From Candidatus Faecalibacterium gallistercoris (GTDB taxonomy: Bacteria; Bacillota; Clostridia; Oscillospirales; Ruminococcaceae): a stretch of DNA of 42,648 nucleotides. The stretch covers positions 1-42,648 of the forward strand of contig DXBJ01000073.1 in assembly GCA_019116585.1 (NCBI GenBank), read 5' to 3'. Below the pieces are notes generated by a model. That model worked only from the letters and a program-made list of their open reading frames with translations. It did no database searches and was not told the DNA's origin. The translations under genes and the position numbers were made by a program. This document shows positions 1 to 42,648 of the stretch, piece by piece (the first letter of the stretch is position 1; the number at the start of each line of letters is the position of its first letter).

Positions 1-212
1 CAAATTTTGTCCCCAGGGACTGCGAAGCTGAGGCGCGTCCTGCGGACGAAACAGCCGAAGCGGAGCAGGGGCAGCGGTCTGCCTTTTGCAAGCCCGCTGC
101 GACGGGCGCAGCAAAAGCAGGGAACCGCAACCACCAGGGGGAAGGAATTTCTGTCCCGCGTATGCGGGCAGAAATGGGTTCCCCCTAAAGCGTGGCGCTT
201 TTGCGACACGCT
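1..212 (-). repeat. Four-hairpin repeat, copy A (edge copy, rearranged)
   Basis: The strand given is the one on which the element would end in its terminator hairpin. This copy keeps the AATTTTGTCCCCAGGG linker at the left edge, hairpin 3 (134-186, arms CCAGGGGGAA and TTCCCCCT) and hairpin 4 (189-212, AGCGTGGCGC / GCGACACGCT). Hairpins 1 and 2 would lie outside the window. About 115 bp (roughly 19-133) replaces the short GGGATA linker of the other copies and carries its own imperfect dyad (CTGCCTTTTGC / GCAAAAGCAG). Hairpin 4 ends 3 bases from the ribF stop codon, so the element forms the 3' end of the NusA/IF2 operon. Compare 21355-21561 and 42518-42648. Confidence 0.85.
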
Positions 213-215
213 CTG

Positions 216-1133
216 TTATTTGCCGAAATATTCTTCGGCCCGGCGCGCGGCGTGCCGGATGCAGTCGCGCAGCTCGTCCAGGGTGTCGAACTTCTTGCTG
301 GGGCTCAGGTAGGTGTGGAACTCCACCACCGGGTCGGTGCCGTACAAATCGCCGTAAAAGCCGGGGATGAAGGTCTCGCAGGTCACCTTGGTGGAATCGT
401 CGTTGACGGTGGGCCGGGTGCCCAGGCCGGTGGCCGAGGGATAGGCCCTGCCCTTGATCCAGGTGCGGGTGATGTAGATGCCGTACCGGGGCAGCTGGTA
501 GCCCTCGGGGTAGATCTGGTTGATGGTGGGCACCCCCAGGGTGCGGCCCAGGCCGGCCCCATGCCGCACCGGGAAACGGATGGCGTAGGGCGCGCCCAGC
601 ATGGCGTTGGCGGCGGGGATGTCCCCGCCCTCCAGCGCCGCCCGGATGCGGGTGGAGGAGACCGGCCGGCCCTCGAACTGGGCCATGGGCAGGATGTGCA
701 CCTCCACCCCCAGGGGCTGGCAGAGCTTTTGCAGCAGGGCGGGGTCCCCGGCGGCCCGGGCCCCAAAGGTGAAGTTTTCGCCGCAGAAAAAGGCACGGGC
801 GCGGCAGTCGGCCACCAGGCCGCGGACGAACTGCTCCGGCGTCATGGACATGATGTCCGCGAAGGTGGGCACCAGATAGTGCTCCACCCCCAGCCCTGCC
901 ACGATGCGGCGCTTTTCCTCCACCGAGTACAGGCGGCGGCCCTTGATCTTGCTGCCGCCGGGCAGCTTGAAGGTGAACAGCGCCGCAGCCGCGCCGTGGG
1001 CCTGGGCCCAGTCCACCGCGCCGCAGATCACGGTCCGGTGCCCGATGTGGATGCCGTCAAAATAGCCCAGGGCCACCGCGCTGCCCTGTTTGCCCCCAAG
1101 CTGCAGGGGCGACATACTAGGATAAATCTGCAT
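216..1133 (-). CDS. ribF: Bifunctional riboflavin kinase / FAD synthetase RibF
   Basis: RibF phosphorylates riboflavin to FMN and adenylates FMN to FAD in the cytoplasm. The 305-residue length is typical. The N-terminal adenylyltransferase half shows GYFDGIHIGH, the family's nucleotide-binding motif. The C-terminal flavokinase half (about 175-300) shows GRTLGVPTIN and GLGTRPTVND, with the Thr/Asn residues expected for Mg-ATP and flavin binding. The gene is the last of the rimP-nusA-infB operon and starts 14 bases after the truB stop, the usual position in Bacillota. Transcription runs directly into repeat copy A. No independent promoter or FMN riboswitch is visible, so expression probably follows the translation operon. 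Confidence 0.95.
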   Translation of the reverse strand: MQIYPSMSPLQLGGKQGSAVALGYFDGIHIGHRTVICGAVDWAQAHGAAAALFTFKLPGGSKIKGRRLYSVEEKRRIVAGLGVEHYLVPTFADIMSMTPEQFVRGLVADCRARAFFCGENFTFGARAAGDPALLQKLCQPLGVEVHILPMAQFEGRPVSSTRIRAALEGGDIPAANAMLGAPYAIRFPVRHGAGLGRTLGVPTINQIYPEGYQLPRYGIYITRTWIKGRAYPSATGLGTRPTVNDDSTKVTCETFIPGFYGDLYGTDPVVEFHTYLSPSKKFDTLDELRDCIRHAARRAEEYFGK

Positions 1134-1147
1134 AGTCTTTCCGTTTC

Positions 1148-2032
1148 TCAGGTCCGTTCAACGAACAGTTTTTCCACCCGAAGCACCCCGCCGGTGATCT
1201 TGGCCAGGCCCAGGAAGCGCCCCTCCCCGTCCCGCACGCGGTAGCGCCCGTCGGGGGCGGGGTAATGGCTGGTGGGGCAGCCGTTGTAGAGATGGGCGGC
1301 CGTCCGCTCCTCCACCGTCAGCAAAGGCAGCGGGTCGAACACCCGCTCCACCGGCAGCAGCAGCGCCTGCAGGGCGTCGGGGCCGGCCTGTTTCGCGGCC
1401 AGGATCTCCTCCATGGTGTGGGCGTCGGCTTCGGTGAACAGGCCGGCCCGGGTCCGCCGCAGGGCGCTCATGGTCCCCAGCTGGCCCATGGCGGCGGCCA
1501 GGTCCTCCAGCAGGGTGCGGATATACGTCCCCTTGGAGCACTCCACCGTCAGGGCATAGTCCCCGGGGGCCGGGCTGCCCTCGTAGCGGATGCCGTAGAT
1601 CTGGATGGGCCGGGCCTTCCGCTCCACGGTCAGGCCCTGCCGGGCCGCCTTGTAGAGGGGCTGGCCGTCCACCTTGACCGCCGAGTACATGGGCGGCACC
1701 TGCATCTGCGGCCCCACAAAGCGGGGCAGCGCAGCCAGCAGTTCGGCCTCCCCGGCGGTGACGGGGCGGGTCTCCAGCACAGCGCCGGTGACGTCGCCGG
1801 TGTCGGTGCGGCTGCCCAGCCGGAGGACCGCCCGGTAGGTCTTGTCGTGGTCCAGCTGCAGGTCCACCGCCTTGCTGGCCCCCCCGCAGAACACCGGCAG
1901 CACGCCGGTGGCCATGGGGTCCAGGGTGCCGCTGTGCCCCAGCTTGCGGGTGCCCAGCACCCCGCGCATCTTGGCCACCACGTCAAAGCTGGTCCAGCCG
2001 GCGGGCTTGTCTACGATCAGGATGCCCTGCAT
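1148..2032 (-). CDS. truB: tRNA pseudouridine(55) synthase TruB
   Basis: TruB isomerises U55 in the T-loop of tRNAs. The start is the ATG at 2030-2032, giving 294 residues. It overlaps the nrnA stop in a TGATG junction, so translation is probably coupled. The catalytic motif HSGTLDPMATG is present, with Asp38 as the nucleophile. The family signatures DKPAGWTSFDVV near the N terminus, PPMYSAVKVDGQPLY mid-protein and CSKGTYIRTLLEDL follow in order. The C terminus looks like a short PUA-type extension. The open frame continues far upstream but there only shadows nrnA. It sits between nrnA and ribF, as in many Bacillota. Confidence 0.95.
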   Translation of the reverse strand: MQGILIVDKPAGWTSFDVVAKMRGVLGTRKLGHSGTLDPMATGVLPVFCGGASKAVDLQLDHDKTYRAVLRLGSRTDTGDVTGAVLETRPVTAGEAELLAALPRFVGPQMQVPPMYSAVKVDGQPLYKAARQGLTVERKARPIQIYGIRYEGSPAPGDYALTVECSKGTYIRTLLEDLAAAMGQLGTMSALRRTRAGLFTEADAHTMEEILAAKQAGPDALQALLLPVERVFDPLPLLTVEERTAAHLYNGCPTSHYPAPDGRYRVRDGEGRFLGLAKITGGVLRVEKLFVERT

Positions 2033-3009
2033 CAGCTCTCCTCCCCCGCGGCGTCCAGCACGGCCCCGGCCTCGGCCAGGACCGCCTGTTTGACGTTGTC
2101 CAGCGTGCCCAGCAGCTCGCAGCCGGCGGCCCGCAGATGGCCGCCGCCGCCCATCCGCCGGGCAATGGCGCAGGCGTCCACCCCGTGGGCGGTGCGGATG
2201 CTGACCCGCCAGCTGCCGCCGGGCTGCTGGCGCAAAGTCAGCCCCACCTCGACCCCTTCGATGCCGATGGGCAGGCTGGTCAGCTCTTCCAGGTCGGCAG
2301 GGTCGGCCCCGCTGGCCTCGGTCTCGTCCCGGTCCAGCCAGATCAGGGCGCAGCGCCCGTCCAGATGGTATTCCAGGTGGCTGCGGGCGATCCGCTCGGC
2401 CTCCATCTGGCCCCGGCTCCTGGTGGCAAAGAGGATGGTGTTCAGCTCCTCGATCCGCGCCCCCGCCTCGATCAGGCGGGCGGCGGTGCGGTGGGTGGCG
2501 GCGGTGGTGTTGGAAAAGCGGAAACAGCCGGTGTCGGTGGCCAGCCCGGTGTACAGGCAGTCCGCGACCTGGGGGGTCAGCTCCGCCCCCATGGCCTCGA
2601 TCACCTGGCACACCAGCTCGGCCGCGGCGGCCGCGCCCGCATCCAGCAGGGTGAACTGGGCGTAGCCGCTGTTGCCGGCGTGGTGGTCGATGCACAGGTC
2701 CACCCGGCGGCTGTAGGCCGGCATCAGCCCTTTGTCCCCAAAAAGCTGCAGCCCGGCCACATCCACCGCCACCACCAGTTCCGGTTCAAACTCGCCCCGG
2801 AACAGCCGCGGCCCGGTATAAGCCAGGCGGCGGGGGATCGGGTCGGCGCAGAGGACGGCCGCCGTCTTGCCCAGCGCGGTCAGGGCGTGGTACAGGGCGC
2901 TGCCGCAGCCGACGGTATCGCCGTCGGGGTTTTTGTGGCAGAGGATCAGGATGCTGCCGGCGGCCCGCAGCCGGGCGGCGGCCTGCTCCACGTTCAGCGG
3001 TTCGGTCAT
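2032..3009 (-). CDS. nrnA: DHH/DHHA1 phosphoesterase, NrnA-type
   Basis: NrnA-type proteins hydrolyse very short oligoribonucleotides and, in several Bacillota, 3'-phosphoadenosine 5'-phosphate. The protein has 325 residues. The metal-binding motifs of the DHH superfamily are visible: HKNPDGD (His25, Asp29, Asp31), VAVDVAG, the DHH triad in CIDHHAG, and the C-terminal DHHA1 glycine motif GGGGH. The gene lies between rbfA and truB, a conserved location for this family, and its stop overlaps the truB start. Oligoribonuclease versus pAp phosphatase preference cannot be decided from the sequence. Confidence 0.9.
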   Translation of the reverse strand: MTEPLNVEQAAARLRAAGSILILCHKNPDGDTVGCGSALYHALTALGKTAAVLCADPIPRRLAYTGPRLFRGEFEPELVVAVDVAGLQLFGDKGLMPAYSRRVDLCIDHHAGNSGYAQFTLLDAGAAAAAELVCQVIEAMGAELTPQVADCLYTGLATDTGCFRFSNTTAATHRTAARLIEAGARIEELNTILFATRSRGQMEAERIARSHLEYHLDGRCALIWLDRDETEASGADPADLEELTSLPIGIEGVEVGLTLRQQPGGSWRVSIRTAHGVDACAIARRMGGGGHLRAAGCELLGTLDNVKQAVLAEAGAVLDAAGEES

Positions 3010-3036
3010 GGCGTTGTCATCCTTTCCGGGCGGGGG

Positions 3037-3417
3037 TCACTCCCCGTCAGTTTCGGCGGCCGGTTCGCCGCTGTCTACGTTCAGCTCTTTCAGCAGCTCA
3101 TTGATATGGGCCGCATACGCCGCCCCGTCGTCCTCCACGAAGATCAGGCGGGGGGCCTTGCGGATGTGCATCTTGCGGCTGAGCTCGGTGCGGACATGGC
3201 CGGCGGCGCGGTTCAGCGCCTCCACCACCGGCGCGGGCCCGTCGGGGTTGCCCAGCACGCTGACATAGACCTTTGCCACATCCAGGTCGGGCGTCACGTC
3301 CAGCCTTGTGACGGTCAGCAGGCCGCCGGCAAGCCGCGGGTCCTTGAGGCGGGCGATGATGGCGATGATCTCCCGCTTCATATCCTGGGCCAGACGGCCC
3401 ATGTTTTTTTCAGACAT
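3037..3417 (-). CDS. rbfA: 30S ribosome-binding factor RbfA
   Basis: RbfA binds immature 30S subunits and helps process the 5' end of 16S rRNA. It is 126 residues long, the usual size. The N terminus MSEKNMGRLAQDMKREI and the KH-like core with KVYVSVLG match the family. The acidic tail (EPAAETDGE) is typical. It follows infB after a 60-base spacer that can fold into a hairpin closed by AAGCGCG/CGCGCTT. That hairpin has no T-run, so it is more likely a processing or stability element than a terminator. Confidence 0.93.
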   Translation of the reverse strand: MSEKNMGRLAQDMKREIIAIIARLKDPRLAGGLLTVTRLDVTPDLDVAKVYVSVLGNPDGPAPVVEALNRAAGHVRTELSRKMHIRKAPRLIFVEDDGAAYAAHINELLKELNVDSGEPAAETDGE

Positions 3418-3477
3418 ATCGTGTCAACTCCTCAAGCGCGTTTCAGTCCGGCCGCACGGCGGCAGGGCCTTGCGCGC

Positions 3478-6012
3478 TTACTCTTTGTATTCTTCCATCC
3501 GGAAGGCTTCGTAAACGTCCCCTTCCTTCACATCCGAGAACTTGGCCAGGGTGACGCCGCACTCGTAGCCTTCGGCCACTTCCTTGACGTCGTCCTTGAA
3601 GCGGCGGAGGGATGCGATCTCGTCCTCGGCGATGACGATGCCGTCGCGGACCACCCGGATCTTGCTGTCCCGGGTGATCTTGCCGCCGGTGACGCGGCAG
3701 CCGGCGACGGTGCCCACGCTGCTGATCTTGTACACCTGGCGCACCTGCAGCTCGCCCAGGGACACCTCCCGGAACTTGGGCGCCAGCATGCCCTTCATGG
3801 CGTCCGAAACGTCGTTGATGGCGTCGTAGATGACGCGGTACATCCGCATCTCCACCTTGGTGGCGGCGGCCTCCTCCTTGGCGATGTTGTCGGGGCGGAC
3901 GTTGAAGCCGATGATGATGGCGTTGGAGGCGTCGGCCAGGTCCACGTCCGACTTGCTGATGGCGCCCACGCCGGCGTGGATGACCCGGACCCGGACCTCG
4001 TCGTTGGACAGTTTTTCCAGCGACTGCTTGACGGCCTCGGCCGAGCCCTGGACGTCGGCCTTGACCACGATGGCCAGCTCCTTCATGTCGTTCTGGGCCA
4101 TCTGGGTGAACAGGTTATCCAAGGTGACCTTCTGGAAGGCGGAGAACTGCTTTTCGCGGGCGGCGGCGGCGCGCTTTTCGGCCAGCTCACGGGCCAGGCG
4201 CTCGTCCTCGACGGCCTCGAACAGGTCGCCGGCCTCGGGCACGGCGGTCAGGCCGGTGATCTCCACAGGGGTGGAGGGGCCGGCCGCCTCGATGGCGCGG
4301 CCCTTGTCGTCCCGCATGGTGCGCACGCGGCCCACGGCGGTGCCGGCGATCAGGACGTCGCCGGCGCGCAGGGTGCCGTTCTGGACCAGCAGGGTGGCCA
4401 CGGGGCCCTGGCCCTTGTCCAGACGGGCCTCGACCACGGCGCCCTTGCCGCGGCGGTTGGGGTTGGCCTTCAGCTCCATGACCTCGGCCTCCAGGACGAT
4501 CCGCTCCAGCAGGTCGCTGATGCCCTGGCCGGTCAGGGCCGAGACGGGGATGCAGGCGGTGTCGCCGCCCCACTCCTCGGCGATCAGGCCGTACTTGGTC
4601 AGGTCCTCCATCACCCGCTCGGGGTTGGCGGTGGGTTTATCCATCTTGTTGATGGCCACGATCACCTTGACCTCGGCGGCCTTGGCGTGGTTGATGGACT
4701 CGATGGTCTGGGGCATGATGCCGTCGTCGGCCGCCACCACCAGGACGGCGATGTCGGTCATGTTGGCGCCGCGGGCGCGCATGGAGGTAAAGGCCTCGTG
4801 GCCCGGGGTGTCCAGGAAGGTGATCAGGTCGTCCCCCACCCGGACCTGGTAGGCGCCGATGGCCTGGGTGATGCCGCCGGCCTCGCCTGCGGTGACGTTG
4901 GTCTTGCGGATGGCGTCCAGGATGCTGGTCTTGCCGTGGTCGACGTGGCCCATGACGCAGACCACCGGCGGGCGGGCCACCAGATCGGCCTCGTTGTCCT
5001 CTTCCTGCACGAACAGACGCTCCTCGATGGTGATGTGGACCTCGTGCTCCACCTTGGCGCGGAACTCCTCGGCGATGAGGGAGGCGGTGTCAAAGTCGAT
5101 GACGTCGTTGATGGCGTGCATCTCGCCCATCTGCATGCACTTGGCAATGACCTTGCTGACCTGCTGCTTGAGACGGGCGGCCAGCTCGGCGATGGTGATC
5201 TCGTCGGGGATGGAGACTTTCAGCTGGGCGTTGCGTGCCTTTTCCAGCTGGATGCGCTGCATCCGCTCGGCCTCGGTCTCCCGCTTGCCCTTCTGGAACT
5301 GCTGGCGCTGGCGCTGGGTCCGCTGGCTGAACTTCTGCTTGTTGCCCTGGGGGGTGGGCTTGCGGCGGTTCTCGGTGTTCTTGGTGGAGGCCAGGTCGTC
5401 GTAGCGGACGTCGAAGCGGTCCACGTTCACATCCACCGTGCGGGTGTCCACCGTCACCTGGTTGCTCTCCCGCTTGACCTGCACGGCCTCGGCCGCGGCG
5501 GCCTTGGTGCCGGTCTCCCGGGCCAGCTCGCTGAAGGACACCGTCTTTTCGTCCCGCTTTTTGTGGGGCTGGTTCTGGTTTTTGCGGCTGTTGTTCTGGC
5601 CGGCGCCCTTCTGGCCCTGGGCCTGGTTCTGGTTCTGGGGCTGGGGCTGGCGGGCGCCGCCGTTGCCGCCGTTCTTGCCGGTGGCGGCGCTGCCGCCCTT
5701 GGCGTTCGCCTTGGGCTGGCCGTTCTGGCCATTGCCGTTCTTGCTGCCGCCTGCGCTGTCCTTGCCGCCCTTCTGGCCCTTGGGGGCGGGGGCGGGCTTG
5801 GGCTCGGGCTTGGCGCTGTTCAGGAAAGCGGACAGGTCGGCCTCGCTGTTGTCCCGGCTCAGGCGGTCCAGCAGGGCGTTCAGCTCCTTTTCTTCCAGAA
5901 CGGAGCTGTTCTTTTTATCCTTGACGCCGATGGCCGTCAGGGTGTCGAGGATCTTCCTGACGGGCAGGCCGGTGTCCTTGGCAAAATCAGTCACTTTATA
6001 TTTTACGATCAT
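3478..6012 (-). CDS. infB: Translation initiation factor IF-2
   Basis: IF-2 is the GTPase that delivers initiator tRNA to the 30S subunit and promotes subunit joining. The 844 residues contain an N-terminal IF2_N helix domain (about 1-50), a low-complexity Gln/Asn/Gly/Lys linker (about 70-250), and a second IF2_N domain (about 270-330). The G domain follows with GHVDHGKT (P-loop), DTPGHEAF (switch II) and NKMDKP (guanine specificity), then beta-barrel domains and the fMet-tRNA-binding C terminus. The ATG overlaps the ylxQ stop in an ATGA junction. The linker codons are very repetitive in base composition, which produces long spurious ORFs on the opposite strand. Confidence 0.97.
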
Positions 6013-6389
6013 TCAGTCATTTCCTCCTCGTGTTTGATGACGCCGCAGGCGTCCAGCCTGTCGTAGCAGAGCTTGGCCAGATTGCGGTCGGTCACGGCGC
6101 AGACTGCCACCGGGCGGCGGCCCAGGGGGGCCAGCCGGTCCATGGACAGCGGGGTGGGCAGCACGTCCACCAGGTCGCCGATGTTGTTGCGCAGCCGCTG
6201 CACCGTTTTGGGGCTGGCGTCGGCGGCTGTCAGGGCCAGCCAGGCCTTGCCCTTGACGGCGGCTTCCTCCACCGCGTCGAAGCCCATCACCAGGCGGCCG
6301 GCCTTGCGGGCAAGGCTGATGGCCTGGAACAGGGCGTCCTCCGGGGGCAGGGCCGGCTTCGGGGGGCGGGGCGTGTTATGCTTGGGCAT
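6009..6389 (-). CDS. ylxQ: L7Ae/L30e-family RNA-binding protein YlxQ
   Basis: This small kink-turn-type RNA-binding protein of the L7Ae/L30e/S12e/Gadd45 family is usually encoded between ylxR and infB. The chosen start is the ATG at 6387-6389, preceded by GGAGGGG, giving 126 residues. A longer frame exists but would overlap ylxR by more than 90 bases. The family core is visible as ISLARKAGRLVMGFDAVEEA, then LALTAADASP and a Cys-Asp-rich C-terminal half. It overlaps ylxR by 14 bases and infB by 4 bases, so the three are probably translationally coupled. Its exact RNA target cannot be read from the sequence. Confidence 0.85.
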   Translation of the reverse strand: MPKHNTPRPPKPALPPEDALFQAISLARKAGRLVMGFDAVEEAAVKGKAWLALTAADASPKTVQRLRNNIGDLVDVLPTPLSMDRLAPLGRRPVAVCAVTDRNLAKLCYDRLDACGVIKHEEEMTE

Positions 6390-6690
6390 CGGTCCCCTCC
6401 TTTGCGGCTTGGACGCCGGCCAGCTGTGCGGCCAGCGCCTGGTAGACTTCGGCGGGGACAGGCTGCTCAAAGCTGCGCTCCAGCGCCTTTTTCTTCTGCG
6501 CCTTGGCCAGGCAGGCCGGGTCGGGGCAGAGGTAGGCCCCGCGCCCCGGCTTTTTGCCCACCGTGTCGATGCTGATGGTCCCGTCGGGGCCCCGCACCAC
6601 CCGGACCAGCTCCTTTTTGGGGCGGCTGGTCTGGCAGCCGATGCACTGGCGCATGGGGATCTTTTTCTGTTTCAGCGGCTTTTGCGGCAT
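6376..6690 (-). CDS. ylxR: YlxR-family protein (RNase P modulator family)
   Basis: YlxR proteins are small, basic nucleic-acid-binding proteins encoded in the nusA-infB operon. The B. subtilis homologue has been described as a modulator of RNase P (RnpM). The 104 residues contain the diagnostic MRQCIGCQTSRPKKEL segment, then VRGPDG, GRGAYLCPDPACL and a lysine-rich helix (KAQKKKALERSF). The gene begins 17 bases after the nusA stop with a GGGGAGGG ribosome binding site. The C-terminal 25 residues are Ala/Gln-rich and extend beyond the core domain. Confidence 0.9.
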   Translation of the reverse strand: MPQKPLKQKKIPMRQCIGCQTSRPKKELVRVVRGPDGTISIDTVGKKPGRGAYLCPDPACLAKAQKKKALERSFEQPVPAEVYQALAAQLAGVQAAKEGTDAQA

Positions 6691-6707
6691 CTGGTTCCCT
6701 CCCCTGC

Positions 6708-7844
6708 TTATTCTGCGGCCCCGTCAGCCCCGGCGGGGGCTTCGGCCTCGGGGGCGGGTGCCTCGGGCTTGTCCTCCTCCTCGCCGTAGTAGCCGCTCTC
6801 GGGCCGGATGTCGATGTTGTAGCCGGTCAGGCGGGCGCACAGGCGCGCGTTCTGGCCCTTGTTGCCGATGGCCAGGCTCAGCTGGCCGTCCGGCACGGTC
6901 ACCCGGCAGGAGCGGGTCTCGCCGGGCAGCAGCTCCACCTTGAGCACCTTGGCGGGGCTGAGGGCCGAGGCGATGAAGGCGGCGGGGTCCTCGCTCCACT
7001 GGACGATGTCGATCTTTTCGCCGTGGAGATGCTCCACCACGGCGGCCACACGGTCGCCCCGGGGGCCGATGCAGGCCGAGACGGGGTTGACGTTGGGGTC
7101 GCGGGAGGCCACCGCCATTTTGGTGCGGGTGCCAGCCTCGCGGCTGATGGCCTTGACCTCCACGGTGCCGTCGAAGATCTCGGGCACCTCCAGCTCAAAC
7201 AGACGCTTGACCAGGCCGGGGTGGGTGCGGCTGATCATGACGCGGGGGCCGCGCTCGGTGCTGACCACGTCGATGACGTAGACCTGCAGCTGCTGGCCCT
7301 CGGTGTAGCTCTCGCCGGGCACCTGCTCGCTGCGGGGCAGGATGGCCTCGCCCCCCTTGCCCATGTCCACCGCCACGATGCCCCGCTCATGGTCCACCCG
7401 GGTGACGGTGGCCATGACGATGTCGTGGCTCTTGGACTGGATCTCGCTGAGCTGCTGGCTGCGCTCGGCCTCCCGGATGCCCTGCCGGATGACGTGCTTG
7501 GCGGTCTGGGCGGCGATGCGGCCGAACTCCTTGGTCTTGAGGGGGGTCACCACCCGGTCCCCCGGCTGGTAGGTGCGGCGCAGGGTCTGCGCCTTGCTCA
7601 GGGGGATCTGGGTGTGCTCGTTCTCCCAGTCCTCGTCGGCCACCACGTCCTGCACCAGCGCCACGTTGAACACGCCGGTGGCGGGGTCGATCTCCACCGA
7701 GACGTTGTCGTCCTCCACGTCGTAATTCTTTTTGACCGCGATGACGATCGCAGCCCGGATCTTCTCGATCAAATATTCGGCGGTGATGCCGCGCTCATGT
7801 TCCAGCATGGTAAGCGCTTCAAAAAATTCGTTGTTGCCTGCCAT
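6708..7844 (-). CDS. nusA: Transcription termination/antitermination factor NusA
   Basis: NusA binds RNA polymerase and modulates pausing, termination and antitermination. I start it at the ATG at 7842-7844 (MAGNNEFFEALTMLEHERG), which has GGGAGGA about 10 bases upstream and aligns with the known NusA N terminus. The longer frame from 7886 adds 14 residues without a ribosome binding site. This gives 378 residues: an N-terminal RNAP-binding domain, an S1 domain (about 135-200, containing VTRVDHERGIVAVDMG), and KH domains with SACIGPRGDRV and AIGNKGQNARL. The acidic tail is rich in Glu, Pro and Ala. The longer C-terminal repeats of Proteobacteria are absent, as usual in Bacillota. Confidence 0.96.
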   Translation of the reverse strand: MAGNNEFFEALTMLEHERGITAEYLIEKIRAAIVIAVKKNYDVEDDNVSVEIDPATGVFNVALVQDVVADEDWENEHTQIPLSKAQTLRRTYQPGDRVVTPLKTKEFGRIAAQTAKHVIRQGIREAERSQQLSEIQSKSHDIVMATVTRVDHERGIVAVDMGKGGEAILPRSEQVPGESYTEGQQLQVYVIDVVSTERGPRVMISRTHPGLVKRLFELEVPEIFDGTVEVKAISREAGTRTKMAVASRDPNVNPVSACIGPRGDRVAAVVEHLHGEKIDIVQWSEDPAAFIASALSPAKVLKVELLPGETRSCRVTVPDGQLSLAIGNKGQNARLCARLTGYNIDIRPESGYYGEEEDKPEAPAPEAEAPAGADGAAE

Positions 7845-7887
7845 TTTCCAGTATTCCTCCCGGTATGTTTTGTTGGTATCCATCAAA

Positions 7888-8370
7888 TCAGAACAGATCT
7901 TCGTCGTCGCACAGCTGGGCCTTGCTGATGGCGCTCAGGGCCACCACGGCCGGCCCGCCGGCGGTCTCCAGGGTGACGGCGTCGCCCTCGTGGGCGGTCA
8001 GGGCGCCCTCCAGCTCCCGCCGGCCGGCGGGGTCGGGGCGGTACAGCCGGACCCGGATCTTCTGGCCCATCAGGGCGTCGTAGTGCTCGGGCCGGGTCAG
8101 CCGGCGGCCCAGCCCGGGGGACCCCACCTCCAGATAATAGCTCTGGGGGATGGGGTCGGCCTCGTCCAGGACGGGGTCCAGCGCATGGGACACATCCGCG
8201 CAGGTATCGGTGTCCATGGGGCCGTCCCGGTCGATCAGGACCCGCAGGTACCAGTCCGGGCCCTCCTTTTCAAAGACCACGTCCCACAGCCGCAGGCCCA
8301 TATCCTCCACGATGGGGCGCACCAGCGCTTCGACGCGCTGCGCGGTGTTCCCGCCCGCTTGTTTCGCCAT
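7888..8370 (-). CDS. rimP: Ribosome maturation factor RimP
   Basis: RimP is needed for 30S subunit maturation. The start chosen is the ATG at 8368-8370 because GGAGGTT lies 9 bases upstream; this gives 160 residues. The open frame continues another 16 codons upstream without a better signal. Family features include VRPIVEDMGLRLWDVVFEKEG, the VLIDRDGPMDTDTC segment, YLEVGSPGLGRRL (the most conserved stretch) and a C-terminal SH3-like domain. It is the first gene of the translation operon, behind the promoter at 8450-8478 and an attenuator-like hairpin at 8386-8421. Confidence 0.94.
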   Translation of the reverse strand: MAKQAGGNTAQRVEALVRPIVEDMGLRLWDVVFEKEGPDWYLRVLIDRDGPMDTDTCADVSHALDPVLDEADPIPQSYYLEVGSPGLGRRLTRPEHYDALMGQKIRVRLYRPDPAGRRELEGALTAHEGDAVTLETAGGPAVVALSAISKAQLCDDEDLF

Positions 8371-8385
8371 GCTCAAAAACCTCCA

Positions 8386-8421
8386 TATCAAACAAGAAAA
8401 GCGGACCTTGCGGCCCACTTT
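8386..8421 (-). terminator. Attenuator-like hairpin in the rimP operon leader
   Basis: On the minus strand AAAGTGGGCC and GGTCCGCTTT form a ten-pair stem (two G-U pairs) closed by a GCAA tetraloop, followed by the U-rich tract TCTTGTTT. It lies between the mapped promoter and the rimP ribosome binding site, so it could act as a premature terminator. Confidence 0.6.
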
Positions 8422-8449
8422 CCATTCAATCGTGTATTCGTACTATCAG

Positions 8450-8478
8450 AATATACCACACATCGGCGGAATATGCAA
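8450..8478 (-). promoter_or_regulatory. Sigma-A promoter of the rimP-nusA-infB operon
   Basis: On the minus strand TTGCAT (8473-8478) and TATATT (8450-8455) are separated by exactly 17 bases. The predicted transcript begins near 8443, giving a leader of about 70 nt before rimP. Confidence 0.75.
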
Positions 8479-8510
8479 GTATTTTGGAAGAAAAGCTGCC
8501 CCGCCCCCTG

Positions 8511-8539
8511 TAGACATCCGCTGCCGGATGGGTTATACT
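8511..8539 (+). promoter_or_regulatory. Sigma-A promoter of the M29 aminopeptidase gene
   Basis: TAGACA (8511-8516) and TATACT (8534-8539) with a 17-base spacer lie about 50 bases before the aminopeptidase ATG. The promoter diverges from the rimP promoter, with 32 bases between the two -35 boxes. Confidence 0.7.
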
Positions 8540-8587
8540 GTGGGACAAGGACTTATTTTTCCCTTTGGATGCAGAAAGGATACCATC

Positions 8588-9829
8588 ATGCAGAATTTTG
8601 AACAGCTCTTGCAGAAATATGCCGATTTCATCGTCCGGGTGGGGGTCAACGTCCAGCCCGGCCAGACCCTGATCCTCTCCGCGCCCCTGGCGGCGGCGCC
8701 CCTGGCCCGCCTGTGCGCGGCCAGTGCCTTCGAGGCCGGGGCCCGGGACGTGCGGGTGGACTGGAGCGACGACGCCCTCACCCGCATCCGGATGGAAAAG
8801 GGCAGCGAGGAAGCCCTCTGCGACGTCAAGCCCTACGTCCTGCGCAGCTACCTGGACTACGCCGAGAGCGAGGGCGGCGTCTGCGTGCTGAACATCCACG
8901 CCGACGACCCCGAGGCCCTGGCCGAGCTGGACGCCGGCAAGGTCAGCCGGGTCAGCGCCGCCCGCCGCAAGGCCCTGATGCCCTGGCGCAGCTACACCAT
9001 GAACGACCGGGTGCAGTGGTCCATCGCGGCCATGCCCTCCCCCGCCTGGGCCAAAAAACTGTTCCCCGACCTGGCCGAAGAGGCCGCGGTGGAAAAGCTG
9101 TGGCAGCTGATCTTCGACACCTGCCGCGTCACCGGCGGCGACCCCGTGGGCGCCTGGCAGGCCCACCTGGCCCGCCTGAAGGACCTGCGGGACAAGATGA
9201 ACGCCCTGGACCTGGAGTCGGTCCATTTTGAAAGCGCCAACGGCACCGACCTGACCGTGGGCCTGGCCGACGGCGCCCAGTGGGAGAGCGCGGACAGCGT
9301 CAGCGAAAAGGGGGTCCCCTTCCTGCCCAACATCCCCACCGAGGAGGTGTTCACCGCCCCCCACAAGGACAAAGTGAACGGCGTGGCCTACGGCACCAAG
9401 CCCTACATCCACGGCGGGCAGACCATCCGGGGCTTCCATGTCACCTTCCGGGACGGCAAGATCGTGGAGTACGGCGCCGAGGAGAACGAGGCCCTGCTGG
9501 GCGAGGTGCTGGACACCGACGAGGGCGCCCGCCACATCGGCGAGGTGGCCCTGGTGCCGGCTTCCAGCCCCATCAACCGCAGCGGCGTCACCTTCTGCAG
9601 CACCCTGTTTGACGAAAACGCCGCCTGCCACATCGCCTTCGGCGCCAGCTACCCCGGCACCACCCGGGGCGGCAACGCCATGACCGAGGAGCAGCTGCTG
9701 GCCCGCGGGATGAACCAGTCCCTGATCCACGAGGACGTGATGATCGGCGCCGCCGACACCCGCATCACCGGCCGCACCCGGGACGGGCGGGACGTCGCCC
9801 TATTTGAGGGCGGCGAGTGGGTGCTGTGA
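8588..9829 (+). CDS. M29-family metallo-aminopeptidase
   Basis: M29 (AmpS/aminopeptidase T/PepS) enzymes are cytoplasmic dimetal aminopeptidases that release N-terminal residues from peptides. Starting at the ATG at 8588, preceded by GAAAGGA, the product has 413 residues, the family's normal length. The N-terminal domain begins QKYADFIVRVGVNVQPGQ, a typical opening. In the catalytic half the motifs NIPTEEVFTAPHKDKVNG, FDENAACHIAFGASYPG and NQSLIHEDVMIGA supply the expected Glu, Tyr and His/Asp metal ligands. It has its own promoter and is followed by glyS, which also has its own, so it is probably monocistronic. Substrate preference is not predictable. Confidence 0.92.
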   Translation: MQNFEQLLQKYADFIVRVGVNVQPGQTLILSAPLAAAPLARLCAASAFEAGARDVRVDWSDDALTRIRMEKGSEEALCDVKPYVLRSYLDYAESEGGVCVLNIHADDPEALAELDAGKVSRVSAARRKALMPWRSYTMNDRVQWSIAAMPSPAWAKKLFPDLAEEAAVEKLWQLIFDTCRVTGGDPVGAWQAHLARLKDLRDKMNALDLESVHFESANGTDLTVGLADGAQWESADSVSEKGVPFLPNIPTEEVFTAPHKDKVNGVAYGTKPYIHGGQTIRGFHVTFRDGKIVEYGAEENEALLGEVLDTDEGARHIGEVALVPASSPINRSGVTFCSTLFDENAACHIAFGASYPGTTRGGNAMTEEQLLARGMNQSLIHEDVMIGAADTRITGRTRDGRDVALFEGGEWVL

Positions 9830-9870
9830 CAGGCGCCTCCCCGCGCCGCGCCCGGCAGGCCGGCGGGGGC

Positions 9871-9899
9871 TTGCCATTTTTCCCCTGACATGATAAAGT
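9871..9899 (+). promoter_or_regulatory. Extended -10 promoter of glyS
   Basis: TTGCCA (9871-9876), a 17-base spacer and TAAAGT (9894-9899) preceded by TG at the extended -10 position. The leader of about 75 nt has a perfect hairpin, GCCCGGC/GCCGGGC with a CAT loop (9913-9929), but no T-box features. Confidence 0.65.
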
Positions 9900-9980
9900 A
9901 GAGGGGCACTGTGCCCGGCCATGCCGGGCCGACACACACGACACGGCAAACCAGCCGCGGACGGAAAGGATGTATTTGTT

Positions 9981-11402
9981 ATGGAACACAGCGAAAAGAC
10001 ACTGGATATGATCGTGGCCCTGTGCAAGAACCGGGGCTTCGTTTTCCCCGGCTCCGAGATCTACGGCGGCCTGGCCAACAGCTGGGACTACGGCCCCCTG
10101 GGCGTCGAGTTCAAGAACAACGTCAAAAAGGCATGGCTGAAAAAGTTCGTGCAGGAGAGCCCCTACAACGTGGGCCTGGACGCCGCTATTTTGATGAACC
10201 CCCAGACCTGGGTCACCACCGGCCATGTGGCCAGCTTCTCCGACCCGCTGCTGGACTGCCGCGCCTGCAAGGCGCGCCACCGCGCCGACAAGCTGATCGC
10301 GGACGAGTTCCCCGACGTCAACGTGGACGCCATGAGCTTTGACGAGATGGACCAGTTCATCGCCGAGCACGAGCAGGTGGTCTGCCCGGTGTGCGGCAAG
10401 CACGACTTCACCCCCATCCGCAAGTTCAACCTGATGTTCAAGACCGCCATCGGCGTCACCGAGGACAGCTCCTCGGTGTGCTACCTGCGGCCCGAGACCG
10501 CCCAGGGCATCTTTGTCAACTTTGCCAACATCCAGCGCACCACCCGCCGCAAGCTGCCCTTCGGCGTCTGCCAGGTGGGCAAAGCCTTCCGCAACGAGAT
10601 CACCCCGGGCAACTTCACCTTCCGCACCCGCGAGTTCGAGCAGATGGAGTGCGAGTTCTTCTGCAAGCCGGACACTGACCTGGAGTGGTTCGCCTACTGG
10701 AAGGAATACTGCAAGAACTGGCTGCTGAGCCTGGGCATCAAGGAAGAGCACCTGCGCCTGCGGGACCACGAGCCCGCCGAGCTGGCCTTCTACAGCCGCG
10801 CCACCACCGACATCGAGTACGCCTTCCCCTTCACCGACTGGGGCGAGCTGTGGGGCATTGCCGACCGCACCAACTACGACCTGAGCCGCCATCAGGAGGC
10901 CTCGGGCAAGAGCCTGGAGTACTTCGACCCCGAGACCGGCGAGCACTATATCCCCTATGTCATCGAGCCCTCCCTGGGCTGCGACCGCGTGGCCCTGGCC
11001 TTCCTGTGCGAGGCCTACGACGAGGAGCGCCTGGTGGACGCCAAGGGCAAGGAGGACGTGCGCACCGTGCTGCACCTGCACCCGGCCCTGGCCCCCTTCA
11101 AGTGCGCCGTGCTGCCCCTGAGCAAGAAGCTGGGCCCCAAGGCCATGGAGATCCGCAACGAGCTGTCCAAGTACTTCATGGTGGACTACGACGAGACCGG
11201 CTCCATCGGCAAGCGTTACCGCCGCGAGGACGAGATCGGCACCCCCTACTGCATCACGGTGGACTTTGACACGGTGGGCGACGAGGCCAAGGGCATCGCT
11301 GCCGACCACTGTGTCACCGTCCGTGACCGCGACACCATGGAGCAGGTCCGCCTGCCCATCGACCAGCTGAAGAGCTGGCTGGAGGAGAAGATCGCCTTCT
11401 GA
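9981..11402 (+). CDS. glyS: Glycyl-tRNA synthetase, dimeric (alpha2) type
   Basis: The enzyme charges tRNA-Gly, two copies of which lie 6 kb downstream. The ATG at 9981 follows GGAAAGGA; a longer frame from 9921 has no ribosome binding site. The 473 residues form one chain with class II motifs. [17 protein letters not shown] and [22 protein letters not shown] mark the active site, and [14 protein letters not shown] is the motif 3 region. Two Cys pairs (CRACK, CPVCGK) suggest a zinc site in the insertion. The anticodon-binding domain starts near residue 365. This is the archaeal/eukaryotic-like single-chain form, not the alpha2beta2 GlyQ/GlyS of many bacteria. Confidence 0.96.
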
Positions 11403-11426
11403 TCTTCCTCCCTTCCCCCGCGCCCC

Positions 11427-11468
11427 AAAGCTCCCGCCCGCCGTTTTCCACGGCCGGCGGGAGCTTTT
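11427..11468 (+). terminator. Terminator after glyS
   Basis: GCTCCCGCCCGCCG pairs with CGGCCGGCGGGAGC around a TTTTCCA loop, followed by TTTT and preceded by AAA. It could work in both directions. Confidence 0.8.
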
Positions 11469-11487
11469 CCGTTTCCTCCATCCGGTT

Positions 11488-11541
11488 CAAAACAGAACAA
11501 GACCGCCCTTTCCCCGGCAGACGGGCCGGCAGGACGGTCTT
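11488..11541 (-). terminator. Terminator after rlmH
   Basis: On the minus strand AGACCGTCC pairs with GGGCGGTCT (one mismatch), enclosing an inner CCGG stem, and is followed by the U-rich tail TGTTCTGTTTTG. With the glyS terminator it separates two convergent units. Confidence 0.75.
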
Positions 11542-11545
11542 TTGC

Positions 11546-12031
11546 TCACTTGTGGTACTTCATCCCCGCGTTGATGGTGCAGGCGCGGTAAAGCTGTTCG
11601 GTCAGCACCAGGCGGGCCAGCTGGTGGGGCAGGGTGATCCGCCCCAGGCTGATGCGGGCCGCAGCCGCCCGCTTGACCTCCTCCGACAGCCCGTGGGACG
11701 AGCCGATCACAAAGGCCACGTCCCCCGCGCCGCTGGCCGCTTTGTCCGCCAGCAGGGCGGCCAGCTCCTCGCTGGAGATGGGCTTGCCCTCCACGCACAG
11801 GGCCACCAGGCTCTGCCCCCGGCGGAGGTGGGAGAGGATGGCTTTGCCCTCTTTTTCCAGCGCGCGGGCCACCAGGGCCGGGGAGGCGTTTTTCTCCTCG
11901 ATCTTTTCCTCCGGCAGCTCGACGATCCGGAAGTTGGCGAAGGCGGACAGCCGCTTGGCGTATTCCGCCACCCCCTCGGCGCAGTACCTGGCGTTCAGCT
12001 TGCCCAGGCAGATCAGGTCGATGGTTTGCAT
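11546..12031 (-). CDS. rlmH: 23S rRNA (pseudouridine1915-N3)-methyltransferase RlmH
   Basis: RlmH is a small SPOUT-class methyltransferase that methylates pseudouridine 1915 in helix 69 of 23S rRNA. The 161 residues match the family length. Visible motifs are the opening DLICLGKL, LCVEGKPISSEELA, FVIGSSHGLSEEV (the AdoMet-binding knot glycines) and LPHQLARLVLTEQLYRA near the C terminus, which forms the trefoil knot. The ribosome binding site AAAGGA begins right after the stop of the DUF2442 gene (12-base spacing). rlmH therefore appears to be the third gene of the DUF4160-DUF2442 unit, an unusual context for a conserved rRNA methylase. Confidence 0.95.
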   Translation of the reverse strand: MQTIDLICLGKLNARYCAEGVAEYAKRLSAFANFRIVELPEEKIEEKNASPALVARALEKEGKAILSHLRRGQSLVALCVEGKPISSEELAALLADKAASGAGDVAFVIGSSHGLSEEVKRAAAARISLGRITLPHQLARLVLTEQLYRACTINAGMKYHK

Positions 12032-12043
12032 GGGAATCCTTTC

Positions 12044-12343
12044 TTATGCAATGTGGGCATCCTGAACCGGAACGCCTTTCTCATACAGATACTCGGGCGA
12101 GATGTCGATCGCTCCGTCGTTCCACACCGTCACGCCGTAATCGATATAGACGCCGCGGAATGCTTCCACATCCCGCAAAGGCGCAAAAGCCGGCGTGTCG
12201 AGCAGGCTGCTGCAATCAAAAATCTTGGTCTCGCCGGTGGAAAAGCGCACCCACAACCGGTAGCCGTCCAGCGGGCGCACCCCGCTGACCTTGACCGGCT
12301 GCTGCGGCTGCCCTGCGTAGACAACGCCATCTTTGAGATACAT
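12044..12343 (-). CDS. DUF2442 domain protein
   Basis: This 99-residue protein of unknown function matches the DUF2442 pattern: VRPLDGYRLWVRFSTGET, then KIFDCSSLL, RGVYIDYGVTVWNDGAIDISPEYLY. DUF2442 proteins commonly sit next to DUF4160 proteins, as here (18 bases upstream). The pair has been suggested to act as a toxin-antitoxin-like module, but this is not established and nothing in the sequence decides it. It has no membrane segment or signal peptide. It is followed after 12 bases by rlmH. Confidence 0.85.
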   Translation of the reverse strand: MYLKDGVVYAGQPQQPVKVSGVRPLDGYRLWVRFSTGETKIFDCSSLLDTPAFAPLRDVEAFRGVYIDYGVTVWNDGAIDISPEYLYEKGVPVQDAHIA

Positions 12344-12361
12344 ACGCTTCCTCCTTCCGTT

Positions 12362-12628
12362 TCAGCGCAGAGGCTCGATCTTTCCGAATGGGATATTGCG
12401 GACGGCATTGTTCCAGGCTGCATACAGTTCCTCTTCATGGATGGCAGCCCAGGCCTGCACCAGCTTGAACTGCTTGAGCGGCAGGCTGCCGGCCAGCAAT
12501 TCGCCGTCGATCCCCACCGAAGCCTCATATTCCGCATAGTACACATGGAAATGCGGTTTGTGATGCTGCCCGCTGTCGCTGTAGATCATCTTGATCACGA
12601 TGTTATAGAACCTGCACAGCTCCGGCAT
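12362..12628 (-). CDS. DUF4160 domain protein
   Basis: This 88-residue protein carries the DUF4160 signature: an N-terminal hydrophobic strand, then HHKPHFHVYYAEYEASVGID, LLAGSLPLKQFKLVQAW and HEEELYAAWNNA. The cluster of four His residues could bind metal, but this is a guess. Its start has an AAAGGAGG ribosome binding site and lies directly behind a strong promoter. It is the first gene of a unit with DUF2442 and rlmH. The function is unknown; a role with DUF2442 as a two-component module is the leading idea from gene context. Confidence 0.85.
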   Translation of the reverse strand: MPELCRFYNIVIKMIYSDSGQHHKPHFHVYYAEYEASVGIDGELLAGSLPLKQFKLVQAWAAIHEEELYAAWNNAVRNIPFGKIEPLR

Positions 12629-12648
12629 AACGCCGCCTCCTTTTATTC

Positions 12649-12677
12649 AGTATAACACACACGCCATTTTTATACAA
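12649..12677 (-). promoter_or_regulatory. Promoter of DUF4160-DUF2442-rlmH
   Basis: On the minus strand TTGTAT (12672-12677) and TATACT (12649-12654) are separated by 17 bases. The -35 box begins 15 bases past the parC stop codon, with no terminator between, so parC transcripts may also read through. Confidence 0.75.
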
Positions 12678-12691
12678 GGCATCGTTTTTTA

Positions 12692-14941
12692 TCACAGCAA
12701 CGTGGTCTGCTCGGCGATGTCGTCCCCGCGCAGGAGCGCTCCCAGGGCCGGCAGGGTGCGCACACGGTAGCGGTGTGGGTCGGCCAGGTCCAGGCCGGCC
12801 GCCGGGCGGACCGAGGTGATGGACTGGTTCTTTTTCAGGGTGACCACCGCCACGCCCTGGCTGTCCCGGGTGGCCTTTTCGGCGATCTGGGCCGAGCCCA
12901 CCAGCAGCAGCCGGCCGGCGCTGGTGCGGATGGCCAGCTCCTGCTCCTCCGGCAGGAAGAGCAAAGCCGCCAGCGGCTCCTTGTCGCTGTAGGCCCGCAG
13001 CAGCTTGCGGCGGTTCTGCTTGGTGGCGTAGGAGGCCAGGGGCACCTTGGCGCATTTGCCGCTGGCAAAGAAGAACAGCATCCAGCCGCTGTAATCGGCG
13101 GTCAGGACCATGGCGATGGGCGTTTCCCCTTCCTCCATGCCCAGGCGGGTGGGCAGGTAGACGCCCATCTGGCTCACCTTGCCGTCCTCGAACTCGGCCA
13201 GGCGGGTCTTGTAGACCTGGTGCCGGTCGGTGAAGAAGAGGGCCTCCAGGTTGTTGCGGGCCTCGGCCTGGACCAGGATCTCGTCCCCTTCCTTCAGCTT
13301 GTGGGCGCCGGCGGTGCGCAGGCTCTGGGGGGTGATCTTTTTCAGGTAGCCCTCCCGGGTGAAGAACACCGTCACCGGATAATCGGGCACCGCATCCTCT
13401 TCGGCGGCGTCCTCCCCGGCGGGCAGGTCGTAGAGGATCTCGCTGCGGCGGGGCTGGCCGTACTTTTTGGCCGCCGCCGTCAGCTCCTGGATGATGATCC
13501 GGCGGATGCGGGCGGGCTTGGCCAGGATGTCGTTCAGGTCGTCGATCTCCTGTTTCAGCTCCTCGATCTCGCCGGTGCGCTTGAGGATATACTCCCGGTT
13601 CAGGTGGCGCAGCCGGATCTCGGCCACGTACTCGGCCTGGGCCTCGTCGATGCCGAAGCCGATCATCAGGTTGGGCACCACCTCGTCCTCTTCCTCGGTC
13701 TCCCGGATGATCCGGATGGCCTTGTCGATGTCCAGCAGGATGGCCGCCAGGCCCTCCAGCAGATGCAGCCGCTTTTCCTTGCCGTGCAGGTCGTAGTAGG
13801 TGCGGCGGCGGACGCATTCGGTCCGGAAGGCCGTCCACTCCTGCAGGATCTCCCGCACCCCCATCACCCGGGGCTGGCCCGAGACCAGGATGTTGAAGTT
13901 GCAGCTGAAGCTGTCCTCCAGGGGCGTCAGCCGGAACAGCTTGGCCATCAGGCGGTCGTGGTCCACGCCGCGCTTGAGGTCCAGCGTCAGCTTGAGGCCG
14001 TTCAGGTCGGTCTCGTCCCGCATGTCGCTCAGCTCTTTCAGCTTGCCGGCCTTGGCCAGCTCGGCGATCTTGTCCATGATGGCCTCCACCGTGGTGGTGG
14101 GCGGGATCTGGGTGATCTCGATCATGTTTTCGTCCGGGACCGACCGCCACCGGGCCCGCACCTTGACGCTGCCCCGGCCGGTCTCGAAGATGTCCCGCAT
14201 CTGGGCCGCGTCGTACAGGATCTGCCCCCCGCCCACAAAGTCGGGGGCGGGCATGGTGGAGCCGATGTCGTGGTTCGGGTCCTTGAGCAGGGCCACGGTG
14301 GTGGCGCACAGCTCGGCCAGGTTGAACGAGCAGATGTTGCAGGCCATGCCCACCGCGATGCCCAGCGTGTTGTTGGCCAGGATGGTGGGGAAGGTGACCG
14401 GCAGCAGGGTGGGCTCGGTGGTGGTGCCGTCGTAGTTGGGCACAAAGTCCACCGTCTCCTTGTCGATGTCCCGGAACAGCTCCTCGCAGACAGGCTCCAG
14501 CCGGGCCTCGGTGTAGCGGGCGGCGGCGCAGGACATATCCCGGCTGTATGCCTTGCCAAAGTTGCCCTTGCTGTCCACATAGGGCACCAGCAGGCTCTCG
14601 TTGCCCCGGCCCATCCGGACCATGGTGTCGTAGATGGCGGCGTCGCCGTGGGGGTTCAGGTGCATGGTGGCGCCCACGATGTTGGCGGACTTGGTCCGCG
14701 CCCCTTTCAGCAGGCCCATGCCGTACATGGTGTACAGCAGCTTGCGGTGGGCCGGCTTGAAGCCGTCGATCTCGGGCAGGGCCCGGCTGACGATGACGCT
14801 CATGGCGTAGGGCATATAGTTGGTCTCCAGGGTGCGGGTGATGGGGTCCTCCAGGACGCTGCCCGCGTTCAGGATCTGGACCCCCTCCCCCAGCTGGGGG
14901 CGCACCGGTTTGGATGTTTTTCTGGTTTGTTTTTTTGGCAT
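12692..14941 (-). CDS. parC: Type IIA DNA topoisomerase subunit A (topoisomerase IV ParC-like)
   Basis: This is the DNA breakage-reunion subunit that works with the ATPase encoded just upstream to unlink or supercoil DNA. It has 749 residues, shorter than most GyrA proteins and in the range of Clostridia-type ParC. The winged-helix region reads NPHGDAAIYDTMVRM, followed by CAAARYTEARL with catalytic Tyr143. The coiled-coil tower (about 400-480) is Glu/Lys-rich. The C-terminal part has weak beta-propeller repeats and lacks an obvious GyrA box, which favours topoisomerase IV. The residue matching E. coli GyrA Ser83 is Ala101, while Asp105 matches Asp87. The ribosome binding site is weak, so coupling to parE is likely. 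Confidence 0.88.
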   Translation of the reverse strand: MPKKQTRKTSKPVRPQLGEGVQILNAGSVLEDPITRTLETNYMPYAMSVIVSRALPEIDGFKPAHRKLLYTMYGMGLLKGARTKSANIVGATMHLNPHGDAAIYDTMVRMGRGNESLLVPYVDSKGNFGKAYSRDMSCAAARYTEARLEPVCEELFRDIDKETVDFVPNYDGTTTEPTLLPVTFPTILANNTLGIAVGMACNICSFNLAELCATTVALLKDPNHDIGSTMPAPDFVGGGQILYDAAQMRDIFETGRGSVKVRARWRSVPDENMIEITQIPPTTTVEAIMDKIAELAKAGKLKELSDMRDETDLNGLKLTLDLKRGVDHDRLMAKLFRLTPLEDSFSCNFNILVSGQPRVMGVREILQEWTAFRTECVRRRTYYDLHGKEKRLHLLEGLAAILLDIDKAIRIIRETEEEDEVVPNLMIGFGIDEAQAEYVAEIRLRHLNREYILKRTGEIEELKQEIDDLNDILAKPARIRRIIIQELTAAAKKYGQPRRSEILYDLPAGEDAAEEDAVPDYPVTVFFTREGYLKKITPQSLRTAGAHKLKEGDEILVQAEARNNLEALFFTDRHQVYKTRLAEFEDGKVSQMGVYLPTRLGMEEGETPIAMVLTADYSGWMLFFFASGKCAKVPLASYATKQNRRKLLRAYSDKEPLAALLFLPEEQELAIRTSAGRLLLVGSAQIAEKATRDSQGVAVVTLKKNQSITSVRPAAGLDLADPHRYRVRTLPALGALLRGDDIAEQTTLL

Positions 14942-14995
14942 AGTGTTTATCTCGATCTATTGGTTGCTTCGCACAGGATGTCGCGGCGGGGCGGC

Positions 14996-16987
14996 TCACG
15001 ACAGGTCCAGTTCGTCCAGATATTCGGCGCCGTGGGCGGCGATGTGGTCCTTGCGCCCGGCCAGGTTGTCCCCCAGCAGGATGTCAAAGACGCGGGCCGT
15101 CTCGGCCACGTCGGTGGGCATCACCTTGATCAGGCGGCGGCTGGCGGGGTTCATGGTGGTCAGCCACATCATTTCCGGGTCGTTTTCGCCCAGGCCCTTG
15201 GAGCGCTGGATGGTGTATTTTTTGTCCCCGATCTTTTTCAAAAACGCCGCCTTCTCGGCCTCGGTGTAGGCAAAGCAGGTCTCCCCCTTGGTGTTGATCT
15301 CGTACAGGGGCGACTCGGCGATATAGACGTACCCCTTTTCGATCAGGGTGGGGGTCAGGCGGTAGAGCATGGTCAGCACCAGGGTGCGGATCTGGTAGCC
15401 GTCCACATCCGCGTCGGTGCAGATGACGATCTTGTTGAAACGCAGGTTGTCCAGGCTGAAGGTGGCAAGCTCCTTGTTGTACTTGCCCCCCAGCTCGATG
15501 CCGCAGCCCATCACCTTGATCAGGTCCACGATGACGTCCGACTTGAAGATGCGGGCGTAGTCGGCCTTGAGGCAGTTGAGGATCTTGCCCCGGATGGGCA
15601 TGATGGCCTGGAACTCGCTGTCCCGGCTGGTCTTGACCGCGCCCATGGCCGAGTCGCCCTCCACGATATACAGTTCCCGGCGGGCGGGGTCCTTGGTGCG
15701 GCAGTCCACGAATTTCTGCACCCGGTTGGCTAGGTCGATCTGGGTGGACAGGGTCTTTTTGATGCTCTGGCGGGTCTTTTCGGCGTGCTCCCGGCTCTGC
15801 TTGTTGACCAGCACCTGCTGGCAGATCTTCTGGGCCTCCTCCGGCTTTTCCAGGAAGTAGACTTCCAGGTAGTGCTTGAGGAAATCGGTCATGGCCTGGG
15901 AGATGAACTTGTTGGTGATGGCCTTTTTGGTCTGGTTCTCGTAGCTGGTGCGGGTGGAAAAGCTGGACGACACATACACCAGGCAGTCCTGGATGTCCTG
16001 GAAGCTGACCGAGCTCTCCCCTTTCTTGTACATCCCCTTGTCCTTCAGGTATTTGTTGATCTGGTAGACAAAGGCGGTGCGGACGGCGTGCTCGGGGCTG
16101 CCGCCGTGCTCCAGCCAGGAGGAGTTGTGGTAGAACTCCAGCAGCTGGACCTGATTGGAAAAGCAGAAGGCCGCGCTCATCCGCACCTTGTAGTCGGGCT
16201 GGTCCTCCCGGTCGCGGCCGGTGGCCTCCGACTCGCAGGTGAACACCGGGGTCAGGGGGTCGCTGCCGGCGGCCTCCCGGACGTAGTCCGCGATGCCGTT
16301 CTGGTAGCAGTAGCTCTCCTGCCAGGGCTTGCCGGTGGCGGGGTCGGGCTCCTTCTCGTCGGTAAAGGTCAGCGTCAGCCCCGCGTTGACCACCGCCTGG
16401 CGGCGCAGCACATCTTTATAGTAGCCGGCCGGCACGTCGATGTCGGTGAACACCTCGTCGTCCGGCTTCCAGTGGATGATGCTGCCGGTGCGGCGGCCCT
16501 TGTAGGGCTCCTTTTTCAGGCCGCCCACGTTCTCGCCCCGGGCAAAGTCCAGATGGTAGTGGAAGCCGTCCCGGTAGATGTCGGCGGTCATCCAGGCCGA
16601 AGCATACTGGGTGGCGCACAGGCCCAGGCCGTTCAGCCCCAGGCTGAACTCATAGTTGTCCTCGCCCTCGCCGTATTTGCCACCGGCGTACATCTCGCAG
16701 AACAGCAGCTCCCAGTTGTAGCGGCCCTCGCCGCTGTTCCAGTCCACCGGCATCCCGCGGCCAAAGTCCTCCACCCGGACGCTGCCGTCCTTGCAGCGGG
16801 TGACATGGATCACCTTGCCGTAGCCGTCCCGGGCCTCGTCGATGGAGTTGGAGATGATCTCAAAGATGGAGTGGGCGCAGCCGTCCACCCCGTCCGAGCC
16901 AAAAATGACCGCCGGCCGCTTGCGCACCCGGTCGGCGCCTTTCAGGGAAGTAATGCTCTCGTTGCCGTATTCTTGTTTTTTTGCCAT
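14996..16987 (-). CDS. parE: Type IIA DNA topoisomerase subunit B (topoisomerase IV ParE-like)
   Basis: This is the GHKL ATPase subunit of a type IIA topoisomerase. It has 663 residues. The Bergerat fold shows EIISNSIDEA (catalytic Glu43, Mg-binding Asn47), DFGRGMPV, MYAGGKYG and SLGLNGLGLCATQYAS. The TOPRIM domain shows IVEGDSAMGAVKTSRD and CTDADVDGYQIRTL. Some motifs are diverged from classical GyrB/ParE: RKRPAVIFG in place of RKRPGMYIG, and Asn for His in GLNGLG. This fits the second gyrase-like set found in many Clostridia. It lies 54 bases upstream of parC on the same strand. I found no convincing promoter in the 160 bases before it. Confidence 0.88.
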   Translation of the reverse strand: MAKKQEYGNESITSLKGADRVRKRPAVIFGSDGVDGCAHSIFEIISNSIDEARDGYGKVIHVTRCKDGSVRVEDFGRGMPVDWNSGEGRYNWELLFCEMYAGGKYGEGEDNYEFSLGLNGLGLCATQYASAWMTADIYRDGFHYHLDFARGENVGGLKKEPYKGRRTGSIIHWKPDDEVFTDIDVPAGYYKDVLRRQAVVNAGLTLTFTDEKEPDPATGKPWQESYCYQNGIADYVREAAGSDPLTPVFTCESEATGRDREDQPDYKVRMSAAFCFSNQVQLLEFYHNSSWLEHGGSPEHAVRTAFVYQINKYLKDKGMYKKGESSVSFQDIQDCLVYVSSSFSTRTSYENQTKKAITNKFISQAMTDFLKHYLEVYFLEKPEEAQKICQQVLVNKQSREHAEKTRQSIKKTLSTQIDLANRVQKFVDCRTKDPARRELYIVEGDSAMGAVKTSRDSEFQAIMPIRGKILNCLKADYARIFKSDVIVDLIKVMGCGIELGGKYNKELATFSLDNLRFNKIVICTDADVDGYQIRTLVLTMLYRLTPTLIEKGYVYIAESPLYEINTKGETCFAYTEAEKAAFLKKIGDKKYTIQRSKGLGENDPEMMWLTTMNPASRRLIKVMPTDVAETARVFDILLGDNLAGRKDHIAAHGAEYLDELDLS

Positions 16988-17150
16988 GTTGTCCTCTCTG
17001 TTCCCTCCGGCAAAATCATAGGATAACTCTTTTCAAAAGATTATTTAACCATAATCCCGCCCAAAAAGCAAATCAGGGGCCGGCACGGCAAAAAGTTTTG
17101 CCGCAGGAGCGCCGTTTTATAAATTCTTTGAAAAAATTTGCATTTTCCTC

Positions 17151-17178
17151 TTTACAAATCCGGATTTTGCGGTATAAT
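17151..17178 (+). promoter_or_regulatory. Promoter of the tRNA cluster
   Basis: TTTACA (17151-17156), a 16-base spacer and a perfect TATAAT (17173-17178). Transcription should start near 17185, ten bases before tRNA-Phe. Confidence 0.75.
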
Positions 17179-17194
17179 AATCAACGTCCGGTGC

Positions 17195-17270
17195 GCCTCT
17201 GTAGCTCAGTTGGTAGAGCAGGGGACTGAAAATCCCCGTGTCATTGGTTCGATTCCGATCGGAGGCACCA
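17195..17270 (+). tRNA. tRNA-Phe (GAA)
   Basis: A 76-base cloverleaf including an encoded CCA. Acceptor arms GCCTCTG/CGGAGGC (one G-U pair), D-arm with GCTCAGTTGGTAGAGC, anticodon stem GGGGA/TCCCC with loop CTGAAAA giving anticodon GAA, and T-loop GGTTCGATTCC. It is the first gene of the cluster. Confidence 0.97.
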
Positions 17271-17273
17271 TAT

Positions 17274-17349
17274 GCGGCCGTAGCTCATCTGGTAGAGCGC
17301 CACCTTGCCAAGGTGGAGGTAGCGAGTTCGAGCCTCGTCGGCCGCTCCA
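17274..17349 (+). tRNA. tRNA-Gly (GCC), copy 1
   Basis: A 76-base cloverleaf with encoded CCA. Acceptor arms GCGGCCG/CGGCCGC, anticodon stem CCACC/GGTGG with loop TTGCCAA giving anticodon GCC, and T-arm AGTTCGAGCCT. It is identical over its full length to the copy at 17522-17597. Confidence 0.97.
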
Positions 17350-17350
17350 T

Positions 17351-17378
17351 GGGAGTGACAAGCATCACTCCTTTTTTT
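17351..17378 (+). terminator. Intrinsic terminator inside the tRNA cluster
   Basis: GGAGTGA and TCACTCC form a perfect seven-pair stem with a CAAGCA loop, followed by seven T residues. The T-run ends at 17378 and tRNA-Asp starts at 17379, so there is no room for a conventional promoter between them. Confidence 0.75.
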
Positions 17379-17455
17379 GGCCCGGTAGCTCAGTTGGTTA
17401 GAGCACCAGCCTGTCACGCTGGGGGTCGTCGGTTCGAGCCCGATCCGGGTCGCCA
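17379..17455 (+). tRNA. tRNA-Asp (GTC)
   Basis: A 77-base cloverleaf with encoded CCA. Acceptor arms GGCCCGG/CCGGGTC (one G-U pair), anticodon stem CCAGC/GCTGG with loop CTGTCAC giving anticodon GTC, discriminator base G. Its 5' end abuts the T-run of the preceding terminator. Confidence 0.96.
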
Positions 17456-17521
17456 ACAAAACCTACTTCCCGCAAGGGGAGCGCCCATGCAGGGCGGACG
17501 CAGGGTCAAATGCGTCGGTAT
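17456..17521 (+). other. tRNA spacer with two hairpins
   Basis: CGCCC/GGGCG (loop ATGCA) and GACGCA/TGCGTC (loop GGGTCAA) fold in tandem between tRNA-Asp and the second tRNA-Gly. Neither is followed by a T-run, so they look like processing or spacer structures. Confidence 0.5.
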
Positions 17522-17597
17522 GCGGCCGTAGCTCATCTGGTAGAGCGCCACCTTGCCAAGGTGGAGGTAGCGAGTTCGAGCCTCGTCGGCCGCTCCA
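17522..17597 (+). tRNA. tRNA-Gly (GCC), copy 2
   Basis: An exact duplicate of the tRNA-Gly at 17274-17349, including the CCA and the flanking bases TATGCGGCCG at its 5' end, which suggests a local duplication. The spacer after it carries a small GCGGG/CCCGC hairpin. Confidence 0.97.
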
Positions 17598-17625
17598 AAA
17601 ACGGGCGGGATTCCCCGCTCCACAT

Positions 17626-17700
17626 GGTGGCGTGGCCAAGTGGTAAGGCAAAGGTCTGCAAAACCTTCATTCACCAGTTCAAATCTGGTCGCCACCTCCA
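17626..17700 (+). tRNA. tRNA-Cys (GCA)
   Basis: A 75-base cloverleaf with encoded CCA. Acceptor arms GGTGGCG/CGCCACC, anticodon stem AAGGT/ACCTT with loop CTGCAAA giving anticodon GCA, discriminator T. It is the last tRNA and is followed by a terminator. Confidence 0.96.
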
Positions 17701-17703
17701 GGA

Positions 17704-17734
17704 CCCTCGTGCAGTGCACGGGGGTTTTTCTTTT
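17704..17734 (+). terminator. Terminator of the tRNA cluster
   Basis: CCCTCGTGC and GCACGGGGG pair (one G-T) around an AGT loop and are followed by TTTTTCTTTT. Confidence 0.85.
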
Positions 17735-17739
17735 GCGTA

Positions 17740-17768
17740 TTGACCGGATAGCAGTTTATAGGTATAAT
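17740..17768 (+). promoter_or_regulatory. Promoter of the toxin-antitoxin pair
   Basis: TTGACC (17740-17745), a 17-base spacer and a perfect TATAAT (17763-17768). This is one of the best matches in the window. Direct repeats of AGCAG flank the -10 region and might be part of an antitoxin operator. Confidence 0.8.
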
Positions 17769-17809
17769 AAAAGCAGAATAGCGCCATCGTACAAGAGGAG
17801 GTAGATCCG

Positions 17810-18091
17810 ATGAACATTCGTCCGTCCGCCGCGATCCGGCAGAATTACAACGAGATCGCCGATTTGTGCCGCAAGACCTCCGAACCCATCTTTCTGACCA
17901 AAAACGGAGAGGGCGACCTCGTCGTCATGGATATTGACACCTACAACCGCCGGGAGCAGATGCTGAAGCTCCGCGAAGAGCTCCTCGCCGTCGAAGAGGA
18001 CCGGCTCCATGGAGTCCCCGGCTGCACCATCGACGAAGTCACCGCCATGATGCGGGCCGCGATCCAGGAGGCCTCCCATGGAGGGAAGTAA
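17810..18091 (+). CDS. Type II antitoxin, Phd/YefM family
   Basis: Phd/YefM antitoxins bind DNA through their N-terminal fold, repress their own operon and neutralise the partner toxin with an unfolded C terminus. The 93 residues open with IRPSAAIRQNYNEIADLCRK and contain EPIFLTKNGEGDLVVMDIDTY, the family's core pattern. The C-terminal part is a charged helix (REQMLKLREELLAVEEDR). The ribosome binding site AGAGGAGG precedes the ATG. The stop overlaps the toxin start by 14 bases, the usual translational coupling. The operon has its own promoter and terminator, so it is a compact self-contained cassette between the tRNA cluster and recG. Confidence 0.9.
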   Translation: MNIRPSAAIRQNYNEIADLCRKTSEPIFLTKNGEGDLVVMDIDTYNRREQMLKLREELLAVEEDRLHGVPGCTIDEVTAMMRAAIQEASHGGK

Positions 18092-18392
18092 ATACCGGGT
18101 CATCGTGTCCCGCCGGGCTGCGCAAATGCTGACGTCCCACGCGGCCTTTCTGGCCGGCGCCAGCCCTTCCGCCGCCGAGCAGCTGCTGACCGCGTTTGAA
18201 GCTGCGGCCAAATCTCTGGAGCAGTTTCCCCAGCGGTGCCCCTGGCTGCGAGGGGATTATATCCCCCCAAACAAATACCGCTGCCGCCTGTTTGCCGAGC
18301 GTTACCTGCTGATCTACCAGATCCAGGACGACATCGTCTACGCAGATTATGTCGTAGACTGCCGTCAGAACTACGGCTGGCTCATTCGCTGA
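18078..18392 (+). CDS. Type II toxin, RelE/ParE superfamily
   Basis: RelE/ParE proteins are small toxins that cleave mRNA on the ribosome or poison gyrase. The 104 residues show the fold pattern: YRVIVSRRAAQML at the N terminus, a helical hairpin (SAAEQLLTAFEAAAKSLEQFP) and the strand region YRCRLFAERYLLIYQIQDD ending in VYADYVVDCRQNYGWL. The basic Arg/Tyr residues in the last strands fit an RNase-type RelE, but ParE activity cannot be excluded. The ATG lies inside the antitoxin gene and is preceded by GGAGGCC. A terminator follows within 10 bases. Confidence 0.88.
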   Translation: MEGSKYRVIVSRRAAQMLTSHAAFLAGASPSAAEQLLTAFEAAAKSLEQFPQRCPWLRGDYIPPNKYRCRLFAERYLLIYQIQDDIVYADYVVDCRQNYGWLIR

Positions 18393-18399
18393 AACCTGC

Positions 18400-18424
18400 C
18401 CCCGCCTCTCCGGCGGGGTTTTCT
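18400..18424 (+). terminator. Terminator after the toxin gene
   Basis: CCCCGCC and GGCGGGG form a seven-pair stem around TCTCC, followed by TTTTCT. The recG promoter begins two bases later. Confidence 0.75.
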
Positions 18425-18425
18425 G

Positions 18426-18454
18426 TTGCGCCCTACGGTGTTCAGTGCTACAAT
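18426..18454 (+). promoter_or_regulatory. Candidate promoter of recG
   Basis: TTGCGC (18426-18431), 17 bases, TACAAT (18449-18454), with TG at the extended -10 position. Confidence 0.55.
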
Positions 18455-18499
18455 AAAGTTATTCTGGCCATGCCGGCTTTGCGAAAGGAGGCCCCGCCC

Positions 18500-20563
18500 T
18501 TGCCGGAGAGCGAAAACCGAACCACCCTGACCCCCGACACTCCGGTGCAGTACCTCAAGGGGGTGGGACCCAAGCTGGCCCAGCGGTTTGAAAAGCTGGG
18601 CATCCGCACCCTGGCGGACCTGCTGGAACACTATCCACGCCGGTATCTGGACTTTACCCATCCCTACCCGCCGGGCGAGGCGCCCGCCGGAGTGGAATGC
18701 GTGGTGCGGGCCGAGCTGCTGTCCAAGCAGGGCGGGCGGTACGTCGCCGGGGGCCGCCGGGTGGAAAAAGCCACCGCCGGGGACGGCGTCGCCACCCTGG
18801 AGCTGACCTGGTTCAACAACCCCTACACCATCCAGAAACTGGAGCTGGGGCAGGAATATTATTTTGAGGGGGAGGTCACCGGCGGGCTGCTCCGCCGCCA
18901 GATGACAAACCCCCAGGTGCGCACCGCCGGGCAGGTCCAAGCCGCCCCCCTGGCCGCCGTCTACCCCCAGACCGAGGGGCTGACCAGCGCGGCCATCGGC
19001 CGGTGCGTGGCCCAGCTGCTGCCCCACGCCGAGCTGCTGGGCGAGCCCCTGCCCCCTGCCCTGCTGCAGAAATACCGCCTGCCCGGCAAGGCCCAGGCCG
19101 TGCGGGACATCCATATGCCCCCCTCCTCCCAGGCGGTGCAGGAGGCCCGGCGGCGGCTGATCTTTGAGGAGCTGCTGGTGCTGCAGCTGGGGATGGGCCG
19201 CCTGAAAAACCGGGGCAGCGCCGCCACCGGGGCGCCCATGCGCCGGGCCGATCCGGGGCCCTTCTGGGCCAGCCTGCCCTTTGCCCCCACCGGGGCCCAG
19301 CGCCGGGCGGTGGACGAGATCCTGGCCGATATGGCCGGCGAGACCTCCATGAACCGCCTGCTGCAGGGCGACGTGGGCAGCGGCAAGACCCTGGTGGCCG
19401 CCGCCGCCCTCTGGGCAGCCATCGGCGCGGGGTACCAGGGGGCCCTGCTGGCCCCCACCGAGCTGCTGGCCGAGCAGCACGCCGAGACCCTCAACCGCCT
19501 GCTGTCCCCCTTCGGCATCCGGGTGGCCCTGCTCACCGGCGGGCTGCGGGCGGCCGCCCGGCGGACCACTCTGGCCGCCATCCGGGAAGGCGAGGCCGAC
19601 CTGGTGGTGGGCACCCACGCCATCCTGTCCGAGGGGGTGGCGTTTGCCCGGCTGGGGCTGGCCGTCATCGACGAGCAGCACCGCTTCGGGGTGCGCCAGC
19701 GGGGCGCGCTCGCCGAAAAGGGGGCCAGCCCCCACCTGCTGGTCATGAGCGCTACCCCCATCCCCCGCACCCTGGGCCTGCTGATCTACGGGGACCTGGA
19801 TATTTCCATCCTGGACGAGCTGCCCCCCGGCCGCCGCCCGGTCAAGACCAGGGTGATGACCGGGGCCCGCCGGCGCGACCTGTACGGCTTCCTGGACCGG
19901 GAGATCGGCCAGGGGCGTCAGGTGTACATCGTCTGCCCCGCCATCGAGGAGGGGCCCGACGCCGGGCTGACCCCCGTCAAGACCTACTACGAGGAGACCG
20001 CCAAGGCCCTGCTGCCCGACCGGCGGGTGGGGCTGATGCACGGCAAGCTGAAGCCCAAAGAGAAGGCCGCCGTCATGGAAGATTTCCGGGCCGGGCGGCT
20101 GGACGCCCTGGTGTCCACCACCGTCATCGAGGTGGGGGTGGACGTGCCCAACGCCACCGTGATGGTCATCGAGAACGCCGAGCGCTACGGCCTGTCCGCC
20201 CTGCACCAGCTGCGGGGCCGGGTGGGCCGGGGCGGGGCGGAGAGCTGGTGCTTCCTGGTCAGCGACAACGAGTCCGAGCCGGTCCGCCGGCGGCTGCGGT
20301 TCCTCTGCTCCACCACCGACGGCTTTGCAGTGGCCCAGTACGATCTGGAGACCCGTGGCCCCGGCGACTTTTTCGGCAGCCGCCAGCACGGCCTGCCCGC
20401 TTTGCAGATCGCGGACCTGGCCGCCGACACCCGCACCCTCCACGCCGCCCAGAGCGAGGCCGCCGCCATCCTGGCCGGCGACCCCCTGCTGCAAAAGCCG
20501 GAACACGCCCTGCTGGCCGCCCAGGTGGAGCGGATGTTCGACCGGGCCGGGCCCATGAACTGA
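18500..20563 (+). CDS. recG: ATP-dependent DNA helicase RecG
   Basis: RecG reverses stalled replication forks and branch-migrates Holliday junctions. I choose the TTG at 18500-18502 as start: AAAGGAGG lies 8 bases upstream, it is in frame, and it gives 687 residues, close to known RecG. The ATG at 18470 has no ribosome binding site. The N-terminal wedge domain includes LKGVGPKLAQRFEKLGI and LEHYPRRYLDF. The superfamily 2 helicase core shows GDVGSGKT (Walker A), DEQHRFG (DEQH box), SATPIPRTL, HGKLKPKEK, STTVIEVGVDVPNA and QLRGRVGRG. The RecG-specific C-terminal segment follows. The thioesterase gene starts 19 bases downstream. Confidence 0.95.
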   Translation: MPESENRTTLTPDTPVQYLKGVGPKLAQRFEKLGIRTLADLLEHYPRRYLDFTHPYPPGEAPAGVECVVRAELLSKQGGRYVAGGRRVEKATAGDGVATLELTWFNNPYTIQKLELGQEYYFEGEVTGGLLRRQMTNPQVRTAGQVQAAPLAAVYPQTEGLTSAAIGRCVAQLLPHAELLGEPLPPALLQKYRLPGKAQAVRDIHMPPSSQAVQEARRRLIFEELLVLQLGMGRLKNRGSAATGAPMRRADPGPFWASLPFAPTGAQRRAVDEILADMAGETSMNRLLQGDVGSGKTLVAAAALWAAIGAGYQGALLAPTELLAEQHAETLNRLLSPFGIRVALLTGGLRAAARRTTLAAIREGEADLVVGTHAILSEGVAFARLGLAVIDEQHRFGVRQRGALAEKGASPHLLVMSATPIPRTLGLLIYGDLDISILDELPPGRRPVKTRVMTGARRRDLYGFLDREIGQGRQVYIVCPAIEEGPDAGLTPVKTYYEETAKALLPDRRVGLMHGKLKPKEKAAVMEDFRAGRLDALVSTTVIEVGVDVPNATVMVIENAERYGLSALHQLRGRVGRGGAESWCFLVSDNESEPVRRRLRFLCSTTDGFAVAQYDLETRGPGDFFGSRQHGLPALQIADLAADTRTLHAAQSEAAAILAGDPLLQKPEHALLAAQVERMFDRAGPMN

Positions 20564-20582
20564 AACGAGAAGGAGAAGCTGT

Positions 20583-21311
20583 ATGATCTTTACCATCCCC
20601 GTCACCACACGGGTCGAAGATTTCGACCAGCGCGGCCTGCTGACCCCCACGGCGCTGCTGTCCATTTTTGAGAACACCGCCGTCCGCCACGCCGAGACCG
20701 TGGGCTATTCCCCCATGAACGACAGCCTGCGCAACGGCATGGCCTGGGTGATCACCAACTGGCGGGTGGAGATGGACCGCGCCCCCGCCTACGACGAGCC
20801 CTTCACCGCCAGCACCTGGCTGTGCAACAACCCCCGGCAGGCCACCCGTGAGATGCTGCTGCACAGCGCCGGCGGCGAGGTCCTGGCCCGGGGCCAGGCC
20901 AAGCTGGCCCTGGTGGACCGCAGCAGCAACAAGCCCTGCCTGCCCACCCCCGAGCGGCTGGCCGCCTACCAGCCCGAGCAGCGCACCGCCTTTGCCGACC
21001 GTCTGCCCCGGCTGCGCCCTCCCGCCGCCTGCACCGCCGTCAGCCCCGTGCTGCTGCGCCGCAGCGATATGGACTACAACGGCCACCTACACAACACCGC
21101 CTACCTGTCCCTGGCGCTGGACGCCGCCCCGCCCGAGGTGACGGCGGCCGGGGTGCGCACCTTCCGTCTTTCGTACCGCAGCCCCCTGCGTCTGGGCGAC
21201 CAGACCACCCTCCGGAGCTGCCCCCAGCCGGAGGGCTGGACGGCCGCCTTTGTCCGCGGGGACGAGGTCTGCGCTGTGGTGGCCGTCAACGAACAGTTGA
21301 AACCTCTCTGA
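20583..21311 (+). CDS. Acyl-ACP thioesterase (FatA/FatB-type, double hotdog)
   Basis: These enzymes release free fatty acids from acyl carrier protein. The 242 residues fit the bacterial two-hotdog form of the plant FatA/FatB family. The first hotdog begins TTRVEDFDQRGLLTPTALL with FENTAVRHAETVGYS and the conserved MAWVITNWRVEMDRAP. The second begins near residue 160 with RRSDMDYNGHLHNTAYLSLALD, which holds the conserved Asp/Asn/His residues of the active site. The ATG has a GAAGGAG ribosome binding site and lies 19 bases after recG, so the two are probably co-transcribed. Chain-length preference is not predictable. Confidence 0.88.
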   Translation: MIFTIPVTTRVEDFDQRGLLTPTALLSIFENTAVRHAETVGYSPMNDSLRNGMAWVITNWRVEMDRAPAYDEPFTASTWLCNNPRQATREMLLHSAGGEVLARGQAKLALVDRSSNKPCLPTPERLAAYQPEQRTAFADRLPRLRPPAACTAVSPVLLRRSDMDYNGHLHNTAYLSLALDAAPPEVTAAGVRTFRLSYRSPLRLGDQTTLRSCPQPEGWTAAFVRGDEVCAVVAVNEQLKPL

Positions 21312-21325
21312 TCTGTACACAAAGC

Positions 21326-21353
21326 AAAGGCGAGGCCCGAAGGCCCCGCCTTT
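21326..21353 (+). terminator. Hairpin after the thioesterase gene
   Basis: AAAGGCGAGGCC pairs with GGCCCCGCCTTT (one mismatch) around CGAA, 15 bases after the stop codon. The T-run is only three bases, so termination may be weak, with repeat copy B directly downstream. Confidence 0.5.
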
Positions 21354-21354
21354 C

Positions 21355-21561
21355 AGCGTGTCGCAAAAGCGCCACGCTCCAGGGGGAACCCATTTCTGCG
21401 CGCAGTCGCGCGACAGAAATTCCTTCCCCCTGGTATCCCCCTGGGGACAAAATTGAGCGCTGAACCGCGCACTCGCCGCAAGGCGGCTCGCACACTCTCA
21501 GCGCTCAATTTCCCTGTAGGTGTCCCGACCGTACGCACATGTCGTCCGGTCGGGACTTTTT
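21355..21561 (+). repeat. Four-hairpin repeat, copy B (complete), ending in a terminator
   Basis: Read on the plus strand the element has four stems. Hairpin 4 (21355-21378) pairs AGCGTGTCGC with GCGCCACGCT. Hairpin 3 (21379-21433) has arms CCAGGGGGAA and TTCCCCCTGG and an inner CGCGC/GCGCG stem. Hairpin 2 (21450-21511) has perfect 14-bp arms, AAATTGAGCGCTGA and TCAGCGCTCAATTT, with an inner GCCGC/GCGGC stem. Hairpin 1 (21522-21556) pairs GTCCCGACCG with CGGTCGGGAC around a 15-base loop containing CGCACATGTCG and is followed by TTTTT (21557-21561). It lies between the convergent thioesterase and pepV genes. Copies at 1-212 and 42518-42648 share the sequence and the folds. Confidence 0.9.
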
Positions 21562-21578
21562 GGTTTCACTGTGTTTTC

Positions 21579-22967
21579 TTAAAAGTCGATCTCTTCCAGC
21601 CGCAGCAGGGCCAGGATATAGATCTTGACCGACTGGAGCAGGGCGTCCACCGGGGCGGACTCGTTGGCGCCGTGCATGGGGCCACCAAAGCTGGGCAGCA
21701 CCATGTCGTGGCTCTCGGGCCCAAAGCTGACCGCATAGGGGAAGTGGCGGGCATAGGTGCCGCCGCCCATGGTGAAGGGCTTCTCCTGCTTGCCGGTCAC
21801 CTCGTTGTAGGTGTCGATGCAGGCCCGGATGGCCGGGGTATCCGCCTCGATATAGAAAGGGTCGGCGGCGTCCACGTCCTCCAGGGAGGCGCCCTCCCCC
21901 ACTGCCTGCCGGATGGCCGCGGCGATAGCGTCCCCATTGGTGGAGGTGGGGTAACGGCTGTCCATGGTCTGGACCATCCGGCCCTCCTGCATATACATCC
22001 GGCCGCCGATGATGGTCAGGGGACCGAAGGGGCCGTCGGAGGTGGCGATGCCCAGGCCCTCGCCGGCGGTGGAGCTGTGCAGCTTGCGGACCGCCTCCAG
22101 ATACCGGCGCTCGGTCTCGGTGCACAGGCCGCTGTCCAGCAGGTAGTCCACCACCAGGCCGATGGCATTGACCGTCCCCTCGGGGCTGGCGGCGTGGCCG
22201 GACTTGCCCCAGCCCCGCACCCGGACGCAGCCGTTCTCCGGCTCCAGGGTGATGTGGGGGGCGTTTTTCAGGCCGGCCATTTCGGCCTTGACCAGGGCGC
22301 TGGCCCGGTCGGGGACGGCGTTGTTGGCCACGCCGCCCTCAAACTCCAGGATCATCCCGTTGCAGACGGGGCTGACCAGCTTGCCGTGGAAATGCCCTTT
22401 CTCGCCGTTGCAGACCGGGAACTCGGCGTCGGGGGTAAAGCAGAAGGCCGGGGCCTTGTGGTGGGCCAGGTAGTATTCCACATCCCCCATGCCGGTCTCC
22501 TCGTTGGTGCCGGCCAGCGCCCGGATGGGGTAGCGCAGCGGCTGCCCCAGCTCCTTGAGGAACTTGAGGGTGTACAGCGTCGCCACCATGGGGCCCTTGT
22601 CGTCCAGCACCCCCCGGCCCAGGATCCAGCCCTCCTGCCGGCGCATCTCGAAGGGGCTGGCGGACCAGCCCTCCCCTGCGGGCACCACGTCCACATGGCA
22701 GATGGTGGCCAGATACTGGTCGGGGTCGGCGCCAGGCAGGGCTGCATAGCCGATGTAGCCCTCGCAGTTGCAGGTCTCCAGGCCCATCCGGTCCGCCAGC
22801 TCCAGCGTTTTGTCCAGGGCGGCCCGGGGCCCTGCCCCAAAGGGCGCGCCCTCCGCCGGCTGGGACTCCACGCTGTTGATGGCCACCAGCGCGGCGATGT
22901 CCTGCAGCATCTGCTCCTTGTTGGCCTCGATGAAGGCGTCTATCTTCCGATTCAGTTCCTGATCCAT
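21579..22967 (-). CDS. pepV: M20A dipeptidase PepV
   Basis: PepV is a cytoplasmic dizinc dipeptidase that cleaves a broad range of dipeptides with free N termini. The 462 residues match PepV length. The metal-binding motifs are ICHVDVVPAGEGW, WILGRGVLDDKGPMVA and AGTNEETGMGD (catalytic and bridging Glu pair), with FTPDAEFPV and a late His in FGGPMHGANES. The lid domain lies about 190-330. The gene is last in the MATE-exoA-MATE-exporter run. AGGAAT precedes the ATG. Downstream it converges on the thioesterase gene, with repeat copy B between them. Confidence 0.93.
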   Translation of the reverse strand: MDQELNRKIDAFIEANKEQMLQDIAALVAINSVESQPAEGAPFGAGPRAALDKTLELADRMGLETCNCEGYIGYAALPGADPDQYLATICHVDVVPAGEGWSASPFEMRRQEGWILGRGVLDDKGPMVATLYTLKFLKELGQPLRYPIRALAGTNEETGMGDVEYYLAHHKAPAFCFTPDAEFPVCNGEKGHFHGKLVSPVCNGMILEFEGGVANNAVPDRASALVKAEMAGLKNAPHITLEPENGCVRVRGWGKSGHAASPEGTVNAIGLVVDYLLDSGLCTETERRYLEAVRKLHSSTAGEGLGIATSDGPFGPLTIIGGRMYMQEGRMVQTMDSRYPTSTNGDAIAAAIRQAVGEGASLEDVDAADPFYIEADTPAIRACIDTYNEVTGKQEKPFTMGGGTYARHFPYAVSFGPESHDMVLPSFGGPMHGANESAPVDALLQSVKIYILALLRLEEIDF

Positions 22968-23077
22968 GGGATTCCTATCCTTTCCGTATTTTTTCTATCT
23001 TGCAAATCAGATCGTAAAAGTCCTGCCCCTTTGGGAAGCAGGGCGGCGGCGCCGGAGCGTCTCTTTCGCCCCGGGCG

Positions 23078-23560
23078 TCACACCGCAAACAGCGCGCTGA
23101 AAGCGCCCAGCAGCCCCGCGCTGGCCAGGCCGATGATGACGCCGGCCAGCAGCACCCCGCCCATGCAGGCCACCAGCACATCCTTGAACTTCATGTCCAG
23201 GATGGAGCCGGCCAGGGTGCCGGTCCATGCGCCGGTGCCGGGCAGGGGGATGCCCACAAAGATCAGCAGGGCGGCCACAAGGCCCCGGCCGGCCTTGGCC
23301 TCCAGGGCGCGGCCGGCCTTTTCGCCTTTGACCACAAAAAACTTGCAGATGCCTCCGATCAGCGGCTTGTGATAGCCCCAGATCAGGAACTTGCGGGCAA
23401 ACAGGTAGATGATGGGCACCGGGAGCATGTTGCCCGCCACGGCCACGATGTAGGTGGGCAGGACATCCAGCCCCAGCCCCAGCCCGATGGGGATGGCCCC
23501 CCGCAGCTCGATGACCGGGACCATGGCGACGAAAAAGACAAAGAGATATTGCTCCAGCAT
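23078..23560 (-). CDS. Small multidrug export protein family (COG2426)
   Basis: This 160-residue membrane protein matches the COG2426 'small multi-drug export' family, whose biochemical role is poorly defined. The N terminus has VFFVAMVPVIELRGAIPIGLG with the conserved ELRGAIP motif. LLIFVGIPLPGTGAWTGTL is the second signature, a re-entrant-looking GIPLPGTGAW segment. About four or five hydrophobic segments are visible. The AAAGGAGG ribosome binding site overlaps the stop of the upstream MATE gene, so translation is likely coupled. Its place beside two MATE transporters supports a transport role. Confidence 0.88.
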   Translation of the reverse strand: MLEQYLFVFFVAMVPVIELRGAIPIGLGLGLDVLPTYIVAVAGNMLPVPIIYLFARKFLIWGYHKPLIGGICKFFVVKGEKAGRALEAKAGRGLVAALLIFVGIPLPGTGAWTGTLAGSILDMKFKDVLVACMGGVLLAGVIIGLASAGLLGAFSALFAV

Positions 23561-23570
23561 AAGGCCTCCT

Positions 23571-24962
23571 TTAAGTAGTGGATTTCAGTTTCTTCCAGTC
23601 GATGACAAAGAACAGGATGGTGCAGGTGGTCGCCGAGATGATGTCGCTGACCGGCTCGGCCACATAGAGGCCCACCAGCTGGCTGAGCCCCATGGCGCCG
23701 AACACCCGCGGGATGATGATGGACAGGGGCAGCAGCAGGATCACCTTGCGCAGCAGGGCCACGAACATGCTGATCTTGGCTTCGCCCAGGCCCAGGAAGG
23801 TCTGCTGGCAGGCCAGCTGCGCGCCCATGAAGAAAGAGCCCATCATGTAGATGCGCAAGGGGGCGGTGCCCAGGGCGATCAGGTCGGCGTCGCTGGAGAA
23901 CAGCCCCAGGAACATCTGGGGCGCGATCTCCACCGCGCCCACCACCACCGTGGTGATGCCCACCGAGACGGCCAGCATGATGGTAAAGGCTTTCCGGACC
24001 CGCTCCAGCTTGCGGGCCCCGAAGTTGAAGCCCACCACCGGCTGGGCCCCCTGGCAGAAGCCCTGCACCGGCAGGTTGGAGATCTGGGCCACCGAGAACA
24101 GGATGCTCATGATGGCCACGGCGCTGTCCCCGCCGTAGGTGGCCGCACCGGTGTTGAAGGCCAGCTGAATGACGCACTCGGTGGCGGTCATCAGGAAGGG
24201 CGACACGCCCAGCGACAGGACCAGGGCCAGGGTCTTGCCGTCGGGGATCAGGTTGACCTTGCGGATGCGCAGGACGCTCCGCTTGCCGGTGAAGAACACC
24301 AGCACCCACACCGCGCTGATGGCCTGGCTGAGGATGGTGGCGATGGCTGCGCCCTCCACCCCCATGTTCAGCCCATAGATGAAGATGGGGTCCAGGATGA
24401 TGTTGCTGACCGCGCCGATGCAGGTGGTGGCCATGCTGGTGCCCGCAAAGCCCTGGTTGGTGATGAAGGGGGTCATGCCCAAAGTGAACTGGACAAAGAT
24501 GGTGCCCAGCAGGTAGATGCGCAGGTAGGACATGGCGTAGGGCAGGGTGTTTTCGCTGGCGCCGAAGGCCCGCAGCACCGGCTCGCCAAAGACGGTGAAC
24601 ACCACGCTCAGCGCCACCGACAGGACGATCAGCAGGGTGACGCAGTTGCCCAGGATCTTTTCCGCCGTCTTGTAATCGCCGCGGCCCATGGCCACCGAGG
24701 CCCGGGGCGCGCCGCCCATGCCGATCAGGTTGGAAAAAGCGGTGATCAGCACGATGATGGGGTAGGTGACCCCCAGGCCGGCCAGCGCCAGGCTGCCGGT
24801 GCCGGGGATGTGCCCCACGTAGATGCGGTCCACGATGTTGTACAGCATATTGACCAGCTGTGCCAGCGCTGTGGGCAAAGCCAGGCTGAAGATCAGCGGC
24901 ACCAGCGGGGCCGTTCCCAGCCGCTGGTCCACCGAGCCAACGGCGCGTTTGTTTTCTTCCAT
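23571..24962 (-). CDS. MATE-family efflux transporter (1)
   Basis: MATE proteins export cationic drugs or metabolites by Na+ or H+ antiport. The start chosen is the ATG at 24960-24962 (MEENKRAVGSVDQRLG) because AAGGAG lies 8 bases upstream; it gives 463 residues. A longer frame to 25007 would overlap exoA. Two six-helix halves are visible. The first has PTALAQLVNMLYNIVDRIYVGH, the usual helix 1 pattern, and GMGGAPRASVAMGRGDY. The second half has a matching GFCQGAQPVVGFNFGARKLERV. This is the DinF/NorM-like branch common in Clostridia. It lies between exoA and the COG2426 gene in one apparent operon. Confidence 0.92.
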   Translation of the reverse strand: MEENKRAVGSVDQRLGTAPLVPLIFSLALPTALAQLVNMLYNIVDRIYVGHIPGTGSLALAGLGVTYPIIVLITAFSNLIGMGGAPRASVAMGRGDYKTAEKILGNCVTLLIVLSVALSVVFTVFGEPVLRAFGASENTLPYAMSYLRIYLLGTIFVQFTLGMTPFITNQGFAGTSMATTCIGAVSNIILDPIFIYGLNMGVEGAAIATILSQAISAVWVLVFFTGKRSVLRIRKVNLIPDGKTLALVLSLGVSPFLMTATECVIQLAFNTGAATYGGDSAVAIMSILFSVAQISNLPVQGFCQGAQPVVGFNFGARKLERVRKAFTIMLAVSVGITTVVVGAVEIAPQMFLGLFSSDADLIALGTAPLRIYMMGSFFMGAQLACQQTFLGLGEAKISMFVALLRKVILLLPLSIIIPRVFGAMGLSQLVGLYVAEPVSDIISATTCTILFFVIDWKKLKSTT

Positions 24963-24999
24963 GGCGGTAACTCCTTCTTTCTCCCTATGAATTGTATCA

Positions 25000-25758
25000 T
25001 CAGGCATCCAGATCTATGTCCAGCTCCACCGGGCAGTGGTCGGAGCCCAAAACCTCGTTGTGGATCTCGGCGGCCCGGATCTTGTCCGCGGCCCGCTTCG
25101 AGACCAGAAAATAGTCGATCCGCCAGCCGGCGTTCCGCGCCCGGGCCCGGAAACGGTAGCTCCACCAGCTGTACTTGACCTCCTCGGGGTGCAGCAGCCG
25201 GAAGCTGTCCGCAAAGCCCGCCTCCAGCAGGGCGGTCATCTTGGCCCGCTCCTCGTCGGTAAAGCCGGCGCTGCGGCGGTTCGAGCCCGGGTTTTTGATG
25301 TCGATCTCCTGGTGGGCCACGTTCAGGTCCCCGCAGAGGATCACCGGCTTTTTCCGGTCCAGCTCCAGCAGGTAGGCGCGGAACATGTCCTCCCACTCCA
25401 TCCGGTAGTCCAGGCGGCGCAGCTCCTCCTGGCTGTTGGGGGTGTAGCAGTTGACCAGGTAGAACCCCGGGTACTCCAGGGTGATCACCCGGCCCTCGTG
25501 GTCATGGGCCTCCTGCCCCACCCCCATGGTCACGGACAGGGGCCTGGCCCGGCAGTAGCAGGCAGTGCCGGAGTAGCCCTTTTTTTCCGCCGGGTTGAAA
25601 TACTCCTCGTACCCTTCGGGATGGAAATCCGCCTGGCCCGGCTGCATCTTGGTCTCCTGCAGGCAGAACACGTCGGCATCCAGGGCGGCGAAGCTCTCGG
25701 CAAAGCCATGGGACAGGCAGGCCCGCAGGCCGTTCACATTCCAGCTGACCAGTTTCAT
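25000..25758 (-). CDS. exoA: Exodeoxyribonuclease III / AP endonuclease
   Basis: This enzyme cuts DNA at abasic sites and degrades 3' ends during base excision repair. From the ATG at 25756-25758 (AAGGGGA ribosome binding site) it has 252 residues, the B. subtilis ExoA size. All catalytic motifs are present: SWNVNGLRAC, FCLQETKMQ (metal-binding Glu), NCYTPNSQ, GDLNVAHQEID, YSWWSYRFRARARNAGWRIDYF and GSDHCPVELDI (catalytic Asp-His). The larger frame reaching 26022 only shadows the MATE gene. It follows that gene by 20 bases, so a repair enzyme sits between two exporters. Confidence 0.96.
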   Translation of the reverse strand: MKLVSWNVNGLRACLSHGFAESFAALDADVFCLQETKMQPGQADFHPEGYEEYFNPAEKKGYSGTACYCRARPLSVTMGVGQEAHDHEGRVITLEYPGFYLVNCYTPNSQEELRRLDYRMEWEDMFRAYLLELDRKKPVILCGDLNVAHQEIDIKNPGSNRRSAGFTDEERAKMTALLEAGFADSFRLLHPEEVKYSWWSYRFRARARNAGWRIDYFLVSKRAADKIRAAEIHNEVLGSDHCPVELDIDLDA

Positions 25759-25778
25759 ACAGTTTTCCCCTTTTGTCG

Positions 25779-27155
25779 TCATTCGATGTATTTGGTTTTC
25801 CACACGCCGCTGTGAAAGCGCCATACAAAGCAGATGGTGCGGCAGACCCAGTCCACCACCATGGCGATCCAGACGCCCACGGCGCCGTAGCCCATCTGGA
25901 CCCCCAGCAGGTAGCTGAAGCCGATCCGCCAGACCGCCATGCTCAGGATCGAGACGGTCATGGTGAACTTGACGTCGTTGGCGGCCCGCAGGGCGTTGGG
26001 CAGGACAAAGGCCACCGGCCACAGCAGCAGGCCGCAGCCGCAGTGGATCCGGACCAGCAGGACGGCCAGCTCCATGGTCTCCCCCGAGAGGGCGTAGATG
26101 CCCACCAGCGGCCCCACAAACAGCAGGATCGCCCCGTTGAACAGGCCCATGGTGAGGTAGGCCCAGCGGACCAGCCGCCGGGTGTAGGCCGCGGCCTGCT
26201 CGTTGTCCCGGGCGCCGACGCAGCGGCCCACCACCGTGATCATGGCCAGGCTGATGGCCTGCCCCGGGATGCAGCCCATGCCGTCCAGGTTGTTGGCCAC
26301 GGCGTTGGCCGCGATCTGGACGGTGCCGAACAGCGAGATCATGCTGACCACGATGATCCGCCCCGCCTGGAACAGGCTGTTCTCAAAGGCGGAGGGGATG
26401 CCGATGCCCAAAATGCGCCTTGCCAGCGCGCCGTCCACCCGGAAGGTCATCCGGGCCTGGACGGTGTTCGACTTCCAGCCGCAGGCGGCCAGGATCAGGA
26501 CCGCCGCCACCCCGCGGCTGACGACGGTGGGCCAGGCCACGCCTTCCACGTACATCCCCAGCCCAAAGATGCAGACCGCGTTGCCGATGATGTTGATGAT
26601 GTTCATCAGCACGCTGACCTGCATGGAGATCTTGGAGTTGCCCATGCTGCGGAAGATGGCCGCCCCGGCGTTGTACAGCGCCAGAAAGGGGTAGCTGATC
26701 GCCGTCACCTTCAGGTAGCGGACGCCGGCGTCCAGCACGTCGGCCTCGATGGTGCCGTAAAACAGCCGCAGCATCGGCCTGGCCAGCACCCAGCAGAACA
26801 GCCCCAGGCCCAGGCCCAGCAGCAGGCTCAGCAGGATCAGCTGGCCGGCGCTGTCGTCGGTCTCCTTTTTGCGCAGCGCGCCCAGGTACTGGCTGACCAC
26901 CACCGCGCCGCCGGTGGCCAGGGCCGCCAGCAGGTTGATGACCAGGTTGTTAATCATGTCCACCAGGCTGACCCCCGAGATGGCCGCCTCGCCGCAGCGG
27001 GAGACCATCATGGTGTCGGCCATGCCCACGGTGGTGGCCAAAAGCTGTTCCACCAGCAGCGGGCCGATCAGCCGCATCAGCTCCCCGGTGGTAAAAAGAG
27101 GCCCGCCGGGCCGTTTCAAAATCGTGGGGCTGCCCGCCCCCGCCGTATGTTCCAT
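25779..27155 (-). CDS. MATE-family efflux transporter (2)
   Basis: A second, clearly diverged MATE exporter of 458 residues from the ATG at 27153-27155. It shows PLLVEQLLATTVGMADTMMVSRCGEAAISGVSLVD, broken here only by its helix 1 bend, then LATGGAVVVSQYLGALRKKE. The second half has GIPSAFENSLFQAGRI and GQAISLAMITVVGRCVGARD. Twelve hydrophobic helices can be traced. No good ribosome binding site precedes this ATG; a GTG at 27170 is an alternative start with GGGCAGG upstream. It is the first gene of the minus-strand run, behind the promoter at 27220-27248 and a possible 14-codon upstream ORF. Confidence 0.88.
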   Translation of the reverse strand: MEHTAGAGSPTILKRPGGPLFTTGELMRLIGPLLVEQLLATTVGMADTMMVSRCGEAAISGVSLVDMINNLVINLLAALATGGAVVVSQYLGALRKKETDDSAGQLILLSLLLGLGLGLFCWVLARPMLRLFYGTIEADVLDAGVRYLKVTAISYPFLALYNAGAAIFRSMGNSKISMQVSVLMNIINIIGNAVCIFGLGMYVEGVAWPTVVSRGVAAVLILAACGWKSNTVQARMTFRVDGALARRILGIGIPSAFENSLFQAGRIIVVSMISLFGTVQIAANAVANNLDGMGCIPGQAISLAMITVVGRCVGARDNEQAAAYTRRLVRWAYLTMGLFNGAILLFVGPLVGIYALSGETMELAVLLVRIHCGCGLLLWPVAFVLPNALRAANDVKFTMTVSILSMAVWRIGFSYLLGVQMGYGAVGVWIAMVVDWVCRTICFVWRFHSGVWKTKYIE

Positions 27156-27160
27156 GTTTC

Positions 27161-27205
27161 TCACACCCACTGCCTGCCCTGCCGGGCAGGCCGTTCCCAG
27201 TTCAT
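27161..27205 (-). CDS. Possible 14-codon upstream ORF in the MATE operon leader
   Basis: An ATG at 27205 opens a 14-codon frame, MNWERPARQGRQWV, that ends in TGA five bases before the MATE start. It begins within about 8 nt of the predicted transcript start and has no ribosome binding site, so it would be translated in a nearly leaderless way if at all. The transcript here can also form a CCTGCC/GGCAGG hairpin inside the frame. The evidence is position only. Confidence 0.25.
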   Translation of the reverse strand: MNWERPARQGRQWV

Positions 27206-27219
27206 AAGCGTACCTTATT

Positions 27220-27248
27220 ATGATAACATACCCCTGCCGGATTGTAAA
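27220..27248 (-). promoter_or_regulatory. Promoter of the MATE-exoA-MATE-exporter-pepV run
   Basis: On the minus strand TTTACA (27243-27248), a 17-base spacer and TATCAT (27220-27225). It is the only good promoter seen upstream of the five-gene run. Confidence 0.7.
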
Positions 27249-27385
27249 GCCGCCGGCCGCCTCTGCCTCTGCTCCCACTGCCCTGCAAGTTCGGCATTTG
27301 TGGCAGGAAAGCTCGCCCACATTTGTGCGCTTTCACGAAAATGCGTTTTTATGTGCTTTCAAACCGATTTTTGGCAAAAAAACTC
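27249..27385. other. Intergenic stretch without a recognised gene
   Basis: About 140 bases between divergent promoters, richer in A+T than the surroundings (for example TTTTTGGCAAAAAA near 27370). I see no ORF, RNA gene or repeat here. Confidence 0.6.
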
Positions 27386-27414
27386 TTGCATTCCCCTGTG
27401 AAAAGTGGTATGTT
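27386..27414 (+). promoter_or_regulatory. Promoter of a non-coding unit
   Basis: TTGCAT (27386-27391), a 17-base spacer and TATGTT (27409-27414). No gene on the plus strand follows before the terminator at 27557-27597. Confidence 0.65.
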
Positions 27415-27442
27415 GTATCCCAACGGGGCGCCTTGGATACAA
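27413..27442. promoter_or_regulatory. Inverted repeat over the -10/+1 region (possible operator)
   Basis: TTGTATCC (27413-27420) and GGATACAA (27435-27442) are perfect inverted arms 14 bases apart, extended by AA/TT with one bulged C. The dyad overlaps the end of the -10 box and the predicted start site, a usual place for a repressor. Confidence 0.5.
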
Positions 27443-27597
27443 GGATTTTCAGGCTGCCTGCACAGCCGGGGCTGCGGCCCGCACGTTCCGTTCTAAGTGT
27501 TGCTATTTTCTTCATTTACCTTCTTATCATTTACCCTGCCTGCCCGCAAGGGCAAAAAGCGGCGGCCCAACCTGCACGGGCCGCCGTTTTTTATTTT
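27421..27597 (+). ncRNA. Candidate small non-coding RNA
   Basis: A transcript starting about 7 bases after the -10 box would run some 177 nt to a strong terminator. The 5' part can fold into a branched domain closed by AACGG (27422-27426) and CCGTT (27488-27492). It contains a CCTTG/CAAGG hairpin with a GATA loop and a CAGCC/GGCTG hairpin. The middle (27493-27535) is pyrimidine-rich and probably single-stranded. A TGCCC/GGGCA hairpin with a GCAA loop precedes the terminator, GGCGGCCC/GGGCCGCC followed by GTTTTTTATTTTT. No plausible coding frame with a ribosome binding site is present. It does not show the signatures of tmRNA, SRP RNA or RNase P RNA that I know. Confidence 0.5.
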
Positions 27598-27611
27598 TCC
27601 GGGCAGCGGCC

Positions 27612-27650
27612 AAAAGACCCCGCCGCAGCCAGCAGCCGCAGCGGGGTCCT
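27612..27650 (-). terminator. Terminator after folC
   Basis: On the minus strand GACCCCGC pairs with GCGGGGTC (27641-27648 with 27616-27623), followed by TTTT. It starts about 15 bases after the folC stop codon. Confidence 0.8.
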
Positions 27651-27662
27651 ATTGTTATTGGT

Positions 27663-28936
<1,274 letters not shown>

Positions 28937-28937
<1 letters not shown>

Positions 28938-29476
28938 CAGGAGCGCCTCCCGGTATGGCCGCCCCGGGCTGCCGCCATCAGGGCGTGGTTGGCCAGCAGG
29001 GCCCGCACCAGGACAAACTCCGCCCCGGCCAGCACCAGCGCGTTGGGGATGCGGGCGGCCAGCACGCCCCAGGCATAGCCGTAGAACAGGCGCAGCGCCA
29101 GCGAGTTGAGCACCATCGAGCCCACGATGTGCCCCAGCAGGATGCCCCCGGCCAGCCGCAGGCCGTCGGTGCGGGCGGGCAGATGCCGCCAGCCCCACCC
29201 GGCAAAAAAGCCCACCGCCCCGGCCCCCAGGGTGATGAGAGGGTTGATGGCGTACCCGGCCAGCACGCCGCCGATGGCGTCGGCCAGGGCCCCCACCACA
29301 AAGCCGGCCCCCGGCCCGAACAGGACCGCCGCCAGCACCACCGGCAGGCTGCCCAGGTTGAAGCGCAGAAAACCGGTGGAGATGCTCAGCACCCGGCTGA
29401 ACACGATGCTCATGGCCACCAGCAGGGCGCAGAAGGTGAGGATGCGAAGGGATCTATGGGTGTGATTTGGATTCAT
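28937..29476 (-). CDS. folT: Folate ECF transporter S component FolT
   Basis: FolT is the membrane substrate-binding subunit of an energy-coupling-factor transporter; the EcfA/EcfA'/EcfT module is encoded elsewhere. From the ATG at 29474-29476, with AAGGAGG 7 bases upstream, it has 179 residues and about six hydrophobic helices. The N-terminal pattern (LRILTFCALLVAMSIVFSRVL, then GFLRFNLGSLPVVLAAVLFGP) is that of ECF S components, and the FNLGSLP stretch resembles FolT. The riboswitch upstream and the folC partner downstream support the folate assignment strongly. The frame extends upstream through the riboswitch but is not coding there. Confidence 0.9.
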
Positions 29477-29514
29477 GGCAGTGCCTCCTTTTCTGAATCC
29501 AGATGCGGGAGGAC

Positions 29515-29562
29515 ACAAAAACGGCCCTCCCCCATGCGACAAACCGCACAAAGGAGGGCCGT
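29515..29562 (-). terminator. Riboswitch expression-platform terminator before folT
   Basis: On the minus strand ACGGCCCTCC pairs with GGAGGGCCGT, followed by TTTTTGTG. It lies between the THF aptamer and the folT ribosome binding site. A second hairpin (CGGGCCG/CGGCCCG, about 29585-29611) lies between aptamer and terminator and may be part of the switch. Confidence 0.8.
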
Positions 29563-29624
29563 GAAAACCGGCAGTATCCACACACGGGCCGCGGGACACA
29601 CCACGGCCCGCGCCCAAGTCCATG

Positions 29625-29727
29625 CAGCAGCGGGATGCAGGCTGTGCACCGCGGGAAAACTTCGCCTTCGTCCGCAGCACAACTCCCCGTTGATGCGGCA
29701 CTTAACGCGCACAGCCTTACTCTGTTG
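29625..29727 (-). promoter_or_regulatory. Tetrahydrofolate (THF) riboswitch
   Basis: The minus-strand leader of folT-folC shows the conserved THF aptamer pattern in order: GAGTA at the 5' side, P2 arm GGCTGTGC, then GCGTTAAGTG. The P3 stem follows (CCGCA...TGCTGCGG), then ACGAAGGCGAAG, GCGGTGCACAGCC closing P2, and GCATCC near the 3' end. P1 is CAACAG/CTGCTG with one mismatch. These conserved blocks match the THF-riboswitch class known upstream of folT in Bacillota. Ligand binding is expected to favour the downstream terminator and lower folate uptake. Confidence 0.88.
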
Positions 29728-29817
29728 ATCTTTTCAAGCAAGGGGGATCGCTCCCCCCGGCCGCCCGCCCTGCCGGGGCGGACGCGGGACAGGCCCGCCG
29801 GGGCCCGTCTTACCCGT

Positions 29818-29846
29818 ATTATACTCCGTTTGCCGGCGCAGCGCAA
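29818..29846 (-). promoter_or_regulatory. Promoter of folT-folC
   Basis: On the minus strand TTGCGC (29841-29846), a 17-base spacer and a perfect TATAAT (29818-29823). About 80 nt of G+C-rich leader with a GGGGG/CCCCC hairpin precede the riboswitch. Confidence 0.75.
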
Positions 29847-29914
29847 GACGCCGGGGCGACATTTTTCCTAAAAGTTCGCCTCCGCTTTTGTGCAAAGCGC
29901 TGCCGGCCGGCTTC

Positions 29915-31606
29915 TCAGACCTGGTGTGCCGCGATCCAGTCCGCCACCGGCCCGGCAATGGCCTTGACGCTGCCCTCCTCAAAGGGGGTGCGCAGGCCGG
30001 CGGTGGCGCACAGCTCGGTGTAGCTGGCGGTGCCGCCCTTGCGGCACAGCTTCAGGTACCGCTGCCAGGCGTCGGCGTGGTCGGCCTCGCCCAGCAGGAA
30101 GAACTGCAGCGCCGCCATGGTGGACAGGCAGTAGTCGATATAATAGAAGGGGCACTCATAGATGTGCAGCTGGCGCTGCCAGCCCGCGCCCCGGCCGTAG
30201 AAGGGCAGGCCGTCGAAGTCGATCCAGGGGCGGTATTTCTGTTCCAGCCTCAGCCAGACGTCGTTGCGCTGGTCGGCCGTCAGGTTGGGGTGCTGGTACA
30301 TGATGTGCTGGAACTCGTCCACCTCGCAGCCGTAGGACAGGAAGATCAAACTCTCCTCGGCGTGGGTCAGGGCGTACTTGGGGGTGTCGGCCCCGAACAG
30401 CAGTTCGTGCCAGGGCGCGGTGAGGAACTCCATGGCCATGGAGTGGATCTCGGCGCTTTCCATGCTTGGGCACTTCAGGTCCTCGGGGATGGCGTCGTCC
30501 CGGGCGGCCAGATAGCCCTCAAAGGCGTGGCCGGCCTCGTGGGTCAGCACATCCACATCCCCGGCGGTGTCGTTCCAGTTGGCAAAGATGAAGGGGGCCT
30601 TGTAGTCGGGCAGAATGGTCATATAGCCGCCGTTGGCCTTGCCGGGGCGGCTGAGGACGTCGAACAGCTCGTTGTCCTGCATGAAATCGATGAACTCGGC
30701 CGTCTCGCTGCTCAGCTCATGGTACATCCTGCGGGCGGCGTTCATCCGCACCTGGTAGCCCTTGACCGGCACCGGGTTGCCGTCCGGGAAGGCCACGTTC
30801 AGGTCGGCAAAGGTGGGGTGCTGGATGCCGGCCCGCCGGGCGCGCCGGGCCACCACCTCGGCCAGCAGGGGCACCACGTCCCGGGCCACCTGCTCCCGGA
30901 AGGCACGGACCTCCTCGGGGCCGTAGCCGATCCGGTTCATCCGGGCGTAGGACAGCTGGCTGTAGTCCTGGTAGCCCAGGATGGCGGCCTGCTGGTTCAG
31001 GTTGCGGACGGTCCGCTCGTACAGCTCGTCGAACTCGGCCCGGTGGGCGTCGAAGTAGCCGGCTTCCGCCTCGAAGGCGGCGCGGCGGACCGCGGGGTCC
31101 AGGCTCTGCTTGTAGGGGCCCAGCTGTGGGATGGTCAGCTGTTTGCCGTCCAGCTCCACCAGCGCGCCGCCGTACAGCCGCTGGTACAGGCTGGAGATGG
31201 TGTTGGCCTCCTGCTGCAGGGCGGTGACCCGGCTGTCCACCGCGAGGACGGCGTTGCGCATCCCCGGCACGCAGGTGGTGCCAAAGGCTTCGGTCAGGGC
31301 GTCCAGGTGGGGGTTGGCCAGAATGGCCCGGTAGATCTCCACCTGGGCGTTGGAGACGGCGGGGCTGTTCTGGTCGAAAAAGTCCTGCTCGGCCTGCCAG
31401 TAGGGGTCGCGGGTGTCGCAGGTGTAGTGGATGCTGGCCAGGTTGGCGGCGGTGCTGAAGGCACCCATGGCGGCGCTCTGGTCGTAGTAGACTTTGGCCA
31501 GGGCTTCGCCGGTGGGGGCGGCGGCCGCGTCGGCGGCAAACTGCCTGCACTGTGCCAGGATGGCGTCGATGTCGGGGCGTGCGTAGGGCATTTCACTGAA
31601 CTTCAT
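29915..31606 (-). CDS. pepF: M3-family oligoendopeptidase (PepF-like)
   Basis: M3 peptidases are cytoplasmic zinc enzymes that degrade oligopeptides. The start chosen is the ATG at 31604-31606 (MKFSEMPYARPDID) with GAAGGAG upstream; it gives 563 residues, typical for the shorter clostridial oligoendopeptidases. The zinc site is VLTHEAGHAFEGYLA (HExxH), with the third ligand in MESAEIHSMAMEFLT about 25 residues later. GGYMTILPDYKAPFIFANWN and the C-terminal ECPFYYIDYCLSTMAALQFF are also family-typical. No signal peptide is seen. It is monocistronic, between the folT promoter and the phosphatase gene; no firm promoter could be placed. Confidence 0.93.
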   Translation of the reverse strand: MKFSEMPYARPDIDAILAQCRQFAADAAAAPTGEALAKVYYDQSAAMGAFSTAANLASIHYTCDTRDPYWQAEQDFFDQNSPAVSNAQVEIYRAILANPHLDALTEAFGTTCVPGMRNAVLAVDSRVTALQQEANTISSLYQRLYGGALVELDGKQLTIPQLGPYKQSLDPAVRRAAFEAEAGYFDAHRAEFDELYERTVRNLNQQAAILGYQDYSQLSYARMNRIGYGPEEVRAFREQVARDVVPLLAEVVARRARRAGIQHPTFADLNVAFPDGNPVPVKGYQVRMNAARRMYHELSSETAEFIDFMQDNELFDVLSRPGKANGGYMTILPDYKAPFIFANWNDTAGDVDVLTHEAGHAFEGYLAARDDAIPEDLKCPSMESAEIHSMAMEFLTAPWHELLFGADTPKYALTHAEESLIFLSYGCEVDEFQHIMYQHPNLTADQRNDVWLRLEQKYRPWIDFDGLPFYGRGAGWQRQLHIYECPFYYIDYCLSTMAALQFFLLGEADHADAWQRYLKLCRKGGTASYTELCATAGLRTPFEEGSVKAIAGPVADWIAAHQV

Positions 31607-31713
31607 AGCGGGGATTCTCCTTCCTGTTCCTATCCTGAAAGTAGGATGCCACATGATACCTATAGCATACCACGGAAGTGTGAAAAAAGGAAGCGTCTGC
31701 CGCCCCCCTTGCC

Positions 31714-31768
31714 CGAAAAAACGAAAGCCCCCGCCTGCACCGTGTCGCGCGGTGGTGGGCGGGGGCTC
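31714..31768 (-). terminator. Terminator after the alkaline phosphatase gene
   Basis: On the minus strand GAGCCCCCGCC pairs with GGCGGGGGCTTTC around an inner CCGCG/CGG hairpin, followed by GTTTTTT. Confidence 0.85.
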
Positions 31769-31835
31769 TGCTTGCCTGAATGCAGCTCGAAAAGAAGGTA
31801 AAGAAAGAGTTTTGTGTTGCCGGGCGGCCGGGGCC

Positions 31836-33377
31836 TTACTGGACGTTGGTCAGCTCAGCCAGCTTGTGGAAGATCTCGGTGTTGTCGAAGGCGCCGGTGA
31901 ACTTGTCGCTGCCCGCGCCGATGGCGTAGATGTTGACGGGGGCGCCGGTGTGGGACCAGGTGGTGTGGTCCATGCCGGACTTGTGGTTCAGCACATGGCA
32001 CAGCTCGACCGAGAAGGGCTGATAGGTGCCGTACAGCTCGTAATCGCGCTGGGTCATGTCGCCCTGGCCGGCGGCGCCGACGGTCATGCTGCGCTCGTAA
32101 GCAGTGCGCAGGCCCTCGAGCTCGTAGTCGGTGAGGATCAGGTTCTCGTACTCGGGGTTGGCGGCGTCGGCATCATTCGCGGTGATGAGGCCGAACGCCT
32201 TCTTGGCCTCGGCCATGGCAGCCTCGAAGGAAGCGCCCTGGGCGCGCAGGGTGTCGATGATGCTGTCGAACTTGACAAAGGACATGGTCTGCTTGGTCAG
32301 GTTGGTCAGATAGGTGTCGTAGTTGGTGGTGGTGAAGCCGATGGTCATGCCGCCGGTCTCGTGGTCGGCGGTGACCAGGATCAGGGTGTCGTTGGGGTGC
32401 TGGTTGTAGAAGTCGACGGCCACCTGGACGGCGTTGCTCATCTCCAGCACATCGTGGATGGAGGCGGCGGTGTCGTTGGCGTGGCAGGCCCAGTCGATTT
32501 TGCCCGACTCGGCCATCATGAAGAAGCCGTTGGGGTTATCCAGCACTTCGATGCCCTTGCGGACGTAGTCGGACAGCTGCCACTCGCCGGCGGCGGCGTC
32601 GATGGAGTAGTTCATGGCGGCGGCGTCGGCGCGCTGCTCGGCGATGACCAGGGCCTTGTCGCCGGCCTTCAGGGCAGCGGCGCCGGCCTGGGTGGTGACC
32701 AGCTTGTAGCCCTTGGCGATGGCCATGTCGTAGTTGGAGACGGCGCCGCCGCGGGGGTTCTGGAAGTCGCCGCCGGCAAAGTACTCAAAGCCGCTGTTGG
32801 CCAGCTCCTCGCCGATCTCGTAGTAGTTCTTGCGGCTGGCCTGATGGGCGTAGAAGGCGGCGGGGGTGGCGTGGTCGATGTTGACGGTGCTCAGGATGCC
32901 GACCTTGTAGCCCTTCTGGCTGTGCAGCTTCTCGGCGATGGTCTCGAAGGGGACGTCACGGGTCCAGGGGGTCATGTTGATGACGCCGGACTCGGTCTTT
33001 TCACCGGAAGCGATGGAGGTGGCGGTGGAAGCGGAGTCGGGGCAGAAGGAGGTGGAGTCATAGGTGGTGACGCTGCCGACGAAGGGGAACTTCATGAAGC
33101 TCAGCTCGGCGGGGGTCACAGCGCCGTTGTTCTCGACGGTGCCCTTGTAGAAGGAGGCGGACTGGATCTGGGCCACGCCCATGCCGTCGCCGATGAACAG
33201 GAAGATGTACTTGGGGGTCTTGCCGCCGAACATACCGTCAAACAGGCCGTTCTCCTGGGCGGCAGCCTTGGGCTCGGCGGCCGAGGCGACGGCGGCATTG
33301 GCAGCCACCAGGCTGGCCACCGAGGCGGCAGCGCCGGCCTTCAGGAAGCTGCGGCGGGAAAATTTCACGTTCTTCAT
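31836..33377 (-). CDS. phoA: Alkaline phosphatase with twin-arginine signal
   Basis: The enzyme hydrolyses phosphomonoesters outside the membrane. The 513 residues begin KFSRRSFLKAGAAASVASLV, a twin-arginine (Tat) signal with an AxA-type site near residue 34. Metal and catalytic motifs of the PhoA family follow: FLFIGDGMGVAQ (Asp64), CPDSASTATSIASG (nucleophile Ser115), MMAESGKIDWACHAND, ILVTADHETGGM and a late HTGAPVNIYAIG. Export of a folded, metal-loaded phosphatase by Tat is plausible. GAAAGGAA precedes the ATG. Phosphate control cannot be shown; no clear PhoP box was seen. A strong terminator follows. Confidence 0.93.
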   Translation of the reverse strand: MKNVKFSRRSFLKAGAAASVASLVAANAAVASAAEPKAAAQENGLFDGMFGGKTPKYIFLFIGDGMGVAQIQSASFYKGTVENNGAVTPAELSFMKFPFVGSVTTYDSTSFCPDSASTATSIASGEKTESGVINMTPWTRDVPFETIAEKLHSQKGYKVGILSTVNIDHATPAAFYAHQASRKNYYEIGEELANSGFEYFAGGDFQNPRGGAVSNYDMAIAKGYKLVTTQAGAAALKAGDKALVIAEQRADAAAMNYSIDAAAGEWQLSDYVRKGIEVLDNPNGFFMMAESGKIDWACHANDTAASIHDVLEMSNAVQVAVDFYNQHPNDTLILVTADHETGGMTIGFTTTNYDTYLTNLTKQTMSFVKFDSIIDTLRAQGASFEAAMAEAKKAFGLITANDADAANPEYENLILTDYELEGLRTAYERSMTVGAAGQGDMTQRDYELYGTYQPFSVELCHVLNHKSGMDHTTWSHTGAPVNIYAIGAGSDKFTGAFDNTEIFHKLAELTNVQ

Positions 33378-33703
33378 ACCAAAATTCCTTTCTCTCTTCT
33401 AGCTTATACCCAATATGGTGCGCGGCCTTGCGGCAGCGCCGCGGCCCGCCTTGCGGGCCATTCACTCTTGCTCGCTTGGGACGGTTTTATTGTACTCGGC
33501 CGGCCCGCGGGGTGAAACCATGTCCGCGCAAAGCTTTGGTAAAAAATAGCAGCCCGTTTTTGCGCCCAATGTAAAAAAACCGCGTTCTTTGTAAAATCCC
33601 GCCCCATACGCCTGCATCCAGCCCAAAAAATATATTTTTCCATCGTAAATTCTAAGCAAAGCGACAAAAAGCGCGAAATTAGTTCAAAATATTGAATTAT
33701 AGA
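33378..33703. other. Intergenic region upstream of the phosphatase
   Basis: About 325 bases without a gene. Near the phosphatase a perfect hairpin, GGCCCGC/GCGGGCC with a CTT loop (33443-33459), would lie in its leader. A weak minus-strand promoter candidate is TTTACA (33590-33595) with a 16-base spacer and TACATT (33568-33573). The stretch 33540-33720 is clearly A+T-rich compared with the rest of the window. Confidence 0.4.
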
Positions 33704-33732
33704 TTGAAATGTTCACAATCCCGTGGTATTCT
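33704..33732 (+). promoter_or_regulatory. Promoter of the double-activase gene
   Basis: TTGAAA (33704-33709), a 17-base spacer and TATTCT (33727-33732) in an A+T-rich stretch. The predicted start is near 33739. Confidence 0.7.
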
Positions 33733-33741
33733 GTATGATAT

Positions 33742-33821
33742 CGAACAGCCGGGCGGCCAGGGGGCCGCCCCTCCTGCCGCAAGGCGGCTGTTCGGCCCGA
33801 AAGGCTTCTGCCTTCCTTTTT
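33742..33821 (+). promoter_or_regulatory. Structured leader with attenuator-like end
   Basis: Right after the predicted transcript start, CGAACAGCCG (33742-33751) and CGGCTGTTCG (33785-33794) form a perfect ten-pair stem. It encloses a seven-pair GGCGGCC/GGCCGCC hairpin (33752-33769, loop AGGG) and a pyrimidine-rich arm. It is followed by AAGGC/GCCTT (33801-33814) and then CCTTTTT. The gene starts 29 bases later with a poor ribosome binding site. The arrangement resembles a leader with a terminator, but matches no riboswitch class I recognise. Confidence 0.5.
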
Positions 33822-33850
33822 ATAGACGGTACACGTAGATTGGTAAAGCA

Positions 33851-36800
33851 ATGAATGAGATCATGAAATATGTAAACCTCGGCCTCGACATCGGTTCCAC
33901 CACCGTCAAGGCCGTGCTGACCGACCGCCAGAGCGGCCGCATCCTGTTCCGGCGCTACCAGCGCCACCACGCCGAGCAGCGCCGCACCCTCTGCCAGCTG
34001 CTGGGCGAGATCCGGGACAAGTTTGCCGGCCTGCCCATGCGGGTGGCGGTCTGCGGGTCGGGCGGGCGGCCCCTGGCCGACCAGATGGGGGCCTGCTATG
34101 TCCAGGAGGTGGTGGCCAACGGCGCCGCCGTCCGGGCCCTCTACCCCGCCGCCCGCACCGCCGTGGAGCTGGGCGGCCAGGACGCCAAGGTCATTTTCTT
34201 CCGCCAGGAGAAGGACGGCGCCCTGACCACCTCCGATATGCGGATGAACGGCAGCTGCGCCGGCGGCACCGGCGCCTTCATCGATGAGATCGCCGCCCTG
34301 CTGCGGGTGCCCGCCGAGGCCTTCGAGTCCCTGGCCCGGATGGGCAAGCAGGTGTACAGCATCTCGGGCCGGTGCGGCGTCTTTGCCAAGACCGACATCC
34401 AGACCCTGCTCAACCAGGGGGCCAGCCGGGCGGACATCGCCCTGTCGGCCTTCCACGCCATCGCCAAGCAGACCATCGGCGGCCTGGCCCAGGGCCTGGA
34501 GATGACCCCGCCGGTGATCTTTGAGGGCGGGCCCCTGACCTACAACCCCACCCTGATCCAGGTGTTCGCCCAGCGGCTGGGCCTGCGGGAGGACCAGATC
34601 ATCCGCCCCGGCAACGCCGACACCATCGTGGCCCTGGGCGCGGCCCTGGCCATGGACGAGCTGTATCCCCTGCCCACCGGCCGCGCCGCCCCCATGACCC
34701 CCGAGCAGGCGCTGGAGCGGCTGTCGGCCGCGCCCCCCGCCGCCGGGCAGCACCACACCGAGCGCTACTTCGGCTCGGACGCCGAGCGGGACGCCTGGCG
34801 GGCCAGCCACGCCCTGCCCGCCCTCCAGACCCCCGACGTCCGGCCCGGCGACACCCTGCGGGTCTACATCGGGGTGGACGCCGGCAGCACCACCAGCAAG
34901 CTGGTCCTGCTGGACGAGAATGAGACCGTGCTGGACCGTTTCTACGCCAGCAACCGGGGCGACCCCATCGAGGTGATCCGCCACGGCCTGCAGGAGCTGT
35001 ACAAAAAGTACAGCTCCATGGGCGTAAAACTGGAAGTATTGGGCTTTGGCACCACCGGCTACGGCGAGGTGATGCTGAGCAAGGCCTTCGGCGGGGACTA
35101 TCACACGGTGGAGACGGTGGCCCATGCGGCGGCCGCCTGCCACTACCTGCCCGACGTCACCTTCCTGCTGGACATCGGCGGCCAGGACATGAAAGCCATC
35201 TGGATCCAGGACGGCGTGGTCACCAACATGCTGCTGAACGAGGCCTGCTCCTCGGGGTGCGGCTCCTTCCTGGAGGAGTTCGCCGCCTCGCTGGGCATCC
35301 CGGTGGAGGGCATCGCGGACGCGGCTTTCCGCGCCCAGAACCCCGCCGAGCTGGGCAGCCGCTGCACCGTCTTTATGAACAGCAGCATCATCACCGAGCA
35401 GAAAAACGGCCGCACCCCCGACGACATCATGGCGGGGCTGTGCCGCTCCATCATCAAAAACGTCTTTACCAAGGTGGTGCGCATCCCCAACACCGATGTG
35501 CTGGGCAGCCGGATCGTGGTGCAGGGCGGCACCTTCAAAAACGACGCGGTGCTCCGGGCGCTGGAGCAGTACCTGGGCCGCACCGTCACCCGCGCGCCTT
35601 ACCCCGGCGAGATGGGCGCCATCGGCGCGGCTTTGCTGACCAAGCGCCAGGCCGAGGCCAGCGGCAGCCCTGCCAGCCACTTCATCGGCTTTGAGGCGCT
35701 GGATTCCTTCGCCTACACCCAGACCCAGAACGAGCCCTGCCCCTTCTGCCAGAACCACTGCAGCCGGACGGTCATCCGCTTCCCCACCGGGGAGAGCTTT
35801 GTCACCGGCAACCGCTGCGAGCGGGGCGAGATCCTGGGCGACCCCCGCGACAAGGCCGTCCAGGCCAGGGTCCGCCAGACCAATCAGTCCATCCAGAGCG
35901 TCCCCAACCTGTTTGCCCTGCGGGAAAAGCTGCTCTTCGCCGACTACGACGCCCCCGCCCTGGCCCCCGACCGCGGGGTGACCATCGGCATCCCCCGGGT
36001 CCTCTCCTTCTGGGAGACCATGCCTTTCTGGAACGCCTTCTGGCGCAGCCTGGGCTTCCGGGTCCAGCTGTCGGGCAAGAGCACCCGCCCCCTGTACGAG
36101 GAGGGCCTGTCCGCCGTCACTTCGGACACCGTCTGCTTCCCGGCCAAGCTGGTCCACGGCCACCTGCGGGACCTGGCCCGGCGGAAGGTGGACCGCATCT
36201 TCATGCCCTCCATCACCACCGTCCAGCCCGACGGCGCCGCCGCCACCAGCGAGTCCATGTGCGCGGTGGTCAAGGGCTACCCCATCGTCATCCGCAACTC
36301 GGACGACCCCCAGCGCCGCTGGGGCATCCCCTTCGACGCACCGCTGTTCCACTGGCACCACCACGCCGACCGGGACCGCCAGCTGACCGACTACATGGCC
36401 TCCGTCTTTGGCATCGGCCCCGAGCTCACCCGGCAGGCCATCGCCGCCGGCGACGCAGCCCAGGCCAGCTTCTCCGACCAGCTGAAGGCCGCCGGGCAGG
36501 CGGTGCTGGACCGCTGCCACGCCGAAAACAGCTATGCGGTGGTGCTGGCCAGCCGCCCCTACCAGAACGACGAGCTGGTCAACCACGCCCTGCCCGAGCT
36601 GTTCGTCAGCCTGGGCATCCCGGTGCTGACCAACGACTCCCTGCCCGACGTGAACAAGGTGGACCTCTCCCGCAGCCGGCTGGACATCGTCAACAACTAC
36701 CACGCCCGGATGCTGGCGTCGGCGGTGCTGGCCGCCCGGGACGACTGCCTGGAATACGTCCAGATCGTCAGCTTTGGCTGCGGCCACGACGCCTACCTGT

Positions 36801-38356
36801 CGGACGAGATCACCCGCATGATGCACGAGATCTCGGGCAAGAGCCCCCTGATCCTCAAGCTGGACGAGAGCGACGCCCAGGGCTCCCTCCGCATCCGGGT
36901 CCGCTCCTTTGTGGAGACGGCGGCCATCCGCCGGGCCCGGGGCATCCGCGCCGAAGTCAGGCCCTTGCCCGATCCCTACCCCGTCAAGTTCACCAAAGCG
37001 GATGTGAAGGAGCGCGTGGTCCTGGTGCCCAACACCTCCCACGCCTTCTGCCGGGTGATGTCGGCGGCCTTTGCGGCCCAGCACATCCGGGCGGTGCCCA
37101 TGGACCTGGGCCGGGAGGAGGCCATCCGCCTGGGCAAGCAGTACGTCCACAACGACATCTGCTTCCCGGCGCAGATCGTCATCGGCGAGGCCCTGGCAGC
37201 CCTGCGCAGCGGCCGGTACGACACCCGCCACACCGCCGTGGCCATGGCCAAGTACATCGGCGACTGCCGCCTGACCCACTACGGCGCGCTGCTGCGCAAA
37301 GCCCTGGACGACGCCGGCTTTGCGGACGTCCCCATCCTGACCAACGACGGCAAGGACAGCCACCACATGCACCCCGGCTTCAAGATGAACCTGGTGTCCT
37401 CTTTGAACCTGGCGTTCTCGCTGCCCATGATCGACGTCATGGAAGAGCTGCTGCGCAAGATCCGCCCCTACGAGAAGGTGCCCGGCTCCGCCGAGGCCGC
37501 CTTTGAGGCCGGCATGGACGCCATCGTGGAGGGGATGACCCGCCGCGGCATCCCCGGCCTGAAAAAGGGCTTTGAACAGGCCATCGACCGGATGAAGGCG
37601 GTGGAGTACGACCGCAGCGCCCCCCGGCCCACCGTCCTGATCGTGGGCGAGTACCTGCTCAACTTCCACCCCGGCGCCAACCACGACATCGAAAAATACC
37701 TGGAGGCCAACGGCTTTGAGATCATCGAGGCCCGGATGACCGACGTCATCCGCAAGACCTACTTCTACATGGACGCCCAGATCAAGGAATACCGCATCGC
37801 CAAACCTCTGGGCGAGAAGCTGTGGTACCGCACCGCCGACGAGGCCTTCAACGCGGCCCACGCCCTGACCGACTCCATCGCCCGGCGGCACCCGCTGTAC
37901 CGCAAGGCCGCGCGGATGCAGGACATCGTCCGGGCCAGCGACCCCATCATCCACCACACCTTCGACGCCGGCGAGGGGGTGCTGATCCCCGCCGAGATCC
38001 TGCACCACGCCAAAGAGGGCTGCCGCAACTTCATCATCCTGCAGCCCTTCGGCTGCCTGCCCAACCATGTGGTGGGCCGCGGCGTGGCCAAGCGGCTCAA
38101 GGAGATGTACCCCGACGCCCAGATCCTGCCCCTGGACTACGACCCCGACGTCAGCTTCGCCAACCTGGAAAACCGCCTGCAGATGCTCATCATGACCGAG
38201 AAGGCCAAGCAGCAGGCCGCGGCCGCCCACCGCAGCGGCGACGATCACAGCGCGCCCCCTGCGCCGCCCGCCGCCGCCCACGAGCCTGTGGACCGCCGCC
38301 CCGCCGCCCGCCGCCGGGGCAGCCGGACCGCCGCCGTGGTGCCCGCCCAGTCCTGA
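33851..38356 (+). CDS. Double acyl-CoA dehydratase activase-type protein (BcrA/BadF/HgdC x2, DUF2229, HgdB-like)
   Basis: A 1501-residue protein related to activators of 2-hydroxyacyl-CoA dehydratases, which use ATP to drive low-potential electron transfer. Two ASKHA ATPase modules occur in tandem. Module 1 has LGLDIGSTTVK (10-20), NGSCAGGTGAF (Cys136) and GRCGVFAKTD (Cys175). Module 2 has IGVDAGSTTSK (340-350), NEACSSGCGSF (Cys466, Cys470) and SRCTVFMNSS (Cys505). A CPFCQNHC motif (630-637) follows, then a DUF2229-like region and an HgdB-like C-terminal part with SDTVCFPAKL, SFGCGHDA and NDICFPAQI. The last 45 residues are Pro/Ala/Arg-rich. The family is widespread in anaerobes but its substrate is unknown. 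ATG 33863 is an alternative start; neither has a strong ribosome binding site. Confidence 0.88.
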   Translation: MNEIMKYVNLGLDIGSTTVKAVLTDRQSGRILFRRYQRHHAEQRRTLCQLLGEIRDKFAGLPMRVAVCGSGGRPLADQMGACYVQEVVANGAAVRALYPAARTAVELGGQDAKVIFFRQEKDGALTTSDMRMNGSCAGGTGAFIDEIAALLRVPAEAFESLARMGKQVYSISGRCGVFAKTDIQTLLNQGASRADIALSAFHAIAKQTIGGLAQGLEMTPPVIFEGGPLTYNPTLIQVFAQRLGLREDQIIRPGNADTIVALGAALAMDELYPLPTGRAAPMTPEQALERLSAAPPAAGQHHTERYFGSDAERDAWRASHALPALQTPDVRPGDTLRVYIGVDAGSTTSKLVLLDENETVLDRFYASNRGDPIEVIRHGLQELYKKYSSMGVKLEVLGFGTTGYGEVMLSKAFGGDYHTVETVAHAAAACHYLPDVTFLLDIGGQDMKAIWIQDGVVTNMLLNEACSSGCGSFLEEFAASLGIPVEGIADAAFRAQNPAELGSRCTVFMNSSIITEQKNGRTPDDIMAGLCRSIIKNVFTKVVRIPNTDVLGSRIVVQGGTFKNDAVLRALEQYLGRTVTRAPYPGEMGAIGAALLTKRQAEASGSPASHFIGFEALDSFAYTQTQNEPCPFCQNHCSRTVIRFPTGESFVTGNRCERGEILGDPRDKAVQARVRQTNQSIQSVPNLFALREKLLFADYDAPALAPDRGVTIGIPRVLSFWETMPFWNAFWRSLGFRVQLSGKSTRPLYEEGLSAVTSDTVCFPAKLVHGHLRDLARRKVDRIFMPSITTVQPDGAAATSESMCAVVKGYPIVIRNSDDPQRRWGIPFDAPLFHWHHHADRDRQLTDYMASVFGIGPELTRQAIAAGDAAQASFSDQLKAAGQAVLDRCHAENSYAVVLASRPYQNDELVNHALPELFVSLGIPVLTNDSLPDVNKVDLSRSRLDIVNNYHARMLASAVLAARDDCLEYVQIVSFGCGHDAYLSDEITRMMHEISGKSPLILKLDESDAQGSLRIRVRSFVETAAIRRARGIRAEVRPLPDPYPVKFTKADVKERVVLVPNTSHAFCRVMSAAFAAQHIRAVPMDLGREEAIRLGKQYVHNDICFPAQIVIGEALAALRSGRYDTRHTAVAMAKYIGDCRLTHYGALLRKALDDAGFADVPILTNDGKDSHHMHPGFKMNLVSSLNLAFSLPMIDVMEELLRKIRPYEKVPGSAEAAFEAGMDAIVEGMTRRGIPGLKKGFEQAIDRMKAVEYDRSAPRPTVLIVGEYLLNFHPGANHDIEKYLEANGFEIIEARMTDVIRKTYFYMDAQIKEYRIAKPLGEKLWYRTADEAFNAAHALTDSIARRHPLYRKAARMQDIVRASDPIIHHTFDAGEGVLIPAEILHHAKEGCRNFIILQPFGCLPNHVVGRGVAKRLKEMYPDAQILPLDYDPDVSFANLENRLQMLIMTEKAKQQAAAAHRSGDDHSAPPAPPAAAHEPVDRRPAARRRGSRTAAVVPAQS

Positions 38357-38410
38357 TCTGTTTGGAGTGGATCCGGTTTCCAAATCCAGAGACGGCTTTT
38401 AAGGAATCAG

Positions 38411-38446
38411 CCCCGCTTTTCCCGCTGCGGAAAGGCGGGGTTTTCT
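38411..38446 (+). terminator. Terminator after the double-activase gene
   Basis: CCCCGCTTTTCC pairs with GGAAAGGCGGGG (small internal mismatch) around CGCTGC, followed by TTTTCT. Confidence 0.8.
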
Positions 38447-38597
38447 GCGTGTGCGGCCAAGCGGCGGCCTGCAACTTTTGTACATATGATGCAGGGCAAT
38501 GCAGTTTTGTATTAAATGTTTCAAAATCTACGTTTCTTGTAACTTTTTCTGTAAAATGTATCCAAAACTTTTGCCGCAAAGTTGTCAACCTTTACTA
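38447..38597. other. A+T-rich stretch upstream of the mgl promoter
   Basis: About 150 bases without a gene between the terminator and the mgl promoter. Several TTTTGTA-like words occur (near 38477, 38506 and 38536), which could be regulator sites, but I cannot assign them. Confidence 0.35.
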
Positions 38598-38627
38598 TTG
38601 CACATCGTTTCGAAACAAAGGTATAAT
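38598..38627 (+). promoter_or_regulatory. Promoter and possible operator of mglBAC
   Basis: TTGCAC (38598-38603) and a perfect TATAAT (38622-38627) with an 18-base spacer. Inside the spacer lies the perfect palindrome GTTTCGAAAC (38607-38616). Its central CG is typical of LacI/GalR-family operators, so a repressor sensing the sugar is plausible but not shown. Confidence 0.65.
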
Positions 38628-38710
38628 AAGTGTTAGACAGGGTCTGTCCCTTAAGCGTGTGGAGGGCCGGCCCGTTATCGAGTTTGTATTCAGTGAAGGA
38701 GAATGCTATT

Positions 38711-39775
38711 ATGAAAATGATTTCTCGCCGCGACTTTCTGAAGGCTTCTGCCGTTGTCGGCGCGACTGCTGCCCTGACTGCCTGCGGCGGCGGCGATTCC
38801 AGCTCGACTGCATCGTCCGCATCTTCCACCGCTCCCGCTTCCTCGGCCCCGGCTGAGTCCGGCGCGGAGAACGCTGCTTCCGGCAGCGCCACCATCGGTA
38901 TCTGCATCTATCAGTTCGCCGACAACTTCATGACCCTGTACCGCGCCGACCTGGAGGAGTACCTCGGCGAGCTGGGCTACAGCGTCACCATCATGGACGG
39001 CAAGAACGACCAGTCCACCCAGACCGAGCAGATCAACACCTTCCTGCAGCAGGGTGTGGACGTGCTCATCATCAACCCGGTCCAGACCACCTCGGCCCAG
39101 ACCATCGTGGACACCGTCTCGCCCTCCAACATCCCCATCGTCTTCATCAACCGTGAGCCCGACAAGTCCGTTCTGGACAGCTATCCCGACAAGTGCTGCT
39201 ACGTGGGCGCCGACGCCCGCCAGTCCGGCACCTACCAGGGCGAGCTGATCCTGGAGACCGACACCCAGGGCGACATCAACGGCGACGGCACCATTACTTA
39301 CATCATGTGCAAGGGCGACCCCGAGAACATCGACGCCCAGTACCGCACCGAGTACTCCATCAAGGCCCTGGAGGATGCCGGCAAGACCGTCAACTGCCTG
39401 TACGAGTACCTGGACAACTGGGACCAGACCCTGGCCCAGCAGGACGTGGCCAACGCCCTGGCACAGTACGGCGACCAGATCGAGGTCGTGTTCTGCAACA
39501 ACGACGCCATGGCTCTGGGCGCTCTGCAGTCCATCCAGCAGGCCGGCCGCACCGTGGGCACCGACATCTACCTGGTGGGTGTTGACGCCCTGGCCGACGC
39601 AGTCCAGGCTGTTCTGGACGGCAACATGACCGGCACCGTGCTGAACGACGACGTGGGCCAGGCCACCGCCGCCACCGAGGCCACCCGCCTGTACGTCGAG
39701 GGCGAGCCCGTCGAGCAGTACTACTGGGTCGACTACGTCAAGGTCACCCCGGAGAACGCCGCCGACTACCTCTGA
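38711..39775 (+). CDS. mglB: Galactose/methylgalactoside-binding lipoprotein MglB
   Basis: This is the extracellular sugar receptor of the MglBAC transporter. The 354 residues start with KMISRRDFLKASAVVG and a lipobox LTAC (Cys25), so a Tat-type signal is joined to lipid anchoring. A Ser/Ala/Thr linker (about 29-58) follows. The binding domain matches E. coli MglB closely: IYQFADNFM (sugar-binding Asp14/Phe16), INPVQTTSA (Asn91), NIDAQYR (Asp154/Arg158), LDNWDQ (Trp183), NNDAMALGA (Asn211) and VGVDALADA (Asp236). DINGDGTIT corresponds to the calcium loop. The residue matching His152 is Asn. AAGGAG lies 9 bases before the ATG. Confidence 0.93.
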   Translation: MKMISRRDFLKASAVVGATAALTACGGGDSSSTASSASSTAPASSAPAESGAENAASGSATIGICIYQFADNFMTLYRADLEEYLGELGYSVTIMDGKNDQSTQTEQINTFLQQGVDVLIINPVQTTSAQTIVDTVSPSNIPIVFINREPDKSVLDSYPDKCCYVGADARQSGTYQGELILETDTQGDINGDGTITYIMCKGDPENIDAQYRTEYSIKALEDAGKTVNCLYEYLDNWDQTLAQQDVANALAQYGDQIEVVFCNNDAMALGALQSIQQAGRTVGTDIYLVGVDALADAVQAVLDGNMTGTVLNDDVGQATAATEATRLYVEGEPVEQYYWVDYVKVTPENAADYL

Positions 39776-39829
39776 TGTCACGGCTGCCTGAACGGAATTT
39801 GTATTTCCTTTGATCCCTAACGAATGAGA

Positions 39830-39894
39830 GGTGCGTGCGTGGGAGCGGACAGTTGGCTTCTCGCGCACGCCCTTTCTGTTGTGTGTTGTTATCT
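39830..39894 (+). terminator. Intercistronic stem-loop between mglB and mglA
   Basis: An imperfect stem (about GGTGCGTGCGTGGGAGC against GCTTCTCGCGCACGCC) is followed by the U-rich CTTTCTGTTGTGTGTTGTT. It lies 55 bases after the mglB stop and just before the mglA ribosome binding site. Partial termination or mRNA protection here would let the binding protein be made in excess, as is common for such transporters. Confidence 0.55.
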
Positions 39895-39917
39895 TACGAT
39901 AAAGGAGGCTCTACGGA

Positions 39918-41459
39918 ATGGCAGAGTACCGTCTGGTCATGCGAGACGTCGTCAAGGTCTTCCCCGGCGTCAAAGCTCTGGATCATGCCCGGCTTGAGCT
40001 TCGCCCCGGTTCGGTCATGGCCCTGATGGGCGAGAACGGCGCCGGCAAGTCCACCCTGATGAAATGCATGTTCGGCATTTACAAGATGGACGAAGGCGAG
40101 ATCGAGTACGAAGGACAGAAGGTTACCATCCCCACCCCGCTGGACGCTCTGAAGCGCGGCATCACCATGGTGCACCAGGAGCTCCAGCCCATCCCGGCCC
40201 GGACTGTCGCCGAAAATATCTGGCTGGGCCGCTACCCCACCAAGCATTACGGGCCCATCGTCATGGTGGACCACGCCAAAATGTACGAGGACACCGAGGA
40301 GCTGCTCAAGCGCCTCAAACTGGACATCAACCCCCGCGCCAAGCTGGGCAGCCTGAGCATCGCCCAGATGCAGATGGTGGAGATCGCCAAGGCTGTCTCG
40401 GCCAACTGCAAGGTGCTGATTTTGGACGAGCCCACTTCGTCCCTGACCGCCAACGAGGTCGAGTCCCTGTTCCGCATCATGCGGGAGCTGAAGAGCCAGG
40501 GCGTCGCGCTGGTCTACATCAGCCACAAGATGGACGAGATCAAGGTCATCGCCGACGAGATCACCATCATGCGCGACGGCCAGTACATCGGCAAATGGAA
40601 CGTCGCCGACATGACCAAGGAAGAGATCATCGCCAAGATGGTCGGCCGCGAGCTGTCCAACCAGTACCCTCCGCTGGAGAACCGTCCCTCCAAGGACGTC
40701 ATGCTGAAGGTCGAAGACTTCACTTCCATCCATCCCCGCTCCTTCCGCCACTGCAGCTTTGAGCTGTATAAGGGCGAGATCCTGGGCGTGGCCGGCCTGG
40801 TGGGCGCCCAGCGCACCGAGCTGATGGAGGGCATCTTCGGCCTGCGCGCCCACACCTCCGGCAAGGTGTGGATCAAGGGCGAAGAGGTGCACATCAAACA
40901 GCCCCGGGACGCCATTGCCAAGAGCGTCGCCCTGCTGACCGAGGACCGCCGCGCTACCGGCATCATGGGCGTGCTCAGCGTCGCCGACAACATCTCCATC
41001 GCCTCCCTCGACGCGCTGCGCAAGGGCCCCATCTTCCTGGACAACAAGAAGATCCTGGACCTGGTCCAGACCAACAAGGACAAGATGGCCATCAAAGTGC
41101 CCAGCCCCAAGACCCAGATCAAGAGCCTGTCGGGCGGCAACCAGCAAAAGGTGCTGATCGCCCGGTGGCTGGCCAACAACCCCGACATCCTGATCCTGGA
41201 CGAGCCCACCCGCGGCATCGACGTCGGCGCCAAGTATGAGATCTACTGCATCATCGCCGAACTGGCCAAACAGGGCAAGAGCATCATCATGATCTCCTCC
41301 GAAATGAGCGAGATCATCGGTATGTCCAACCGGGTCATGGTCATGTGCGACGGCCGCATCACCGGCTTCATCGACGGCAAGGACGCCACCCAGGAAAACA
41401 TCATGGCGCTCGCCACCCAGTTTGAGACCGCACCGAAAAAGGCTGCGGCCAATCAGTGA
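39918..41459 (+). CDS. mglA: Galactose/methylgalactoside ABC transporter ATPase MglA
   Basis: This is the cytoplasmic double ATPase that powers sugar uptake. It has 513 residues and two nucleotide-binding domains. Domain 1 has Walker A GENGAGKST, a relaxed signature LSIAQMQMVEIAKA and Walker B VLILDEPTSSL. Domain 2 has a degenerate P-loop, GLVGAQRTELMEGIFG, but a full signature LSGGNQQKVLIARW and Walker B ILILDEPTRGIDVGAK. This asymmetry is normal for the RbsA/MglA family. AAAGGAGG precedes the ATG. It follows mglB after a 142-base spacer with a stem-loop, and mglC starts 19 bases downstream. Confidence 0.95.
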   Translation: MAEYRLVMRDVVKVFPGVKALDHARLELRPGSVMALMGENGAGKSTLMKCMFGIYKMDEGEIEYEGQKVTIPTPLDALKRGITMVHQELQPIPARTVAENIWLGRYPTKHYGPIVMVDHAKMYEDTEELLKRLKLDINPRAKLGSLSIAQMQMVEIAKAVSANCKVLILDEPTSSLTANEVESLFRIMRELKSQGVALVYISHKMDEIKVIADEITIMRDGQYIGKWNVADMTKEEIIAKMVGRELSNQYPPLENRPSKDVMLKVEDFTSIHPRSFRHCSFELYKGEILGVAGLVGAQRTELMEGIFGLRAHTSGKVWIKGEEVHIKQPRDAIAKSVALLTEDRRATGIMGVLSVADNISIASLDALRKGPIFLDNKKILDLVQTNKDKMAIKVPSPKTQIKSLSGGNQQKVLIARWLANNPDILILDEPTRGIDVGAKYEIYCIIAELAKQGKSIIMISSEMSEIIGMSNRVMVMCDGRITGFIDGKDATQENIMALATQFETAPKKAAANQ

Positions 41460-41478
41460 ATAAGGAGGCAGTCTAATC

Positions 41479-42477
41479 GTGGAAGCTACCAAGAAATCGA
41501 CCGGCCAGATCATCAAGAGCTGGCTTGGCAATAACGCCATCGTTGTGCTGATGATCCTTGTATCCCTCATCGTCGGCATCATCCATCCCAACTTCTTCGG
41601 CCCGACCAACATCATCAACCTGCTCAAGAACGTGTCCATCCGCTACATCATCGCGCTGGGCATCTCGGGCTGTCTGATCACCACCGGCAACGACCTGTCG
41701 GCCGGCCGTCTGGCTGGCTTTGCCGCCTGCCTGGCCTGCATCTTTGCGCAGAACGCGGATGCGCCCAACAAGTTCTATCCCGGCCTGCCCACCCTGCCCA
41801 CCATCGTGGTCTTCCTGCTGGTCATGGCCATCTGCGCGGTGGTCGGCCTGTGCAACGGCCTGGTCGTCTCGTACCTGCGGGTGCAGCCCTTCATCGCCAC
41901 CCTGGGCATGCAGCAGGTGGTGTACGGTATCTGCCTGGTCTACACCGGCGGTACCCCCATCGGCTCCCTGAACTCGGGCTTCACCTCCATCGCCATCGAC
42001 AACTTCCTCGGCGTCCCCATCCTGATCTGGATCGCCGTCATCGTGGCCGTTTTCTTCTGGTTCCTGTACAACAAGACCCGCCACGGCAAGTACATGTACG
42101 CCATCGGCGGCAACGAGTCCGCTGCTGAGGTCGCCGGCGTCAACGTCGCGGCCACCAAGATCCGCATCTACATCCTGGCTTCCTGCATGTTCGGCCTGGC
42201 CGGCTGCCTGCTGGCTGCCAAGTCCGGCGGCGCATCGGTCAACACCGCCCAGAGCTACGAGCTGGACGCCATCGCGGCTGCCACCATCGGCGGCGTTTCC
42301 ACCACCGGCGGCGTGGGCACCGTCCCCGGCATCCTGGTCGGCGTGCTGGTCTTTGAGCTGATGAAGGTCGCGCTGCAGTTTATGAACGTCAACTCTTCCT
42401 ACACCTACATTGTCCAGGGCCTTGTCATCATCCTGGCCGTCGCCATCGACATCCGCAAGTACCTGGCCAAGAAGTAA
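41479..42477 (+). CDS. mglC: Galactose/methylgalactoside ABC transporter permease MglC
   Basis: This is the membrane channel subunit of the MglBAC importer. The start is a GTG (41479-41481) with TAAGGAGG ten bases upstream; it gives 332 residues. About eight to ten hydrophobic helices are visible, starting with NAIVVLMILVSLIVGIIHPNF split over helix 1. Typical RbsC/MglC motifs are ITTGNDLSAGRLAG, QPFIATLGMQQVVYGI, AIGGNESAAEVAGVNV and AIAAATIGGVSTTGGVGTV. MglC is longer and more divergent in loops than RbsC. Downstream lies repeat copy C, whose first hairpin starts 41 bases after the stop. Confidence 0.94.
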   Translation: MEATKKSTGQIIKSWLGNNAIVVLMILVSLIVGIIHPNFFGPTNIINLLKNVSIRYIIALGISGCLITTGNDLSAGRLAGFAACLACIFAQNADAPNKFYPGLPTLPTIVVFLLVMAICAVVGLCNGLVVSYLRVQPFIATLGMQQVVYGICLVYTGGTPIGSLNSGFTSIAIDNFLGVPILIWIAVIVAVFFWFLYNKTRHGKYMYAIGGNESAAEVAGVNVAATKIRIYILASCMFGLAGCLLAAKSGGASVNTAQSYELDAIAAATIGGVSTTGGVGTVPGILVGVLVFELMKVALQFMNVNSSYTYIVQGLVIILAVAIDIRKYLAKK

Positions 42478-42517
42478 ATTCCACACGCATTTCCAACAAA
42501 CGACTTATTCCTAAAAC

Positions 42518-42648
42518 GTCCCGTCCAGCCGACATGTGCGGATGGACGGGACACATACAGGGAAATTGAGCGCTGAGAGTGTGCGAGCCGCTTTGCGGCG
42601 AGTGCGCGGTTCAGCGCTCAATTTTGTCCCCAGGGGGATACCAGGGGG
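42518..42648 (-). repeat. Four-hairpin repeat, copy C (cut by the window end)
   Basis: Hairpin 1 pairs GTCCCGTCCA (42518-42527) with TGGACGGGAC (42543-42552) around a 15-base loop containing CGACATGTGCG, the complement of the copy B loop. Hairpin 2 has arms AAATTGAGCGCTGA (42563-42576) and TCAGCGCTCAATTT (42611-42624); its interior differs from copy B by one base. The linker TTGTCCCCAGGGGGATA and the start of hairpin 3 (CCAGGGGG) end the window. The strand given is the one on which hairpin 1 would act as terminator (CGTTTTAG follows it on the minus strand). This is opposite to mglC, so a convergent gene may lie beyond the window. Confidence 0.88.

Follow-up and report, generated by a model that had tools for sequence, protein, structure and literature searches.

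Insertion of mobile DNA at hairpins has been described for IS1272 and TnSha1, members of the IS1182 family from staphylococci, which choose their targets, terminators included, by shape and not by sequence, and TnSha1 has been found in both orientations at one terminator (PMC5678879, PMC4923244). As far as the accessible parts of these two papers go, IS1272 replaces its target and TnSha1 deletes part of the hairpin, and neither of them duplicates it (PMC5678879, PMC4923244). A further outcome, in which joining at the two 5' feet followed by gap repair duplicates the whole stem-loop (pathway b of Wan et al.), was drawn in 2017 as a possibility for IS1272, and according to the same partial text it was not seen there (PMC5678879).

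The window analyzed here, a stretch of 42,648 nucleotides from the draft genome of Candidatus Faecalibacterium gallistercoris, contains a dispersed four-hairpin repeat; this observation, made in an earlier note on the same DNA, was confirmed. We propose that the repeat is probably a short non-autonomous, MITE-like mobile DNA element, inserted at terminator hairpins by structure-directed transposition that duplicates the hairpin. In the part of the open-access literature covered by our searches, which is no proof of absence, neither this element nor an observed whole-hairpin duplication has been described, and among the matches listed for Faecalibacterium repeats none mentions the genus.

All three copies counted in the window by the earlier note (A, B, and C) are present, with B at 21355-21561 (Table 1). 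Since copy A belongs to a longer form, in which an additional structured domain is present, the three do not represent one form: the short form measures about 207-217 bp (about 209 nt), and the long form about 318 nt, with the additional folded domain located between two hairpins. At about 210-320 bp, the element has the short, dispersed, and non-coding character of MITEs, and is too short and too filled with hairpins for a transposase gene. Both stem changes that had been singled out were found in the sequence, namely GTCCCGACCG/CGGTCGGGAC in copy B to GTCCCGTCCA/TGGACGGGAC in copy C and, in an inner stem, CGCGC/GCGCG in copy B to CCCGC/GCGGG in copy A. The H1 type of hairpin is also an element end in other genera, close variants of the H4 loop word occur on unrelated stems in relatives from other genera, and the G.U-pair helix of H3 with its GA/GA internal loop is not formed by the plus strand. 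In many other copies, TTTTTTGACA / TTTTTTGACAGTCTG is a T-rich end of the element's own. The far side of copy B is without the second hairpin copy seen at other insertions, and several contig ends of this genome, both window ends included, fall within copies.

Table 1. Features of the repeat and its surroundings in the window.
Feature	Position	Strand	Evidence or remark
Copy B, short-form element as found	21355..21561	- (better-folding strand)	Covariance-model match 21355-21564, 246.4 bits; folds
H1, near-palindromic terminal hairpin AGCGTGTCGCAAAAGCGCCACGCT, one element end	21355..21378	-	
H2, long hairpin CCAGGGGGAA..TTCCCCCTGG, inner stem covarying	21379..21433	-	
H3, with GUGUGC/GUGCGC G.U pairs and GA/GA internal loop on the minus strand	21450..21512	-	
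H4, hairpin with apical GACATGTGC (minus strand)	21522..21556	-	
TTTTT 3' of H4	21557..21561	+	Aligns with the empty-site T-run
Target terminator hairpin AAAGGCGAGGCCCGAAGGCCCCGCCTTT, directly adjoining H1 of copy B	21326..21353	.	
Copy A, long-form element (3' part), cut by contig end; H2 and H1 at 133-212	1..212	+	
Copy C, H4, H3, and start of H2, cut by contig end	42510..42648 (start approximate)	+	
Acyl-ACP thioesterase gene, 3' end towards copy B	20583..21311	+	Pfam PF01643, E 2e-12
M20-family peptidase gene, convergent, 14 bases from model-defined copy B	21579..22967	-	Pfam PF01546, E 1.5e-23

The extra domain of the long form (L181, L145, L163, L156, and others; positions 1-132 of the window) comprises about 110 nt, in which variable stems are flanked by near-constant words, GCAAG and ACCGCAACC among them, and several such modules follow in succession in L124. 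Five loci of genome G193 (L258, L261, L265, L267, and L274) carry tandem two-unit forms with a variant H1 end hairpin as the joint. Lone intergenic H4-like hairpins occur in the genome of the window at about 3681-3715 of L197 (contig C11), where a T-run follows and the hairpin looks like the terminator of a gene, and at about 6228-6262 of L198 (contig C3). Apart from the repeat, the window has a THF riboswitch at 29626-29726 on the minus strand (86.3 bits) and five clustered tRNA genes at 17195-17697, of which two lie in an identical 79-base repeat.

The draft genome to which the window belongs (G000; 2.34 Mb in 81 contigs) gave 139 covariance-model matches, a number that includes partial and opposite-strand matches and may count twice a copy split by a contig end; there were 41 BLAST matches (40 of 113 candidates scored) and 49 exact sites of the H1 end hairpin. 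The covariance model, with a maximum of 39 scored candidates for each genome, detected the element in 11 of the 31 genomes that belong to the genus, and the same scan in 0 of 30 genomes outside it. Among 148 genomes of the family, wider scans with stricter filters found it in 8, and among 295 of the order in 4; the window's own genome is counted in each case, and G013, of the same genus, in the second. Copies were examined in six genomes outside the genus (G193, G160, G108, G187, G358, and G322, a genome of another family) and are diverged: most have an H1 end and a loop close to GACATGYGC with unrelated stems, and many begin near a word like CAGNCTGT, exceptions being L246, which is without H1, and L294, which is without a clear 5' word. 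Among the matches listed from an exact-pattern scan of genome contigs, the named loci are from Faecalibacterium, several of them chicken-named, except for two MAG contigs filed outside the genus, L163 and L107; the first of these is probably misbinned, to judge from its flanks, which are 99% and 95% identical to a Faecalibacterium contig. The assignment to Faecalibacterium is based on a copy in G021, a genome of the same genus, that agrees fully, along with its flanks, with a locus of Faecalibacterium sp. An121. The exact-pattern scan of viral contigs gave no match to the element, and none was found in plasmids and phages.

To characterize the target, we used 61 canonical copies, defined by their H1 end among the 111 that length, edge, and duplicate filters had left from 175 aligned rows. 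A hairpin of -15 kcal/mol or below adjoins 42 of these 61 copies, as opposed to 6 in a further-out stretch, 4 in shuffled sequence (one shuffle each), and 11 at the other flank, a control that can contain the second hairpin copy. Sequence comparison thus shows insertion at the foot of terminator hairpins, the sequences of which are unrelated; such a stem-loop target without sequence preference is a trait of IS1182/IS1272-type elements. The 59 copies with enough flank were placed in gene context with a codon-usage gene finder trained on four Pfam-matched genes: convergent genes enclose 26 of them, co-directional genes 16 and 10, and divergent genes 3, and for 4 no gene was called on one of the sides, so that convergent and divergent settings stand at 26 and 3 among the 55 copies with a predicted gene on both sides. 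Orientation to a co-directional neighbor is not fixed (10 co-oriented, 16 anti-oriented). Of the suggestion of a structured 3' UTR, the location mostly at predicted gene 3' ends is borne out, while the occurrence of either orientation speaks against it. We also rejected a fixed orientation relative to the sense of the terminator, in either direction, as the counts of T versus A runs beside duplicated hairpins (3 versus 9 in Faecalibacterium and 6 versus 6 in G193, ties left out) fix none.

Duplications were scored by local alignment of left and right flanks against mismatched flank pairs, with the 99.9% quantile as threshold. Significant duplication on both sides was found for 14 of 61 copies in Faecalibacterium, 15 of 18 in G193 (the sites passing end patterns and the duplicate filter, out of 31 loci), 3 of 6 in G160, and 1 of 2 in G108/G187. 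The duplicated piece is the terminator palindrome, of 20-42 bases with a median of 29 (32 copies at a slightly stricter cut), and the identity between the two hairpin copies ranges from 82% to 100%; L276 has an identical 26-base hairpin on both sides, and the same arrangement was recognized by eye in G322. A target-site duplication, as in MITEs, is therefore present, and since in many copies the whole hairpin stands on both sides, its variable length is about that of the hairpin. Most target-site duplications are short, with a length fixed by the transposase. That the duplication length follows the target hairpin points to cutting or joining at the feet of a folded target. No significant duplication was detected for 47 of the 61 Faecalibacterium copies, the window copy among them, and we assume age and deletion to be the cause; the second hairpin of the window copy may have been lost through recombination between T-runs. 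In L230, L271, and L163 the duplicated hairpins are not the same, the difference being either in the loop or a paired change of the stem, and for L163 this holds although the insertion looks recent.

Sites without the element were found at the same positions in related genomes. Three other species (G016, G012, and G002) have the two genes that flank copy B and no element, with an intact terminator hairpin and T-run at the junction. The copy at L133:5450 is absent from L112, with one hairpin in the empty site and two in the filled one, and the long-form copy of L163 is absent from L131, where flanks identical at 99% over 700 bases and 95% over 626 indicate a recent insertion. Two loci have a single hairpin in the empty site and a duplicated one in the filled site; in both, the loop letters of the two hairpin copies are not identical, which means that some of the copying was inexact or is not recent. 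L133:4142 and L112:6246 are one copy at the same place in two genomes and thus an older insertion. Other comparisons were messier, some with rearranged or different intergenic sequence. Together, the empty window site, the two further clear empty sites, and the target duplications show that the element is mobile, in agreement with the mobile miniature repeat proposed in the earlier note.

According to our preferred reading of transposition directed by target structure, an enzyme acting in trans would recognize the target through its hairpin or cruciform shape, the ends of the element would be joined to both 5' feet of the target hairpin, and gap repair would then copy the hairpin onto the second side. 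The terminator would remain for the neighboring gene, so that insertions would be tolerated and could accumulate, which would explain dozens of gene-end insertions in a compact genome without loss of termination. Compensatory change would keep the fold of the element, presumably because it is read by the mobility enzyme or by an intermediate (single-stranded DNA or RNA). Genome G193, with six contigs and many near-exact duplications, makes this mechanism testable.

Copy B is far more stable than shuffled sequence (z = -9.35 on the plus strand and -11.09 on the minus strand), and 0 of 200 shuffles on each strand were as stable. Covariation was analyzed in 51 distinct full-length copies at 55 base pairs that are predicted on both strands and have a Watson-Crick majority. 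The cells that depart from the majority pair comprise 243 other Watson-Crick pairs, 25 G.T, 7 A.C, and 16 other mismatches; the covariation of the stems is strong, and the compensatory change claimed in the earlier note is borne out. It is possible, if rather doubtful, that these changes arose when imperfect palindromes were corrected during replication with the hairpin as template, a process known in principle, and not through selection for the fold, an explanation compatible with mobility. It draws support from the hairpin copies of L230, which lie outside the element and show a paired difference that leaves the stem intact, but under it one would not expect the GACATGYGC loop word and the H1 end to return in different genera with the surrounding stems wholly changed, or the GA/GA internal loop of H3 to keep its letters in all 51 copies.

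The minus strand has the better consensus energy (-108.9 versus -84.0 for the plus strand) and is also favored by a helix with near-constant G.U pairs; an unbiased strand test comparing pairs with any G.U and pairs with any A.C was not significant (13 versus 7, p = 0.26). Strand-biased folding, to which this p value applies, is a point against our reading, as it is not predicted by a mechanism that involves double-stranded DNA only. A broader proposal is tentative, and we consider it rather unlikely as a whole: gut Clostridia might have a mobility system in which terminators are recognized by hairpin shape, the entire hairpin is duplicated, and every insertion leaves a working terminator; its driver would be an unrecognized kind of enzyme that works on a gene-less element in folded single-stranded form, possibly as RNA.

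As to the mobility enzyme, our best guess is a DDE transposase of the IS1182/IS1272 type. The element itself has no DDE transposase gene, the similarity of its ends to those of the family is weak, and in place of the hairpin removal without duplication of IS1272 and TnSha1, its hairpin is duplicated. Genome G160 has TGTCGAAAAA common to both element ends in inverted orientation (4 of 5000 shuffles were as good), a feature that appears weaker by eye in Faecalibacterium. A non-exhaustive search of H1 sites in the window's own genome and of G193 loci found no autonomous relative with the same ends: two exact H1 sites outside model matches were a truncated copy and a lone H1, and 20 further G193 loci had no gene-bearing form in the stretches examined. 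The H4-only matches in contigs C11 and C3 were likewise considered as an autonomous element, and none was seen.

A more specific alternative is that the element is a MITE of an IS1182-type insertion sequence of the same genus and is moved by its transposase. A 457-aa DUF772/DDE transposase of this type is 98.7-99.8% identical in G000, G021, and G013, the insertion sequence (L287, L289, and L290) being nearly identical across three genomes of different species, and in at least two of these loci (L289 and L290) it lies inside a palindrome. In the available text on IS1272 and TnSha1, of the same family, the hairpins targeted include several terminators. Against this stand the few loop bases, and not the hairpin, that are repeated at L289 and L290, the lack of any match to the DUF772 profile in the element-loaded genomes G012 and G160, and ends that seem to resemble those of the element weakly: between 19 and 2211 of 5000 shuffles reached the same similarity, according to which pair was compared. 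We regard an origin from this IS1182-type sequence as unlikely. A 325-aa DUF772 relative occurs in eight copies in G193; we rejected it as the source of the element, its ends being unrelated. Among the G193 copies (L288 and L292) there are three pairs spaced about 1.39 kb, beside sequence that looks like part of a resistance methylase gene.

Less likely still is an RNA-borne, SINE-like element, the RNA of which would be copied by a reverse transcriptase acting in trans and primed at the foot of the terminator hairpin. Such target-primed copying suits duplications of variable length, one strand folds better, and departures to G.U outnumber those to A.C (25 versus 7 cells), but the unbiased strand test cited above is not significant. 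DNA stem-loops are attacked by group IIC introns, according to the part of the source at hand (PMC10190682). RVT_1 matches were obtained in the copy-bearing genomes G021 (36 model matches of the element), G013, G019, G193, G160, G108, G187, and G074, and one of the G160 matches lies within a 421-aa open reading frame that looks to us like a group II intron reverse transcriptase. However, RVT_1 was not detected in three of the four most loaded Faecalibacterium genomes (G000, G016, and G012) or in G001, G002, G010, G014, G024, and G113, and the single G193 match starts at profile position 18, in a 347-aa frame; as several genomes are incomplete drafts, absence of a profile is soft evidence. Moreover, with orientation to co-directional genes not fixed, read-through from the host would not supply the RNA in many copies. 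Reverse transcriptase was rejected as the mobility enzyme, as it does not track the copy-bearing genomes, and so was a Y1 transposase (REP/RAYT, IS200/IS605 type) on the same ground: PF01797 had no match in the four most loaded Faecalibacterium genomes (G000, G021, G016, and G012), and G013 and G019 gave partial ones.

A regulatory or free-standing RNA family dispersed by chance is very improbable: the conserved fold and loop words and the long and tandem forms with further structured parts would suit it, but no Rfam family matches the element at gathering score, copies lie in either orientation to their neighbor genes, and there are recent insertion and target duplications. Two suggestions of the earlier note fell away. 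The window TTTTT aligns with the T-run of the target itself and the better-folding strand ends without a T-run, so a free-standing RNA of about 205 nt with a stem and TTTTT at its end is unsupported, and since the loop ACATGT is not constant (ACATGC in 6 and ACACGT in 1 of 18 copies of alignment A3), so is dimerization by kissing loops.

Short dispersed folded repeats with MITE features are also known as SPRITE, BOX, and RUP in Streptococcus pneumoniae, and SPRITE resembles a terminator and is enriched near gene 3' ends; as far as the accessible part of that report goes, neither a terminator target nor hairpin duplication is described for them, and for SPRITE a duplication could not be established (PMC3049150). 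The bcr1 and Efa-1 repeats belong to other genera, and the partial sources on them describe no terminator target. Group IIC introns integrate at DNA stem-loops as well, in the portion of the source consulted (PMC10190682), but they are ribozymes with a maturase, whereas our element is gene-less, has the hairpin on both sides, and has no match to Rfam group II intron families (at gathering score for the window and in E-value mode for the copies). There is also a likeness to IS1272 and TnSha1, since the element too appears to target hairpins and terminators by shape; as described in the parts of those papers at hand, they remove the hairpin wholly or partly, and IS1272 carries a transposase gene, whereas here the element is gene-less and the hairpin is duplicated. 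The class of target is thus already known, and what differs, judging from these comparisons, is the outcome, a duplication.
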